A stretch of 51,615 nt of DNA from positions 1-51,615 of the forward strand of contig CANKWU010000012.1 of NCBI GenBank assembly GCA_947487385.1. Reading direction: 5' to 3'. Every line of letters starts with the position of its first letter. Within the stretch, counting starts at the first letter, position 1. Positions 1 to 51,615 of this stretch are shown one piece after another. Source of the stretch: Spartobacteria bacterium. Its GTDB lineage: Bacteria; Verrucomicrobiota; Verrucomicrobiia; Chthoniobacterales; UBA6821. A model generated the notes under the pieces. It was not told where the DNA came from. It ran no database searches and saw nothing but the letters and a program-made list of their open reading frames with translations. Made by a program: the position numbers and the translations under genes.

Positions 1-227
1 AGGCGTTCTCCGAAGGCGTTATAACTGTAGGTCGTTGTTTGTCCGGCAGCATCGGTAATGCTCAGGGGAAGATGCTGAGCATTGTAACTGGCTGCATAGA
101 GGGTCTTACCTCCTTGGGTGACATTCGTCAGATCCAGTCCATTGGTAGCGTAGAAAGCAACCCGACACGATGCGGCGGCCAGGCCGCATTCGTGTTGCTC
201 CTTCCGAGCGAAGACGGGGGTCTTTTT
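1..227 (-). pseudogene. Rhs/YD-repeat protein fragment (runs off left edge)
   Basis: Read on the minus strand, this stretch encodes YD-repeat sequence such as LYAASYNAQHLPLSITDAAG followed by QTTTYSYNAFGER, the pattern of the Rhs shell repeats. The frame is open to the left edge, so the rest lies outside the window. Going upstream, the repeat character stops near position 170 and the frame is closed by an in-frame TAG at 228-230, with no plausible start between. This is a piece of an Rhs protein whose N-terminal side has been lost. It lies on the same strand as the two Rhs C-terminal cassettes at 722-2843 and is probably part of the same array. Confidence 0.6.
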
Positions 228-350
228 CTAGTAGACTGAAACAAAAAATGACTGACACCTTTTCCATCTCACAAGGTGGACTTTCACCGGCACGCCGCGC
301 GTTGGAGTTTACGGGATTTTGCACGCATCCGCAGACTGACACCGGGCGGT

Positions 351-716
351 TTATCGGCCCGACTCTTTTCGCCTGTCCGCCAAAGAAATATCAGCGTCAC
401 TCACAATAAGCACATCATCGAAATCCATTCCATTAGTTACATATCCTAAGCTTTTTTTTAGAGTTCTAGATTTGAATTGGACGGCAATATCGTAGTGAGA
501 ATCTGATTTGACTTTGAAGTGAATAATTTGCACTTCATTTGGCTTAAGAGGATCGACGGCAAACTTCTGTCCGCAAACCTCCAGCGTCCCACCGAGAAAC
601 TCTTGATCACTCTGATTAGAAATCTGGACAGAGCCTTTCCGCGCGCCAAACATCGTCGCAATCGACACACTGACAACAACAATAAGGATGAAAAATATCC
701 AGAGACACTTTTTCAT
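351..716 (-). CDS. Small exported or membrane-anchored protein, candidate immunity protein for the Rhs tip at 722-1498
   Basis: The 121-residue product starts with a lysine pair and a strongly hydrophobic segment (about residues 4-22), so it is either exported or anchored by one N-terminal helix. The rest is polar and I do not recognise a family. It begins 5 nucleotides after the stop codon of the Rhs-tip gene on the same strand. That is the usual place for an immunity gene in Rhs and other polymorphic-toxin loci. The region is A/T-richer than the housekeeping genes nearby, as is common for toxin-immunity cassettes. The immunity role rests on position only. Confidence 0.5.
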   Translation of the reverse strand: MKKCLWIFFILIVVVSVSIATMFGARKGSVQISNQSDQEFLGGTLEVCGQKFAVDPLKPNEVQIIHFKVKSDSHYDIAVQFKSRTLKKSLGYVTNGMDFDDVLIVSDADISLADRRKESGR

Positions 717-721
717 TAGTA

Positions 722-1498
722 TCAGTAAGGCCCACCAACTCCTGTGGTTCCGGTTGGTGCAGTTCTCAAGTTATTTTGATTGATATTTCTTCCTTCGCGA
801 GAGGAGTTTCTACCTTCCTTATTATTGTTCAAGTCCATGACAGTCTCATCGAAAGGTGCTCTATTGAGCAGTCCCTCCAGTTCGTGCCCTGTGCCAACAA
901 GGTCAGAAAACCAGCCGCCAAGCTCGTCCGCCATTCTTTTGCTCCATTCTGCATGCCGATTGGCATCATCGCAGTCATTATGCCCATGGTGTTTAGCTTT
1001 TTCATCATTGGCAATTTCTTGAGCACGTCCAATCTTGGCTGGAATATCCCACCAGTCACTTGGAGATAATCCCAGCGGATCCCAAAGGTTGACGGGATTA
1101 TTGCCGACATACCCATACAAATTAATTCCCCCCTTAATTCCAATTGGATCTCTTGCTTGCCACCTTCCGATCACCGGATCGTAGCTGCGGTACCAGGTGA
1201 GGTTCAGCCCACTCCCCTGATGAGCGTAGTATCCGGCGTACTGGAATGATGGAATGACGCTTCCACTCACAGTAGCCACTCCATAAGGGTCGTAGATGGC
1301 CTCGGAGACGATCGACCCACTGGCATTGACCATCTCCCTCACGCTCCCAAGGTGATCTCTCAGGTAGAAGTAGTTCGTTCCTCCCTGCTGTTGACTCGCT
1401 CGCGCCCGCTCGGCTCGCCCATCGCCCTTACTCAGGGCTGCCTCCGGCAGTCTATCTCTACCTGCCGAATCGTACGCAAAGACGTTGTTGGTGAGCAT
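722..1498 (-). CDS. Orphan Rhs C-terminal cassette with variable tip 1 (RHAEW / DLNNN-type domain)
   Basis: Residues about 40-145 are the conserved end of an Rhs core, with motifs YLRDHLGSVREM, YDPVIGRWQARDPIG and INLYGYVGNNPVNLWDPLGL, the last being the normal junction before the toxin tip. The tip (about residues 146-258) contains NDCDDANRHAEWSKRM, GTGHELEG and VMDLNNNKEGR. This resembles a family with a conserved RHAxW and a later MDLxNN motif found at the ends of wall-associated and Rhs-like proteins (I believe DUF6973, from memory). The large N-terminal Rhs shell is absent: the frame is closed a few codons upstream of the Met. It is therefore a displaced cassette that may serve as a recombination donor. 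The core part is nearly identical in DNA to the cassette at 2446-2843. Confidence 0.7.
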   Translation of the reverse strand: MLTNNVFAYDSAGRDRLPEAALSKGDGRAERARASQQQGGTNYFYLRDHLGSVREMVNASGSIVSEAIYDPYGVATVSGSVIPSFQYAGYYAHQGSGLNLTWYRSYDPVIGRWQARDPIGIKGGINLYGYVGNNPVNLWDPLGLSPSDWWDIPAKIGRAQEIANDEKAKHHGHNDCDDANRHAEWSKRMADELGGWFSDLVGTGHELEGLLNRAPFDETVMDLNNNKEGRNSSREGRNINQNNLRTAPTGTTGVGGPY

Positions 1499-1590
1499 GG
1501 CCGCAAAAAGATTTAAATCTGGAAATCAAGAACTCAGGAAGAGAAAAGCAAAAATGAAAAATGTCAATATGCAAGGACTGATCCCTTTTT
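1101..1590. repeat. Copy A of a ~490-bp direct repeat (Rhs core tail plus transposase-like 5' end)
   Basis: This block matches 2446-2935 along its whole length with scattered substitutions. It covers the Rhs core end and start codon region, then continues about 90 bases beyond the Rhs Met into sequence that reads as the start of a transposase-like frame on the plus strand. The match ends near 1590, where copy A turns into A/T-rich sequence next to the gene at 1601-2026. The repeat is the constant part of each toxin cassette. Confidence 0.85.
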
Positions 1591-1600
1591 ATATTTAGCT

Positions 1601-2026
1601 TCAATTAATATCTAAATATTTTAGGGATTTTAAAATCATTAAACATAGGGATTTAGCTTTGGGATCCTGATTAGACATCGCATATTTTTTTATTTTTTGT
1701 AACCGCTTTACTGGAACAGTTTCATCAATATGGCGAATAACAAACGCCTGAAAACTCGGATCACTCTTACTAAGTTCAATTAGTTGATTAATATTCATCC
1801 ACTTATTAGCGAGAAGTAATGACGTTGATTCGCTAAATCCCTCGGCTATTCCACCATCATCATAATTGTGATATTTTAAGTAAGCAGAATACAATTCCTT
1901 CCAAGAATGAAGGGAACCGGCTATCTTATCTGCCTCTTTAAGCTCATCTATATTGTATGTCATTGCATTCGTAGAGGAAATTATTGCAACAACAACTAAT
2001 GCACGTAATATTATAATAATATTCAA
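1601..2026 (-). CDS. Exported candidate immunity protein for the L,D-transpeptidase-like Rhs tip
   Basis: The 141-residue product has a short signal peptide (about residues 1-21, ending SSTNA) and a helical, lysine-rich body. Motifs visible are SWKELYSAYLKYHNYDDGGI, EGFSES and FQAFVIRHIDETV. From memory this layout, with EG[FY]S followed by a W-containing segment and FVxRHID, recurs in small periplasmic proteins next to cell-wall-targeting effectors of the Tldi type. It starts 25 nucleotides after the stop of the toxin-tip gene, on the same strand. A periplasmic location fits protection against a peptidoglycan-acting toxin. The immunity function is inferred, and the family assignment is tentative. 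Confidence 0.55.
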   Translation of the reverse strand: MNIIIILRALVVVAIISSTNAMTYNIDELKEADKIAGSLHSWKELYSAYLKYHNYDDGGIAEGFSESTSLLLANKWMNINQLIELSKSDPSFQAFVIRHIDETVPVKRLQKIKKYAMSNQDPKAKSLCLMILKSLKYLDIN

Positions 2027-2051
2027 ATTCTTATTTATATGAGTATTTAGA

Positions 2052-2843
2052 CTAATGAATTAAAATTTTTTTAATCGGATCTATCGAATTCAGTGTGCGC
2101 AGATAGCTGGTTGCTGTATCTGTGGTGCGTACGCATCCAAGAGTCTTTGATTGGGGGCAAGCCCGACCAGAATGAACTCCTATACCTGGACGATCAGGAA
2201 CATCAAAAACGAAAATGCCATTTAATCCGTAGGGCCCTGTCGCTCCAGATTCAGGGTGTCTATTGTAGTATGCATACGGATATGTACCGTTTGGCCATGG
2301 TCCTTTACATGTTGAAGTAGTATTATTGGCTGCTGGAAATGAAACTAATATATTACCTGAGTTATCCCTAATTGTAAGAGTTGAGTTGCCACGGTCAAAA
2401 TCCAGGGAAGATAGACCTAAAAGATCTACGGCATCAATAGGTTTATTCCCAACATACCCGTACAGATTAATGCCCCCATCCTCCCCTATCGGATCTCTGG
2501 ATTGCCATCTTCCGATCACAGGGTCATAGGCACGGTACCAGGTCAAATTGAGCCCACTCCCCTGATGGGCGTAGTATCCGGCGTACTGAAAGGTGGGTGT
2601 TACACTCCCTTTCACAGTAGCCACTCCGTAGGGGTCATAGGTCGCCTCGGCCACGATCGACCCACTGGCATTGACCATCTCCCTCACGCTCCCAAGATGA
2701 TCTCTCAGGTAGAAGTAGTTGGTCCCATTCTGCTGTTGACTCGCTCGCGCCCACTCGGCTCGCCCATCGCCCTTACTCAGGGCTGCCTCCGTCAGTCTAT
2801 CTCTACCTGCCGAATCGTACGCAAAGACGTTGTTGGTGAGCAT
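2052..2843 (-). CDS. Orphan Rhs C-terminal cassette with variable tip 2 (L,D-transpeptidase/Tlde1-like toxin)
   Basis: Residues about 40-143 repeat the Rhs core end seen in the first cassette (YLRDHLGSVREM, GRWQSRDPIGEDGGINLYGY). The tip (about 144-263) is different. It has GPWPNGTYPY, GPYGLNG, then GIGVHSGRA and TLGCVRTTD. A His followed by [ST]xGCx[RN] is the catalytic pattern of YkuD-type L,D-transpeptidases and of the Tlde1/DUF2778 effectors that attack peptidoglycan cross-links and stem peptides. The Cys in TLGCVR would be the nucleophile and the His in VHSGR its partner. The N-terminal Rhs shell is missing, with an in-frame TGA 10 codons upstream. The following gene encodes an exported candidate immunity protein. 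Confidence 0.7.
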   Translation of the reverse strand: MLTNNVFAYDSAGRDRLTEAALSKGDGRAEWARASQQQNGTNYFYLRDHLGSVREMVNASGSIVAEATYDPYGVATVKGSVTPTFQYAGYYAHQGSGLNLTWYRAYDPVIGRWQSRDPIGEDGGINLYGYVGNKPIDAVDLLGLSSLDFDRGNSTLTIRDNSGNILVSFPAANNTTSTCKGPWPNGTYPYAYYNRHPESGATGPYGLNGIFVFDVPDRPGIGVHSGRACPQSKTLGCVRTTDTATSYLRTLNSIDPIKKILIH

Positions 2844-2935
2844 GGCCGCAAAAAGATTTAAATCTGGAAATCAAAAACTCAGGAAGAGAAAAGCAGAGAT
2901 GGAAAATGTCGATAGGCAAGGACTGACCCCTTTAC
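2446..2935. repeat. Copy B of the ~490-bp direct repeat
   Basis: This is the partner of 1101-1590. The two copies are longest-identical around the segments encoding the HLGSVREM motif and around the shared start-codon region. In copy B the plus-strand transposase-like frame continues past the end of the repeat to about 3030, so copy B keeps the original junction and copy A the recombined one. Confidence 0.85.
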
Positions 2936-3081
2936 TGGAGTTATTGCTTGGGGAATACAAGCGGAGTCGGATGAGTGGGATGGCATTTGCCAATCAGCAT
3001 GGGATCAAGTGCACGACTCTCACCGCTTTGGGGCTACCTTCGGTAGTCTATCCCAGCCTCTCCCGAGGCTCGGTATTTTGA
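2842..3081 (+). pseudogene. Transposase-like N-terminal fragment
   Basis: A plus-strand frame starting at 2842 encodes a basic segment (KRFKSGNQKLRKRKAEM) and then LLLGEYKRSRMSGMAFANQH followed by GIKCTTL. This resembles the N-terminal helix-turn-helix of IS66- or IS3-associated proteins, where an S-x-[ML]-S-x-x-x-F segment is followed by H-G-[IV]. The rest of the expected protein is absent: after about residue 65 the frame runs into sequence overlapping the end of the methyltransferase gene on the other strand. The same 5' end is present, but cut earlier, in copy A of the repeat. A remnant is more likely than a working gene. Confidence 0.35.
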
Positions 3082-4241
3082 GTTCCAGATGAATCATTCA
3101 GAACCCCGACCCCTGGGCGCTGATACTTGAAGCATGTTAGGGGAGGCTCTATGGGAAAGCCTTTCCCCAGGGCAATCGCCTTGAACTGGATCCCCATGGA
3201 TCCGGGGTTGAGGAGAGTTTGAAGGGCGCTGAGATCCTTTTTTACAGCATCACCTTGATCTGTAAAATCGCCGAGTGAACGTAACCATGGTTCAGCTGCC
3301 CCGACAAGGAAGTGGTGCTGGTCACAATAGCCCAGGATTTCGAATCCGACCTGCCGTGCCGATCGGGCTAGAGTGGTAAAATCGACCTGAGCGGTGATGT
3401 CGCGGAGACCCGGTTCGGGGAGTGGGTCGTTGAACCGCTCGTGTTTTTGGAATGCAAGCAAGGTGCCATCGGCACGGTGGGGTGCGTAGCGATCCTCTCC
3501 CGCTTGTCCGTAGTCGACCGTGAGGATGATGCCTTGATCTAACTTGGCATGGAGGGTCGAGAGCCATGGTTTGATGGGCCGGTTGACCTCGATGCGAAAC
3601 CCCTTGCGAAGATGAGTGGGAAGATTGGCTGCGGCTGTCTGGAGATCAGGTTCCTGGATCGGTCGTGTGATCCAGCCTAGGCTTTTGTCGTGGTATGCCA
3701 CGCACTCCTCCTCCCATGCGGTTCCGTTCCAGCGCACGGAATCCACTGGAAAGGCATCCAATAACTCATTGGAGAGGTGGATGCCCGTGAACTCGGATAA
3801 CTCCTCTAAGGAGTCAACCCATGTGACGTGTGTGAATCCCTCCAGTTTTTGTTTCTGGCGATTCCTATTCACGGGAAAAGGCTCCACGATGATGAATCGA
3901 ACTGCTTGGTTGAATGAGTCTTCAACTCCCATGATCGCCCCGAGAATGTCGGATGCCATGCTTCCGTCATTTGCTCCCTGCTCGACGATTGTGAATTCAG
4001 CCGGATTTCCCAAGCGCTCCCAGACATCTCGACAGACTGAGGCGAGGAGCTTCCCATAGATGCTGCCCAAGCTGACGCTGGTGAAAAAGTCTCCCTCCTT
4101 GCCGACCCGTGCTCTTCCCGAGGCATAGTAGCCGTGGATCGGATGATAGAGGGCCAGATTCATGAACTGGCGAAATGGAATGGCTCCCCCAGCCGCGGTG
4201 ATTTCTTTGAGAATCTCGGGGTGAAGATCTATCGATGCCAT
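3048..4241 (-). CDS. MidA/NDUFAF7-type class I methyltransferase (DUF185)
   Basis: The 397-residue product has the family's opening features: FRQFMNLALYHPIHGYYASG, then a GDFFTS-type segment and a SAM-binding strand-loop IVEQGANDGSMASDIL (about residues 85-100). LSNELLDAFPVDSVRW and ILTVDYGQAGEDRY, also visible, are typical of the family. Relatives methylate a protein arginine in mitochondrial complex I; the bacterial substrate is not settled. The ATG at 4239-4241 is preceded by AAAAGGG, a plausible ribosome binding site. The last ~15 residues (after GVGVL) look unrelated to the family and are encoded by a hairpin-containing stretch bordering the Rhs/transposase debris, so the natural C-terminus may have been altered there. 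Confidence 0.85.
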   Translation of the reverse strand: MASIDLHPEILKEITAAGGAIPFRQFMNLALYHPIHGYYASGRARVGKEGDFFTSVSLGSIYGKLLASVCRDVWERLGNPAEFTIVEQGANDGSMASDILGAIMGVEDSFNQAVRFIIVEPFPVNRNRQKQKLEGFTHVTWVDSLEELSEFTGIHLSNELLDAFPVDSVRWNGTAWEEECVAYHDKSLGWITRPIQEPDLQTAAANLPTHLRKGFRIEVNRPIKPWLSTLHAKLDQGIILTVDYGQAGEDRYAPHRADGTLLAFQKHERFNDPLPEPGLRDITAQVDFTTLARSARQVGFEILGYCDQHHFLVGAAEPWLRSLGDFTDQGDAVKKDLSALQTLLNPGSMGIQFKAIALGKGFPIEPPLTCFKYQRPGVGVLNDSSGTQNTEPRERLG

Positions 4242-4294
4242 GTTTCCCTTTTGACCTAACAGTCCAAAAGTCTTCAGCCTAAAAAACCTAAAAC

Positions 4295-5890
4295 TTACTG
4301 CCCTCGCGTGATTTCGCGGGCATAGATGTTAACTTGACCGTCATCCCCGCGTTTCACCGAGGTGATCTGGAAAGGACGCTGGCTGTCCCTGGAAATCACA
4401 TTGCCCTCAGGCGGAGGGGTTGCTCCTGAAGGGAAATCCACGATCACGCGCACCTTCCCATTGGGCCCTAGAGGCATTCCGGCAATTGCTCCCTGCGGTC
4501 GGAATACGGCACGTCCATTGCCCGAGGCCGTTACAGTGAAGCGTCCCTGAAGATAATGGCGTTCACCGCCGATCCCCCGGGTAGCCATCTCTTGAGCCTC
4601 GGAGGACTCGACCAGGCGACCACGAGGCATTTTTCCCGGCTCGTAGACGGGCCATATTTCCGAAGGAGTAGCGGCAACGGGTTGGTTGGTCGCTATCATT
4701 GTGACTGCGTTGGTGGCTGTGGGCGATGGGCTCAGCTTGGGAGTAGGAGAGGGGGTAGTGGTTGCTTCTGGAGTCGGCAAGGGAGTCGGGGTGCTGATTG
4801 GAGTGGGGACGGGGATCGGCGTTGACGTGACGATGGGCAGTGGAGTCCCCACGGGAATCGCCCGAGGAATAGCCGGTGTGTTTTCATTCCCGATCGGTGT
4901 ATTCACGGGAATCGCGGGCAACACCGTCGGTTCATGAACGGGAATTGCCTGGGCTACCGGAAGAGAGGCCGTTTCCAGGCGTCGGGTTTGCTCGACGGCT
5001 ATGGCTTTCTCGACTCGAGGTTCAGGACTGGGGGTCGCCATTTCCTCGGCGATTCTGCTCAGGCCACCGGAAGTCTTTTCCGATTTGGATTCCGAATTCT
5101 TCCCTGGGATGATCTTGCCACCGGTGAGTTTGGCGATGTCCTCCGGGGAGATAATCGGCAGTCCTGCCTCCAGATTCAGTCCCTCGGGCGGTTCCAGGGA
5201 GAAGCTGGTCTCACCCTTGGCTGCGCCGTAGGTGCCGTAGAGAAGGGGCATCGTGGTAAGTAGAATTTTATTTTCCGAAAGCCGCTCGATATGAACCACA
5301 GCCGAGAGGTCGAGAGGCTTTTCAAGTTTTATCTGTTGTCCTGTTACCAGGGATCGCTTGAGTCTAGGGAGATCTTTTTCCAGGGCTGTGAAGGGTTGCT
5401 CCAGAAGCACCTCGGGCTGTTCCACAGCCTGTAGTAGGGCTACCAATCCTGGTTTGCAGAACGTCTCTTCGCTCAAGGGTAGGGTTCCGAGCACCCGGTA
5501 GGTGCCGACGGCATAGGGAACCAGTTCGCGAACTTGGTGGTAATTGCGGATGAAGTGGCGCAGCAGGCTCGAATTTGCCCTGCGGATTTCGGAGGTGGTC
5601 ATCGATCCGAATCTCTCGAGGAGCTGGCCTGGCTTCAGGAATTCCCCACGTGGAGCCCCTGTGATCTCAAATCTGACGGGAGGCTCGATCTTGTGCATCC
5701 TGAGGAGCAGGCGGTAGTTGGCGGCTTTTTCGGGGTTGGCGAAAATGTAGTAGCTTCCCATCCAGCAGAGAAAGACGAAGCCCAGCAGAAGGAAGATAAA
5801 GACGGTCCATCCGAAGAGGCCGTCCTTGGTGCCGGCTCCCCTGCGGTGTCCCGAGCCTCCTTGATATCCGTAATAGCTCTTGCCTGACAT
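4295..5890 (-). CDS. Single-pass membrane protein with Pro/Thr-rich linker, function unknown
   Basis: The start chosen is the ATG at 5888-5890 (protein begins MSGKSYYGYQGG), which has AAGGG just upstream; a longer frame exists but has no better start. The 531-residue product has a glycine/tyrosine-rich cytoplasmic tip, one transmembrane helix (about residues 28-50), then a folded region to about residue 260. A long Pro/Thr/Ser-rich low-complexity segment follows, with repeated AIPV and PTPI units (about 300-400). The C-terminal ~110 residues look globular again (GRFTVTASGNGRAVFRPQG). I do not recognise a family; the form suggests a protein spanning or approaching the cell wall. It lies downstream of the iscA-like gene on the same strand, 76 bases away. 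Confidence 0.7.
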   Translation of the reverse strand: MSGKSYYGYQGGSGHRRGAGTKDGLFGWTVFIFLLLGFVFLCWMGSYYIFANPEKAANYRLLLRMHKIEPPVRFEITGAPRGEFLKPGQLLERFGSMTTSEIRRANSSLLRHFIRNYHQVRELVPYAVGTYRVLGTLPLSEETFCKPGLVALLQAVEQPEVLLEQPFTALEKDLPRLKRSLVTGQQIKLEKPLDLSAVVHIERLSENKILLTTMPLLYGTYGAAKGETSFSLEPPEGLNLEAGLPIISPEDIAKLTGGKIIPGKNSESKSEKTSGGLSRIAEEMATPSPEPRVEKAIAVEQTRRLETASLPVAQAIPVHEPTVLPAIPVNTPIGNENTPAIPRAIPVGTPLPIVTSTPIPVPTPISTPTPLPTPEATTTPSPTPKLSPSPTATNAVTMIATNQPVAATPSEIWPVYEPGKMPRGRLVESSEAQEMATRGIGGERHYLQGRFTVTASGNGRAVFRPQGAIAGMPLGPNGKVRVIVDFPSGATPPPEGNVISRDSQRPFQITSVKRGDDGQVNIYAREITRGQ

Positions 5891-5966
5891 GAATCCCTTA
5901 AGAAGAGCGAGGTGCTCGATTGGTGGCAACCGAAAACAAGGAAAATCCCTACTTATCTTGAATACC

Positions 5967-6302
5967 CTAAGGAAGCTTTTCTTCCGGTGCTGGCTCGAAC
6001 GATGTGCCGCAGCCGCAACTCCGCGAAGCAAGGGGATTGATTATCCGGAACCCGGCGCCTGTGAGTTCGTCGACATAGTCGATCGTGCAGCCATCAAGGT
6101 GCCCGCTACTCTCCGGATCGATGGCCACGACGGCGCCTTCCCTTTCCGTGACAACGTCTCCAGGCAGCGGTCCCCCCAGACTCATGGCATATTGCAGGCC
6201 GGCGCATCCCCCTTTTTCCACAGCAAGCCTTAGTCCTAGGGAACCGTTTTGGGAAGCAAGCTCCCTGAGATGTTTCGCCGCTGACTCCGTGATCTGGATC
6301 AT
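5967..6302 (-). CDS. IscA/ErpA/HesB-family iron-sulfur carrier
   Basis: The 111-residue product has the A-type carrier pattern. MIQITESAAKHLREL leads into GLRLAVEKGGCAGLQYAMSL with the first conserved Cys, and SCGCGTSF near the C-terminus gives the CxC pair. These three cysteines bind the Fe-S cluster or iron before delivery to target apoproteins in the cytoplasm. The length is normal for the family. No other Isc or Suf genes are nearby, so the subtype (IscA, ErpA or SufA) cannot be decided here. It is transcribed away from purS, with about 155 bases of shared upstream region. Confidence 0.9.
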   Translation of the reverse strand: MIQITESAAKHLRELASQNGSLGLRLAVEKGGCAGLQYAMSLGGPLPGDVVTEREGAVVAIDPESSGHLDGCTIDYVDELTGAGFRIINPLASRSCGCGTSFEPAPEEKLP

Positions 6303-6459
6303 ACACTACTTTTCTGGATGCATCACTTGAAGTCAACCGGAGTCATTAAAAGTAATTAAAGGTTTTCTGAGAACCCTTTCGACTGGCGCGTTCCAAAAAT
6401 AGAGCTTTTTTCCATTTTGGCTTGTCCGCTTAGCCGGTTGGCCCGATTTTCTTTACCTC

Positions 6460-6690
6460 ATGAAAGCCGTCGTCACCGTCATGCCTAAACCCGCCATCCT
6501 TGATCCTGCCGGAGTCGCCACCGGCCATGCTATGGAGCACCTAGGTCTCAAGGGAGTCCGCTCTGTCCGTATCGGCAAGTCAATCGAGATCGAGGTCGAC
6601 AATGCCGATGAGAAGCAGTTGCACGAGATCTGCCACGACCTCCTCTCCAATCCCGTGGTCGAGGATTACACACTCGAGATTCTCTCCTGA
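6460..6690 (+). CDS. purS: Phosphoribosylformylglycinamidine synthase subunit PurS
   Basis: This 76-residue protein is the small structural subunit of the three-part FGAM synthase. Its pattern is [20 protein letters not shown] followed by [14 protein letters not shown]. PurS bridges PurQ (glutaminase) and PurL (synthetase) and is needed for ammonia transfer in step 4 of purine synthesis. It is followed at once by purQ and then purL on the same strand. No Shine-Dalgarno sequence is visible before the ATG; the leader is pyrimidine-rich (GATTTTCTTTACCTC). Confidence 0.95.
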
Positions 6691-6704
6691 AGATGGCGCC
6701 TATC

Positions 6705-7409
6705 ATGAAGGTTGCCGTCATCCAGTTTCCCGGTTCGAACTGCGACACCGACTGTCAGGCCGCGGTTGATTCCTTCCCCGGCATTCAGTCCGAAATCGTC
6801 TGGCACAAGGAGACCTCCTTGGCCGGCTACGACGCCGTGGTTCTCCCCGGTGGCTTCTCCTACGGCGACTACCTCCGCTGCGGATCGATCGCACGGTTCT
6901 CCCCGATCATGGCAGCCGTTCGCGCTGCGGCAGATTCTGGCGTCCTGGTGCTCGGCATCTGCAACGGATTCCAGATCCTCTGCGAGGCGGGGCTTCTGCC
7001 CGGGACCCTCCTGCGCAATAACGGACTTCTCTTCCGCTGCGAGCGTCTACACCTCCGCGTGGAGAGTAACAACTCACCCTTCACCTCCGTGCTGCATCAG
7101 GGACAAGTCCTCGACATTCCGATCGCCCATGGTGAGGGAAATTACTTTGCCGATGCTGAGACCTTGAAGGCGCTTCATGCGAACAGCCAGATTCTTGTCC
7201 GCTATTGCGATGCTTCGGGGAATGTCTCTTCGGAGGCCAATCCGAATGGTTCGCTGGAGAATATCGCGGGCATCTGTAGCCATGGCCGGAATGTTTTCGG
7301 CCTCATGCCCCATCCGGAGCGCGTCTGCGATCCGCTCCTTGGGGGAACCGATGGCCGTGGCATCTTCCAGTCGATGCTCGAGGCGGTGGCTAAGGCCAAG
7401 GTAAAATGA
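6705..7409 (+). CDS. purQ: Phosphoribosylformylglycinamidine synthase subunit PurQ
   Basis: A class I glutamine amidotransferase of about 234 residues. It frees ammonia from glutamine for PurL. Family marks are [12 protein letters not shown] at the start, [12 protein letters not shown], the nucleophile elbow GICNGFQIL with its catalytic Cys, and a C-terminal LMPHPER carrying the His and Glu of the triad. I chose the ATG at 6705 because the protein then begins [11 protein letters not shown] as in most relatives; an in-frame ATG at 6693 adds four residues. The gene starts 14 bases after the purS stop, so the two are probably co-transcribed. Confidence 0.95.
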
Positions 7410-7528
7410 AGAAATAAAAAAGGCAGTGCCGTAGTCTTCTTCTCAATCACATCTTTTAATTTTCTAATTTTCTATCTTTTTAAGCCTTTCCACCTGCGAC
7501 GACTTTCCGCCCTAACAGCCTTCCATTC

Positions 7529-9754
7529 ATGTCCAATCCCGCCATCACGCCCGAACTCGTCGCCAAACACGGACTCTCCCCTGAAGAGTACGAGAAGGTT
7601 CTGTCCATCCTCGGTCGTGAGCCGAGCTTCGAGGAACTCGGCGTCTTCTCCGTCATGTGGAGTGAGCATTGCTCCTACAAGAACTCGCGCCCCGAGCTTC
7701 GCAAGTTCCCGACGACCGGTCCGAGCGTCCTGGTCAAGGCGGGGGAGGAGAATGCCGGAGTCATCGACATCGGTGATGGATGGGCCGTGGCTTTCAAGAT
7801 CGAGAGTCACAATCATCCTAGCGCCGTCGAGCCCTTTCAGGGCGCGGCCACTGGAGTCGGCGGCATCATTCGCGATATCTTCACCATGGGAGCGCGTCCC
7901 GTCTTTCTCATGGATTCGCTCCGTTTCGGCTCCATCGAGGGTGGTAGCGAACAGGCCAAGACGAACCGCCGTCTCTTTGCGGGCGTTGTCGCCGGTATCG
8001 CCCATTATGGTAACTGTATCGGGCTGCCGACGATTGCCGGGGAGGTCTATTTCGACGAGAGCTACAGCGGCAACCCGTTGGTCAATGCCTTCTGCCTAGG
8101 TATCCTGCGTCATGAGCAGATCGCCCGCGGTGCGGCCGAGGGTATCGGGAATCCCGTTTTCTATGTCGGTGCGGAGACCGGTCGCGATGGTCTTGCCGGC
8201 GCCGCCTTCGCCTCGCGCGAACTCACCGAGGAGTCGAAGGCCGATCGTCCTGCCGTTCAGGTCGGAGATCCTTTCCGGGAGAAGCTTCTCCTTGAAGCCT
8301 GCCTCGAGCTGCTTGCTACCGATGCCGTTGCCGGCATCCAGGACATGGGTGCCGCCGGACTCACCTGCTCCACCTGCGAGACTGCCAGTCGCGGTGGAAC
8401 GGGTGTCGAGATCGATATCCAGCTCGTACCCCAGCGGGCAAAAGGTCAGACACCTTACGAGGTGCTCCTCAGCGAGTCGCAGGAGCGGATGCTCGTGATC
8501 GTGAAAAAGGGCCGCGAGGATGTCGTGAAGCGAATTTTCGAGAAGTGGGATCTCCCTTATGCCGAGATCGGCAAGGTCACCGACGATGGCATGATGCGTG
8601 TGCGCAATGGCAATGATGTCGTGGTGAATGTTCCTGCCCGCTCCCTTGCCGATGACGGCCCGCTCTACAGCCGTGAGGCCGCCCCCTTCATCCCGCCCGC
8701 CCCGCTTGATCTCTCCAGCGTCCCTCAGGCTGATCCTGAGACGGCTCTTCCGAAGCTCCTTTCGCATCCCAGCATCGCCAGCAAACGCTGGGTCTGGCGC
8801 CAATACGACCACATGGTCCGCACGGGGACGGCCGTGCTTCCGGGTTCGGACGCCGCCGTCTTTATCGTGCGCGAGGCGAACAAGATCCTGGCCGCCGCCA
8901 CCGACTGCAACGCCATCTACTGCAAACTCGATCCTTCGGTCGGTGCCCGCATTGCTGTCGCCGAGTGCGCCCGCAATCTCGCCTGCTCCGGTGCTGTGCC
9001 GATCGGAGTCACCGACAACCTGAACTTCGGCAATCCCCACAAGCCCGAGAACTTCTACCAGCTTCGTGCCGCCGTGGAGGGGATCTCCGAGGGATGCCGC
9101 GCCTTCAATGTCCCGGTCACGGGCGGCAACGTCAGTCTCTACAACGAGAGTCCCGCCGGGGCGATCGATCCGACTCCGACCATCTCCATGGTTGGAACGA
9201 TTGCTGATATCACACACATCACCACCCAGTCCTTTAAGGAGGCAGGCGATCAGATCTATCTGCTCGGCGAAGTTGGTAGTGAGCTCGGTGCCTCGCATTA
9301 TCTTCTGGCCATCCATGGCCGCAAGGAAGGGGCTCCTCCAGCACTCGACTTCGATAAGGAAATCCCCATCCACAACGCGCTCCTAGGTGTCATTCGCAAA
9401 GGGCTTGTCCGAAGCGCACACGACTGCTCCGAGGGAGGTCTTGCCGTGGCTATCGCGGAGTCAACCTTTGGCAACGCCCTTGGTGCCTCCATCGATCTTG
9501 GTGCCACCGATCAGCGCCCCGATGTCCTCCTCTTTAACGAGACCCAAGGGCGTATCATCATCTCGGTGAAGCCCTCCGATGCATCCGCTCTCGAGAATGA
9601 GCTCTCCACCTCAGGCGTCCCCTTCCGAAAGATCGGCGAGGTCACGGGCAAAGCAGACCTTTTGATCATGACGGGGGCCGATGTTTACAATTGGAAGGTC
9701 GCTTCGCTGAACGAGACCTTTGAGAGGGCCATTCCTTCCCTCATGGAAAGTTGA
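7529..9754 (+). CDS. purL: Phosphoribosylformylglycinamidine synthase subunit PurL (small type)
   Basis: The 741-residue product is the short PurL form that works with separate PurS and PurQ. Recognisable segments are [20 protein letters not shown], the nucleotide-binding [20 protein letters not shown] and [15 protein letters not shown] second AIR-synthase-like half contains [11 protein letters not shown]-type sequence ([17 protein letters not shown]) and [11 protein letters not shown]. It converts FGAR to FGAM with ATP and ammonia. It lies 119 bases after purQ; that spacer is A/T- and pyrimidine-rich and holds no other gene. No Shine-Dalgarno sequence is seen before the ATG. Confidence 0.96.
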
Positions 9755-9817
9755 GGTGCGGGATTAAACTCGGACGTGCCCATGCCACTCGCCCCTAATC
9801 GATAATTCAGCGCTTCC

Positions 9818-10381
9818 TTAAAAGCCCAGCAGTCCAGAGACAAGGAGGAGGATGCCGTAGGCTACTCCAGCCCAGCAGACGAGATCCCATCGCCATTTCC
9901 TGGTGCAGATCCAGCCGATCAGATCTCGGTGGAGATAAGGCATCCCGACCAGGAAAAGTCCGGCAAGTGCCCACCCGTAAGCCAGGAGTGACAGGGCGAT
10001 CTTGGCGACGCCATGCTGAAGAAACGTTGTTTCCAGAACCGGATGGGCCGCAAGCAGAAGTAAAAACCCGAGCGAGCGTGAGGAGAGGAAATCAGGGACC
10101 AATTTCCAGAGTAGGACACCTCCTGCAATAACTCCGAGAAGGAGGAGGTTTCTTATAGGATTGAACTCTCCCAGATCCGTAGAGGCCGTGATGCCCAATG
10201 TCCAGAGAATCGCAATCCCAAGCAGGAGAGTTCCCCAGAAGCGTGAGCGGGGGAAGGATTTTGCCTCGTTGATCAGAAAGCTGGATGCTGCGATTCCAAA
10301 AAGATGGGTTCCGGCAAGAGCCACTCCAAGAAGGATGGCAAGAAGAGGGAGACTGAGTGCGAAAGAGCTCTGCGTTTCCAT
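9818..10381 (-). CDS. Multi-spanning membrane protein, function unknown
   Basis: The product is about 187 residues from the ATG at 10379-10381 (METQSSFALSLPLLAILLG). It is almost wholly hydrophobic, with some five or six transmembrane helices separated by short charged loops such as SFPRSRFWG and ICTRKWRWDL. No family is recognised. A TTG 14 codons upstream (10421-10423) is an alternative start. It is on the same strand as the RNase III gene, starting 66 bases after that gene's stop, so the two may be co-transcribed. Confidence 0.6.
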   Translation of the reverse strand: METQSSFALSLPLLAILLGVALAGTHLFGIAASSFLINEAKSFPRSRFWGTLLLGIAILWTLGITASTDLGEFNPIRNLLLLGVIAGGVLLWKLVPDFLSSRSLGFLLLLAAHPVLETTFLQHGVAKIALSLLAYGWALAGLFLVGMPYLHRDLIGWICTRKWRWDLVCWAGVAYGILLLVSGLLGF

Positions 10382-10446
10382 GACTGGGTAAGGATGAACG
10401 AAGAGGGGTCCGTGAGAAAGCAATTAGGCCAGCAGCATCAGCAAGC

Positions 10447-11169
10447 CTACAACCTAGAGATCCAGAGTTCGGCAGAGAGGGCCTCGGTGGCCGCGGCTAC
10501 CTCCGCTTCTTTCTTGCTGAGTCCCGATCCCTCGCCAAGGCTAATGCCTTCCCAGACAACATGACAGCGGAAATATTTCAGATGCTCCGGACCGCTCTCT
10601 TCCAGCAATTCGTACACTGGTGAGCTCGGGGCAAGGGCCTGGAGTAGTTCCTGAAGTTTTCCCTTGGGATTGATCTCCTCGGGTTCAGCCGTGACCGTTA
10701 CTAGATTCTCCGCGGCCACCTGAAGGACGAAGCGCTTGGCTGCCAAGAACCCTCCATCCACATAGATACCACCGACAAGAGCCTCGAAGGAATCGCCCAG
10801 CGTCGAGGCTCTGTCACGTCCCCCGCTTGCTTCTTCTCCTCGTCCCATCATCAGATGCTCCCCGAGACGCAGAATCCGTGCATGTTCCTTGAGCGCGGTT
10901 CGCGACACAAGACGAGTCCGTATCTTGGTCAGCTGACCTTCTGTGAAATCTGGGAAACGTAAAAAGAGCTCCTCAGTGATCACCAGTTGAAGGACGGCGT
11001 CCCCAAGAAACTCCAAACGTTGATTATCGAACGGATAATCCTTTCTCTCCAGTGAGATGCTCGAATGAGTCAGCGCCTCTGCGAGCAGCAAAGAGTTGCG
11101 GAACTTGTATCTGATCCGCTCCTCCAGCGGATTCATCAAGTGAGCGTCGGACAGGGTCTTGGTATCCAT
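10447..11169 (-). CDS. rnc: Ribonuclease III
   Basis: The endonuclease domain (about residues 10-160) has the signature NQRLEFLGDAVLQLVITEEL with its metal-binding Glu and Asp, and later GDSFEALVGGIYVDGG with the second acidic pair. A double-stranded-RNA-binding domain follows, with NPKGKLQELLQA and the closing GSGLSKKEAEVAAATEAL. The enzyme cuts double-stranded RNA in rRNA precursors and other transcripts. I start it at the ATG at 11167-11169 (MDTKTLSDAH), about 240 residues; an ATG 11 codons later is also possible. The longer upstream frame lacks family similarity. Confidence 0.93.
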   Translation of the reverse strand: MDTKTLSDAHLMNPLEERIRYKFRNSLLLAEALTHSSISLERKDYPFDNQRLEFLGDAVLQLVITEELFLRFPDFTEGQLTKIRTRLVSRTALKEHARILRLGEHLMMGRGEEASGGRDRASTLGDSFEALVGGIYVDGGFLAAKRFVLQVAAENLVTVTAEPEEINPKGKLQELLQALAPSSPVYELLEESGPEHLKYFRCHVVWEGISLGEGSGLSKKEAEVAAATEALSAELWISRL

Positions 11170-11275
11170 GCAGCGGATTAGTAATGCGGCACGTGACCAT
11201 GCAGGCAAGCGAAAAGAAATTTCATAGCGCTCCCTTTTTGGTGAGGAAGACCGAAATATTTCCAAACTTTTCAAT

Positions 11276-11303
11276 TTGCAGAGAGGCTATCTTAGGTTAA
11301 AAT
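11276..11303 (+). promoter_or_regulatory. Putative sigma-70-type promoter of the tRNA-Lys gene
   Basis: TTGCAG (11276-11281) and TAAAAT (11298-11303) are separated by 16 bases and end 25 bases before the mature tRNA. Both boxes are close to the TTGACA/TATAAT consensus. Nothing else in this spacer needs a plus-strand promoter. Confidence 0.4.
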
Positions 11304-11328
11304 AACTGACTCTGTTTTACAGGATCAT

Positions 11329-11403
<75 letters not shown>

Positions 11404-11886
11404 TCTTAAACACTAGCTCTAGAGGTAATTGGCCTCTCTCTCTTAAAAAAGCGCGCTCTCCACTTGCGCTGCACTTTTCAACCAGTGCCCTCCCGGTAAT
11501 CGGGAGTCTCCATGTCGCGTTCACGGGAAGCGGATTAGTCGTCAGGCACCCTATTTCAATGAAACTCGGCTTGGAAAACAGTTCCCGTTTCGGAAATCAT
11601 TAGAAGCAATAGCTCGTATTACTTTGTTTTTAAACTCCAAGGATCATGTGTCGACATCGCAACGAAATTATCTTTGACATCTTGGGAAAATATTTCTATC
11701 GCTCGCTCGTGAACATGTAAAAAAATAACGACCCCCCCCATGAACCCCCCCATAATCATGAACTGTAACTCCCTGCCTCGAACCGCCGATTGCCGTGAGT
11801 CAATACCCCCCCATGCCTTTTTTCTACTTGGAGCTTGGGTCTTTTTTTATCGTCTGAAATCTCTTGCTCAGGTCACCAGTAGACTC
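11404..11886. other. Gene-free spacer with C-homopolymer tracts before the giant exported protein
   Basis: I see no convincing gene in these ~480 bases. Towards the right end are three runs of C: eight at 11732-11739, seven at 11745-11751 and seven at 11806-11812. The first two sit in a short tandem repeat of the form C(7-8)ATGAA. A frame from the ATG at 11740 is continuous with the giant protein, so slippage at the two later runs would join or separate that ATG from the signal-peptide start at 11887. Confidence 0.6.
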
Positions 11887-14800
11887 ATGAGCAGGTTTCT
11901 GATCGGTATTGTTTTTGCGGCGACCTTGACCGGCTTCAGCCAAGTACTCCATGCCCAGCAAGGCACTTATTACCAAGGGCCAACGTGGTCTGTGAACTTG
12001 ACTCCATGGTTTGGTCAATACCCTAACAATTTAGAAAGTACCAGATTATGGATTCCAAGTGGGACAAACGTCATTAAAGGCCTTATTGTTATTGGTAACA
12101 CTGCCGGAGGAGATGCACAGTGGACAGTAGAAAGAACGGACTGGCAGGAACTTGCCCGTTCTCATAATTTTGCTTTGCTAGGTACTCGTGGTTACGTCTG
12201 TTATTTTCCTACTCTTGTACCCGTGGAGATGTCGAACTTTACAAATGATCTAGCTTTGTATGCCACTCAAAGTGGTCGTCCCGAAATAAAGAATCTCCCT
12301 TTTATACTTGCCGGTTGGTCGGGTGGCGGTCAAATCGCCTACGGAATCAATAGTTACATGCCTGAGCGGGTGATTGCCCATATTGGGAACAAAGGTTCGA
12401 CGATGTTAATACCCCCCCCTCTATCTGAGGCGGCTCTGAAGACCCCAAATATTCAAGTGGGAGGACAACTTGATAATCATCAGGATCGCTTCGTGAAATA
12501 TTTCAATAACTATTTCGTAACAAATCGAAGTGCCGGAGGACTCACTGCAGTTGCCCCTGAACAGAACGTTGGTCACATGGAGGGAAATGTCAACGGAATG
12601 TGGTTTGCCTTTTTTGATCATGCGATCCGGGCTCGCTATCCGACCAATACAACCCCGCTCTCCAACCCAGTCACCTTGCTGAATCTCTCTGAGACGAATG
12701 GTTGGCTGGCTGCTCAGCCCACCCTCACCAGTGGATTGTCCGGCTCGGTTTATGCATACACAAATTATAGTGGTATCAAAACCAATGCCGTCTGGCTGAT
12801 GGATCAAGATGTTGCTAATCTCTACCGAGGATTCGCTACTTATAACCCTGCGGCCACTGTAACGGTCTTGGGTGGTCCAATTTTCACAGAAACCCAGAGA
12901 ATACAATTTCAGGTCTCTGTGGATTCAACAAAATTTCCAAATTGGTTGACCGCAGATGTCTATGATGGTGCCGAGAAATTGGGAACCGTGACCAATGGTG
13001 GTCACAATTCAGTTTACGCATTCCGTCCCTGGGGTGGCAGAGGTGCCACAGTCATTGTCCGTGATGGCTCAGGTAATGAACGGACCTCCATCCCAAAACC
13101 TTTCGTGGTTAAGAAGAACCCCGTCCCCGCCTGGAATAACGGCTCCGGAAATTTCCAATGGAATACCACCTCCCCCAACTGGAGTGGCTCGAACTGGGCA
13201 TCTGGCACTGATGCAATATTCGGGGCAACGGGGGTGGGAACGATCACGGTCTCCGGAACGGTGCCGCTGGCCGACAGCACGACCTCGCTGTGCATTGACA
13301 CCCCCGGCTATAAAATCGGGGGTGGAACTCTCTCCATGCCACAAAACCCATCCGGCCCCCTTTACTTTAACGTAAATGCCAATGCAGAGATTTCTTCGGT
13401 CATCACCGGCAACAGTCAGCTCCACAAGAATGGTAATGGAACACTTACCCTCACTAGCAGCAACACTTATGCCAACCGCACTTGGCTCAATGCTGGAGCC
13501 ATCAAGCTTGGACCAGGGGGCAACATAGGGAGCTTCAATGCCTTCTATTCTGCCTCTGGTACCACACTAGCCATCGCCCAGAATGCCAATGGCACCACAA
13601 ATAGATATAATGGTTACTTTTACCTCCCTCCCGGTGCCGACTTCACCATGGCTGATGGATACACAAGTAAATTCATTGTGGCTGGTTCGCGTCCATCATT
13701 TCTGGCTTATACTAACTACTACACCGAACTGGAGTCTAAAAAGCCTGAAGTTCTGACGTTTGATATTGGATCAACCAATCAGGCAAGCGACACGCTGGTC
13801 ATCTCCAATGCAGCCAGCGTCTCGGGCATCAAACCAACCATTATTGCGAATTTGCTGGGTACTCCCTCTTCCAGCACGAATACCTACACACTGATTACTG
13901 CAGCGAGCGGTCTGGTAGGAGCCAACAACTACGAGCTAAACCCCGTTAATGTCACAATCGCGGGGAATCCCTATTACGCGAGCCTGACTAACTCCACGGA
14001 CACGGCAGTGATTCTATCCTTTGTGCCCGGCACAATGATTACCCCTTACTATTGGAAAGGGGGCATCGACGGGAAGTGGACACTAGAGAACTTCAAGCTA
14101 GACGCTACTGGAACCTCGGCCACGACGGCATTACCCAACTCAGCGACCAGCGTCTACATGACGGCTAACACAGCAAACAACCTCGCAACCACACTAGAAC
14201 AGCCATTCAGCATCAATGGCTTAATCTTTAGTGGCACTGGAACGGCCAATACTGCCGGATCGAGCATCAGTGCGGGCTCTGGAGGAAGGTTGCAAATCAA
14301 CTCTGGTGGCATCACGGTCAACCCCGGTTCGGGAGCCAACACAATCTCCGCCCCGATCACCCTAGGTGCGGCTCAATCTTGGATCAATAACTCCAGGAGA
14401 CCACTCATTGTAAGTGCTGTCACTAATAATGCCTTCCCCCTCACCATCTCCGGTTCGGGTATCACACGCCCCATTGGAGTATTTACAGGAACAGGTACCC
14501 TTACTAGTTCAAGCGAATGGCTTGACCTCAGTTCTAGTACTATCACAACTCCTTTTTCACTCCAAGGTGGCATCGTGCACGCTGGTATTATCTCAAATAA
14601 CTCGGGTAATTTTGAGGTTCAGCGTGGCACTCAGTACTGGAATAACAGATTTGAAGGCTCCGCAGGTTTGATTAAGACCACTACTAATACAGCTATACTG
14701 AATGGTGTTAACAGATACACCGGACCAACAACCATCGTAGATGGAACACTAATCGTCGCCAGTCACAGGACTCTTTACGACTACGCGGCAAAGACGATAC

Positions 14801-16761
14801 CTAACGTTGTAAACATCGTCGGGGGAAGGCTGGATCTCAATAATACAAACGTTTTCTTTCCGATTTCCCTTAAGGGAGGCACACTGCAAAATGGCACCGT
14901 TACCTATAGCAGTGGCAATTTCGATATTCAAAGCGGCACGGAAGCCTCCAATGCCGTACTTGCAGGGAACGCAGGCCTAATCAAGACGACTACAAACACG
15001 GCCATCCTAGCCGGTAGCAACACCTATACCGGACCCACGATCATCAGTGCTGGCACCCTCCAACTCAACGGATCCATTGCCAGAAGTGTCACAGTGCAAG
15101 GTGGAGGGACATTGACTGGAACTGGTACTATCAATCAAAATCTTAACGTGGCAAGCAATGGCGTTGTTAAATTAGATGGTGGCACTTTTACAGTCAAAGG
15201 CAGCATCACAAACAACGGTACAATCATTCTCACCAATGGTGCCCAGATCACGGGATACTCCTCGTTTAACGGTAATGCGAGCTGGAATGCAGCAACCTCA
15301 ATGAGTAATCAGCTCGTGGTCAATACGAACAGCTTAGCATCAACCATCCCCATAGTGAACGGGAGTTTCGAAGCACCAGGGGTTTTGGTCGGGGGTCCTT
15401 GGGCAAGATTCGGAAACCCATGGATCATCACAAATTCTCCGTCCATTTATCAACAGCTTCAAGCTGTCTCTGGGGGAATATTTACCAATGCTCCTAACGG
15501 CACTTGGGTTGCGCTAATCAACAATGATAATACACCGATTACCGCCCCACTCACTCAAAACTTGAACGCAAACGTTACCAACGGTGATACGCTTTCTATT
15601 ACCTTCTCGTTCGGAAGGCAACGAGACACATCCCCAGGTGGACAAGGGGTTGCTTATTTCGATGTTGGCGGAACCAAATACACCATGCCATTTGACGCAA
15701 GTGTCTTAACCCCTGGTAGCTGGCAGACCACCAATATAACCAAAACCATCACCAACTCTGGAAATTTGAGTCTCGGATTCTACAGCACCAGTGGCCATAA
15801 CACAAATGTCTGGGTGGATAACATTAGCAATATCACGAGAACGCCGATGGTTACCAATCAGAGAGCTGGCATAGGCATTGTCTCTGCTATTCCTTCCATC
15901 CCGCTCAGGCCGACCATCCCACTTCAACGCCCGACGAATGTTGGCTCAGTCGTCGCATGGGGCGACTCCACCTATGCACAAACAAATGTTCCAGCAGGGC
16001 TAACCAACGTGGTTCAACTCTCAACATGGGGACTCCACAGCCTCGCTCTTAATTCCAGTGGAACAGTCTCCGCTTGGGGTTGGAACGCCTATGGCCAGAC
16101 AACTGTCCCTGTAAGCCTCACTAATGCGGCGCAGGTAGCAGCGGGTGCTAGCTTCAGTGCAGCACTTAGAACCAATGGCTCGATAATCGCTTGGGGTAAT
16201 AACTCTCTCGGGCAAACCAATATCCCTGTCGGCCTGACTAATGCCGTCCAGATTGCAGCGGGATCAGATCATGCCCTAGCTCTTCGTTCTGACGGTACTG
16301 TCACAGCATGGGGATGGAATACCTATAATCAGTGCAATGTACCCACTAATGCAACCAATGTGGTTCAAGTAGCAGCTGGGTATTTCCATAGCGTTGCTCT
16401 TAAAGCTAATGGAACAGTCCAAGCCTGGGGTAATAACTCCTATGGGGAGACAAATGTTCCAGCCGGTCTCACCAATGTGGTGCGCATTGCAACAGGGCTC
16501 AGCCATACAGTAGCCCTCAAGAACGATGGATCTGTCGTTGTCTGGGGATGGAACAATGCCGGCCAGACCAATGTTCCAGCAAAGCTCACAGGAGTGGTTC
16601 AGATCGCTTCTGGAGGTAATACGGTCTTTGCCGTGACAACCAACGGAACACTTGTAACCTGGGGTGATAATGGCTACGGACAAGCCAATCCTCCTAGCGT
16701 ACTCAACAACGTGATGCAGTTTGTCATCGGTCTCTATCATGCAATGGGGTTCAAGAAATAA
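11887..16761 (+). CDS. Giant exported protein: alpha/beta-hydrolase-like domain, autotransporter-associated repeats, RCC1-type repeats
   Basis: From the ATG at 11887 the product is 1624 residues with a clear signal peptide (MSRFLIGIVFAATLTG, cut near LHAQQ). Residues ~40-270 look like an alpha/beta hydrolase of the esterase/depolymerase kind, with the elbow GWSGGG (Ser 145) and a later VGHMEG with a candidate His. From ~400 to ~1130 come beta-strand repeats of the autotransporter-associated type, for example GLIKTTTNTAIL, NTYTGPTIISAGTLQLNG. About 1155-1310 is a jelly-roll-like domain starting VNGSFEAPG. The last ~270 residues hold seven RCC1-like units with the core AWGxNxYGQTNVPAGLTN. No C-terminal beta-barrel or PEP-CTERM tail is present, so surface attachment is unexplained. 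Substrate unknown. A start at 11740 is possible but would mask the signal peptide. Confidence 0.75.
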   Translation: MSRFLIGIVFAATLTGFSQVLHAQQGTYYQGPTWSVNLTPWFGQYPNNLESTRLWIPSGTNVIKGLIVIGNTAGGDAQWTVERTDWQELARSHNFALLGTRGYVCYFPTLVPVEMSNFTNDLALYATQSGRPEIKNLPFILAGWSGGGQIAYGINSYMPERVIAHIGNKGSTMLIPPPLSEAALKTPNIQVGGQLDNHQDRFVKYFNNYFVTNRSAGGLTAVAPEQNVGHMEGNVNGMWFAFFDHAIRARYPTNTTPLSNPVTLLNLSETNGWLAAQPTLTSGLSGSVYAYTNYSGIKTNAVWLMDQDVANLYRGFATYNPAATVTVLGGPIFTETQRIQFQVSVDSTKFPNWLTADVYDGAEKLGTVTNGGHNSVYAFRPWGGRGATVIVRDGSGNERTSIPKPFVVKKNPVPAWNNGSGNFQWNTTSPNWSGSNWASGTDAIFGATGVGTITVSGTVPLADSTTSLCIDTPGYKIGGGTLSMPQNPSGPLYFNVNANAEISSVITGNSQLHKNGNGTLTLTSSNTYANRTWLNAGAIKLGPGGNIGSFNAFYSASGTTLAIAQNANGTTNRYNGYFYLPPGADFTMADGYTSKFIVAGSRPSFLAYTNYYTELESKKPEVLTFDIGSTNQASDTLVISNAASVSGIKPTIIANLLGTPSSSTNTYTLITAASGLVGANNYELNPVNVTIAGNPYYASLTNSTDTAVILSFVPGTMITPYYWKGGIDGKWTLENFKLDATGTSATTALPNSATSVYMTANTANNLATTLEQPFSINGLIFSGTGTANTAGSSISAGSGGRLQINSGGITVNPGSGANTISAPITLGAAQSWINNSRRPLIVSAVTNNAFPLTISGSGITRPIGVFTGTGTLTSSSEWLDLSSSTITTPFSLQGGIVHAGIISNNSGNFEVQRGTQYWNNRFEGSAGLIKTTTNTAILNGVNRYTGPTTIVDGTLIVASHRTLYDYAAKTIPNVVNIVGGRLDLNNTNVFFPISLKGGTLQNGTVTYSSGNFDIQSGTEASNAVLAGNAGLIKTTTNTAILAGSNTYTGPTIISAGTLQLNGSIARSVTVQGGGTLTGTGTINQNLNVASNGVVKLDGGTFTVKGSITNNGTIILTNGAQITGYSSFNGNASWNAATSMSNQLVVNTNSLASTIPIVNGSFEAPGVLVGGPWARFGNPWIITNSPSIYQQLQAVSGGIFTNAPNGTWVALINNDNTPITAPLTQNLNANVTNGDTLSITFSFGRQRDTSPGGQGVAYFDVGGTKYTMPFDASVLTPGSWQTTNITKTITNSGNLSLGFYSTSGHNTNVWVDNISNITRTPMVTNQRAGIGIVSAIPSIPLRPTIPLQRPTNVGSVVAWGDSTYAQTNVPAGLTNVVQLSTWGLHSLALNSSGTVSAWGWNAYGQTTVPVSLTNAAQVAAGASFSAALRTNGSIIAWGNNSLGQTNIPVGLTNAVQIAAGSDHALALRSDGTVTAWGWNTYNQCNVPTNATNVVQVAAGYFHSVALKANGTVQAWGNNSYGETNVPAGLTNVVRIATGLSHTVALKNDGSVVVWGWNNAGQTNVPAKLTGVVQIASGGNTVFAVTTNGTLVTWGDNGYGQANPPSVLNNVMQFVIGLYHAMGFKK
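12412..12419 (+). repeat. C8 homopolymer inside the coding sequence
   Basis: Eight consecutive C residues encode the PPP of MLIPPPLSE, just after the GxSxG elbow region. A gain or loss of one base would truncate the giant protein inside its hydrolase domain. Together with the three C runs at 11732-11812 this is a possible phase-variation tract. Confidence 0.5.
15940..16755 (+). repeat. Seven tandem RCC1-like coding repeats (~115-120 bp each)
   Basis: Each unit encodes roughly 39 residues with the core AWG, a [NY]xQTNVP segment, a LTNVVQ[IV]A strand and a H[ST][LV]AL turn. The DNA units differ at many third positions, so the array is old, not a recent amplification. Confidence 0.75.
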
Positions 16762-16997
16762 TCCTCACTTTATCTCCGAACCCTATTACGAGTCTGAACT
16801 GGTAACATCTAAAAGCCTGGATTCTAACCTCCTCTGCGTCTTCGTGAGATTCACCAGGTTGCTCTCCTCCTGCCTTCCAGATTAAATCATCACTCTTTTA
16901 TGGGGATCGTGGCCATAACCGGTCGCTAGTGTCCATACATGAGAGATTGTTGAATAGAAAATCTGGATGGTGCGAGGGGAGTTCCCACGCTGGAATA
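16762..16997. other. Spacer after the giant gene
   Basis: I see no gene, hairpin-plus-T terminator or repeat worth naming in these 236 bases. Confidence 0.5.
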
Positions 16998-17123
16998 TCA
17001 TTTCGTAACCTCCGCTAAGATGATGAAAGTCTTATGGGATTCGAGATCTCCGGGCTTATCGCTGATCCCATGAATCTGATCGGGTGTGAATTTCTCCCCA
17101 TGATCCTCAAAGGGATGGGCCAT
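16998..17123 (-). pseudogene. Short coding-like remnant, family not recognised
   Basis: On the minus strand an open stretch encodes MAHPFEDHGEKFTPDQIHGI followed by SDKPGDLESHKTFIILAEV, 41 residues from the first ATG. The frame opens after an in-frame TGA about 13 codons further upstream. The composition (balanced charged and hydrophobic residues, no low-complexity) looks like the end of a real protein, not chance translation. I cannot name a family. It is either a small gene or the 3' end of a gene destroyed by the rearrangements of this area. Confidence 0.3.
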
Positions 17124-17164
17124 CGCTCCTTGGCCGATTTCTTTGGTGCCTGTGACTCTTCACA

Positions 17165-17452
17165 GTGAAGAATGGACCTGCTAAAATCATAAGCAACACC
17201 AGCAGCAAAACAGTAGCCAGTCTGAGCGGGACGGGTATCGTGACTCTGACTCCCAATCAGCAGGGGAATACGAACTACCGAGCAGCTCTCAAGATAACGA
17301 CCAGCTTGCCCGTTGCACCGGCAGTCAGCCTGACTGGAATCCGAGAAGTTATCTTGGCCGCCTTACGGGAATGTCTTTCACGCGGATGGTCTTTCTTTCT
17401 TTTTTGGGAGGAACTTTTAGGCACGGGAGATCTATTGATTAGATCGCTGTGA
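17165..17452 (+). pseudogene. Fragment of an exported Ig-like/MBG-repeat protein
   Basis: The first ~55 residues include SKTVASLSGTGIVTLTPNQQ followed by GNTNYRAALKIT. This matches the common repeat pattern xVTLTAxQxGNxNYxAA found in large bacterial surface proteins with Ig-like or MBG domains. After that the frame becomes unlike a protein. There is no signal peptide and no long continuation on either side, so this is a remnant. It may once have belonged to a surface protein similar to the giant one upstream. Confidence 0.35.
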
Positions 17453-17642
17453 GGCCATTGTGGAAAGTCCACGGGGTTGGATAGATAATAGAGCTAGGGG
17501 CTGTGTTGGCTTTGCGCTTTGCTTGCCCGGCCGTTGCTTCGCATCCGTTACAGCTACCCGCATGGGGATGAGCGAGCAAAGCCGTCTTGCATGCTCCCCC
17601 TTTTCCCGCAACAGCCCTATGCGATTTAATCAGTGGTTTCCT

Positions 17643-17662
17643 AAGTGCTTCTCTAAGCACTT
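17643..17662. repeat. Perfect 8-bp hairpin
   Basis: AAGTGCTT and AAGCACTT flank a CTCT loop. No T-run follows on either strand, so it is not a clear intrinsic terminator. It lies 42 bases before the small gene at 17705. Confidence 0.45.
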
Positions 17663-17704
17663 CTACAGGTTGAGGCATTATGGCCCACGCTGTATTGTGA
17701 GCTC

Positions 17705-17863
17705 ATGAGGGAGAAGATTCAGAAAATTACCATTGCCTTTCGAATTGATCCCAAAATCAAGGAGGCGGCCAAGAGGTTCGCGCTAGGGACCAAGCAGACC
17801 CTTTCTCGATATATCGAGCAACTGGTCAGGCTGGATCTCTGGAGGAAGAGATTATTGGGGTAG
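17705..17863 (+). CDS. Small basic protein, possible ribbon-helix-helix fold
   Basis: A 52-residue frame begins MREKIQKITIAFRIDPKIKE and continues AAKRFALGTKQTLSRYIEQL. One N-terminal strand-like segment (KITIAFRID) is followed by two helices, which is the layout of CopG/Arc-type DNA-binding proteins (often antitoxins). No partner toxin is seen on this strand; the next genes run the other way. The size is plausible for such a regulator, and the amino-acid pattern looks coding, but the call rests on shape only. Confidence 0.45.
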   Translation: MREKIQKITIAFRIDPKIKEAAKRFALGTKQTLSRYIEQLVRLDLWRKRLLG

Positions 17864-17887
17864 GGAGGGGCACAGGTCCTTCCTATG

Positions 17888-18223
17888 TCATGTGCAGTTC
17901 TTGACGACTTTGAGAAGTTCCTTCAGATGCACCGCTGGGTCAGGTCTCGTCCCGGCCCACGGAAAGAGGGCATCGATTTCTTGTGGGGTTGCTGTTTCGT
18001 CAATCCCTTTTAGTCGATGTATAACGGCCATCAGCACGGGGGAATAGATTGAAGTGTCGTGCCCCAAACAGAAATCGATGACCGAGGGAGGTCTGCCGCT
18101 CGGCCCCATACGAAGGCGGATGCCATAGTCGTAGGGACTGAGCCCAAGCTCCCATCGACCCGCCTCGCTCAGGAAGCGAAGCGAGCGGTAGTCGCGATTC
18201 GGTTCGATTCGATGAAAGATCAA
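17888..18223 (-). CDS. Hypothetical 111-residue protein, overlapping the upstream membrane-protein gene
   Basis: The product is soluble-looking with segments MIFHRIEPNRDYRSLRFLSE and GWELGLSPYD-like sequence (GRWELGLSPYDYGIRLRMG), and ends in a helical part (HLKELLKVVKN). No family is recognised. Its ATG overlaps the TGA of the upstream gene (18220-18223, ATGA), so the two are probably translated in a coupled way and work together. Codon use looks like that of the neighbours. Confidence 0.6.
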   Translation of the reverse strand: MIFHRIEPNRDYRSLRFLSEAGRWELGLSPYDYGIRLRMGPSGRPPSVIDFCLGHDTSIYSPVLMAVIHRLKGIDETATPQEIDALFPWAGTRPDPAVHLKELLKVVKNCT

Positions 18224-19005
18224 GGCTTCCGATTGCTGGCACTGCCGGAGTCACCGTCGTTTCCGGAGTTCCGATCTGGATGACCCCACCAGGAGTTCTT
18301 ATGTTTCCCGTCGTAGTGGGCCTCGAACGCAGCTACTGCATCCTCCATGGTTCCGTCAGCGGGCGCCCATTTGGCGACATCGGGGAAGTCGGTGGAGATA
18401 TTCCCGTTCTTGACCGGATCACGGAATCGGATCGGGCACCAGAAGGACTCAATGTTGCGGAGCATCTCGCTGCCAAGAGCCCAGATGCCGGTCATCCAGT
18501 CGCAGTACCAGCACCAGAGCAGATCATAGCCGATGAGTCCGTCGTATTTGTGGCGGGAGAGGTTGACCCACTCGGAGGAACGGTAGGTGGGGAGTCTGCC
18601 AAGCCACGCAATAGCTGGGTAGAGCAGGATCTCCGCAATCCGGACCTGGGCAAAAACGAGAATAGCCGGCGTCTGAACCATGAGGCAGAGCTGATTGCGG
18701 AAGGGGCCCAGCACACGCCCTTGCGCATCAGTGAGTGTCCGTCCCTTCCTTCCCCTCAGTAGTCGGTGTGTGAGACAGAAAACATGGAGGAAAATCAACT
18801 GTGCCACCACGGTTCCGGCCACACCGATCCAGCCATCCAACCTTGCTCCCACGACCCAGGGGATCCAAGTAAAGAGGCTGACAAAGAAATCGAGCCAGGG
18901 GGCCTGAGCAATCCTGTCGGTCACGGCATAGGCAAGCCGAGTGAGGATGGCTGCGAGGAAAAGGGCGGCGAAGATAACAAGCGCCGTGTGGATGAGTGGA
19001 TGCAT
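18220..19005 (-). CDS. Membrane protein of unknown function (N-terminal helices, Trp/Cys-rich C-terminal part)
   Basis: From the ATG at 19003-19005 (MHPLIHTALVIFAALFL) the product is 261 residues. The first half carries about three to four transmembrane helices; the second half is more polar, with LLWCWYCDWMTGIWALG and a glycine/asparagine-rich tail (GNDGDSGSASN). I do not recognise a family. A TTG ten codons upstream is a poorer start. The gene overlaps the following 111-residue gene by 4 bases. Confidence 0.6.
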   Translation of the reverse strand: MHPLIHTALVIFAALFLAAILTRLAYAVTDRIAQAPWLDFFVSLFTWIPWVVGARLDGWIGVAGTVVAQLIFLHVFCLTHRLLRGRKGRTLTDAQGRVLGPFRNQLCLMVQTPAILVFAQVRIAEILLYPAIAWLGRLPTYRSSEWVNLSRHKYDGLIGYDLLWCWYCDWMTGIWALGSEMLRNIESFWCPIRFRDPVKNGNISTDFPDVAKWAPADGTMEDAVAAFEAHYDGKHKNSWWGHPDRNSGNDGDSGSASNRKP

Positions 19006-19130
19006 GGAATCATGATGGTGAGGATGGCCGATCAATCAAACGAGAATCGGAGAAGGCAAAAAAACTCCCCCTTGCGGGGATTTCTATCGTGCGCGTACGG
19101 GGGGGATCGCTGTAGCCTTCATTCATTCTC

Positions 19131-20081
19131 ATGAAAGGCTCACCCGAACTCCGGATTTTCAGCGGCTCCGCCCATCTCCATCTGGCCCACGACATCGCAG
19201 CCTACCTGGGCCAACCCCTCGGGGATGCCACGGTCAGCTCGTTTCCCGATGGCGAGACCTTCGTCAAGATCAACGACAATGTCCGCGGTCGCGATGTCTT
19301 CATCGTCCAGCCGACCTGCCCGCCCAGCAATCAGAACATCATGGAACTGCTTATCTTGGTGGATGCCGCCCGCCGAGCCAGTGCGGACCGTATCACGGCG
19401 GTGATCCCGTTCTTCGGCTATGCACGACAGGACCGCAAGGATCAGCCGCGCGTTCCGATCACCGCAAAACTTGTGGCGAATATCCTCGTGGCGGCTGGAG
19501 TGAACCGCGTTCTGACAATGGACCTGCATGCCCAGCAGTTGCAGGGTTTTTTCGATATTCCCGTCGACCATCTCTACGCGATGCCGGTCATGGTCGATTA
19601 CATTCGGAAAAAGCAGATCGAGAATCTGGTCGTGGTCTCCCCCGATGTGGGTGGAGTCAAGATGGCCAGCGCCTATGCCGAGGCGCTTGGAGCCAGCCTC
19701 GCCATCGTCGTGAAGCGCCGCCGCAGCGCCACCGAAGTGGATGCTCTTCACATTATCGGAGAGGTAGAAGGTAAGAACGTGATGATTGTCGATGACATCA
19801 CGGAGACGGCCGGGACACTCACCAGCGCGGCAAAAATGCTCCGGAGTCAGGGGGCGGGTGATATTTATGCTGGCGTCTCGCACGCTGTGCTGACAGATTT
19901 AGCTGTTCAGCGGTTGGAGGGTTCCGAAATCAAGGAGCTCATCACCACCGACAGCGTTCCCGTCCGTCAAGGATCGGGGGATCGCGTGAGGGTCCTTTCC
20001 ATAGCCGAATTGCTCGGTGAGGCCATCCGTCGCATCCACCAAGGCGAGTCGGTGAGCTCGCTGTTCCGACTCAAGCAATAA
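19131..20081 (+). CDS. prs: Ribose-phosphate pyrophosphokinase
   Basis: The 316-residue enzyme makes PRPP from ribose 5-phosphate and ATP, feeding purine, pyrimidine, histidine and NAD synthesis. Family marks are SSFPDGETFVKINDNVRGRD, IPFFGYARQDRKDQPRVPIT (ATP loop), the metal-binding MDLHAQQLQGFFDIPVDHLY, and the PRPP-binding loop IVDDITETAGTL. Length is standard. It leads a run of translation and replication genes on this strand (rplY, pth, rpsF, ssb). prs next to rplY and pth is a common bacterial arrangement. The leader before the ATG is pyrimidine-rich without a Shine-Dalgarno sequence. Confidence 0.96.
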   Translation: MKGSPELRIFSGSAHLHLAHDIAAYLGQPLGDATVSSFPDGETFVKINDNVRGRDVFIVQPTCPPSNQNIMELLILVDAARRASADRITAVIPFFGYARQDRKDQPRVPITAKLVANILVAAGVNRVLTMDLHAQQLQGFFDIPVDHLYAMPVMVDYIRKKQIENLVVVSPDVGGVKMASAYAEALGASLAIVVKRRRSATEVDALHIIGEVEGKNVMIVDDITETAGTLTSAAKMLRSQGAGDIYAGVSHAVLTDLAVQRLEGSEIKELITTDSVPVRQGSGDRVRVLSIAELLGEAIRRIHQGESVSSLFRLKQ

Positions 20082-20121
20082 CGCCCAGTAACATCCGTCT
20101 CATTCTCAACTTCGTAATCCC

Positions 20122-20787
20122 ATGGCAAAACAGGTTAAACTTTCCGCCCGGCCCCGCGCCGATATCGGCCGCAATTCCGTCAAACATCTCCGCAGTCGCG
20201 GTGTTGTCCCAGCCGTCATCTACGGGCACAAGGATCAGCCGGCCAACCTAGAGATCAATACACGCGACATCGCCGCACTCCTCAAGCGTGCCATCGGCGA
20301 GAACATCCTCGTGGAGCTGGATATCGCCGGCGTCCCCAAGCTTTCCCTGATCCAAGAAGTCCAGCATCACCCGGTCCGCGGAGACATTCTTCATGTCGAT
20401 TTCCTAGAAGTGGCGATGGATGAGGTTCTCCATACCGAGGTGCCCCTCGAGCCCATCGGAGAGGCTGACGGTGTCAAAAACTTTGGCGGTCTTCTCGAGC
20501 ACAGCCTTCGTTCGCTGGCCATCGAGTGTCTTCCCAAGGATCTTCCCGAGCTCATTCGTGTCGACATCAGTGCCCTAGGTCTTAACCAGTCGATCCATGT
20601 CCGCGATCTCCTACTGCCCGAGGGAGTCAAGGCAACTACCGATGCGGATATCACGGTGTTCATCGTGGCTGAGCCAAAGGTCGAAGTAACACCTGTTGCT
20701 GGAGCCGAGCCACAGAAGGCCCCTGAGGTCATCAAGGAGAAGAAGCCTGTCGAGGGTGCCGAGGCCGCTAAGCCTGCCAAGAAGTAG
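20122..20787 (+). CDS. rplY: Large-subunit ribosomal protein bL25 (Ctc/TL5 form)
   Basis: The 221-residue product has the 5S-rRNA-binding L25 domain first (LSARPRADIGRNSVKHLRSR then GVVPAVIYG), then the C-terminal beta domain of the longer Ctc/TL5 type (HVDFLEVAMDEVLHTEVPL, LPEGVKATTDADITVF). A charged Lys/Glu/Ala/Pro-rich tail of about 35 residues closes it. It lies 40 bases after prs and 51 before pth, so co-transcription is likely. Confidence 0.94.
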   Translation: MAKQVKLSARPRADIGRNSVKHLRSRGVVPAVIYGHKDQPANLEINTRDIAALLKRAIGENILVELDIAGVPKLSLIQEVQHHPVRGDILHVDFLEVAMDEVLHTEVPLEPIGEADGVKNFGGLLEHSLRSLAIECLPKDLPELIRVDISALGLNQSIHVRDLLLPEGVKATTDADITVFIVAEPKVEVTPVAGAEPQKAPEVIKEKKPVEGAEAAKPAKK

Positions 20788-20838
20788 TCCGGCAGTCACT
20801 CTTCTCGGACATTTATCTCTTCGGACATCCTTCTTTTC

Positions 20839-21483
20839 ATGTCGGACTCTACAGCCCAGGTCATACGCCTGGTTGCTGGGCTAGGTAATCCAGGTCGTGA
20901 ATACGACGGAACCCGTCATAATGTGGGTTTCGCCGTTCTTGATCGGATTGCCTCCAAGTTTGGCGTCTCCTTTGTCAAGGAGTCCAAATGGGATGCCTTC
21001 ATTGCCAGGGTCACTTTGTATCCAGGCCTGGAACTGGTGCTACTGAAGCCGACGACCTTCATGAATTTAAGCGGGGATTCGGTTGGCGAGTATGCGCGGT
21101 TTTACCGCATCCCATCGACAGCCACCCTCGTCGTGCTCGATGACGTGGCCCTTCCTTTGGGTGCTTTGAGACTCAGAACCGAAGGAGGGTCAGGCGGACA
21201 GAAGGGACTGGGATCGGTGCTGATTCATTTCGCCACCGAGCAAGTCCCCAGACTGCGTGTTGGCGTGGGGGAGGCCTCTGATAACAGGGATCTCTCCGCA
21301 CATGTCCTCTCCCGCTTTAGCTCTGAGGAGCAGAATAATGCCAGCGAGGCGATCGAACGCGCGGCAGCAGCTGTTCTCTGCGCGGCTCGCGAAGGAATGA
21401 TTCCAGCAATGAATCTTTACAACGCCGCACGCAACTCTGATAAATCTTTACCACAACAAGACACCATCGCAATCCAACCATGA
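20839..21483 (+). CDS. pth: Peptidyl-tRNA hydrolase
   Basis: The 214-residue enzyme frees tRNA from prematurely released peptidyl-tRNA. Motifs are VAGLGNPGREYDGTRHNVGF (with the conserved Asn and catalytic His), LLKPTTFMNLSG, the Asp-containing VVLDDVALPLG and GGSGGQKGLGSV. The C-terminal ~20 residues are polar and variable. Its TGA overlaps the ATG of rpsF (21480-21483), so the two are translationally coupled. Confidence 0.95.
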   Translation: MSDSTAQVIRLVAGLGNPGREYDGTRHNVGFAVLDRIASKFGVSFVKESKWDAFIARVTLYPGLELVLLKPTTFMNLSGDSVGEYARFYRIPSTATLVVLDDVALPLGALRLRTEGGSGGQKGLGSVLIHFATEQVPRLRVGVGEASDNRDLSAHVLSRFSSEEQNNASEAIERAAAAVLCAAREGMIPAMNLYNAARNSDKSLPQQDTIAIQP

Positions 21484-21824
21484 AAAACCGATACGAAATC
21501 CTTCTTGCCCTCAATTCTGCCGGCAAAGAAGAAACCAACAAGGATCTGATCGAGCGTCTGGAGAAAGTCCTTTCTGCAGAGGGTGCCAGCGTCGAGCAGG
21601 TTCAGCGCCTCGAGCGCAGAGAGTTTGCTTATCCCCACGACAAGCTCAAGAGCGCCTACTTTGTCAACTACATCGTCACGGCAGAGTCCTCTTCCATCGT
21701 CAAGATCCGCACGAAGTTCGTCCTGGACGAGGAAGTCGTGATGCAGACCTATCTCCGCAAGGGAGTCTCCAAGCCTTCTGGAAAGGCTCGCAAGGCCTCG
21801 CGCAAAAAGGCCAAGGCCGCCTAG
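21480..21824 (+). CDS. rpsF: Small-subunit ribosomal protein bS6
   Basis: The 114-residue protein begins KNRYEILLALNSAG and carries the S6 strand RLERREFAYPHDKLKSAYFV. It ends in a Lys/Ala/Arg tail (GKARKASRKKAKAA) that is unusually basic for S6 and may contact rRNA. It overlaps pth by 4 bases. ssb follows after a 105-base spacer; rpsF-ssb is a classic neighbour pair. Confidence 0.93.
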   Translation: MKNRYEILLALNSAGKEETNKDLIERLEKVLSAEGASVEQVQRLERREFAYPHDKLKSAYFVNYIVTAESSSIVKIRTKFVLDEEVVMQTYLRKGVSKPSGKARKASRKKAKAA

Positions 21825-21879
21825 TCATTTGTTGAAGGATTGATGGGCTGAGTTATTGAAAAGACTTGCCCCATCGATT

Positions 21880-21929
21880 CCCTAAACTTCTCAACTTCTC
21901 AACTTTTCAACCATTAACTTCCCACTCCC
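21880..21929 (+). promoter_or_regulatory. Pyrimidine-rich leader of ssb with 8-bp tandem repeat
   Basis: Three near-copies of AACTTCTC stand in tandem just before the ssb start, followed by ACTTCCCACTCCC and the ATG. There is no Shine-Dalgarno sequence. The same style of C/T-rich leader precedes several other genes here. Confidence 0.4.
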
Positions 21930-22433
21930 ATGGCTAACCTCAATAAAGTGATGATTATCGGGAATGTCACCCGTGATCCCGAAATCAAATACACTCCCCA
22001 AGGGAGGGCTGTCACGGATGTCAGTATCGCAGTCAACAGAAGCTACAAGGTTGGTGAGGAGAAGCGTGAGGAGGTCACTTATGTCGACGTGACCCTTTGG
22101 GGACGGACGGCCGAGACGGCTGCTGAATATTGCAAGAAGGGACGTGCCATCTACATCGAGGGGCGCTTGCAGCTCGATAGCTGGGAGGACAAGGCCAGTG
22201 GACAAAAGCGCAATAAGCTCCGTGTCGTCGGAGAAGATTACCAACTTCTTGACCGTCGTCCCGGTGGTTCGGAAGGTTCAGGGGGTAGTGGTGGCTCAGG
22301 CGGAGGGAATGAGGAATACTCCGAGCGTCCTCCCGCACGTCGCGACGCGCCCTCTTCTGGAGGAGGTGGTTTTAGTAGCGGTCGCAATACGGCTCCCCAG
22401 CCTCCGATTGAAGAAGACGATATTCCGTTCTAG
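21930..22433 (+). CDS. ssb: Single-stranded DNA-binding protein
   Basis: The 167-residue product has the OB-fold region (MANLNKVMIIGNVTRDPEIK, then VDVTLWGRTAETAAEYCKKG and IYIEGRLQLDSWED), a glycine/serine-rich linker from about residue 110, and the acidic tip EEDDIPF that recruits partner proteins. It coats single-stranded DNA in replication and repair. All parts are intact. Confidence 0.96.
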   Translation: MANLNKVMIIGNVTRDPEIKYTPQGRAVTDVSIAVNRSYKVGEEKREEVTYVDVTLWGRTAETAAEYCKKGRAIYIEGRLQLDSWEDKASGQKRNKLRVVGEDYQLLDRRPGGSEGSGGSGGSGGGNEEYSERPPARRDAPSSGGGGFSSGRNTAPQPPIEEDDIPF

Positions 22434-22575
22434 GGAATTTTCGCTTTCAACTGGCTTAAAGAAATAACGAGAATTCTCGCGCCGAGGCGCAGAGAGGCTC
22501 AGAAAAGTCAGAGAAGCGCAGTTGTGCAGGAACGCCGAGGGAAGAATCAGCGCTTTCCTAAGGCATCCTTCAGTA

Positions 22576-23193
22576 TCACCGGCCACTATCCCGGTAGGAT
22601 TTCTCCCTAGGATCGGTGAGTGTCCATTCTTCCTGGAGGAGAGGCGCGTTTGTCCCCTCAAGTTTAAAAACCCAGAGATGGTGAAACGGGACGTGGACAG
22701 CAGCTTGTCTCTTCGGGCTGAAGGTACCCGTCAAGAGACACCAGAGTCGGCCCTCCTTCCATTCCGAGGCGCGGAGCGTCACTGCATCGACCTTACTGAG
22801 AAAGCTTCCGTGACGGGTCTCGACTTCCTGACGGAGTTTTTTCCCATCCGGATCGCGAAGCGGTGTGACCGATGGAGCGGCGGGATCAAGTGCGAAGATT
22901 CTCAGCAGATCCCCCTTCTCGCCCGGCATGTCGTTGATCGCCACGAAATGCCCGTCGGGGCTCCAGAGGGCTGTGGTTGTACCGAGTCCGCTGGTCCACT
23001 GGTAGAGGATCTTCCCTTCCTTATTACAAAGAGAGAGGACTTTGCGGGCCTCACCCCGATCGGTTGATTCTCCCTGTTGCCGAAGAAGTTGGAATTTTTT
23101 ATCCGGTGACACCGCAATCACCGACGTTGTCTGTGAATGCAAAGCAGTGATTGGTATCACAAGGAAAAGCAGGATAAGAAATGTCCGATGCAT
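22576..23193 (-). CDS. Exported beta-propeller-like protein, function unknown
   Basis: From the ATG at 23191-23193 the product is 205 residues with a signal peptide (MHRTFLILLFLVIPITALHS). The body has blade-like segments such as IAVSPDKKFQLLRQ and TALWSPDGHFVAIND, reminiscent of TolB or WD40-type propellers. It is too short for a full propeller. The region upstream of this ATG is open but does not look coding. It stands alone between ssb and the xyloside cluster, on the opposite strand. Confidence 0.6.
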   Translation of the reverse strand: MHRTFLILLFLVIPITALHSQTTSVIAVSPDKKFQLLRQQGESTDRGEARKVLSLCNKEGKILYQWTSGLGTTTALWSPDGHFVAINDMPGEKGDLLRIFALDPAAPSVTPLRDPDGKKLRQEVETRHGSFLSKVDAVTLRASEWKEGRLWCLLTGTFSPKRQAAVHVPFHHLWVFKLEGTNAPLLQEEWTLTDPREKSYRDSGR

Positions 23194-23519
23194 GGAGGCA
23201 ACCTTGCCAAGCAGAGACCTTTTCTTCAAACAACTTGAACGGAGGCATGGTTTTTTCGAGGTCGGTTTAATTCTCAGGGAATACGCTGTTTTGTTCAGGA
23301 AATCAGAGATGCTGCGACAAAAGAGATTTTCGTTCTGAAGAAGACTATCAGTTGAGCCACCTGATCTACCGAAAGAAAGTGTTTTGATGCTGTAAAAAAA
23401 CCCTGCTTTTTGTTGGATTAGAACAAGCGTTTCAAGATTTCTCCTCAAAAGAAAAAAGTTCTCCTTATCAAGGAGACTTGCAGGAGTAAAAATTTTGCTT
23501 CGTCTAACAAAATCCCTTC
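23194..23519. other. Spacer upstream of the GH31 gene
   Basis: This divergent spacer of 326 bases must hold the promoters of the genes on both sides. It is A/T-rich towards the right. I see no clear operator palindrome or small gene. Confidence 0.4.
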
Positions 23520-26396
23520 ATGAAATATTTAACACCGCTGATCGCAGCCTCGTTGGCTGCAGTCTCACACTTGCATGCCGCAGAATCGTTCGACCAGATC
23601 CATGAGAAACCGTATGTACAGGTGAACACAGCGGTTGGAACGGTTCGATTGAGTGTCTATGCTCCGGGCGCGGTTCGGACACAAGTTTTTGAGGGCGAAG
23701 AGCCGGAACAAAGATGGAACCCCGCTGTGGTTGCCTTGCCTTTACCCAGTGGTTTCAACTTTACCGATGGAGAGAAGGAAGCGGTGCTGAAAACGCAGAA
23801 GATGCGTGTGGTTGTTGATAAGATCGGCGGTCAGATTTCATTCTATGATGCCGCCGGAAAACTGCTTACCCAAACGCCGGTCAGTGGCGGCTTAATCGGG
23901 GGCATTGGTGGCACAAAGGGTGTTTCCCAGCAATTTCTGGTTTCCCCCGGCGAACATCTCTACGGAGTCGGTTCCTCCACGTGCGGCCTGCCTTACCTCA
24001 ACAACGCCGCGTTCACCTTGGCGCAAAACAACATGGAAGATGCCGGTCATATGCTGATGAGCGACCGGGGTTACGGGATGTTTTGGAATAATCCCTCCTC
24101 TGGGCAATTCGACTCCTTCGGCAAGCAGGAACTGCTGAACGATAAATATGTTCGGACGGAAGACGGTAAACCAGGTTTTGCTGCCCAGTATTTTCCCGCC
24201 GACAGCGGCAGCAAACACACGCATCGCGACAAATATCTTCAGGGCAAGGTAACGGCAACCATTGATATTACCAACTCGGTGTCAGCGGTGGATATCATGC
24301 GCAGTGACTTTGATATGGCGGGCACCGGGAAAAAGGGGGGCGGAGAGGATGGGCTGTCGCTTTTGTACCACGGCACATTGCACACGCCGCAACGCACGGG
24401 TTGGTATTATTTCAATTTTGCCAACGCTGGGACGGGTGTCCGGTTCGCCATTGACGGAGACCGGGTGATAGAACGACGCATCCCACATGGATTGAGTTGG
24501 GATTGCGGACGGAAATGGCTGGAAGGCGGCAAGGACTATCCTTTCGAGATTTATTTTTCCGGGGCCGGCAAACCAGTACTGCAATGCTACTGGGATCCGA
24601 CGGGTGAACCCTCAAAGGAATACACTTGGAAAAGCAGCTTTTGGAAAACGAGCGATTATTTTGTCTTCGCCGGCACCAACACTGATGAAATCCTGAACGG
24701 CTTTTACACGGTCACCGGCAAGCCTTCGATCCTACCGAAATGGTCCCTAGCTTACATTCATTGCCAGGCCCTTCCGTTTTCAAGCCAGAAAGTGGATGGG
24801 TTCAAGCGGTCTGATTATGAGCAGATGGTTCAAAATTACCGGCAGAAGAAGATTCCCTGCGACATGATTGTGCAGGATTTTAATTGGTGGACCGTCATGG
24901 GATCTCACATCTTCCGTCCAGACTGTTATCCGGAACCGTTCGAAGACCGGCTGAAAATGGTTCACGACGCTGGTTTCAAGTTCATGATCAGCGTCTGGCC
25001 GATTTTTCAGGATAACCCCGCCGAGGGTTACAAGGAGAAGTTGACGGCGGCCGATTTCAAGAACCGTGATGAATTGCAAAAGAAGGGTCTACTGATGAAT
25101 GGTTGGGTCGATCTTGTGAAACCGGAAGCACGGGAGATATTTTGGCGGCAGATCGCGGATTCCCTCTACAATAACAAGATCTGCGTGGATGCTTTTTGGC
25201 TGGATGCCGATGAGGGTGGTGCAAAAGACGGCAGATACGGGAATGCCTACCCGCTGCTGGTTGCCATGGCTGTCGACGAGGGAGCACGGGCCACCTTTCC
25301 GAATAAGCGGCTCTTTCTCTTGGGGCGCAGCATGTATCCCGGAATTCAGCGATACGATTCGGCCTTGTGGAGCGGTGATATTGGGAATGATTTCTGGCAA
25401 CTCCAGCAACAGGTTTCGGCGGGGCTTGCGGTCAGTGCTTGTGGCATGCCGTATTGGACGACGGACGTCGGTGGCTTCGGCGGCGGCTTCATGCGGGATA
25501 CGGATTACGCTAATGGCAAGGAGGACCCCAACGACTGGACCTACCGTGAGGTGGTTGCCCGGTGGTTTCAATATGGCATGTTCTGCCCCATCTTCCGCGT
25601 TCACCGCGCAGACAATAACTCTGCCCCGTGGTTCTACGGCGAACAGGTGGAGAAAATTGTCACCGACACGATTAAATTCCGGTATCGCTTGATGCCCTAT
25701 ATTTATTCGCTGACGAAGCCCACTCGAGAATCGGGAATCAATCCGATGCGACCGCTTTTTATGGATTTTGCGTCGGATACGAACACTGTGGATGTCTCCC
25801 AGGAGTTCATGTATGGCCCAGCGTTCCTCGTGTGTCCGGTCACCCAGGCGCTGTATCATCCCTATGATCCGAAAAAAGGAAAGGCACCAGCAGTGGCATT
25901 GTTGCCCGAAGTCGCGAAAGACATTCAGGTCTATCTTCCGAAAGGGGCGGACTGGTATGATTTCCGAACCGGCGAAAAGTATCCCGGCGGCCAAAGCATC
26001 CAGAGTCCCGCCCCGCTGGACTGGATGCCGCTATTCGTAAAAGCCGGTAGCATCGTGCCGATGGGCAAGGTGATCGAAAGCACCAGCCTGAGCCAGCAGA
26101 CGGAAATGGAATTGCGGATTTATCCTGGTGCTGATGCCGACTTCGTCCTCTATGACGATGACGGTGTGAGCTACGACTATGAAAAGAACGGCTTCAGCGA
26201 AATCCCGATTCATTGGGATGATGCGGCTGGAAAACTCACCATTGGGGCCCGTCGTGGCCAGTTTGCAACCATGCCCAAGGAGTTGGTTTTCAAGCCGGTG
26301 CTGGTGACCAAAGGGAACGGAGTTGGCAGTCTGGCCGAGTATGCAGGTGCAGGTAATATCACCTATACCGGCAAGGAGGCCGTGTGGCTTAAGTGA
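23520..26396 (+). CDS. Exported glycoside hydrolase family 31 (probable alpha-xylosidase) with PA14-like insert
   Basis: The 958-residue product has a signal peptide (MKYLTPLIAASLAAVSHLHA). The GH31 N-terminal beta domain is interrupted at about residues 225-365 by a PA14-like module (LLYHGTLHTPQRTGWYYFNF, FAIDGDRVIERR). The catalytic barrel follows. The nucleophile is likely Asp562 in AFWLDADEGG and the acid/base Asp620 in LWSGDIGNDF; the nucleophile motif carries A where many GH31 enzymes have M. PA14 inserts at this place are known in alpha-xylosidases acting on xyloglucan oligosaccharides. The neighbours support xylose release: xylulokinase 141 bases downstream, then xylose isomerase and a sugar permease. 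An alpha-glucosidase cannot be excluded. Confidence 0.88.
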   Translation: MKYLTPLIAASLAAVSHLHAAESFDQIHEKPYVQVNTAVGTVRLSVYAPGAVRTQVFEGEEPEQRWNPAVVALPLPSGFNFTDGEKEAVLKTQKMRVVVDKIGGQISFYDAAGKLLTQTPVSGGLIGGIGGTKGVSQQFLVSPGEHLYGVGSSTCGLPYLNNAAFTLAQNNMEDAGHMLMSDRGYGMFWNNPSSGQFDSFGKQELLNDKYVRTEDGKPGFAAQYFPADSGSKHTHRDKYLQGKVTATIDITNSVSAVDIMRSDFDMAGTGKKGGGEDGLSLLYHGTLHTPQRTGWYYFNFANAGTGVRFAIDGDRVIERRIPHGLSWDCGRKWLEGGKDYPFEIYFSGAGKPVLQCYWDPTGEPSKEYTWKSSFWKTSDYFVFAGTNTDEILNGFYTVTGKPSILPKWSLAYIHCQALPFSSQKVDGFKRSDYEQMVQNYRQKKIPCDMIVQDFNWWTVMGSHIFRPDCYPEPFEDRLKMVHDAGFKFMISVWPIFQDNPAEGYKEKLTAADFKNRDELQKKGLLMNGWVDLVKPEAREIFWRQIADSLYNNKICVDAFWLDADEGGAKDGRYGNAYPLLVAMAVDEGARATFPNKRLFLLGRSMYPGIQRYDSALWSGDIGNDFWQLQQQVSAGLAVSACGMPYWTTDVGGFGGGFMRDTDYANGKEDPNDWTYREVVARWFQYGMFCPIFRVHRADNNSAPWFYGEQVEKIVTDTIKFRYRLMPYIYSLTKPTRESGINPMRPLFMDFASDTNTVDVSQEFMYGPAFLVCPVTQALYHPYDPKKGKAPAVALLPEVAKDIQVYLPKGADWYDFRTGEKYPGGQSIQSPAPLDWMPLFVKAGSIVPMGKVIESTSLSQQTEMELRIYPGADADFVLYDDDGVSYDYEKNGFSEIPIHWDDAAGKLTIGARRGQFATMPKELVFKPVLVTKGNGVGSLAEYAGAGNITYTGKEAVWLK

Positions 26397-26537
26397 AACA
26401 CTCAAATTGTCCCCCCGACTTCTCTTCACCCTAGTTTCCGCTTTCCTTGTCTTCCTCACACCCCTCCTGTTGGCACCATTTACCCGACTAGTGAGGTCAT
26501 CCATCAAGAGTCTGAAAAAATCGATCGTGTAGAACCA

Positions 26538-28037
26538 ATGATCACACTAGGCATCGACAGCGGAACTCAGAGTACCAAGACCATTGCCCTCGATCTCGAG
26601 ACGGGGGAGATCCTGGCCAGCGCGCAGCAAGCTTATGGTTTCGTGGAGGTCAAGGGAGAGGGGGCTATGGAGCAAGATCCCAGTGTGTGGATCGCGGCCG
26701 TCGAGGCAACCATCACCGAGGTTCTTTCTAACATTCCCGACCGCCGTTCCGAAGTCTCAGGAATAGGAGTCAGCGGCCAGCAACACGGTCTTGTCCTGCT
26801 GGATGTCGCCGACGGCATCGTGCGTCCCGCCAAGCTCTGGTGCGACACCTCAACAACCGCACAATGTGCCGAACTGACCAAAGTCCTGGGAGGAGAACAG
26901 AGGGTGGTGGAACTCACCGGCAATGCGATGCTGCCGGGCTACACGGCACCGAAGATCCTCTGGGTTCGACAGAACGAACCCCAGAACTGGTCCGAGACTG
27001 CCGCTATCCTGCTGCCTCACGACTATATCAACTGGTGGCTCACCGGCGTGAAGTCGATGGAATACGGCGACGCTTCAGGAACGGCGCTTCTCGATGTGAA
27101 GACCCGCACTTGGTCGCAACCTGTCCTTGATGCAGTCGCCCCGGGGCTTGCCGAGAAGCTCCCGCCCCTACGCCATTCTTCAGAGCCGGCAGGAGCCCTC
27201 CGCCCTGAACTCTGTGCCAAGTGGCACCTTGCCTCATCGGTCGTGGTCAGCTCCGGTGGTGGTGACAATATGATGGGTGCCATTGGAACCGGAAATGTGA
27301 GCCCCGGCATCATGACTGCAAGCCTTGGTACCTCGGGCACACTCTACGCGTTTAGTTCCGTCCCCGTGATCGATCCACAAGGAGAGGTCGCAGCCTTCTG
27401 CGACAGCACCGGTTCCTGGATGCCGCTCGCCTGCACCATGAACGTGACCCTCGTCACCGAGCTGACCCGCGCCCTCTATGCGGATTGGACTCATGATCAC
27501 TACGATACTGAGGCAGCCGCCATTCCCGCCGGAAGTGACGGCCTTCTCCTTCTCCCCTACCTCGCCGGGGAACGTACCCCTAACCTGCCCCACGGCAAGG
27601 GGGTCCTCCACGGCATCACGACAAAAAACTTCACTCCCGCCCATATCGCCCGTGCTGCAATGGAGGGAGTGACCCTTGGTTTAGCCTATGGACTGGAGCG
27701 CTTCCGTGCACTCGGCGTGACACCTTCCGAGATCCGCATTACCGGCGGCGGCACCAAGAGCCCATTCTGGCGCCAACTCTGCGCAGATATCTTCGGTGTA
27801 CCAACGGTCTGCTTAACCTCTAGCGAGGGAGCCGCCCTCGGTGGTGCCATTCAGGCAGCCTGGGCAGCAGGACAGGACCATTCTCGAGAGGCACTCCATG
27901 CCCTTTGTGCTCGTCTGGTCACTCTGGACGAATCGACCCGCTGCACACCAAACCCCCAGCATTTCGAGATCTACAAGGAACTGCTTGAGCGTGCGAACCG
28001 CTTGAGGTCAGCCCTCTCCGCGGCAAACCTCCTCTAA
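26538..28037 (+). CDS. xylB: Xylulokinase
   Basis: The 499-residue FGGY-family kinase phosphorylates D-xylulose to xylulose 5-phosphate. Marks are TLGIDSGTQSTKTIALD (phosphate loop), GIGVSGQQHGLVLLD, LWCDTSTTAQC, and in the second half LPYLAGERTPN and IRITGGGTKSPFWRQL. The length is normal. It follows the GH31 gene on the same strand and faces xylA, whose 3' end lies 71 bases away. A simple glucosidase-to-kinase operon is likely. Confidence 0.93.
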   Translation: MITLGIDSGTQSTKTIALDLETGEILASAQQAYGFVEVKGEGAMEQDPSVWIAAVEATITEVLSNIPDRRSEVSGIGVSGQQHGLVLLDVADGIVRPAKLWCDTSTTAQCAELTKVLGGEQRVVELTGNAMLPGYTAPKILWVRQNEPQNWSETAAILLPHDYINWWLTGVKSMEYGDASGTALLDVKTRTWSQPVLDAVAPGLAEKLPPLRHSSEPAGALRPELCAKWHLASSVVVSSGGGDNMMGAIGTGNVSPGIMTASLGTSGTLYAFSSVPVIDPQGEVAAFCDSTGSWMPLACTMNVTLVTELTRALYADWTHDHYDTEAAAIPAGSDGLLLLPYLAGERTPNLPHGKGVLHGITTKNFTPAHIARAAMEGVTLGLAYGLERFRALGVTPSEIRITGGGTKSPFWRQLCADIFGVPTVCLTSSEGAALGGAIQAAWAAGQDHSREALHALCARLVTLDESTRCTPNPQHFEIYKELLERANRLRSALSAANLL

Positions 28038-28108
28038 GAAATTCCTAAAGCGGGAATTTCCTTGGGGAAGTATGAAGTGACAAAAAGTAAGAAGGGCCAA
28101 AGCGTTGA

Positions 28109-29416
28109 TTAAATAAATTCGTTAACGAGGTTTTCGAGATACTCCTGACCTCCCGAGGGCGGTATTCCTGCTGGATTGGCCAGGGCATAAGCTTCGAGTT
28201 CGGCCAACGTAGCCTTGCCTGACTCGATTTTCTGACCGAGCGGGGAATTCCAGCTGGAGTAGCGGTTCTTGACGAATTCCTCGATACGGCCGTCGGCACG
28301 GATCGCCGCGGCGATCTTGAGGCCGCGGGCAAAGGTGTCCATGCCGCCGATGTGCGCATGAAAGAGGTCGTCCGGGGTGTGGGACTCGCGACGGCGCTTG
28401 GCGTCGAAGTTGAGCCCTCCCTCACGGAAGCCACCCATCTTAAGAACGACCAGCATGACCTCGAGGGCGAGGTAAATGTTGGTCGGGAACTGATCGGTAT
28501 CCCAGCCGATAAGCTCGTCGCCGCGGTTGGCGTCGATGCTACCGAGTTTGCCAGCATCCGCAGCCACAGTCAGTTCGTGACGCATGGTGTGCCCAGCAAG
28601 CGTGGCATGATTGGTCTCGATGTTGAGTTCGAATTCATTAATAAGACCATAGGCTTGGAGGAAGTTCAGGCAGGCAGCGGCATCCGAGTCGTACTGGTGA
28701 GTGGAGGGCTCGCGGGGTTTGGGTTCGATCCAGAACTTGCCCTGGAAGCCAATAGACTTCTTCCACTCGACGGCCATGTGGAGGAATGCAGCAAGATGAT
28801 CCATCTCACGCTTCATGTCTGTGTTCCAGAGCGTGGAGTATCCCTCACGGCCTCCCCAGAAGACGTATCCTCCTCCACCCAACTCTTGGGTAATGCTGAT
28901 GGCTTTCTTCACCTGGGCTCCCCCATGGGCGAAGACATCAAGGCTCGGCGAGGTGGCCGCACCTTGGTTGAACCGGGGATGGGCGAAGAGACAGGCGGTG
29001 CCCCATAGGAGCTTCTTGCCAGTGCGCTGTTGCTCCTCCTTCAGGGTTCCGGCGACTGCGTCGAGTGCTTTGTGTGATTCGGCAAGGGTTGCCAACTCGG
29101 GGGCCACATCCCGGTCATGGAAGCAGTAAAAATCAATACCTGTCTTTTCCAGGAACTCGAAGAAGACTCGGACGCGCGTTTGGGCGTTCTCGACGGAGTC
29201 CGTCCCGTCATCCCATGGCATCTGAGCTGTTCCCCCGCCGAATGGGTCGGCCAGAGGATTACGCATGACATGCCAGTAAGCGGCAGCAAAGCGCAGGTGA
29301 TCGCGCATCGGGCGCCCCTCGACGAGTTCCTCGGGATTGTAGTGCTTGAAAGAAAGGGGATTCCTAGATTTGGGGCCTTCGAATTGGATGACTGGGATCT
29401 GTGGGAAGTAGCTCAT
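28109..29416 (-). CDS. xylA: Xylose isomerase
   Basis: The 435-residue product, from the ATG at 29414-29416 ([15 protein letters not shown]), interconverts D-xylose and D-xylulose. It has the catalytic-His segment [12 protein letters not shown], the metal-site segments [11 protein letters not shown] and [14 protein letters not shown], and [15 protein letters not shown]. The longer frame upstream of this ATG does not resemble the family. It is convergent with xylB and divergent from the permease gene, so the 174-base spacer 29417-29590 probably carries both promoters. No xylR-type regulator is in the window. Confidence 0.95.
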
Positions 29417-29590
29417 GGTTTTGGGAATGAGTTTCACTCTTTGTAATTTTGAACCCCTTGTAAAGTCGTGATCGCCTGAAACGGGAATTGCCAAGGAGGG
29501 CGATCTTCTCCAATAACAAAACCTTGGCAATATTCTCTGAGAGAGCCCGAAGGCACCTCTTGATTCCCTACCCCCACACCCAAACATACG

Positions 29591-31036
29591 ATGCATCAAG
29601 CACCCTCCTCAGCCCCATCCGCCGCCTCCTCCCATCTCGAGCAGGACAATATTCCCCTCATCATTCTGATCAGCGTGATCGCCGCCATCGGAGGATTCCT
29701 CTTCGGTTATGACAGCGGCGTTATCAATGGCACGACCGAAGGTCTCAAGAAGGCCTTCCATTCAGACAGTGCTCTGACGGGATTCAATGTCGCATCGGCC
29801 CTTCTCGGATGTGCCGCTGGCGCTTTCATGGCGGGAAGCCTCGCTGACAAGTTCGGACGTCGCCCGATCCTGATCGTTGCCGCGCTGCTCTTTGCTGCCA
29901 GCGCCTGGGGCGCCGGCATCTCGACCTCCTCCATGGAGTTCATTATTTACCGTATTCTCGGCGGTCTGGCCGTGGGAGCCGCCAGCGTTCTCTGCCCGGC
30001 CTACATCAGTGAAGTAACTCCCGCCCGTTTCCGCGGAGCAATGTCCTCGGTCCAGCAGGTGGCGATCATCTCCGGACTCTTTTTCTCTTTCCTTAGCAAT
30101 TACATGATTGCGCAGAAGGCTGGCGGTTCGGCCCTCAATATCCTGGCCTGGGGTATGCCCGCCTGGCGATGGATGTTCTGGGTACAGCTGATCCCTGCCC
30201 TCGCCTTCTTTGTTGCCCTGCTCTTCATACCCGAGAGCCCCCGCTTCCTTCTCTCCGCCGGCAAGAAGATCCTCGCCGAAAAAGTCCTCACCAGCCTCTT
30301 TGGGGCGAAGGCAGCCGCAGAGAAAGTCCTCGAAATCAGCGCCACCATTAACCAAGAGCATCGCCCCCGTCTCTCCGATATTCTCGGCACTGGAGGATTC
30401 ATGAGTATCCGTCCCATCGTTTGGGTGGGAGTCGGACTCGCTATCCTTCAGCAGTTTGTGGGCATCAACGTTGTCTTCTACTACGGCAGCGTTCTCTGGC
30501 AGTCGGCCGGTTTTTCGGAGAGCGATTCTCTACTGATCAATGTCATCAGCGGCGGCGTCAGCATCGGCGCCTGCATTGTGACCATCCTTGTCATCGATCG
30601 GATCGGTCGCAAACCACTCCTCCTTATAGGCTCGATCGGCATGGCTGCGACCCTTATCGTCATGGCCTGGGTCTTCGCTACCGCGGGCAAGATCGAGGGA
30701 GGTCAGCTCCATCTGACGGGTAATTCCGGGCCGATCGCCGTTGTCGCAGCCAATCTCTATGTCATCTTCTTTAATGTCTCCTGGGGCCCCGTCATGTGGG
30801 TCATGCTCGGCGAAATGTTCCCTAACCAGATCCGCGGTTCAGCACTCGCCGTGAGTGGTCTGGCACAGTGGCTTGCCAACTTCGCCATCACCATGACTTT
30901 CCCAATGCTGCTCAGCGGAGTCGGTCTCGGAGGGGCCTACGGTCTCTACGCATTCTTTGCCGTCGTCTCCATCCTCTTCGTGATGAAGTCGGTTCATGAG
31001 ACCAAAGGCATGGAACTAGAGCAGATGCAGGGCTAA
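29591..31036 (+). CDS. MFS sugar transporter (sugar porter family, xylose-type)
   Basis: The 481-residue, twelve-helix permease has the sugar-porter marks [21 protein letters not shown] (loop 2-3), the sugar-contacting [13 protein letters not shown] in helix 7, [13 protein letters not shown], and a C-terminal [10 protein letters not shown] corresponding to PETKG. It imports a monosaccharide with protons. Its placement divergent from xylA makes xylose the likeliest substrate, as in XylE, but glucose or galactose cannot be ruled out from sequence alone. Confidence 0.88.
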
Positions 31037-31067
31037 GGGCTAAGGGGTAAGGGGTAAGGGGTAAGGG
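31037..31067 (+). repeat. (GGGGTAA)n heptamer array, possible G-quadruplex
   Basis: Five G-runs (GGG, three of GGGG, GGG) at 31037-31067 are separated by CTAA or TAA, with a period of seven. It starts directly after the permease stop codon. Runs of this kind can fold into a G-quadruplex in DNA or in the permease mRNA 3' end. Confidence 0.7.
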
Positions 31068-31191
31068 CAAATTACTGAATATTCCAGCCGCAGAATCAGT
31101 CGTGGCGCGCGCCCGCTCTTGGAAGCGGGCGTTCAAGCGCTTCAGGATTCTCTCTTTAAGCCCACGGTATTTCACCTGTAGCCTCTGAGGC

Positions 31192-32946
31192 ATGGGATCC
31201 ATCACTATTCTGCCTGACATCCTCGCCAGCCAGGTAGCTGCGGGCGAGGTGGTGGAGCGTCCCGCCTCAGTGGTGAAGGAGTTGGTGGAGAACTCCATCG
31301 ACGCTGGTGCCAAGCGGATCACCGTGGAGTTTCAGCGTGGGGGAACGCGCATGATGTGCGTGACCGATAATGGATCGGGGATGGATCGTTCCGATGCCTT
31401 GCTCTGCCTGGAACGCCATGCCACCAGCAAGATCCGCCAAAGCACCGATCTCTCAGCCATCACGACGATGGGCTTCCGTGGTGAGGCGCTTCCCAGTATC
31501 GCCAGTGTGTCGCGGTTTCAACTCTCTACGCGACGCAGAGAGGATGAGGCGGGAACACTCATCACGGTAACCGGAGGCAAAGTGCACGATGTTCAGGAAA
31601 GCGGAGAGGCTCCCGGAACCAGAATCGAAGTTAGTGATCTTTTTTTCAATGTGCCGGCGCGTCGCAAATTCCTACGGGGAGAGCAGACCGAGGCGGCGAA
31701 TATCCTCCAGCAGATCGAGATCCTGGCAGTGGCTCATCCCGAAATTGCCTTCACCTGCCTGCGTGATGGTCGTGAGGTCTTCCGACTCGCCGCCACGGAG
31801 GATCTCGCCGTCCGCCTCAGGGATCTGCACGGCGATGCATTTCTCGGGAAATTGATTCCACTTGTACTGCTGGAAAGCAATGGGGTGAGGGTGCACGGAT
31901 GGATTGCCAGACCGGGGGAGGGGAGAAGCGACCGCACGCTCCAGATGACTTTTGTCAATGGACGCATGATCCGCAGTCCTATCCTTTCGCTTCCCTTGCG
32001 TGAAGCCTGCGACGGGGTTCTGGCAAAGGGGTTGCATCCCCCGGCCGTTCTTTTCTTTGAGATGGACCCGGCGGCTGTGGATTGCAATGTGCACCCAGCA
32101 AAGAGGGAGGTTCGTTTCCGTGATCCTGCCGCGGTCCGCGCCGTGGCCCTGCAGGCGGCTCGATCCGCATGGGAGAATGCCGCACCGTCTGGGAAATTCA
32201 CTCCCCGTGGCGGCTCGGACCCGCTGTTTCCCCCTATCTCGAAGCCGGCCTGGGTATCGACATCCGATTCCCAGGGAGAGTTTAAAGTTCAGGAGGTGGA
32301 ATCAGGTCGCTTGGCTGAGTCACCCACTACGGTTTCATCCCCAACTTCTAACTTCCAATTTCCTACTCCTCAAGCGGTCCGATTCATTGGATCGCTGGGC
32401 GGCCGCTACTTACTTTTTGAGAATGAGGAGAGCCTGATGCTGATCGAGATCCGCGCGGCACGTGAACGCATTCTCTATGAATGCTATCTTGCAAGGCTGA
32501 CGACCGGAGAATTGGAAAGCCAGCGCCTCCTCTTGCCCGAGGTGCTAGCGATCTCACCCGCCGATGTAGCGTGGATCGAGGCACATTCCGAGCTGTTGCA
32601 GAAAGCTGGTCTCTCGGCCGAATCGTTCGGTCAGGGAAGCATCAAGGTGGATGCTGTTCCGGCAGATGCCACCGATCTTCCGGCTATGGAAATCGTGATC
32701 AGGCTTATGGACGAACTCAGAACCCAGGTTGATTCATCCGCCTTGGATCTGGGAACGCGTGAGGCTCTGGCCGCCTCCGTCAGTCGCCTAGCGGCCGCCG
32801 GGGCAAAACTTCCTTCGGGTGAAGAGGGGGCGAGGATTCTTCTGAGGGATCTTATGGCCTGCAATCTTCCCTACACCACCCCTAAGGGACGCCCTACCAT
32901 GAGTCAACTCTCACCCGGTGAATTAGCGCGTAGGTTTAGTGCTTAG
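31192..32946 (+). CDS. mutL: DNA mismatch repair protein MutL (endonuclease motif absent)
   Basis: The 584-residue product has the GHKL ATPase N-terminal half: ELVENSIDAGAKRITVEFQR, DNGSGMDR, TMGFRGEALPSIASV and the DNA-contacting VNGRMIRSPIL with HPAKREVRF. The C-terminal dimerisation half starts near residue 395 (AVRFIGSLGGRYLLFENEES). In endonuclease-type MutL a DQHAxxERxxYE motif follows; here the segment reads IEIRAARERILYE, so the DQH is gone. The later CPHGRP is replaced by TPKGRPT. This protein therefore probably lacks nicking activity and would need another strand-cutting enzyme. Confidence 0.92.
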   Translation: MGSITILPDILASQVAAGEVVERPASVVKELVENSIDAGAKRITVEFQRGGTRMMCVTDNGSGMDRSDALLCLERHATSKIRQSTDLSAITTMGFRGEALPSIASVSRFQLSTRRREDEAGTLITVTGGKVHDVQESGEAPGTRIEVSDLFFNVPARRKFLRGEQTEAANILQQIEILAVAHPEIAFTCLRDGREVFRLAATEDLAVRLRDLHGDAFLGKLIPLVLLESNGVRVHGWIARPGEGRSDRTLQMTFVNGRMIRSPILSLPLREACDGVLAKGLHPPAVLFFEMDPAAVDCNVHPAKREVRFRDPAAVRAVALQAARSAWENAAPSGKFTPRGGSDPLFPPISKPAWVSTSDSQGEFKVQEVESGRLAESPTTVSSPTSNFQFPTPQAVRFIGSLGGRYLLFENEESLMLIEIRAARERILYECYLARLTTGELESQRLLLPEVLAISPADVAWIEAHSELLQKAGLSAESFGQGSIKVDAVPADATDLPAMEIVIRLMDELRTQVDSSALDLGTREALAASVSRLAAAGAKLPSGEEGARILLRDLMACNLPYTTPKGRPTMSQLSPGELARRFSA

Positions 32947-33004
32947 GTATATGGGTACTACCCAGTCTCCTATTTACGACTTCATATTTCATAATTTATC
33001 CCTC

Positions 33005-33517
33005 ATGGTTTCCCCACAAATGCCTGAGCAACTATTCACTGAACCGGCTACAATAGACGATTTGCCCCAGTTGGCAGACCTGCTCTTCGATCTTTTTTCC
33101 CACGAAGCCGATTTCATTCCAAACCAAGACAAGCAGATTCGGGGACTCAGGTTGATTCTGGAGCAACCCAGTCGGGGGCGCATTTTCGTGCTGCGCAACG
33201 GGTCAAGGATCATTGGAATGATCAATCTGCTCATCACGATCAGCACCGCCGAGGGGGGCTTTGTACTGATCCTGGAGGATCTCATTGTTCACAAGGATCA
33301 TCGCGGGCAGGGGTATGGCCGTCACCTTCTGGAGCATGCGCTCGGCTATGCTCGGGCCAAAAATTTCCTACGCATTACCTTACTGACTGACAAGATGGAG
33401 GAGAGTGCGCGTGCCTTCTACGAGCATCATGGATTTAAACAGAGCGGCATGGTGACGATGCGCTATTATATGTCGCCCGATGCGAAGGAAACGGTTTCTT
33501 CGAAAGCGATTCCATGA
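33005..33517 (+). CDS. GNAT-family N-acetyltransferase
   Basis: About 170 residues from the ATG at 33005. The acetyl-CoA-binding motif A is clear: LILEDLIVHKDHRGQGYGRH then LLEHALGYAR, followed by FYEHHGFKQSGMV. The acceptor substrate cannot be read from the sequence. It begins 58 bases after mutL and its TGA overlaps the ATG of larB (33514-33517), which ties it to the lar/mur genes that follow. Confidence 0.8.
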   Translation: MVSPQMPEQLFTEPATIDDLPQLADLLFDLFSHEADFIPNQDKQIRGLRLILEQPSRGRIFVLRNGSRIIGMINLLITISTAEGGFVLILEDLIVHKDHRGQGYGRHLLEHALGYARAKNFLRITLLTDKMEESARAFYEHHGFKQSGMVTMRYYMSPDAKETVSSKAIP

Positions 33518-34230
33518 GCGATGATTTCTCCCGGGATGGTGTTGTGAACTTGGGTTTTGCGCGGGTGGACTCCTCGCGGCGTGAGCGCTGTGGTCGGGCC
33601 GAAGTGATTTTCGGTGAGGGGAAAACTCCAGTGGAGATTGCCCGGATCGCTTCTACGATACATGGTCGCGAAGGGCATGTTCTGGTTACCCGAATTTCGC
33701 CCGATCAGGCAGAAGTTGTTCAAACCCAGCTTCCCGCGGCCATCTATCATGAGAGGGCGAGATGCCTGACACTCGGAAAGCCGCCGGTGAATAACTCCTC
33801 CGTGACGATCGGAATCCTCTGTGCCGGCACATCGGATCTTCCCGTGGCGGAAGAGGCGGCGGTAACTCTTCGTGCCTTCGGGCGACGCGTGGAGAGGATC
33901 CATGATGTCGGTGTGGCTGGCCTCCACCGGTTGCTTAACGAAATCGACCGGATCCGTGCCTGCGGCGTCCTGATCGTGGTGGCAGGAATGGAAGGTGCTC
34001 TTCCCAGTGCTGTCGCGGGTCTTGTTGAGATTCCCGTGATCGCAGTGCCGACGAGCGTCGGCTATGGGGCAAACTTTGGAGGTCTTACGGCACTGCTTGG
34101 CATGGTCAACAGCTGCGCCAACGGAGTCACTGTGACGAATATCGACAATGGCTTCGGTGCAGCCTGTGCCGCTGATGCCATCCTGAGGCTTCTGGAAAAG
34201 CGAGGACAAGCAGAAGAAAAATCCCTTTGA
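33514..34230 (+). CDS. larB: LarB: pyridinium-3,5-biscarboxylic acid mononucleotide synthase
   Basis: The 238-residue product has a family-specific N-terminal part (NLGFARVDSSRRERCGRAEV, FGEGKTPVEIARI) followed by a PurE-like core with VTIGILCAGTSDLPVAEEAA and VAGMEGALPSAVAGLV. LarB carboxylates and hydrolyses nicotinic acid adenine dinucleotide in the first step of nickel-pincer nucleotide cofactor synthesis. LarC and LarE are not in the window, so the cofactor pathway is incomplete here and those genes must lie elsewhere if the cofactor is made. The gene overlaps its neighbours on both sides. Confidence 0.88.
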   Translation: MSDDFSRDGVVNLGFARVDSSRRERCGRAEVIFGEGKTPVEIARIASTIHGREGHVLVTRISPDQAEVVQTQLPAAIYHERARCLTLGKPPVNNSSVTIGILCAGTSDLPVAEEAAVTLRAFGRRVERIHDVGVAGLHRLLNEIDRIRACGVLIVVAGMEGALPSAVAGLVEIPVIAVPTSVGYGANFGGLTALLGMVNSCANGVTVTNIDNGFGAACAADAILRLLEKRGQAEEKSL

Positions 34231-35198
34231 TGAGCAACCGGCCCGCCGCATTCGTTCTGGCAGCAGGACTCGGAACGCGTCTGGCACCGCTTACGAACAT
34301 CCTCCCTAAGCCGCTAGTGCCGGTCTTTCACAAGCCGCTCCTGACCTTCGCTCTGGACAGCCTGATCGCCACAGGAGTGGAGCAGTTTGCGATCAATACC
34401 CATCATCTGCCGAATGCCTTCACACCTGTCTTCGGTACGGATCCACACTATCGTGAGCGTCCCCTGAGTCTCTTTCATGAGCCGCTTCTACTCGACACGG
34501 GAGGAGGCATTCGCAATGCCCGCTCGGCACTCGGGGAATCGACCTTTTTTCTCTACAACGGCGACATCCTTGCCGATCTGCCCCTTGCTGAATTACTGAG
34601 CACTCACACATCCTCCGGCGCCTTGGCAACGCTCTTGCTGAGGCCTTGTGAGAGTGGAGGTGTCGCCAATGTGAACTTTGACAAGACCTCCGGACGAGTG
34701 CTTGATCTAAGGGAAGTGTTAGGTAAAAACCTAGGTGAATTGACTGTCTATTCTGGGATTGCAGTCTTAGAGCCTAGGATCTTTGACTGGATTCCAGATG
34801 AGGGGCCTTACTCGATCGTCGATGCCTTGCTTCAAGCAATGCGATCGGGTGAAGAAATCGGAGGCCTCTTGGTGAGGGACGGGCTCTGGATGGATCTGGG
34901 CACCCCCCGTTCCTATCTGGAGGCTCACCGTTTGCTTGCTGATCCGGTCAATCGCTCGGGTTATCTTTCTAATTCTGAATGGCCGATCATGATTCATCCG
35001 GAGGCGCTTGTGGAATCTGGAGTCACACTCGAGGGCATCGTCTCCGTGGGTCCCGGAGCCGTCGTGAGGAGCGGAGCAGTCTTGAAGGATTCCGTCATCT
35101 GGCCTGGATCCGTGATCGAATCCAAAGCGCATCTCGATGGCTGTATCGTGAGCGGAAGAAACCTTGTTGTCGGAGATCACACGGGAGAAGTGCTCTGA
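34230..35198 (+). CDS. MurU-like sugar-1-phosphate nucleotidyltransferase
   Basis: The 322-residue product opens with the nucleotidyltransferase signature AFVLAAGLGTRLAPLTNILP followed by KPLVPV, and has LLDTGGGIRNAR and FLYNGDILADLP. The C-terminal ~80 residues carry left-handed beta-helix-like hexapeptides (VTLEGIVSVGPGAVVRSGAV, VIWPGSVIESKAHLDGCIVS). It overlaps larB by one base (TGATG) and the kinase gene by one base. A nucleotidyltransferase of this kind beside an aminoglycoside-phosphotransferase-like kinase is the MurU-AmgK layout that recycles N-acetylmuramic acid to UDP-MurNAc. The extra beta-helix is not part of the short MurU proteins, so another sugar is possible. Confidence 0.75.
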   Translation: MSNRPAAFVLAAGLGTRLAPLTNILPKPLVPVFHKPLLTFALDSLIATGVEQFAINTHHLPNAFTPVFGTDPHYRERPLSLFHEPLLLDTGGGIRNARSALGESTFFLYNGDILADLPLAELLSTHTSSGALATLLLRPCESGGVANVNFDKTSGRVLDLREVLGKNLGELTVYSGIAVLEPRIFDWIPDEGPYSIVDALLQAMRSGEEIGGLLVRDGLWMDLGTPRSYLEAHRLLADPVNRSGYLSNSEWPIMIHPEALVESGVTLEGIVSVGPGAVVRSGAVLKDSVIWPGSVIESKAHLDGCIVSGRNLVVGDHTGEVL

Positions 35199-36196
35199 TG
35201 AACGCAACACTACTGTTGGAAAAAACGGCTGCGGAGTTGCCCGGATTTTTACCGACCTCCCTTCACCCCATCGAAAAAGGCGGATCCAGCCGACACTTTT
35301 TCCGGGTGAGTTCCCCGGAGCGCTCCGTCATTCTGGTTCAGGATCTCGGAGAGAAAGAAGAGAACAGGTACTATGCCTCCCTGGCAGAATTTCTTTCCAG
35401 TCATGGTGTGCCGGTTCCGTGTGTGCTTGCGCGCTCGGATGGGGAGGGGCTCCTCTGGTTGGAAGATCTTGGAGAACAGGATCTCTGGGCCACCCGCAAC
35501 GAACCCTGGGCAATACGTCGTCCTCTCTATGAGTCGGTGCTACGTGGCATTTCTTTGCTCCATCGCATCCCATCCCATGCAACGGATGTAGAGGGGCTCC
35601 ATCTGCAGCTTGCTTTCGATGAAAGGCTCTATTGCTGGGAGCAGGAGTATTTCACAGAGCATTGTCTGGGAGAACTGTTCGATGTGGAGGCAACAGAACG
35701 AGCCACGCTGCTCTCATGTGGAGCGATGAGGAAGCTCGCCTCGGATCTGGCCTTACTCCCAAGGCAACTCGTCCACCGTGACTTTCAGTCCCAGAACATT
35801 CTCATTCGTAACGGAGAGGCTGTGTTCATCGATTTCCAGGGGATGCGGCCCGGCCTGGCCCAGTATGATCTGGCCTCCCTTTTGTGCGATCCCTACGTGG
35901 AGATCTCGAGTGACGAGCGCGCCTCTTTGTTCAATTACTATCGTGAGCTGCAGGCTGATGCCAACACGGATGTTGGAGAGAAATTCGAGCGTATTTTCTG
36001 GCAGTGCGCCGTCCAGCGTCTAATGCAGGCTCTTGGGGCCTATGGGTTCCTGAGCATCCATCGTGGCAAGCCTGCGTTTCGTGCTCATGTGACTCCTGCA
36101 CTGATACGGCTCCGCGAAGCTCTCGCCTCTCTGCACCCTGACGATCGCCTGGAAGAACTTCAGGGGCTTCTTGAAAAACTCCCTTCTGTTCCATAA
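35198..36196 (+). CDS. AmgK-like sugar kinase (aminoglycoside phosphotransferase fold)
   Basis: The 332-residue product has a GGSSRHFFRV nucleotide-loop segment, the acidic WLEDLGEQDLW, and the catalytic core LVHRDFQSQNILI plus AVFIDFQGMRPGLAQYDLAS. This matches the AmgK anomeric-kinase pattern (HRDFxxxN, IDFQxxxxGxxxYDxAS). AmgK phosphorylates MurNAc/GlcNAc at C1 to supply MurU. Its ATG overlaps the TGA of the nucleotidyltransferase gene by one base (35198). The gene for GlgE starts 64 bases downstream; because maltokinases share this fold, a role in making maltose 1-phosphate is an alternative, though the overlap favours the MurU partnership. Confidence 0.78.
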   Translation: MNATLLLEKTAAELPGFLPTSLHPIEKGGSSRHFFRVSSPERSVILVQDLGEKEENRYYASLAEFLSSHGVPVPCVLARSDGEGLLWLEDLGEQDLWATRNEPWAIRRPLYESVLRGISLLHRIPSHATDVEGLHLQLAFDERLYCWEQEYFTEHCLGELFDVEATERATLLSCGAMRKLASDLALLPRQLVHRDFQSQNILIRNGEAVFIDFQGMRPGLAQYDLASLLCDPYVEISSDERASLFNYYRELQADANTDVGEKFERIFWQCAVQRLMQALGAYGFLSIHRGKPAFRAHVTPALIRLREALASLHPDDRLEELQGLLEKLPSVP

Positions 36197-36260
36197 CTCC
36201 TTGTCTTTTCGTTCCTGATTTCCTGATTTCCCTATTAATAATTCCTCAATCCTGATTCCT

Positions 36261-38201
36261 ATGTTTAATACCGTCGTTATCGAGAATCTCTGGCCCCAGA
36301 TTGAAGGCGGCCTTTACCCCATCAAGAGGATCCCCGGCGAGGAGATCACGGTTTTCGCTGACATCTTCAAGGAGGGGCACGACGTCGTGCTAGCCGTGGT
36401 GAAGTGGCGCACTGCTGGCACCAAGAAATGGCAGGAATCCCCGATGTCCCACGTCGCTGAGGATCGCTGGTGGGGTAATTTCCCGGCAGGCTCGGTCGGA
36501 TTCACGGAGTGGACTATCGAATCCTGGGGGGATGCCTTTGGATCCTGGGTCGAGGAGATTGCAAAGAAGGTTAATGGTGGAGTCACCTCCCTTTCTTCGG
36601 AGACGCTGGAGGGTGCTGCCCTCGTGCAGCACGCAGCCAAACGCGCGGGAAAACATGCGGATGCCAAGAAACTCACGGCCTACGCCGAACTCCTCGAGAA
36701 AGCCTCGGATCCCGCCACGCTGCTGGTGCTGGCCTCCAACTCGGAGCTTGCCAATCTCATGGGAGCATGGCCGGACCGTTTACTCTCCACCACTTACGAG
36801 CCTTATCAGAGTGTTCATGTCGATCGGCCGGGTGCCGCCTTCGCTGCTTGGTATGAGTTCTTTCCTCGCTCGGCCGAAGGGAAAGTAGGCAGCGGATCCA
36901 CCTTCCGTCAGTGCCTTGGGCGCGTCGATGATGCGAAAGCCATGGGATTCGATGTCATTTATTTCCCACCGATCCATCCGATCGGGATCACTGCTCGCAA
37001 GGGGGCTAATAACTCCCTCACCTGCCAACCCGGAGAGCCGGGTGTCCCTTATGCGATTGGAGGTCCTGCCGGCGGCCATTGCGCGGTCGAACCGGAGCTT
37101 GGAACACTTGAGGACTTCGAGTGGTTGCTGAATGAGATCAAGGCGCGTGGTATGGAGGTGGCACTCGACTTCGCGCTGAACTGCTCCCCCGACCACCCCT
37201 ATGTGAAGGATCATCCCGAGTGGTTCTTCCACCGCCCGGATGGGACGATCAAGTATGCGGAGAACCCTCCCAAGAAATATGAGGATGTCTATCCGCTCGA
37301 TTATCACAACCCGGATTGGAAAGCCCTGTGGAACGAACTTCGCGATGTTCTTCTGTTCTGGGCAGAGCGAGGGGTGAAGATTTTCCGCGTCGACAACCCC
37401 CACACTAAGCCGGTCGCATTCTGGGAGTTTGCGATCGCCGAAGTGCAGGCGAAGTTCCCCGATGTCATCTTCCTGAGCGAGGCCTTCACCCGTCCCAAGA
37501 TGATGCAGGTCCTCGCCAAGATCGGCTTCACCCAGAGCTACACCTACTTCACCTGGCGCAATACTCCCGCTGAACTACGCGAGTACTTCACCGAGTTGAC
37601 AGCCACTCCAATGAGGGAGTATTTCCGCCCCAACCTCTTCCCGAATACACCTGATATCCTACCCCATTACCTCCAGGAAGGGGGGCGTCCAGCCTTCATG
37701 ATCCGGGCTGTGCTTTCCGCAACGCTGAGCGGTGTCTACGGGATCTACAGCGGATTCGAACTTTGTGAGAATGCCGCTCTGCCAGGCCGGGAGGAGTATC
37801 TTGACTCCGAGAAGTATCAGTACAAGCAGCGTGACTGGAACGCCTCGGGGAACATCAAGCCACTGATCACCCGGCTCAATGCGATCCGCTTCGAAAACGC
37901 GGCTCTCCAGCAGACCAATAACCTCGGATTTTTCGGCTCCGAGAATCCCTCCATCCTCTGCTACCGCAAGTGGAGCACCGATGGAGCCAGTCAGATCCTA
38001 GTCATCGTCACGACGGACTTCCGTAGCGCCCAAGCGGGCTGGATCGATGTTCCGACCAAAGATCTGGGCCTGACTCCCGATTCCCCTTATCAGGTCGAGG
38101 ATCTCCTCACAGGAGAAATCTTCACGTGGAACGGCTCCCGCAATTTCATCTCGCTCGATCCCACACAAAGGGTCGCACACATACTTCGGGTTCGGAGGTA
38201 A
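36261..38201 (+). CDS. glgE: Alpha-1,4-glucan:maltose-1-phosphate maltosyltransferase
   Basis: The 646-residue product has the GlgE N-terminal domain (PIKRIPGEEITVFADIFKEG, KWRTAGTKKWQESPM) and a GH13 barrel with FDVIYFPPIHPIGITARKGA, VALDFALNCSPDHPYV, the nucleophile Asp in IFRVDNPHTKP and the Glu in IFLSEAFTRP. It extends alpha-glucan with maltose 1-phosphate. The branching enzyme, TreS and a dedicated maltokinase are not in the window. The leader contains two tandem TTCCTGAT units and no Shine-Dalgarno sequence. Confidence 0.95.
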   Translation: MFNTVVIENLWPQIEGGLYPIKRIPGEEITVFADIFKEGHDVVLAVVKWRTAGTKKWQESPMSHVAEDRWWGNFPAGSVGFTEWTIESWGDAFGSWVEEIAKKVNGGVTSLSSETLEGAALVQHAAKRAGKHADAKKLTAYAELLEKASDPATLLVLASNSELANLMGAWPDRLLSTTYEPYQSVHVDRPGAAFAAWYEFFPRSAEGKVGSGSTFRQCLGRVDDAKAMGFDVIYFPPIHPIGITARKGANNSLTCQPGEPGVPYAIGGPAGGHCAVEPELGTLEDFEWLLNEIKARGMEVALDFALNCSPDHPYVKDHPEWFFHRPDGTIKYAENPPKKYEDVYPLDYHNPDWKALWNELRDVLLFWAERGVKIFRVDNPHTKPVAFWEFAIAEVQAKFPDVIFLSEAFTRPKMMQVLAKIGFTQSYTYFTWRNTPAELREYFTELTATPMREYFRPNLFPNTPDILPHYLQEGGRPAFMIRAVLSATLSGVYGIYSGFELCENAALPGREEYLDSEKYQYKQRDWNASGNIKPLITRLNAIRFENAALQQTNNLGFFGSENPSILCYRKWSTDGASQILVIVTTDFRSAQAGWIDVPTKDLGLTPDSPYQVEDLLTGEIFTWNGSRNFISLDPTQRVAHILRVRR

Positions 38202-38351
38202 CGCTTGCAACGCCACGTGCTGGTAAACATGGTGCGGCTTATGACTCGTTACAGGCCATAGACCGAAGGGTAGGGCTGTTGGGAAATGGCGAATCCGGCA
38301 GAAGATCCGGTGATAAGAGGGTTCGGTCAACCCTTTCAGTCTGTGTTTTAG

Positions 38352-38951
38352 CTAGTGCGCCCCCTGCAGGACAATCTCGGTGATCCCGGGGAGCTGGGAG
38401 GTTTTGCCGGGAGTGATCTCATCGATTGTCAGTTCGATGAGATCTCCCTGATTGATCATGATGTCCTCGAAGTGAAAGGCCTGCCAGCGCCAGGTATCGG
38501 CGAGATGGAGGCGGGCGATCGGCTTTTTATTCACGACCAGAGTCATGGTCTTCACGCGGGCAAAGCCTCGGAACTCCTCCAGTGTCCTGATCACACCGTT
38601 GGCAATGGTGATCCCATAGAGCGGGGTATCCCGGCAATCCTTGGGAAGTTTTTTAGGAATGCAGAACTGGATGATCTCTCCCGTTCCGGAACTGGGTGAG
38701 ATCCAAGCGGTCATGGCGTCATCATCACAGAGCTCGGATGCAGGCTTAAGCGAGGAAGTAGAACGGCCGACCTGCGTTTCCCAGAAGAAGGCACAACGGA
38801 GGGAGCATCCCCCCATGAGCTCTTGAAGCACCGGCTCGCCCACCTTCGGTTTCAGGAGCGGAAGGGAATCAGCGTGGACTAATGATGAGATCGCTGCAAA
38901 AGCCAGTAGGGAGAGTGTAATACAGGAGGATCTCAGGTGCACGATTTGCAA
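38352..38951 (-). CDS. Exported protein with discoidin-like (NADase-type glycan-binding) fold
   Basis: About 199 residues with a signal peptide (CITLSLLAFAAISSLVHA) and a single domain. The segments SSLKPASELCDDDAMTAWIS, GTGEIIQFCIPKKL, LYGITIANGVIRT and WRWQAFHFEDIMI follow the pattern of discoidin-type domains called NADase-type glycan-binding. The ligand is unknown. No ATG is available: a TTG at 38949-38951 or a GTG at 38940-38942 are the candidate starts, and both overlap the end of the Fur-family gene. This gene is probably the third in an operon with the binding protein and regulator upstream. Confidence 0.6.
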   Translation of the reverse strand: MQIVHLRSSCITLSLLAFAAISSLVHADSLPLLKPKVGEPVLQELMGGCSLRCAFFWETQVGRSTSSLKPASELCDDDAMTAWISPSSGTGEIIQFCIPKKLPKDCRDTPLYGITIANGVIRTLEEFRGFARVKTMTLVVNKKPIARLHLADTWRWQAFHFEDIMINQGDLIELTIDEITPGKTSQLPGITEIVLQGAH

Positions 38952-39310
38952 AGTCCGTGGAGAGTGATCTCGTGATCTGTGACCCGGAACCCCGCAGGGA
39001 CTAGTTTTTTAAGACCTTCCACGCATTTCTCGAGGTCGAAGACCGCATGGCATTTTCGGCAGTGAAAGTGATGATGATGTCCTTTGTCGGCACGTTCATA
39101 GCGTGGCGCCTGTCCTGGAATCTCCACACAGCAGACCTGGCCCTCTTCTTGCAGGGTCTTGAGCGTGCGGTAGACCGTGGCGATCCCGAGAGAGGGGACG
39201 CCCCTCAGGGCAAGGGTCAGGATCTCGTCCGGTAGAAGAGGATGCTCCTGCTCTGCCAAGACGGCCTTGATGGCCTCCTTTTGGCGGGTTGTGCGTTGTT
39301 CGATAGCCAA
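38933..39310 (-). CDS. Fur-family metal-responsive regulator 1 (Zur/Fur type)
   Basis: The 125-residue product has the winged-helix part (TTRQKEAIKAVLAEQEHPLL, SLGIATVYRTLKTLQEEGQV) and the metal-binding dimerisation part with ADKGHHHHFHCRKCHAVFDL and a closing HGLCKSC, giving the two CxxC pairs of the structural zinc site. The start appears to be TTG (39308-39310); no ATG precedes it in frame. It lies 26 bases after the metal-binding-protein gene on the same strand and so probably controls its own operon. Whether it senses zinc, iron or manganese cannot be decided by eye, but the neighbours favour zinc. Confidence 0.88.
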   Translation of the reverse strand: MAIEQRTTRQKEAIKAVLAEQEHPLLPDEILTLALRGVPSLGIATVYRTLKTLQEEGQVCCVEIPGQAPRYERADKGHHHHFHCRKCHAVFDLEKCVEGLKKLVPAGFRVTDHEITLHGLCKSCT

Positions 39311-39336
39311 GAGACGAATATGAACTTCTCCCTCAG

Positions 39337-40215
39337 CTATTTCAAGCCATCCACGATGGCTGAGACATTATGCCTCATCATGGAGTCATAGGTGTTTGCC
39401 TCGGTCTCCCCCAGTCCATCGGAGTAAAGCGAGCCGCCCGTCTTGGTGCCGGTCTCATCGGCAATCTGCTGAATGGCGCGGTGATTCTCGATACTCTCGA
39501 AGAAGACAGCCTTCACATGCTCTCCTCTGATCACTTTGATGATTTCCCTCACATGTCGGGAGGATGGCTCTTCATTCGTTGAGACCCCTTTCAAGGGATA
39601 AATGGTGAATCCGTAGTCATGAGCAAAATATTGGAGAGCATCGTGCGATGTGACGAGTTTGCGTTGGTCGTGGGAGAGTCCTGCCAGTTTCACCCGGATC
39701 CAACGCTGCAGTTCGTCTAGGGAGGCAAGATAGCGCTGGGCATTCTTTTGGTAACTGGCTGCATTGGAGGGATCAGCTTTGGCGAATGCGGCAGCTACCA
39801 CTCTGGTGGCCATTTTCATATTTTCAACACTGTGCCACCAATGGGGATCCTCCACTTTCTTTCCATCCTCGTCCATGGTCAGAGAGGGAATATCTCTACC
39901 TATATCAAGGAACTTTGAGGAACCGCCGCCGGCAGCCTCTTCGAGTTTTGTCAGATACCCTTCGATTCCCTTCCCTGTAAAGAGGACAAGGTTCGCATCG
40001 GCGACTTTTTTCACATCGCGCGGTGTTGGCTCGAATTCATGGGGATCGATTCCCGGCTTGATGATCGCCTCGATCTTCACATGGGTCCCGCCGATGTTTT
40101 TTGCGAGATCGGTTGTGATGGTCGAGAGGGAAGCCACGGTAAGGTCGCCCCGGCCCGATGAGGATCCGAGAAAGAGCGCGGCGAGCAGCAGGGGAAGGGG
40201 ATGGATAATTTTCAT
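39337..40215 (-). CDS. ZnuA/TroA-type metal ABC transporter substrate-binding protein
   Basis: The 292-residue product has a signal peptide (MKIIHPLPLLLAALFLGS) and the cluster A-I fold. Likely metal ligands are the His of GIDPHEFEPTPRD, the His residues in DPHWWHSVEN, the His of VTSHDALQYFAHDYG and a C-terminal acidic residue (SLYSDGLGE). Such proteins collect Zn or Mn in the periplasm. The matching permease and ATPase genes are not in the window, which is unusual. There is no long His-rich loop as in many ZnuA proteins. The promoter region (40216-40361) carries a 7-bp inverted repeat and three tandem 9-mers. Confidence 0.9.
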   Translation of the reverse strand: MKIIHPLPLLLAALFLGSSSGRGDLTVASLSTITTDLAKNIGGTHVKIEAIIKPGIDPHEFEPTPRDVKKVADANLVLFTGKGIEGYLTKLEEAAGGGSSKFLDIGRDIPSLTMDEDGKKVEDPHWWHSVENMKMATRVVAAAFAKADPSNAASYQKNAQRYLASLDELQRWIRVKLAGLSHDQRKLVTSHDALQYFAHDYGFTIYPLKGVSTNEEPSSRHVREIIKVIRGEHVKAVFFESIENHRAIQQIADETGTKTGGSLYSDGLGETEANTYDSMMRHNVSAIVDGLK

Positions 40216-40236
40216 GACGCTAATGAGAATAGATTA

Positions 40237-40263
40237 TTGACAATGTTGACAATGTTGACAATG
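40237..40263. repeat. Three tandem copies of TTGACAATG
   Basis: Three exact 9-base copies lie 22 bases upstream of the binding-protein start, between two divergent genes. TTGACA is also a perfect -35 hexamer on the plus strand, so each copy could serve as a -35 box or as a binding site for a regulator. Confidence 0.7.
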
Positions 40264-40272
40264 CAGAGCCCT

Positions 40273-40298
40273 ATTGATAAAAGGTAATCACTATCAAT
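40273..40298. promoter_or_regulatory. Candidate Fur/Zur operator (inverted repeat)
   Basis: ATTGATA and TATCAAT form a perfect 7-bp inverted repeat with a 12-base A/T-rich spacer. It lies between the divergent binding-protein gene and the His-rich barrel gene. TGATA/TATCA half-sites are typical of Fur-family boxes. Binding is inferred. Confidence 0.45.
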
Positions 40299-40361
40299 CA
40301 TTTCGTGCAACACCCATCTTCACTCAATACATCACTCCATGATGTAGGGAACATAAACCCG

Positions 40362-41387
40362 ATGATCCGGTTCACGGCACTGACACTAATCATGGCCATG
40401 ATCATGGCGTTCGCTCCGGCGCGTGTTCATGCGTGCAGTTCATGCCCCAGCGGTAACACCGGGACGAGCTACAACTTCCCCGATGGAGTGGGAGGGATGG
40501 CCTGGATGCAGTACAACTTCGAGTCGCAGAGCCAGAACTACAGCGGCTTCAACAAGGCTCCCGCCGAGTCCAACCATGACAAGCTGGTCCAGACCTCCAC
40601 GATGATCGCAGGGCTCCAGTATTTCTGGAACGAGAAGTGGGGCTTCCAGGTACTGGTTCCATCGGCCAACACTCTCTACCGCTATGCTCCGCACAGCGGC
40701 GATCATGCCGGCGATCATGCCGGGGAGCCCGCGGAGGCCCATGCAGAGGAAGCTCATGCCGAGGAAGCTCATGCCGAAGAGGGGCACGCAGAGGAACACC
40801 AGGGAGAGAAGGTTGTCACCAAGCAGTGGTGGGCCATGGGGGATATCCGCCTGAACGCGATCTGGACGGGTCTCTCCAAGGATCAGTCGACCGGAATCAA
40901 TCTTGGTGTGAAGCTCCCCTCAGGAAACTGGACCGAACCCAATGTCGAGCGCTCCGTGCAGGTCGGCACCGGAAGCACCGACATCCTCTTCGGCTTCTAC
41001 CATCGCCATCGCATCACGAGTGATGCGCTTTGGAGTTGGTATTCCCAGGCCCAGTTGGATGCCCCGGTGATCTCGCAGGGAGGATACACCCCGGGCATAG
41101 CCGTGGATGTCGCGACGGGCATCTACTACTCGGGACTGAGTCTCGGGAAACTGAAGATCCGTCCCATCGGGCAGGCGATTTTCACCACGGTGGGATCGGA
41201 TTCCGGCCCCAATGCCTCCGGCCAGAACAACGGCTTCCAGCAACTCTCGCTCGCTCCTGGTATCGAGTTTGAAATCCATCCCGTGCGTCTCTACGCGGAT
41301 GTGGCCCTTCCTGTCATGAACAACGTCTCCGGCAACCAGCTCATTGCTCCAGCTCAGGTGCGCGTGATCGCCAGCTATTCGTTCTAG
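40362..41387 (+). CDS. Outer-membrane beta-barrel-like protein with His/Glu-rich loop
   Basis: About 341 residues from the ATG at 40362 with a signal peptide (LTLIMAMIMAFAPARVHA, then CSSCPSGN). The body is made of alternating amphipathic strands (LQYFWNEKWGFQVLVP, GDIRLNAIWTGL, GIYYSGLSLGKLKIRP) and ends in ASYSF, the terminal aromatic of barrel proteins. Between strands, about residues 110-150, lies a metal-ligand loop with GDHAGDHAGEPAEAHAEE and repeated AHAEE units. This resembles small barrels annotated as putative transporters, some of which occur near metal-handling genes. It is divergent from the metal-binding-protein gene and shares its operator region, so a part in metal capture or passage is plausible but unproven. 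Confidence 0.7.
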   Translation: MIRFTALTLIMAMIMAFAPARVHACSSCPSGNTGTSYNFPDGVGGMAWMQYNFESQSQNYSGFNKAPAESNHDKLVQTSTMIAGLQYFWNEKWGFQVLVPSANTLYRYAPHSGDHAGDHAGEPAEAHAEEAHAEEAHAEEGHAEEHQGEKVVTKQWWAMGDIRLNAIWTGLSKDQSTGINLGVKLPSGNWTEPNVERSVQVGTGSTDILFGFYHRHRITSDALWSWYSQAQLDAPVISQGGYTPGIAVDVATGIYYSGLSLGKLKIRPIGQAIFTTVGSDSGPNASGQNNGFQQLSLAPGIEFEIHPVRLYADVALPVMNNVSGNQLIAPAQVRVIASYSF

Positions 41388-41515
41388 AACGGTTCCTTGG
41401 GCAAAAAGAGCCCTCGCCTCGGTGACTTCCTGTTTTCCTGATTGATATCTTCGGAATCCGGATCTGGGCGCAGGCTGGTCATCCGTCAGGGAAGCGGCTA
41501 AAGCAAGTGCTTCCC

Positions 41516-42901
41516 ATGAGAATAGTTCGGATCTTTTTCACACTCCTGATCGTTTTGGCTGTCCCGCTCCTGCATGCCGATGCTCCCCCGTTGCTGGACC
41601 CGATGATCAACATTCTTCAGCAGGAGCGTCTGCTTGGTGAGTGGAAAGGCCACCGTCCCAAGTGGAAGGATCAAGGCCTGGACCTCACCGCCCAGTCGGT
41701 CAATGACATGCTCTGGAACACCACTGGCGGCGCCTCTGCTGGGAGTGCCTGCCAAGGTTTGCTCCAGGTGGGGGCGGAGATCGATACCGAGAAGGCCATC
41801 GGCCTCCCAGGGGGTACCTTCAACACCACCTGGCTCTGGCTTTATGGGCGTAACCCCTCCGACTACGTCGGGGATGTCAATGGAGTGAGCGGCATTACGG
41901 GTAATCCGGGCCTTCGCTGTTACCAGCTCTGGTATGAGCAGAACCTGGCCATTGCTGGGATCGATGATGCTGTCTCCTTGCGAGGCGGACTTCTCGGGCT
42001 TGACGCGGAGTTCTGTTACCCTGAGACGGCCCTCCTCTTCCTGAACGGCACCTTTGGTATGCCGGCGCTCATGTCCCAGAATCTCGTTTACAGCGGCCCC
42101 CAGTATCCCATGGCAACGCCGGGCATCAGGCTTGCTGTCAGACCTGTCTCCTGGCTCACCCTGCGCAGCTCCTTCTCCCAGGCCAATCCCTTTTCCCAGA
42201 GTGAGAACCTTCACAACTTCAACTGGAACTTCGGCCCCTCCGGAGGTCTCCTCAGTATGAATGAAGCCGAGGCCCGGTGGGAATCCCTGCTCAAGGAGAG
42301 AAAGCTTCCTGGCTCCGCAAAGGCCGGCTTTTTCATTCAGTCAGGACAGAGTCCCGTGGCTCCCGATGAATTGTCCTTCGGCCCCCCCGATTCACTCCAG
42401 TACTGCACCGGCTTCTACGGGATCATCGACCAGATGTTGTACCGTGCGCCGGGTCAGGATGAAGCCCTGTCGAAAAACCCCGTTACCGGAAAATCGGTCG
42501 TGGATGGTAAGGGTACCGACGGCAAAAGCCCAGCCTCGGAGGCGCCCGTGCGCGGTCTGAATTCCTGGTTGAGATTCGGTTTTTGTCCGCAGTCTTATAA
42601 CCCGCTCTCCATCTACACGGACGGAGGTCTGGTCTACACCGGATTGATCCCGGGCCGTAAGGAAGACAAGACGGGCATTGCCTTCTGCTACGGACAGGTC
42701 AGCAGTGGCTACATGAATCTGGGAAATGCCCAGGGAATTCCGGACCCCTCCTTCGAGGCCGTGATCGAGTTCACCCACTCAATCCGCCTCGCCCCCGCCA
42801 TCGCTCTCCAGCCAGACATCCAGTATGTCATGCATCCCGGCGGGAGTCGTCAGTACGGCAATGCCCTCGTAGCGGGATTCCGGGCCGTGGTGGATTTCTG
42901 A
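41516..42901 (+). CDS. OprB-family carbohydrate-type porin
   Basis: The 461-residue product (ATG at 41516; a GTG nine bases earlier is possible) has a signal peptide (MRIVRIFFTLLIVLAVPLLH). It shows the OprB pattern LLGEWKGHRPKWKDQGLDLT, LQVGAEIDTEKAIGLPGGTF, YQLWYEQNLA and SLRGGLLGLDAEFCYPETAL, and ends AGFRAVVDF as barrel proteins do. OprB-type porins usually pass sugars, but the setting among metal genes leaves room for another solute. It lies 128 bases after the His-rich barrel gene on the same strand. Confidence 0.82.
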   Translation: MRIVRIFFTLLIVLAVPLLHADAPPLLDPMINILQQERLLGEWKGHRPKWKDQGLDLTAQSVNDMLWNTTGGASAGSACQGLLQVGAEIDTEKAIGLPGGTFNTTWLWLYGRNPSDYVGDVNGVSGITGNPGLRCYQLWYEQNLAIAGIDDAVSLRGGLLGLDAEFCYPETALLFLNGTFGMPALMSQNLVYSGPQYPMATPGIRLAVRPVSWLTLRSSFSQANPFSQSENLHNFNWNFGPSGGLLSMNEAEARWESLLKERKLPGSAKAGFFIQSGQSPVAPDELSFGPPDSLQYCTGFYGIIDQMLYRAPGQDEALSKNPVTGKSVVDGKGTDGKSPASEAPVRGLNSWLRFGFCPQSYNPLSIYTDGGLVYTGLIPGRKEDKTGIAFCYGQVSSGYMNLGNAQGIPDPSFEAVIEFTHSIRLAPAIALQPDIQYVMHPGGSRQYGNALVAGFRAVVDF

Positions 42902-42996
42902 GCAAGGTGGCCCTAGGTGTCAGCTAATCGCCTGATGGATCGCACGAGTTCGAAAATCTCCAGGACTTCGCGTCAAACGGGGAAGGGCAAGGAAGC

Positions 42997-43455
42997 TCAC
43001 TTGCATTTTTGAGGCTTCGTGGCCTCGAGTCTCTTTGACGTTCCATGGCAACTGCTGCAGAGACCGGTTAACTGGAGGGAGTGACGGATATCGGTGAAAC
43101 CGAGATCAAGAGCCATCTTTTCAAGCGGCGCTATCATGCACTCCTCAAGGCAGACGGCGGCATTGCACCTTCTGCAGATCACATGGTGGTGGTGGTGCGA
43201 CGGTTCCTCGGGAAGATAGAGCTTCTTGCCTTTGACAATCATGCACTGGAGGAGTCCCGCCTCATCCAGAGAGTCAAGGATCCGGTAAATGGTCGCGCGG
43301 TCGCAGATTTCACCACCTACCAGGGAATGAATCTCTTCTGCTGAAGCGGCTGACTTCACTTCCCTAAGAACGGAAAGCACGGCCCTGCGTCCGGGGGTTG
43401 ACTTCAATCCTGCCCTCTTGAGTGGATTTTCCTTCTGGGGATGGGTGTGCCTCAC
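42997..43455 (-). CDS. Fur-family metal-responsive regulator 2
   Basis: The 152-residue product starts with GTG (43453-43455). It has a winged-helix part (STPGRRAVLSVLREVKSAAS, CDRATIYRILDSLDEAGLLQ) and a metal part with PSHHHHHVICRRCNAAVCLE and GLCSSCHG. Two CxxC pairs and the His run are intact. A basic 14-residue tail follows. It is clearly a paralogue, not a copy, of the regulator at 38933-39310. It faces away from the pseudopilin and PEP-CTERM genes; a perfect palindrome at 43510-43527 lies in the shared control region. Confidence 0.88.
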   Translation of the reverse strand: MRHTHPQKENPLKRAGLKSTPGRRAVLSVLREVKSAASAEEIHSLVGGEICDRATIYRILDSLDEAGLLQCMIVKGKKLYLPEEPSHHHHHVICRRCNAAVCLEECMIAPLEKMALDLGFTDIRHSLQLTGLCSSCHGTSKRLEATKPQKCK

Positions 43456-43509
43456 ACCCTAATCTATGCACGCACAGGGGTTATTGCACGAGCATGAAAA
43501 AATAATATA

Positions 43510-43527
43510 AATGCGAAAAATCGCATT
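43510..43527. promoter_or_regulatory. Candidate operator: perfect 18-base palindrome
   Basis: AATGCGA and TCGCATT flank AAAA, 55 bases upstream of regulator 2 and 35 bases upstream of the pseudopilin start. The symmetry and size suit a Fur-family dimer. It differs from the inverted repeat at 40273-40298, so the two regulators may read different sites. Confidence 0.5.
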
Positions 43528-43561
43528 GACTCATTGCTGCGTGTGCTGCTAAATGCATTCT

Positions 43562-44248
43562 ATGAATTTGCAAGCGAGCTCCAGATCGGCCGGCTTCACG
43601 CTGGTGGAACTGCTCGTGGTGGTGGGGATCATTGGTGTCCTGACGGTCGTCGCAGTTCCGGCAGCACTTGGTGCGATTTCCCGCGCCAACAGTAGTAAGG
43701 ATCTCTCCAACATGCGGCAGATCGGCCAGGGGTTGGCTCTTTATGCTGGGGAGAATGAAGGAAGACTCCCTCCCTCCTCCTGTCTTCTCGAAACCGAGGA
43801 GGAGATGCAACGCAGCTGGATCAATGCCCTCAAGGCTTACTTGGGTGAAAAATATGACGAGCTGAGAATTTCACCATCCGATCCCTTCCGGGCGACACGT
43901 CGCCAATTTCAGAACACGAGTTATGTGATCAACGACGAAGTGGATTCAAGGATGTCCATCATGCAGCGGATCGACGCACCATCGCGCCGAGTCCTTCTCT
44001 TTCTTGCATCCGACAGCAAGAATCCCCGCGGACAAGAGGATCATATTCACGGTGCTTACATGGGTTCCTGGAACAGGATGCTGGGAGAAATCAAACCAGA
44101 TGCCTACTCCGGCAACAAGGGCAACAGGTCCCGGGGATCGTCTCCTTATCTTTTCGCTGATTTTCATGCGGAGATTATCCCGGCGGCCCAGATCAAAACT
44201 CTCGCCGACAGGGGCGTCAATATCGCTCGAGCCCCAGTGACCAACTGA
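43562..44248 (+). CDS. Type II secretion/type IV pilus-like pseudopilin
   Basis: About 228 residues. The prepilin signal is SAGFTLVELLVVVGIIGVLT: cleavage after Gly, Phe at +1 and Glu at +5. The rest (SNMRQIGQGLALYAGENEGR, PSRRVLLFLASDS, a C-terminal SPYLFADFHAEII with the HADF-like segment) is the pattern of the many G-type pseudopilins in Planctomycetes and Verrucomicrobia. It may be a minor pilin or an exported subunit; no secretion machinery is in the window. An ATG nine bases earlier is also possible. It precedes the PEP-CTERM gene by 62 bases. Confidence 0.85.
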   Translation: MNLQASSRSAGFTLVELLVVVGIIGVLTVVAVPAALGAISRANSSKDLSNMRQIGQGLALYAGENEGRLPPSSCLLETEEEMQRSWINALKAYLGEKYDELRISPSDPFRATRRQFQNTSYVINDEVDSRMSIMQRIDAPSRRVLLFLASDSKNPRGQEDHIHGAYMGSWNRMLGEIKPDAYSGNKGNRSRGSSPYLFADFHAEIIPAAQIKTLADRGVNIARAPVTN

Positions 44249-44310
44249 GACCTCGGGCATCCATCTTCATCGCAGAAACCAAACCACAACACATACACCA
44301 TCCCGCAATC

Positions 44311-45009
44311 ATGAAAAACAACCTGAAACACCTCCTCACGATCGGCCTTCTTGCCGCATCACTCGGATCAACCCAATCTCTCAAGGCTGACCCGATCACA
44401 ATCTCCAGCGGCCATACCGACATATTCGAGGCCGAATATGAAAGCATCGGGGGAAGCAACAGCGTTCACCTTGGGGTGCATACGGATGATGGTCATTACG
44501 AACCGGGCGATGTCATCCTGGAGGTTGGAAATGCCGCCTACACCAATACGACTGCCTTTAACTCTACAATTGTCAGTCTCCTTGGAAGCAATGCATGGAT
44601 TCTGCCTGCTGATCTTGAGGAAGCGGCTGCACTTGGAGTGCTTCAGGCGGGCGTGGCCAAGTCCGGCTTAACTAATGCTGCTACCTTCACCATGCTTGGA
44701 GCGGGTCTGGATAACCCCGGAAACTTCGCACTCTTCACATCCGCCAGTTCCATCCGTCTTTCCTCCATCGGAGACACAGTGGGAACAAACAGCTTCAGTA
44801 TCAGCACCGGGCACATTCACTACAACTGGGGATTCTCCGCCCCCGGCATCTACACCTTCGATATGCAGGCGAGTTACGGGGGGGAGCAAAGCGTCGTCGA
44901 GACCTACACGTTCAATGTCGTTCCCGAGCCATCGACCTATGCCCTGCTTGGCGCAGGAGCCGGAATTCTCCTGATGGTCCGCTACAGATCTCTCCGACGT
45001 CGGGCCTGA
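44311..45009 (+). CDS. PEP-CTERM protein of the choice-of-anchor M type
   Basis: The 232-residue product has a signal peptide (MKNNLKHLLTIGLLAASLGS) and a C-terminal sorting signal: VVPEPSTYALLGAGAGILLM followed by the basic RYRSLRRRA. The body begins ITISSGHTDIFEAEYE and has HTDDGHYEPGDVILEVG, SNAWILPAD, GNFALFTSASSI, and GHIHYNWGFSAPGIYTFDMQ. From memory, the HTD start, a w-[IL]-LP segment and a final HxHxNWxF with GxY mark the choice-of-anchor M/TIGR03769 repeats of actinobacteria, which sit beside zinc/manganese-type ABC transporters. The conserved histidines could bind metal. A terminator-like hairpin follows the stop codon. Confidence 0.7.
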   Translation: MKNNLKHLLTIGLLAASLGSTQSLKADPITISSGHTDIFEAEYESIGGSNSVHLGVHTDDGHYEPGDVILEVGNAAYTNTTAFNSTIVSLLGSNAWILPADLEEAAALGVLQAGVAKSGLTNAATFTMLGAGLDNPGNFALFTSASSIRLSSIGDTVGTNSFSISTGHIHYNWGFSAPGIYTFDMQASYGGEQSVVETYTFNVVPEPSTYALLGAGAGILLMVRYRSLRRRA

Positions 45010-45027
45010 TATTTCAATGGACGATTC

Positions 45028-45075
45028 ATCTCCCAAGACGGCATTGCAGTTTGCTTGGGAGATATCGTTTTCCTA
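45028..45075 (+). terminator. Intrinsic-terminator-like hairpin
   Basis: ATCTCCCAAG (45028-45037) and CTTGGGAGAT (45054-45063) make a perfect 10-bp stem with a 16-base loop, followed by ATCGTTTTCC. It comes 19 bases after the PEP-CTERM stop. The loop is longer and the T-run shorter than usual, so it could also be a regulator site for the downstream gene, which starts at 45091. Confidence 0.5.
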
Positions 45076-45090
45076 ATCGTTCGGACAGGG

Positions 45091-45744
45091 ATGAGCACAA
45101 TGGTTGTCAATTCGGATGCCCCCACTTCCCGGCTCTGGGGCCTTCTGCGCGATCTCACCGACGGTCTGGCCCAACAGATGTTCTTCTGGGGGTGTGATGT
45201 GACCCACCCCGGGGGGAACGGACTGAGGAGAGCGGGGCTTGAGCGGATCGCGCGACTGGATTCGGGAGGCGAGGGGACAAGCCGCTATCATATCGGGAGG
45301 GAAGGGGGACGGATCGAGTTGCACGGCTTCTGCGCCGGATGGAGGCCGCTCGATCACGAAGCAGAGGGAGCGCTCTACATCCGCAGGGAACACAGGATAT
45401 TCATGACTTCCGGGGAAACGAATCCGGGGCGCTATGACATGCGGCGACTAAGGAGCGGCGCCGCCGAGGAGATCCTCTCGACGATGGGACCCTTCCTGCG
45501 CTGGTGGGCAGACTACGAGGAGTGGGCGGCGGAGACCTTCGGGAGCGACTGGCGCCAGTCATGCTGGCGCGGATACCTGAAGCTGCGCCCTCACCGGCCG
45601 TGGTTTCCACCGGGTGAGGGGCTTCACTGGCTGCGCGGGTTCATCGCCGCACCGTGCACCGCGGAACGACCCCGGAATATCCTCAGGAGCCGCCGGATCC
45701 CCGGGCTCCCTATTCATTCAAGACGAACCCAACCTTTTTCATGA
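45091..45744 (+). CDS. Uncharacterised protein coupled to the COG0523 GTPase gene
   Basis: About 217 residues from the ATG at 45091 (an ATG nine bases later is also possible). It is soluble, rich in Trp, Arg and Gly. Segments include [53 protein letters not shown]-like [11 protein letters not shown], and [12 protein letters not shown] do not recognise a family. The last ~25 residues look degenerate. Its TGA overlaps the ATG of the GTPase gene (45741-45744, ATGA), so translation is coupled and a shared job, such as being a client or partner of the metal-delivering GTPase, is a reasonable guess. Confidence 0.65.
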
Positions 45745-46994
45745 AAACAAACACCACCGCCCGGCGCCTGCCCGTCACCGTCCTCTCGGGATTCCTGGGA
45801 GCCGGCAAGACCACCCTGCTCAACAATATCCTCAACAACCGCGAAGGGAGGCGCGTCGCCGTGATTGTCAACGACATGAGCGAGGTGAATATCGACGCGG
45901 AACTGGTGCGCGACGGCGGTGCGGAACTCAGCCGCACCGAGGAGAAGCTTGTGGAGATGTCCAACGGCTGCATCTGCTGCACGCTGCGCGATGATTTGCT
46001 CAAGGAGGTGGCGCGTCTCGCCGACGAGGGGAGGTTCGACTATCTCCTGATCGAGTCGACGGGCATCTCCGAGCCGCTCCCGGTGGCGCAGACCTTCACC
46101 TTCACGGACGAGGGGGGCAGAAGCCTGCAGGAACTGACGCGTCTCGACACGATGGTGACTGTTGTGGATGCCGCCAACTTCCTGACGCATTACGAGGGTT
46201 CGGAAACGCTTCTCGACAGGGAGATCGCGCTCGGGGAGGGGGATGAGCGCTCGATTTCCGACCTCTTTGCCGACCAGGTGGAGTTCGCCGATGTCATCGT
46301 GATCAACAAGATCGATCTTGTCGGCACGGAGGAGCTCGCGGAACTTCGGGCGATCCTGCGGAAACTCAATCCCGAAGCCACGATCATCGATGCAGAGAGG
46401 GGGCGCGCGCCACTGGATCAACTCCTGGACACAGGGCTCTTCGACATGGAGAAGGCGCAAGCCTCGGCAGGGTGGCTCCGCGAGCTGAACAACGAGCACA
46501 CGCCGGAGACCGAGGAATACGGGATCGGCAGCTTTGTCTTCCGGGCAAGGAGACCGTTCCACCCGAAACGATATTGGGATTTCATCCATACCGAATGGGG
46601 CGGGCTGCTTCGATCCAAGGGGTATTTCTGGCTGGCGACGCGCCACGACATCGTGGGACTCTGGTCCCAAGCCGGAGGGTCTGCGGAATACCGTCCCGCG
46701 GCGCAATGGTGGGCTGCGGCACCAGAGGGCAGCCTTCCTGAGGAAGAAGAGTCACGGCTGGAGATCACAAGGGAGTGGCGCGAACCCTACGGGGACCGAC
46801 GGCAGGAACTGGTCTTCATCGGTCAGGATCTCCCTAGGGAGAAGATGCTCGAAGAGTTGGAACAGTGCCTGCTCACCGACGAGGAGATGGAGGCCGGGCC
46901 CAACGGCTGGAAACTCCTGCTCGAGGATCCCTTTCCCGCCTGGACCGCTCCCGAGGCTGGGGGCGAGGGAACCGGGGAGGGTGATCCCGACTGA
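45741..46994 (+). CDS. COG0523/CobW-type G3E GTPase, probable zinc metallochaperone
   Basis: The 417-residue product has Walker A ([17 protein letters not shown]), a switch-like [15 protein letters not shown], the metal-binding CxCC motif in [34 protein letters not shown] and NKIDLV. The C-terminal CobW domain has [13 protein letters not shown] and [12 protein letters not shown]. Proteins of this kind (ZigA, YciC, ZNG1 and others) bind zinc or another metal and use GTP to load it on target proteins, often under Zur control in zinc shortage. The neighbouring Fur-family genes and the ZnuA-type protein fit that role. Confidence 0.9.
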
Positions 46995-47056
46995 TTTTCA
47001 TGGTTGGAAGGCCCCGTCCGGAAAGGAACGGGTTTTTTCCCCAACGTATCTCGCGG

Positions 47057-48202
47057 ATGGATGTCACTTTTTTCACCGGCTTTCTGGGTTCCGGAAAGAC
47101 CACCACGCTCAAGCGACTGCTTCGGGAGCACGGCGACGGTATGTCATTCGGTGTCATCGTCAATGACCTGAGCGAACTGGAGGTCGACGGCGAACTCATC
47201 GGCATGGAGGAGCGCGTCTCCGTCAAGAACGGTACGCTGGCCGTCCTCAACAACGGATCGATCTCGGGCGAGAAACTCGGATCCTTTGCCGGGGAGGTCG
47301 CCCGGATGAAGCAAGGGGGGATCCGTCATCTCCTCGTGGAGGCCTCGGGGGCCTCGCATCCCGCCGCAGTGATCGATGCCATCCAATCCGTGGCCGGAAC
47401 GACACTGCGCGCAGTGATCGCGATGGTCGATGCCCGTGCCCTTCTGCACGATCACGGAGGGGGTCTCGACCTCGTGGAGCGGTTGACTTCCCCTGCGGAG
47501 GATGACCCGTGTGCCGCCGATCTTCTGGCATCCCAGCTGCAATCTGCCAGCGTGATCGCCCTGACCAAGGCGGATCTCGTTCCCGAGTCGGAACTGGAGA
47601 GACTCCTGAGATCCCTGCACGCCATCAATCCCACAGCCACCCTGACTGCCTGTGTCTACGGGAAGCTCGATGCGCGCCTGATTCTCGAGTCGGCGCCTTA
47701 CCGGGGAGGTGTCGTGGAGCAAAGGCCGGATCAGGGGGGCGCTCAACGCTACGATATCGGCACGACTGTGGTGAGGAATTCCCGTCCGCTTCATCCACAG
47801 CGATTTCACACCCTTTACCGCGACCGCCTTGGTCTGGGGATCTTCCGGAGCAAGGGTTTCATCTGGTTTGCCAGCCGCCCGGCCGATGTCCTTCTCTGGA
47901 ACCAGGCGGGAGGGGCCATGGGGCTTGAATGGCTCGCCACATGGAGGATAGCGATCCTGCAGGGAGAGGGCGGCGTTCCTCTCCTGCAGGAGGAAAAAGA
48001 GCACCTACGCAAAGTCCTTCGGGATAGTGATCCGCTCTTCGGTGACCGTGGCAATGAACTCACGGTCATCGGGCACGCGATGGATCGCGCGGTGTTCTGC
48101 CGGGAGCTTGAGGAATGCTTCTGCACGGATGAGGAGGTGGAACACTGGCGACAAGGTGGCTCCTTTCCCGATCCCTGGCCGACCCGGATCAGGGAAACCT
48201 GA
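47057..48202 (+). CDS. COG0523-type G3E GTPase paralogue lacking the CxCC cysteines
   Basis: From the ATG at 47057 the product is 381 residues. Walker A (MDVTFFTGFLGSGKTTTLKR), VIVNDLSELEVDGELIG, LLVEASGASHPAAVID and LTKADLV are intact, as is the C-terminal domain (SRPLHPQRFHTLYRD, IFRSKGFIWFASRP). Where relatives have NGCICC this protein has NGSISGEKLGSF: two cysteines are serine and one is glycine. The high-affinity metal site is therefore missing while the GTPase looks functional. It follows the first GTPase by 62 bases and was probably duplicated from a common ancestor. It may act without zinc, use other ligands, or regulate its paralogue. Confidence 0.85.
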   Translation: MDVTFFTGFLGSGKTTTLKRLLREHGDGMSFGVIVNDLSELEVDGELIGMEERVSVKNGTLAVLNNGSISGEKLGSFAGEVARMKQGGIRHLLVEASGASHPAAVIDAIQSVAGTTLRAVIAMVDARALLHDHGGGLDLVERLTSPAEDDPCAADLLASQLQSASVIALTKADLVPESELERLLRSLHAINPTATLTACVYGKLDARLILESAPYRGGVVEQRPDQGGAQRYDIGTTVVRNSRPLHPQRFHTLYRDRLGLGIFRSKGFIWFASRPADVLLWNQAGGAMGLEWLATWRIAILQGEGGVPLLQEEKEHLRKVLRDSDPLFGDRGNELTVIGHAMDRAVFCRELEECFCTDEEVEHWRQGGSFPDPWPTRIRET

Positions 48203-48274
48203 GGTCAACGGGTTGACGCGAAGGAATCAGAGAGCGGTGGATTTCTAAGGGTTAAGGGATATAGTCTACCTACA

Positions 48275-49006
48275 ATGGATCCGGAACCACTCATCTCTCC
48301 TAGCCCCCGCGATGCGGAAGCGGTACGCGATTTCTTCAATGGCTGGACGCTCTATCGCAGGATCGTCGATAACGATTACCTCTATCACCGTTCCGTGGGA
48401 GATGTTTTCTCAAGGTGGCTAGACCGTATGGACGGCCCCTTCAATTTTCTTGATCTGGGATGTGGCGATGCAGAGTTCAGTTCCGGGATCCTGAGCGGAA
48501 GGGCGCTTCGCTCCTACACCGGGATCGACCTCTCCCCAGTGGCTCTTGAACTTGCCCATCAAAACACCGCCTCACTTGGCATCCCCTGCAACCTGATTGT
48601 CGGAGACTTCCTCCTGAGCCTGAGCGCATTACCTGAAGAATACGACCTCATCTACATCGGCCTCTCACTCCATCATCTTTCCCGTCAGGAGAAGGAATTC
48701 TTTTTCGGCGAGCTCCGTCGCAAAGTCTCACCGGGAGGATCACTACTGATCTTCGATCCCGTGCTGACTCCCGGTGAGGCGCGTGCTTCCTATCTGGGGC
48801 GCTGGTCCGATCATGCCCAGTGGGCGTGGAATGCATTGACCATAGAGGAGGTCGCGGGGGCCGTTCAGCACGTCACGACTTCTGATTTCCCCGAGGAACT
48901 CTCCACGCTCAACAGGATGGCAGTGGGCGCCGGATTCAATTCCGCAGAAGTCCTCTTCATGGACCGGACAGAATTCTATGCCCTGATGGTGTTTCAGGCG
49001 GCATGA
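48275..49006 (+). CDS. Class I SAM-dependent methyltransferase
   Basis: The 243-residue product carries motif I FLDLGCGDAEFSSGIL, motif II TGIDLSPVALELAHQN and the later YDLIYIGLSLHHLSRQEKEF with GGSLLIFDPVL. This is a small-molecule-type methyltransferase; the substrate cannot be told. No biosynthetic partners are next to it, and it starts 72 bases after the second GTPase gene. Confidence 0.82.
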   Translation: MDPEPLISPSPRDAEAVRDFFNGWTLYRRIVDNDYLYHRSVGDVFSRWLDRMDGPFNFLDLGCGDAEFSSGILSGRALRSYTGIDLSPVALELAHQNTASLGIPCNLIVGDFLLSLSALPEEYDLIYIGLSLHHLSRQEKEFFFGELRRKVSPGGSLLIFDPVLTPGEARASYLGRWSDHAQWAWNALTIEEVAGAVQHVTTSDFPEELSTLNRMAVGAGFNSAEVLFMDRTEFYALMVFQAA

Positions 49007-49084
49007 GCCTATCCCCTGATTGATCTCTCCAAGCAAGGGCTTGCCCTCCTATTGCTGATGGAGCTAGGCATCTGCCATGCAGAT

Positions 49085-49704
49085 GATGAACCCAGATTTT
49101 GCGATAGCGCTGGTGTAAAAGAGTAGGGAGCATCACCAATATGGTGAACCCGCAATACGAGATTGAGTATAGCGACGAGCAGGTGACGGCATGGGGAGGG
49201 ATGAGGCTGATGAAGGAGGTGCTTGAGAGGAGCGGCGTGAGCAGGCACTTGTCCGAGGCACCCCTTCCCGAGCCCGGGAGCAACCGTGGATATTCGCCGT
49301 TGGTGATGGTGGGGAGCTTTCTGGTGAACGTCTGGATGGGATGTTGCCGCATGAGCCACACCGAGGGCATGGGCCCCAGCCACGATGTCATCGCCTGGGC
49401 TCCTCGGGTGAAGGGAGATACCATCAAGTCAGCCGGCTATCGCCTTGTTCACGTCTTCATGCTCGAGATCCTCATGGTGAAGGATGGGGAGTGGCACTGC
49501 GACCCTGACTTTGCCGGAGGCATTATTTGTTCCATGGAGATCGAGTGGATCATGGGGGCAATCGCCTTCTCACAGCAGAACTCCAAAAAAGAGTTGAAAC
49601 AGAATCTGGAACTCATGCCGACCTACCTCAGAGAGGATTACCGCAAGCTTGCCCGCATCGTCCCCAAGGGCACCCCATGGCCTGAGAGCAGTTGCTGGGG
49701 TTGA
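49085..49704 (+). mobile_element. Decayed IS1380-type element
   Basis: A frame at 49141-49704 begins QYEIEYSDEQVTAWGGMRLM and continues KEVLERSGVSRHLSEAPLPE, then SNRGYSPLVMVGSFLVNVWM. That matches the start of IS1380-family transposases. After about residue 80 the similarity fades: SHTEGMGPSHDVIAWAPRVK is followed by sequence that looks like joined pieces, and the catalytic part is absent. The upstream CCCAGATTTTGCGATAGCG resembles an IS1380 end. No intact second end was found. The element is dead. Confidence 0.6.
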
Positions 49705-49762
49705 GTTTGTAATCACGGGGCCTAGGACACTCAGTGTCTCGTTCGAGTGCTAGTCTGTGTCC

Positions 49763-50002
49763 ATGAAGCTACTCCTGACACTCCTTGCCATTTCAGCATC
49801 CCTCCACGCCTAGGACTACTTGGGACAGTTGAGTGCCAATCTCTACGCTCCTGATTCTACGCCCAATCCCTACGGTCAGTACGGCAGCCCCTACGCCCCG
49901 AATAGCATCAACAACCCCTACGGTCCCAATGGGAGCCCCTACAGTCCGACTAGTGCAAGAAACCCATACGCCACAAAGGGACCAGCCATCGTCCATCCGT
50001 AA
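49763..50002 (+). pseudogene. Small exported NPYG-repeat protein interrupted by an amber codon
   Basis: The frame encodes a signal peptide (MKLLLTLLAISASLHA), then TAG at 49811-49813, then in the same frame DYLGQLSANLYAPDST, NPYGQYGSPYAPNSINNPYG, NGSPYSPTSARNPYATKG to a TAA. Small exported proteins with exactly this NPYG-YGSPYxPxSxxNPY repeat and a Gln at the stop position (SLHAQDYLG) are widespread, so one C-to-T change (CAG to TAG) has broken the gene. The rest of the frame is intact, so the lesion is recent or a sequencing error. Its function is unknown in the family. Confidence 0.7.
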
Positions 50003-50365
50003 TAAGGCCTTTTCGACCCCACCTCCTCCCAATGAACCATCTTCTATCTTCCATATTCGCGCCTCCAGCGCATCCCCATCTCCTATCTCCCATATCCGCG
50101 CCTCTGGCGCTTAAAACCCTTCAGTCTTCTTGAGCCCTCGATTGATGGCACTTGTCGCCCGACAAGCGGTGCCACCCCTTTGGGGCTACATCCGGTATTC
50201 TTCCGCACCGGTTCCCACCGCCTTGGTTCTCGACATCTCGACCCTCGACTTCAGCCTCCCACCTACCAGCCTAACAGTCCTCAGCCTAACCACCTAATGA
50301 CTCACTTTTAACTGCGCCTTCTTCCGCAGATTGACTCTCTTCTGATGCGGTAGTAAGGCTGAGTC
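50003..50365. other. Spacer holding two copies of the heptamer/hairpin element
   Basis: No gene is seen. Two elements lie here: 50038-50071 and 50077-50110. Each has ATCTTC or ATCTCC-type units ending in ATAT and then a GCGC hairpin. The right half (50120-50365) is C/T-rich without clear coding frames. No HigB-like toxin gene precedes the HigA-type gene. Confidence 0.6.
50038..50110 (+). repeat. Heptamer plus hairpin element, copies 1 and 2
   Basis: Copy 1 ends in GCGCCTCCAGCGC (50059-50071), copy 2 in GCGCCTCTGGCGC (50098-50110). Before each stand short C/T heptamers of the form CTATCTC. The same combination recurs at 50706-50748. Confidence 0.65.
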
Positions 50366-50659
50366 ATGAAGCCTGTAACACCTGGTGAAATACTACTTGA
50401 GGAGTATCTTGTTCCGCTCGCCCTTTCGCAGAATGCGCTGGGCCGCGCCCTCGGCGTCTCACCCCGCGCTGTCAACGAGATCGTCCTTGGCAAGCGCTGC
50501 ATCACTCCTGAGATGTCCATCAGGTTAGGTAAGTTTTTCGGACAGACTTCCGAGTTCTGGTTCCGGATCCAGAGCAACTGCGACTTCCGCCTCCTGAGGA
50601 AAAAAGAGCGGATGCTGACCGCAAAAGTCCGTCCCTTGTCCGAGTTGCAGGCGGCCTGA
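50366..50659 (+). CDS. higA: HigA-family antitoxin/transcriptional regulator, no toxin visible
   Basis: The 97-residue product has the HigA layout: [40 protein letters not shown] and [20 protein letters not shown]. It binds DNA by a helix-turn-helix and normally neutralises the HigB mRNase. HigB usually lies directly upstream, but only spacer is found there, so this looks like a solitary antitoxin. The gene itself is full length. Confidence 0.85.
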
Positions 50660-50705
50660 AGATCGCTCGGCCCCACGAGCTTAGTTCATCTTTTAACTGC
50701 GCCTC

Positions 50706-50748
50706 CCTATCTCCTATCTCCTATCTCCTATCTCCGCGCCTCAGGCGC
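50706..50748 (+). repeat. Heptamer plus hairpin element, copy 3
   Basis: Four units of CTATCTC (period 7) are followed by GCGCCTCAGGCGC (50736-50748), a 5-bp perfect stem with a 3-base loop. It lies between the HigA-type gene and the DUF3368 gene. Confidence 0.75.
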
Positions 50749-50781
50749 TTCATCCCATAACCTTCAGCTTGGCTCTATAAA

Positions 50782-51255
50782 TTAGCCCGTAACCAGTTTT
50801 CGTAAATCTTCTGAGATCCAGAACCCGGCATCGTCGTGGAGACGATCCATCAGCGTTCCTGCATCAGAGACTAGCCCTCGCTCTCTGGCCTCGATCAGCA
50901 CACCGACCAACCCGACTACCTTCAGCCCCAAGCTTTTGGCCGCGGAACGCCCCAGACGTTCATCGATCAGCAGAAAGTCGGCATTGCACTCCCTTGCCAG
51001 CACGATCGCCTCGGCTTCCCCAGCGCCCAGATCATGCCTCAACAGATTCACAAGTGAATGGTCGAGCACCGATTGCTGGCTGATCCAGACGGCCTCAGCC
51101 ACATTCACGGATCCTTCCTTATCGATCCCTGCCTCGACAACCTCCTTCCAAACAGCATCAGGTATTACCAAGGAACCGAAGATCTCCCGGAGCAGATCCA
51201 ACCTGCCGATCCGCCCAAGCGCAATCAGCGGCGAGGCATCCGATACTACGATCAT
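50782..51255 (-). CDS. DUF3368 PIN-like toxin
   Basis: The 157-residue product begins IVVSDASPLIALGRIGRLDL, the PIN-type start with its first acidic residue, has the GAGEAEAIVLA segment with the second, and LLIDERLGRSAAKSLGL with the third. The DUF3368 family members are presumed RNases of toxin-antitoxin pairs. Its ATG overlaps the antitoxin stop by ATGA (51252-51255). Confidence 0.85.
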   Translation of the reverse strand: MIVVSDASPLIALGRIGRLDLLREIFGSLVIPDAVWKEVVEAGIDKEGSVNVAEAVWISQQSVLDHSLVNLLRHDLGAGEAEAIVLARECNADFLLIDERLGRSAAKSLGLKVVGLVGVLIEARERGLVSDAGTLMDRLHDDAGFWISEDLRKLVTG

Positions 51256-51509
51256 GCACCCCGGAGCCTGGAGAGAGTGCCCGCATCCTCAAGGGCCTCC
51301 TCTGCTCCGTAGTGAGCACCAAGATTCCGCTCACCCAGATGAAACTGAAACTTCCCTACTGAAAGACCGGCTAGTTCCGCCGCTTTTCCCATCGAGAGAC
51401 GTCCAAGCGAGAAAAGCGAGATGGCCAGCTCCAGTTTCAAGTCTGGAACCGACATCCGGGCGGACTCCAGCACATCGGCTGGTAGCTCCATGGTCATTGT
51501 CGCAGGCAT
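51252..51509 (-). CDS. UPF0175-family antitoxin
   Basis: The 85-residue product has the family pattern MELPADVLESARMSVPDLKL, then LFSLGRLSMGKAAELAGLSV and GKFQFHLGERN. UPF0175 proteins are the usual partners of DUF3368 toxins, and the gene directly precedes the toxin with a 4-base overlap. The two form one operon and probably repress their own promoter. Confidence 0.87.
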   Translation of the reverse strand: MPATMTMELPADVLESARMSVPDLKLELAISLFSLGRLSMGKAAELAGLSVGKFQFHLGERNLGAHYGAEEALEDAGTLSRLRGA

Positions 51510-51569
51510 ACTTCACCAGTACTCCTCCATCCCGCACCCGTCAACTGGGGAAGGTCTCCGACAGCCCCC

Positions 51570-51615
51570 ATCTCCTATCTCCTATCTTCTATCTTCTATC
51601 TTCTATCTTCTATCT
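51570..51615 (+). repeat. CTATCTC/CTATCTT heptamer array at the right edge (copy 4, cut)
   Basis: Tandem heptamers run to the window end, first CTATCTC and then CTATCTT. The hairpin part expected after them would lie outside the window. Confidence 0.75.

Follow-up and report, generated by a model that had tools for sequence, protein, structure and literature searches.

Two adjacent gene units, probably for zinc acquisition, in a Spartobacteria bacterium: a genus core and a putative Zur operon, probably acquired

Introduction

Does a run of metal-related genes in a Spartobacteria bacterium form one regulon or several units with separate histories? The window, i.e., the whole stretch of DNA that was analysed (51,615 nucleotides; GCA_947487385.1, contig CANKWU010000012.1, positions 1-51,615), carries such a run at positions 38352-48202. 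A sequence-only reading had taken it for a zinc-scarcity regulon with an outer-membrane capture step. We favour, with good though not full confidence, two adjacent zinc-acquisition units: an old one (unit A) and an acquired Zur operon (unit B).

Results and Discussion

Gene content

All genes named in the sequence-only reading, including the two distinct Fur-family regulators and the OprB-type porin, were recovered by profile matches and sequence reading, and a pseudopilin gene was added to its list. The features are as follows.

Unit A
38352-38951, minus strand: NADase-type discoidin-like (glycan-binding) protein (NF047619, 59.8 bits, cut-off 38)
38933-39310, minus strand: Fur1, Fur-family regulator (PF01475, 76 bits)
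39337-40215, minus strand: AztC-like zinc-type solute-binding protein, ZnuA-type (PF01297, 265 bits)
40273-40298, no strand: candidate operator ATTGATA-N12-TATCAAT with exact 7-bp arms, between ZnuA and barrel
40362-41387 (ORF open from 40305), plus strand: predicted outer-membrane barrel (sequence reading)
41507-42901, plus strand: OprB-type porin (PF04966, 166 bits)

Unit B
42997-43455, minus strand: Fur2, Fur-family regulator (PF01475, 67 bits)
43510-43527, no strand: candidate Zur operator AATGCGA-N4-TCGCATT, between Fur2 and the operon
43553-44248, plus strand: type II-like pseudopilin (PF07963, 28 bits)
44311-45009, plus strand: choice-of-anchor M PEP-CTERM protein (NF038134, 67.5 bits, cut-off 55)
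45091-45744, plus strand: unnamed-family Verrucomicrobiota protein (family comparison)
45741-46994, plus strand: ZigA, zinc metallochaperone GTPase with CxCC (NF038288, 638.5 bits, cut-off 600)
47057-48202, plus strand: G2, COG0523 relative (PF02492, 105.9 bits, cut-off 20.7)

Two units with different distributions

Unit A (38352-42901) belongs to the genus core, which consists of the AztC-like protein, a Fur regulator, the OprB porin, and sometimes the barrel with its His/Glu loop. Among 15 genus relatives, an AztC-like copy is found in 13, Fur1 at the locus in 12, and OprB in 13; the discoidin-like gene, overlapping the Fur1 gene, lies at the ZnuA/Fur1 locus of most of them. Unit B (42997-48202) lies between the OprB and methyltransferase genes, which adjoin in 11/15 relatives (6-55 bp between the matches). 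The neighbourhood search proposed with the earlier reading found unit A kept in the genus, mostly without unit B, and unit B in only one of the 15 relatives (G021).

The DNA identity of unit B to the G021 copy is 94.6% over 5193 columns, against 74.4% for Fur1-ZnuA, 76.8% for OprB, and 79% for the unlinked GlgE gene. Because only G021 shares unit B, at an identity well above the 74-79% of the other genes compared, the unit was probably acquired horizontally. The identity step is blurred at the left end of unit B, since the barrel is 90% identical to that of G021. In G021, unit B runs on into a CxCC COG0523 gene, WD40, ZnuA, ZnuC, ZnuB, and HisI, and together with this extension it resembles a Zur-type set.

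One coordinated zinc regulon, controlled by one or both Fur proteins and including outer-membrane capture, would fit the contiguity of the genes and the metal links of all the named families, and two loci of other Verrucomicrobiota (L125 and L229) each combine the ZnuABC set with a barrel-like protein, an unnamed-family protein, an anchor-M protein, and a pilin. We nevertheless consider it improbable, as unit A occurs without unit B in most genus relatives, the two units show unequal identity to G021, and the candidate operators ATTGATA-N12-TATCAAT and AATGCGA-N4-TCGCATT are unlike. A single ancestral cluster was rejected on the genus distribution of the units and their identity to G021. The zinc part of the original claim stands better, being supported for unit B and likely for unit A, whereas a single regulon is unsupported by conservation and by the candidate operators.

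Unit A

The best characterised-family model for the ZnuA-type protein is AztC (NF040870, 232 bits, below the cut-off of 350), while the manganese binding-protein model gives 195 bits. The His of its TSHDAL motif aligns with the His of AHNAF in PDB 5kzj, an AztC structure in which this His is the third metal ligand. The protein had been described as having no ABC partners; none is linked to unit A, but the only ABC-3 permease of the genome is encoded elsewhere (G000:C6:98526-99293), so a ZnuA lacking any transporter was rejected. Of the 16 genus genomes, 15 encode a single ABC-3 permease and a single ZnuA-family protein, and G021 encodes two of each. Inspection by eye revealed no Zur-type box upstream of the orphan ABC genes.

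The barrel-like protein has no Pfam or NCBIfam match. Its His/Glu-rich loop, already noticed earlier, is present in the translated sequence (at about 40692-40810) and in 6/6 ZnuA-linked copies. The candidate operator ATTGATA-N12-TATCAAT is nearly identical across the six genomes having the linked barrel.

The metal of unit A is likely, though not certain, to be zinc, judging from the AztC-like match and the His as third ligand. It is unlikely, if still worth weighing, that unit A serves manganese or iron, with Fur1 being Mur or Fur and zinc confined to unit B. The best NCBIfam model for Fur1 is indeed the manganese-dependent PerR (71 bits, below cut-off), the manganese model does reach 195 bits on the ZnuA-type protein, and in some relatives Fur-box-like words were seen by eye close to where ZnuA begins; against this stand AztC as the best model, the third His ligand, and the His-rich loop of the barrel. 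Fur1 could sense a metal other than zinc.

Regulator and candidate operator of unit B

The Fur2 gene is divergent from the unit B operon, and the gene context together with the box between them indicates that Fur2 is probably a Zur. The NCBIfam models do not identify either Fur protein as Zur: for both, the top-scoring models are those of PerR or Fur, and none reaches its cut-off. The palindrome AATGCGA-N4-TCGCATT (43510-43527) is the sole perfect copy in the genome. It is one base shorter than a box with N5 spacing found at related loci, and its arms equal the N5 half-sites; a search of the window's genome allowing up to 2 mismatches found no copy with N5 spacing.

The N5 box was observed at the loci of the unnamed family, taken as the best 80 of 92 matches, some of them short contigs. 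In this set, AATGCAA-N5-TTGCATT with up to 1 mismatch occurs in 45/80 loci. The degenerate form AATGCRA-N5-TYGCATT gives 62 sites vs 1.0 expected with up to 1 mismatch, and 140 vs 20 with up to 2, whereas N4 boxes are hardly enriched (2 vs 0.7 and 12 vs 18.7, respectively). Control boxes with permuted or everted arms yielded 0-2 sites vs 60. Of the 140 N5 sites, 119 are close to the earliest possible start codon of a gene from the searched families; the other 21 are not.

The palindrome of the window could equally form a terminator-like stem, and it is listed as such a site on the minus strand. That it is a terminator or attenuator stem rather than an operator seems very unlikely to us: both divergent genes start downstream of it, its two arms are the N5 half-sites, and another locus (L214) has a perfect N5 box flanked by a divergent Fur gene on one side and a barrel-like gene on the other. 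The promoter scan returned 3 promoter-like sites vs 3.5 in shuffles.

The N5 box is apparently new for Verrucomicrobiota. Among the papers listed in literature searches, titles and abstract openings name no Verrucomicrobiota zinc regulon, apart from the Luteolibacter zepA palindrome. The box offers a means to list regulon members in other Verrucomicrobiota genomes.

The zinc role of unit B is supported by the ZigA score above cut-off, the longer G021 copy, the palindrome that is conserved at related loci and has the core of a clostridial zinc-regulator box, and the fact that, across Verrucomicrobiota, its families are found linked to zinc genes.

GTPases and the unnamed family

Of the two COG0523 GTPases proposed for the cluster, both have the GTPase domain and one is a full member. 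ZigA scores above the NF038288 cut-off and carries the GTPase motifs and CxCC (NGCICC). G2 has Walker A, but SISG replaces CxCC, so it is described here as a COG0523 relative. Of 100 aligned rows, 28 are G2-type sequences without C-x-CC, a figure in which the gene from the window appears two times; they form one clade (SH-aLRT 100) in a tree with long branches, L268 among them. Walker A in the rows from L160-L189 is partly a matter of choice, as these were picked by the Walker A pattern. One genome (G012) gave a weak cobW match, and no window query matched the stretch concerned (L096) at E 1e-4. The CxCC-less COG0523-like clade is apparently new; being conserved, it sets the role as a GTPase apart from that of carrying metal, so that COG0523 function can be put to the test.

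The unnamed-family protein had been described as fused by overlap to a GTPase. Gene fusion is ruled out, the two genes sharing a mere stop/start overlap (ATGA at 45741-45744). The family, apparently new, has no Pfam match and no PDB sequence match, and a fold search gave 32 matches, none under E 0.001. Another zinc-linked gene is present in 67 of the best 80 of 92 loci, and in the remaining 13 none of the zinc-linked families covered by the search was found. The gene order is unnamed-family/ZigA/G2 in the window and G2/unnamed-family/Fur-family regulator in L236, L244, and L253. The locus tables place each ORF start at the earliest possible codon, which makes distances between genes approximate and 13/74 a lower bound for adjacency. 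One set of unnamed-family rows comprised 49/80 loci and the window, leaving out L201 (stop codon), L202, L204, L231, and 27 others.

A zinc-starvation programme of Verrucomicrobiota's own, comprising the N5 box, a signature new family (perhaps with a new fold), and operons with a cysteine-free COG0523-like GTPase, is conceivable, with chances we put somewhat short of even. If it exists, cysteine-bound zinc would play no part in the action of the unnamed-family/G2 pair, which might, e.g., be a switch driven by GTP that senses unmetallated clients or controls ZigA; alternatively, the pair would hold zinc through His where HGxHA replaces GSISG.

Anchor-M protein and pseudopilin

The choice-of-anchor M assignment held, with a PEP-CTERM signal (TIGR02595, 22.6 bits, cut-off 16) in addition to the NF038134 match. 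D37, H57, H168, and H170 are invariant in 14 aligned anchor-M proteins (L242 was left out), and the protein is a candidate zinc-catching exoprotein. A fold search found nothing under E 0.001 (best 0.0019, laccase, TM-score 0.32). The anchor-M and unnamed families co-occur in genomes (6/9 vs 28/387 overall, Fisher p 6e-6). The one TonB receptor scanned, beside the anchor-M genes of G199, has ZnuD as its best model (218 bits, cut-off 950). Relatives of the pseudopilin adjoin anchor-M genes in L124 and L125.

Proposed mechanism

The mechanism starts from the observed gene content, linkage, unlinked permease, block position, identity contrast, and N5 enrichment, to which the horizontal transfer and all functional steps are added as predictions. 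In unit A, zinc would pass the outer membrane via the OprB porin, in some species concentrated by the His/Glu loop of the barrel, and the AztC-like protein would hand it to the sole ABC-3 permease. Fur2, acting as Zur with zinc and binding the shorter window box, would repress itself and the divergent pilin/anchor-M/unnamed/ZigA/G2 operon via the palindrome at 43510. Upon zinc depletion, the anchor-M protein would be exported and catch zinc outside, and ZigA would be made and pass scarce zinc to client enzymes; the unnamed-family protein and the CxCC-less G2 may work with the ZigA/anchor-M system in the cytoplasm. The case of unit B suggests that transfer can confer the capacity to cope with zinc starvation.

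Comparison with known systems

In respect to AztC (PDB 5kzj, 5w56), the unit A binding protein has it as the best characterised-family match and shares the His as third ligand; it differs in scoring under the AztC cut-off, in its unlinked permease, and in the lack of a WD40 (AztD-like) gene in unit A.

Zur-regulated COG0523 genes are found with WD40, HisI, and ZnuABC (Haas et al. 2009, PMC2770081), a zinc context shared by unit B, to which G021 adds the CxCC COG0523 gene, WD40, ZnuABC, and HisI. The window copy differs in being without the ABC part and in having a CxCC-less GTPase. According to that paper, all COG0523 members have CXCC, the COG0523-like exception being Rv0106 (CXSC, no Walker A).

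The earlier view that no such unit had been described is only partly right: under the name ZepA, exported PEP-CTERM proteins for zinc, encoded near COG0523 and Fur genes and with homologues in the PVC group, are known (PMC10957091). The window also has an exported PEP-CTERM protein near Fur-family and COG0523 genes, and the predicted ZepA structure (a beta-sandwich and a second part with two short helices) resembles the anchor-M model. The ZepA motif H-X2-9-H-[FY]-H is absent from the anchor-M protein, which has SVHLGVHTDDGHYE at the corresponding place and none elsewhere, and the available part of the ZepA paper mentions neither an unnamed-family protein nor a pseudopilin or CxCC-less GTPase. 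Luteolibacter yonseiensis is reported to have a clostridial-type palindrome ahead of its zepA gene (Sarasa-Buisan et al. 2024, PMC10957091).

In C. thermocellum, a Fur_1691 DAP-seq site lies before a zinc transporter (PMC8457756). The sequence of that site, TGCAA-N5-TTGCA, is the same as the core of the N5 box in the related loci; the window box differs from it in spacing (N4, not N5).

Two units of different conservation

All the genes named in the sequence-only reading were recovered by ORF listing and family searches, together with a pseudopilin gene absent from its list. The sequence comparison divides the stretch into two units: unit A (38352-42901), with the genes for a discoidin-like protein, Fur1, an AztC-like ZnuA (39337-40215), a barrel (40362-41387) and OprB; and unit B (42997-48202), with Fur2, the pseudopilin, a choice-of-anchor M protein (44311-45009), a protein of an unnamed family (45091-45744), ZigA (45741-46994) and a second COG0523-related GTPase, G2 (47057-48202). 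ZigA (638.5) passes the curated NCBIfam cut-off of 600 and the choice-of-anchor M domain (67.5) its curated cut-off of 55. Neither the barrel nor the protein 45091-45744 has a match in Pfam or NCBIfam; the latter, previously read as fused to the GTPase, shares only an ATGA overlap with ZigA.

Conservation of the neighbourhood across relatives holds for unit A, found in most of the 15 genus relatives compared (drafts, 76-97% complete), but not for unit B, which was found in G021 alone (the GTPase domain was searched in all 22 family genomes, the other genes in the stretches compared). The AztC-like ZnuA occurs in 13/15 relatives (protein identity 62-95%), Fur1 at the locus in 12, OprB in 13 (the contig ends in the other two) and the linked barrel in five. 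In G013 and G015, Fur1 and OprB flank a binding protein of another kind, which has a permease linked to it. A methyltransferase follows unit B in the window (48275) and lies directly beside OprB in 11 of the 15 relatives. The sister-genus genome G003 has a lone ZigA, 73.5% identical. The best reading is that an acquired island of Zur type lies next to an old core for zinc uptake.

Probable transfer of unit B

Unit B of the window is 94.6% identical to that of G021 over 5193 columns, versus 74.4% for the Fur1-ZnuA stretch, 76.8% for OprB and 79% for the unlinked GlgE gene; from this contrast we infer horizontal transfer of unit B. The barrel is 90% identical, and the exchanged tract may be longer than unit B.

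In the barrel/OprB interval of G021 (locus L028, about 9945-10230) there is an extra stretch with inverted GGGCCTGTTAAGA-like ends, resembling a small insertion element and not seen between barrel and OprB in the window or G011. By eye, a frame just past the methyltransferase (49141-49704) resembles the N-terminal part of a transposase, and short frames at 50366-51509 resemble toxin-antitoxin genes (HigA-like, PIN-like, UPF0175-like).

ZnuA and the outer-membrane proteins

The ZnuA had been described as lacking ABC partners; none is adjacent, but the genome holds a single ABC-3 permease (C6:98526-99293, with an ABC ATPase gene just upstream) and one ZnuA-family protein. Across the 16 genus genomes there is one permease per genome, but two in G021, and the binding-protein counts match. 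The two genes are neighbours in G013 and G015; each of the remaining 14 genomes has its AztC-like gene on one contig and a permease gene on another. Since each genome mostly has one of each, usually on different contigs, the ZnuA most likely serves the unlinked permease. At the ZnuA locus of G015 (L105) and G013 (L106), a linked pair of other proteins has taken the place of both the AztC-like protein and the unlinked permease. The ZnuA has His at the third ligand position, and so do 5kzj and 5w56, which we take to be AztC; manganese binding proteins have Glu there.

The loop of the window barrel is built of HAEE-type repeats, and a His/Glu-rich loop is found in all six ZnuA-linked copies. The five unlinked paralogues covering this place are without it (the G011 copy has HVHVH there), and three further sequences were too fragmentary to assess. 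In G199, genes beside the anchor-M genes encode a TonB receptor (best model ZnuD, 218 bits, below the cut-off of 950) and a protein whose N-terminus is rich in His.

Unit B proteins and their neighbours

In G021, unit B runs on into a CxCC COG0523 protein, a WD40 protein, ZnuA, ZnuC, ZnuB and HisI. Among 387 phylum genomes, the 45091-45744 family occurs in 9 and choice-of-anchor M in 28 (25 over the cut-off), with both in 6 (Fisher p 6e-6, related genomes not being independent). The best 80 of 92 matches to the protein 45091-45744 in GTDB contigs were kept as loci; the record titles of the matches are Verrucomicrobiota, save one titled only 'Bacterium'. Raw neighbour counts, without a matched background rate, are 50/80 for COG0523-type genes, 21 for MerC, 20 for flavin oxidoreductase, 17 for choice-of-anchor M, 14 for ZnuC-like ATPase, 11 for FeoB-like protein, 10 for TonB receptor and 7 for HisI, with at least one zinc-linked family in 67. 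Locus L191 has the window's gene order (pilin, two anchor-M genes, unnamed-family protein, ZigA); in L236, L244 and L253, G2, the unnamed-family protein and a Fur-family regulator are consecutive.

Residues D37, H57, H168 and H170 are invariant in fourteen aligned choice-of-anchor M proteins and would make a plausible metal site. The model (pLDDT 83) consists mainly of beta structure, interrupted mid-protein by two short helices.

For the unnamed family, no convincing Pfam family was found among 50 aligned members (four families with a single member each, best E 0.028); in the PDB, the profile has no relative by sequence (best E 0.079). AlphaFold2 modelled the protein with confidence (pLDDT 88, pTM 0.85), as five longer strands between helices. 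Foldseek gave no PDB match under E 0.001, and the fold may be new.

G2 has SISG in place of the CxCC metal motif. The C-x-CC is missing in 28 of 100 COG0523-type rows, which keep Walker A and the E-[ST]-[ST]-G or EASG motif, have TKxD, TKxE or SKAD at the NKID position of ZigA, and form one clade (SH-aLRT 100, in a quick tree without bootstrap and with long-branch warnings). Two forms are present: GSISG-like (17, plus the divergent L268) and HGxHA-like (10). In the HGxHA-like form (L197, L237, L238, L263 and others) a His-containing stretch replaces the Cys triad, possibly a different metal site.

Candidate Zur box

One perfect palindrome lies in unit B:

43510-43527, palindrome: AATGCGA-AAAA-TCGCATT, sole perfect copy in the window's genome

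G021 also has one perfect AATGCGA-N4-TCGCATT copy. With up to 2 mismatches, the window's genome has 18 sites and G021 has 13, where the reversed pattern gives 5 and 4.

In the 80 loci, the N5 box (AATGCRA-N5-TYGCATT) gives 62 sites at up to 1 mismatch versus 1.0 expected, spread over 45 loci, and 140 versus 20 at up to 2. The same arms at N1-N4, N6 and N7 show no comparable excess there, and permuted or everted arms give 0-2 sites versus 60 for the true arms. The start nearest to the 140 sites is that of the unnamed-family gene (52), ZigA (16), anchor-M (14), G2 (7), MerC (6), FeoB-like (6), the flavin enzyme (5), other searched families (13) or none (21); 38 of 78 unnamed-family genes have a site close upstream. 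Whole-genome counts of the N5 pattern at up to 2 mismatches (controls in brackets) are 13 (3) in G087, 16 (2) in G264, 3 (0) in G275, 3 (1) in G199, 1 (1) in G021 and zero sites in the window's genome. Two points speak against the window's palindrome as such a box: its N4 spacing and its equally possible fit to a terminator-like stem.

The unnamed-family gene is often flanked by genes for a YpdA-like flavin oxidoreductase (below cut-off) and a FeoB-like protein, which can carry the box (L124 7903-11476, L225, L243); on these grounds, both are possible additional members of the zinc regulon.

Comparison with known systems

Three points appear to be new: the box in Verrucomicrobiota, the 45091-45744 family and the CxCC-less GTPase clade. 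No such clade is announced among the top literature matches, and the one comparable case met in the literature consulted is Rv0106 (PMC2770081). The anchor-M model is like the description of ZepA, a PEP-CTERM zinc exoprotein, in PMC10957091, but the window protein does not have the ZepA His motif. That paper also places a clostridial-type palindrome before zepA in L. yonseiensis. In C. thermocellum, according to PMC8457756, TGCAA-N5-TTGCA is the DAP-seq site of Fur_1691 before a zinc transporter, and this site equals the core of the N5 box in the 80 loci.
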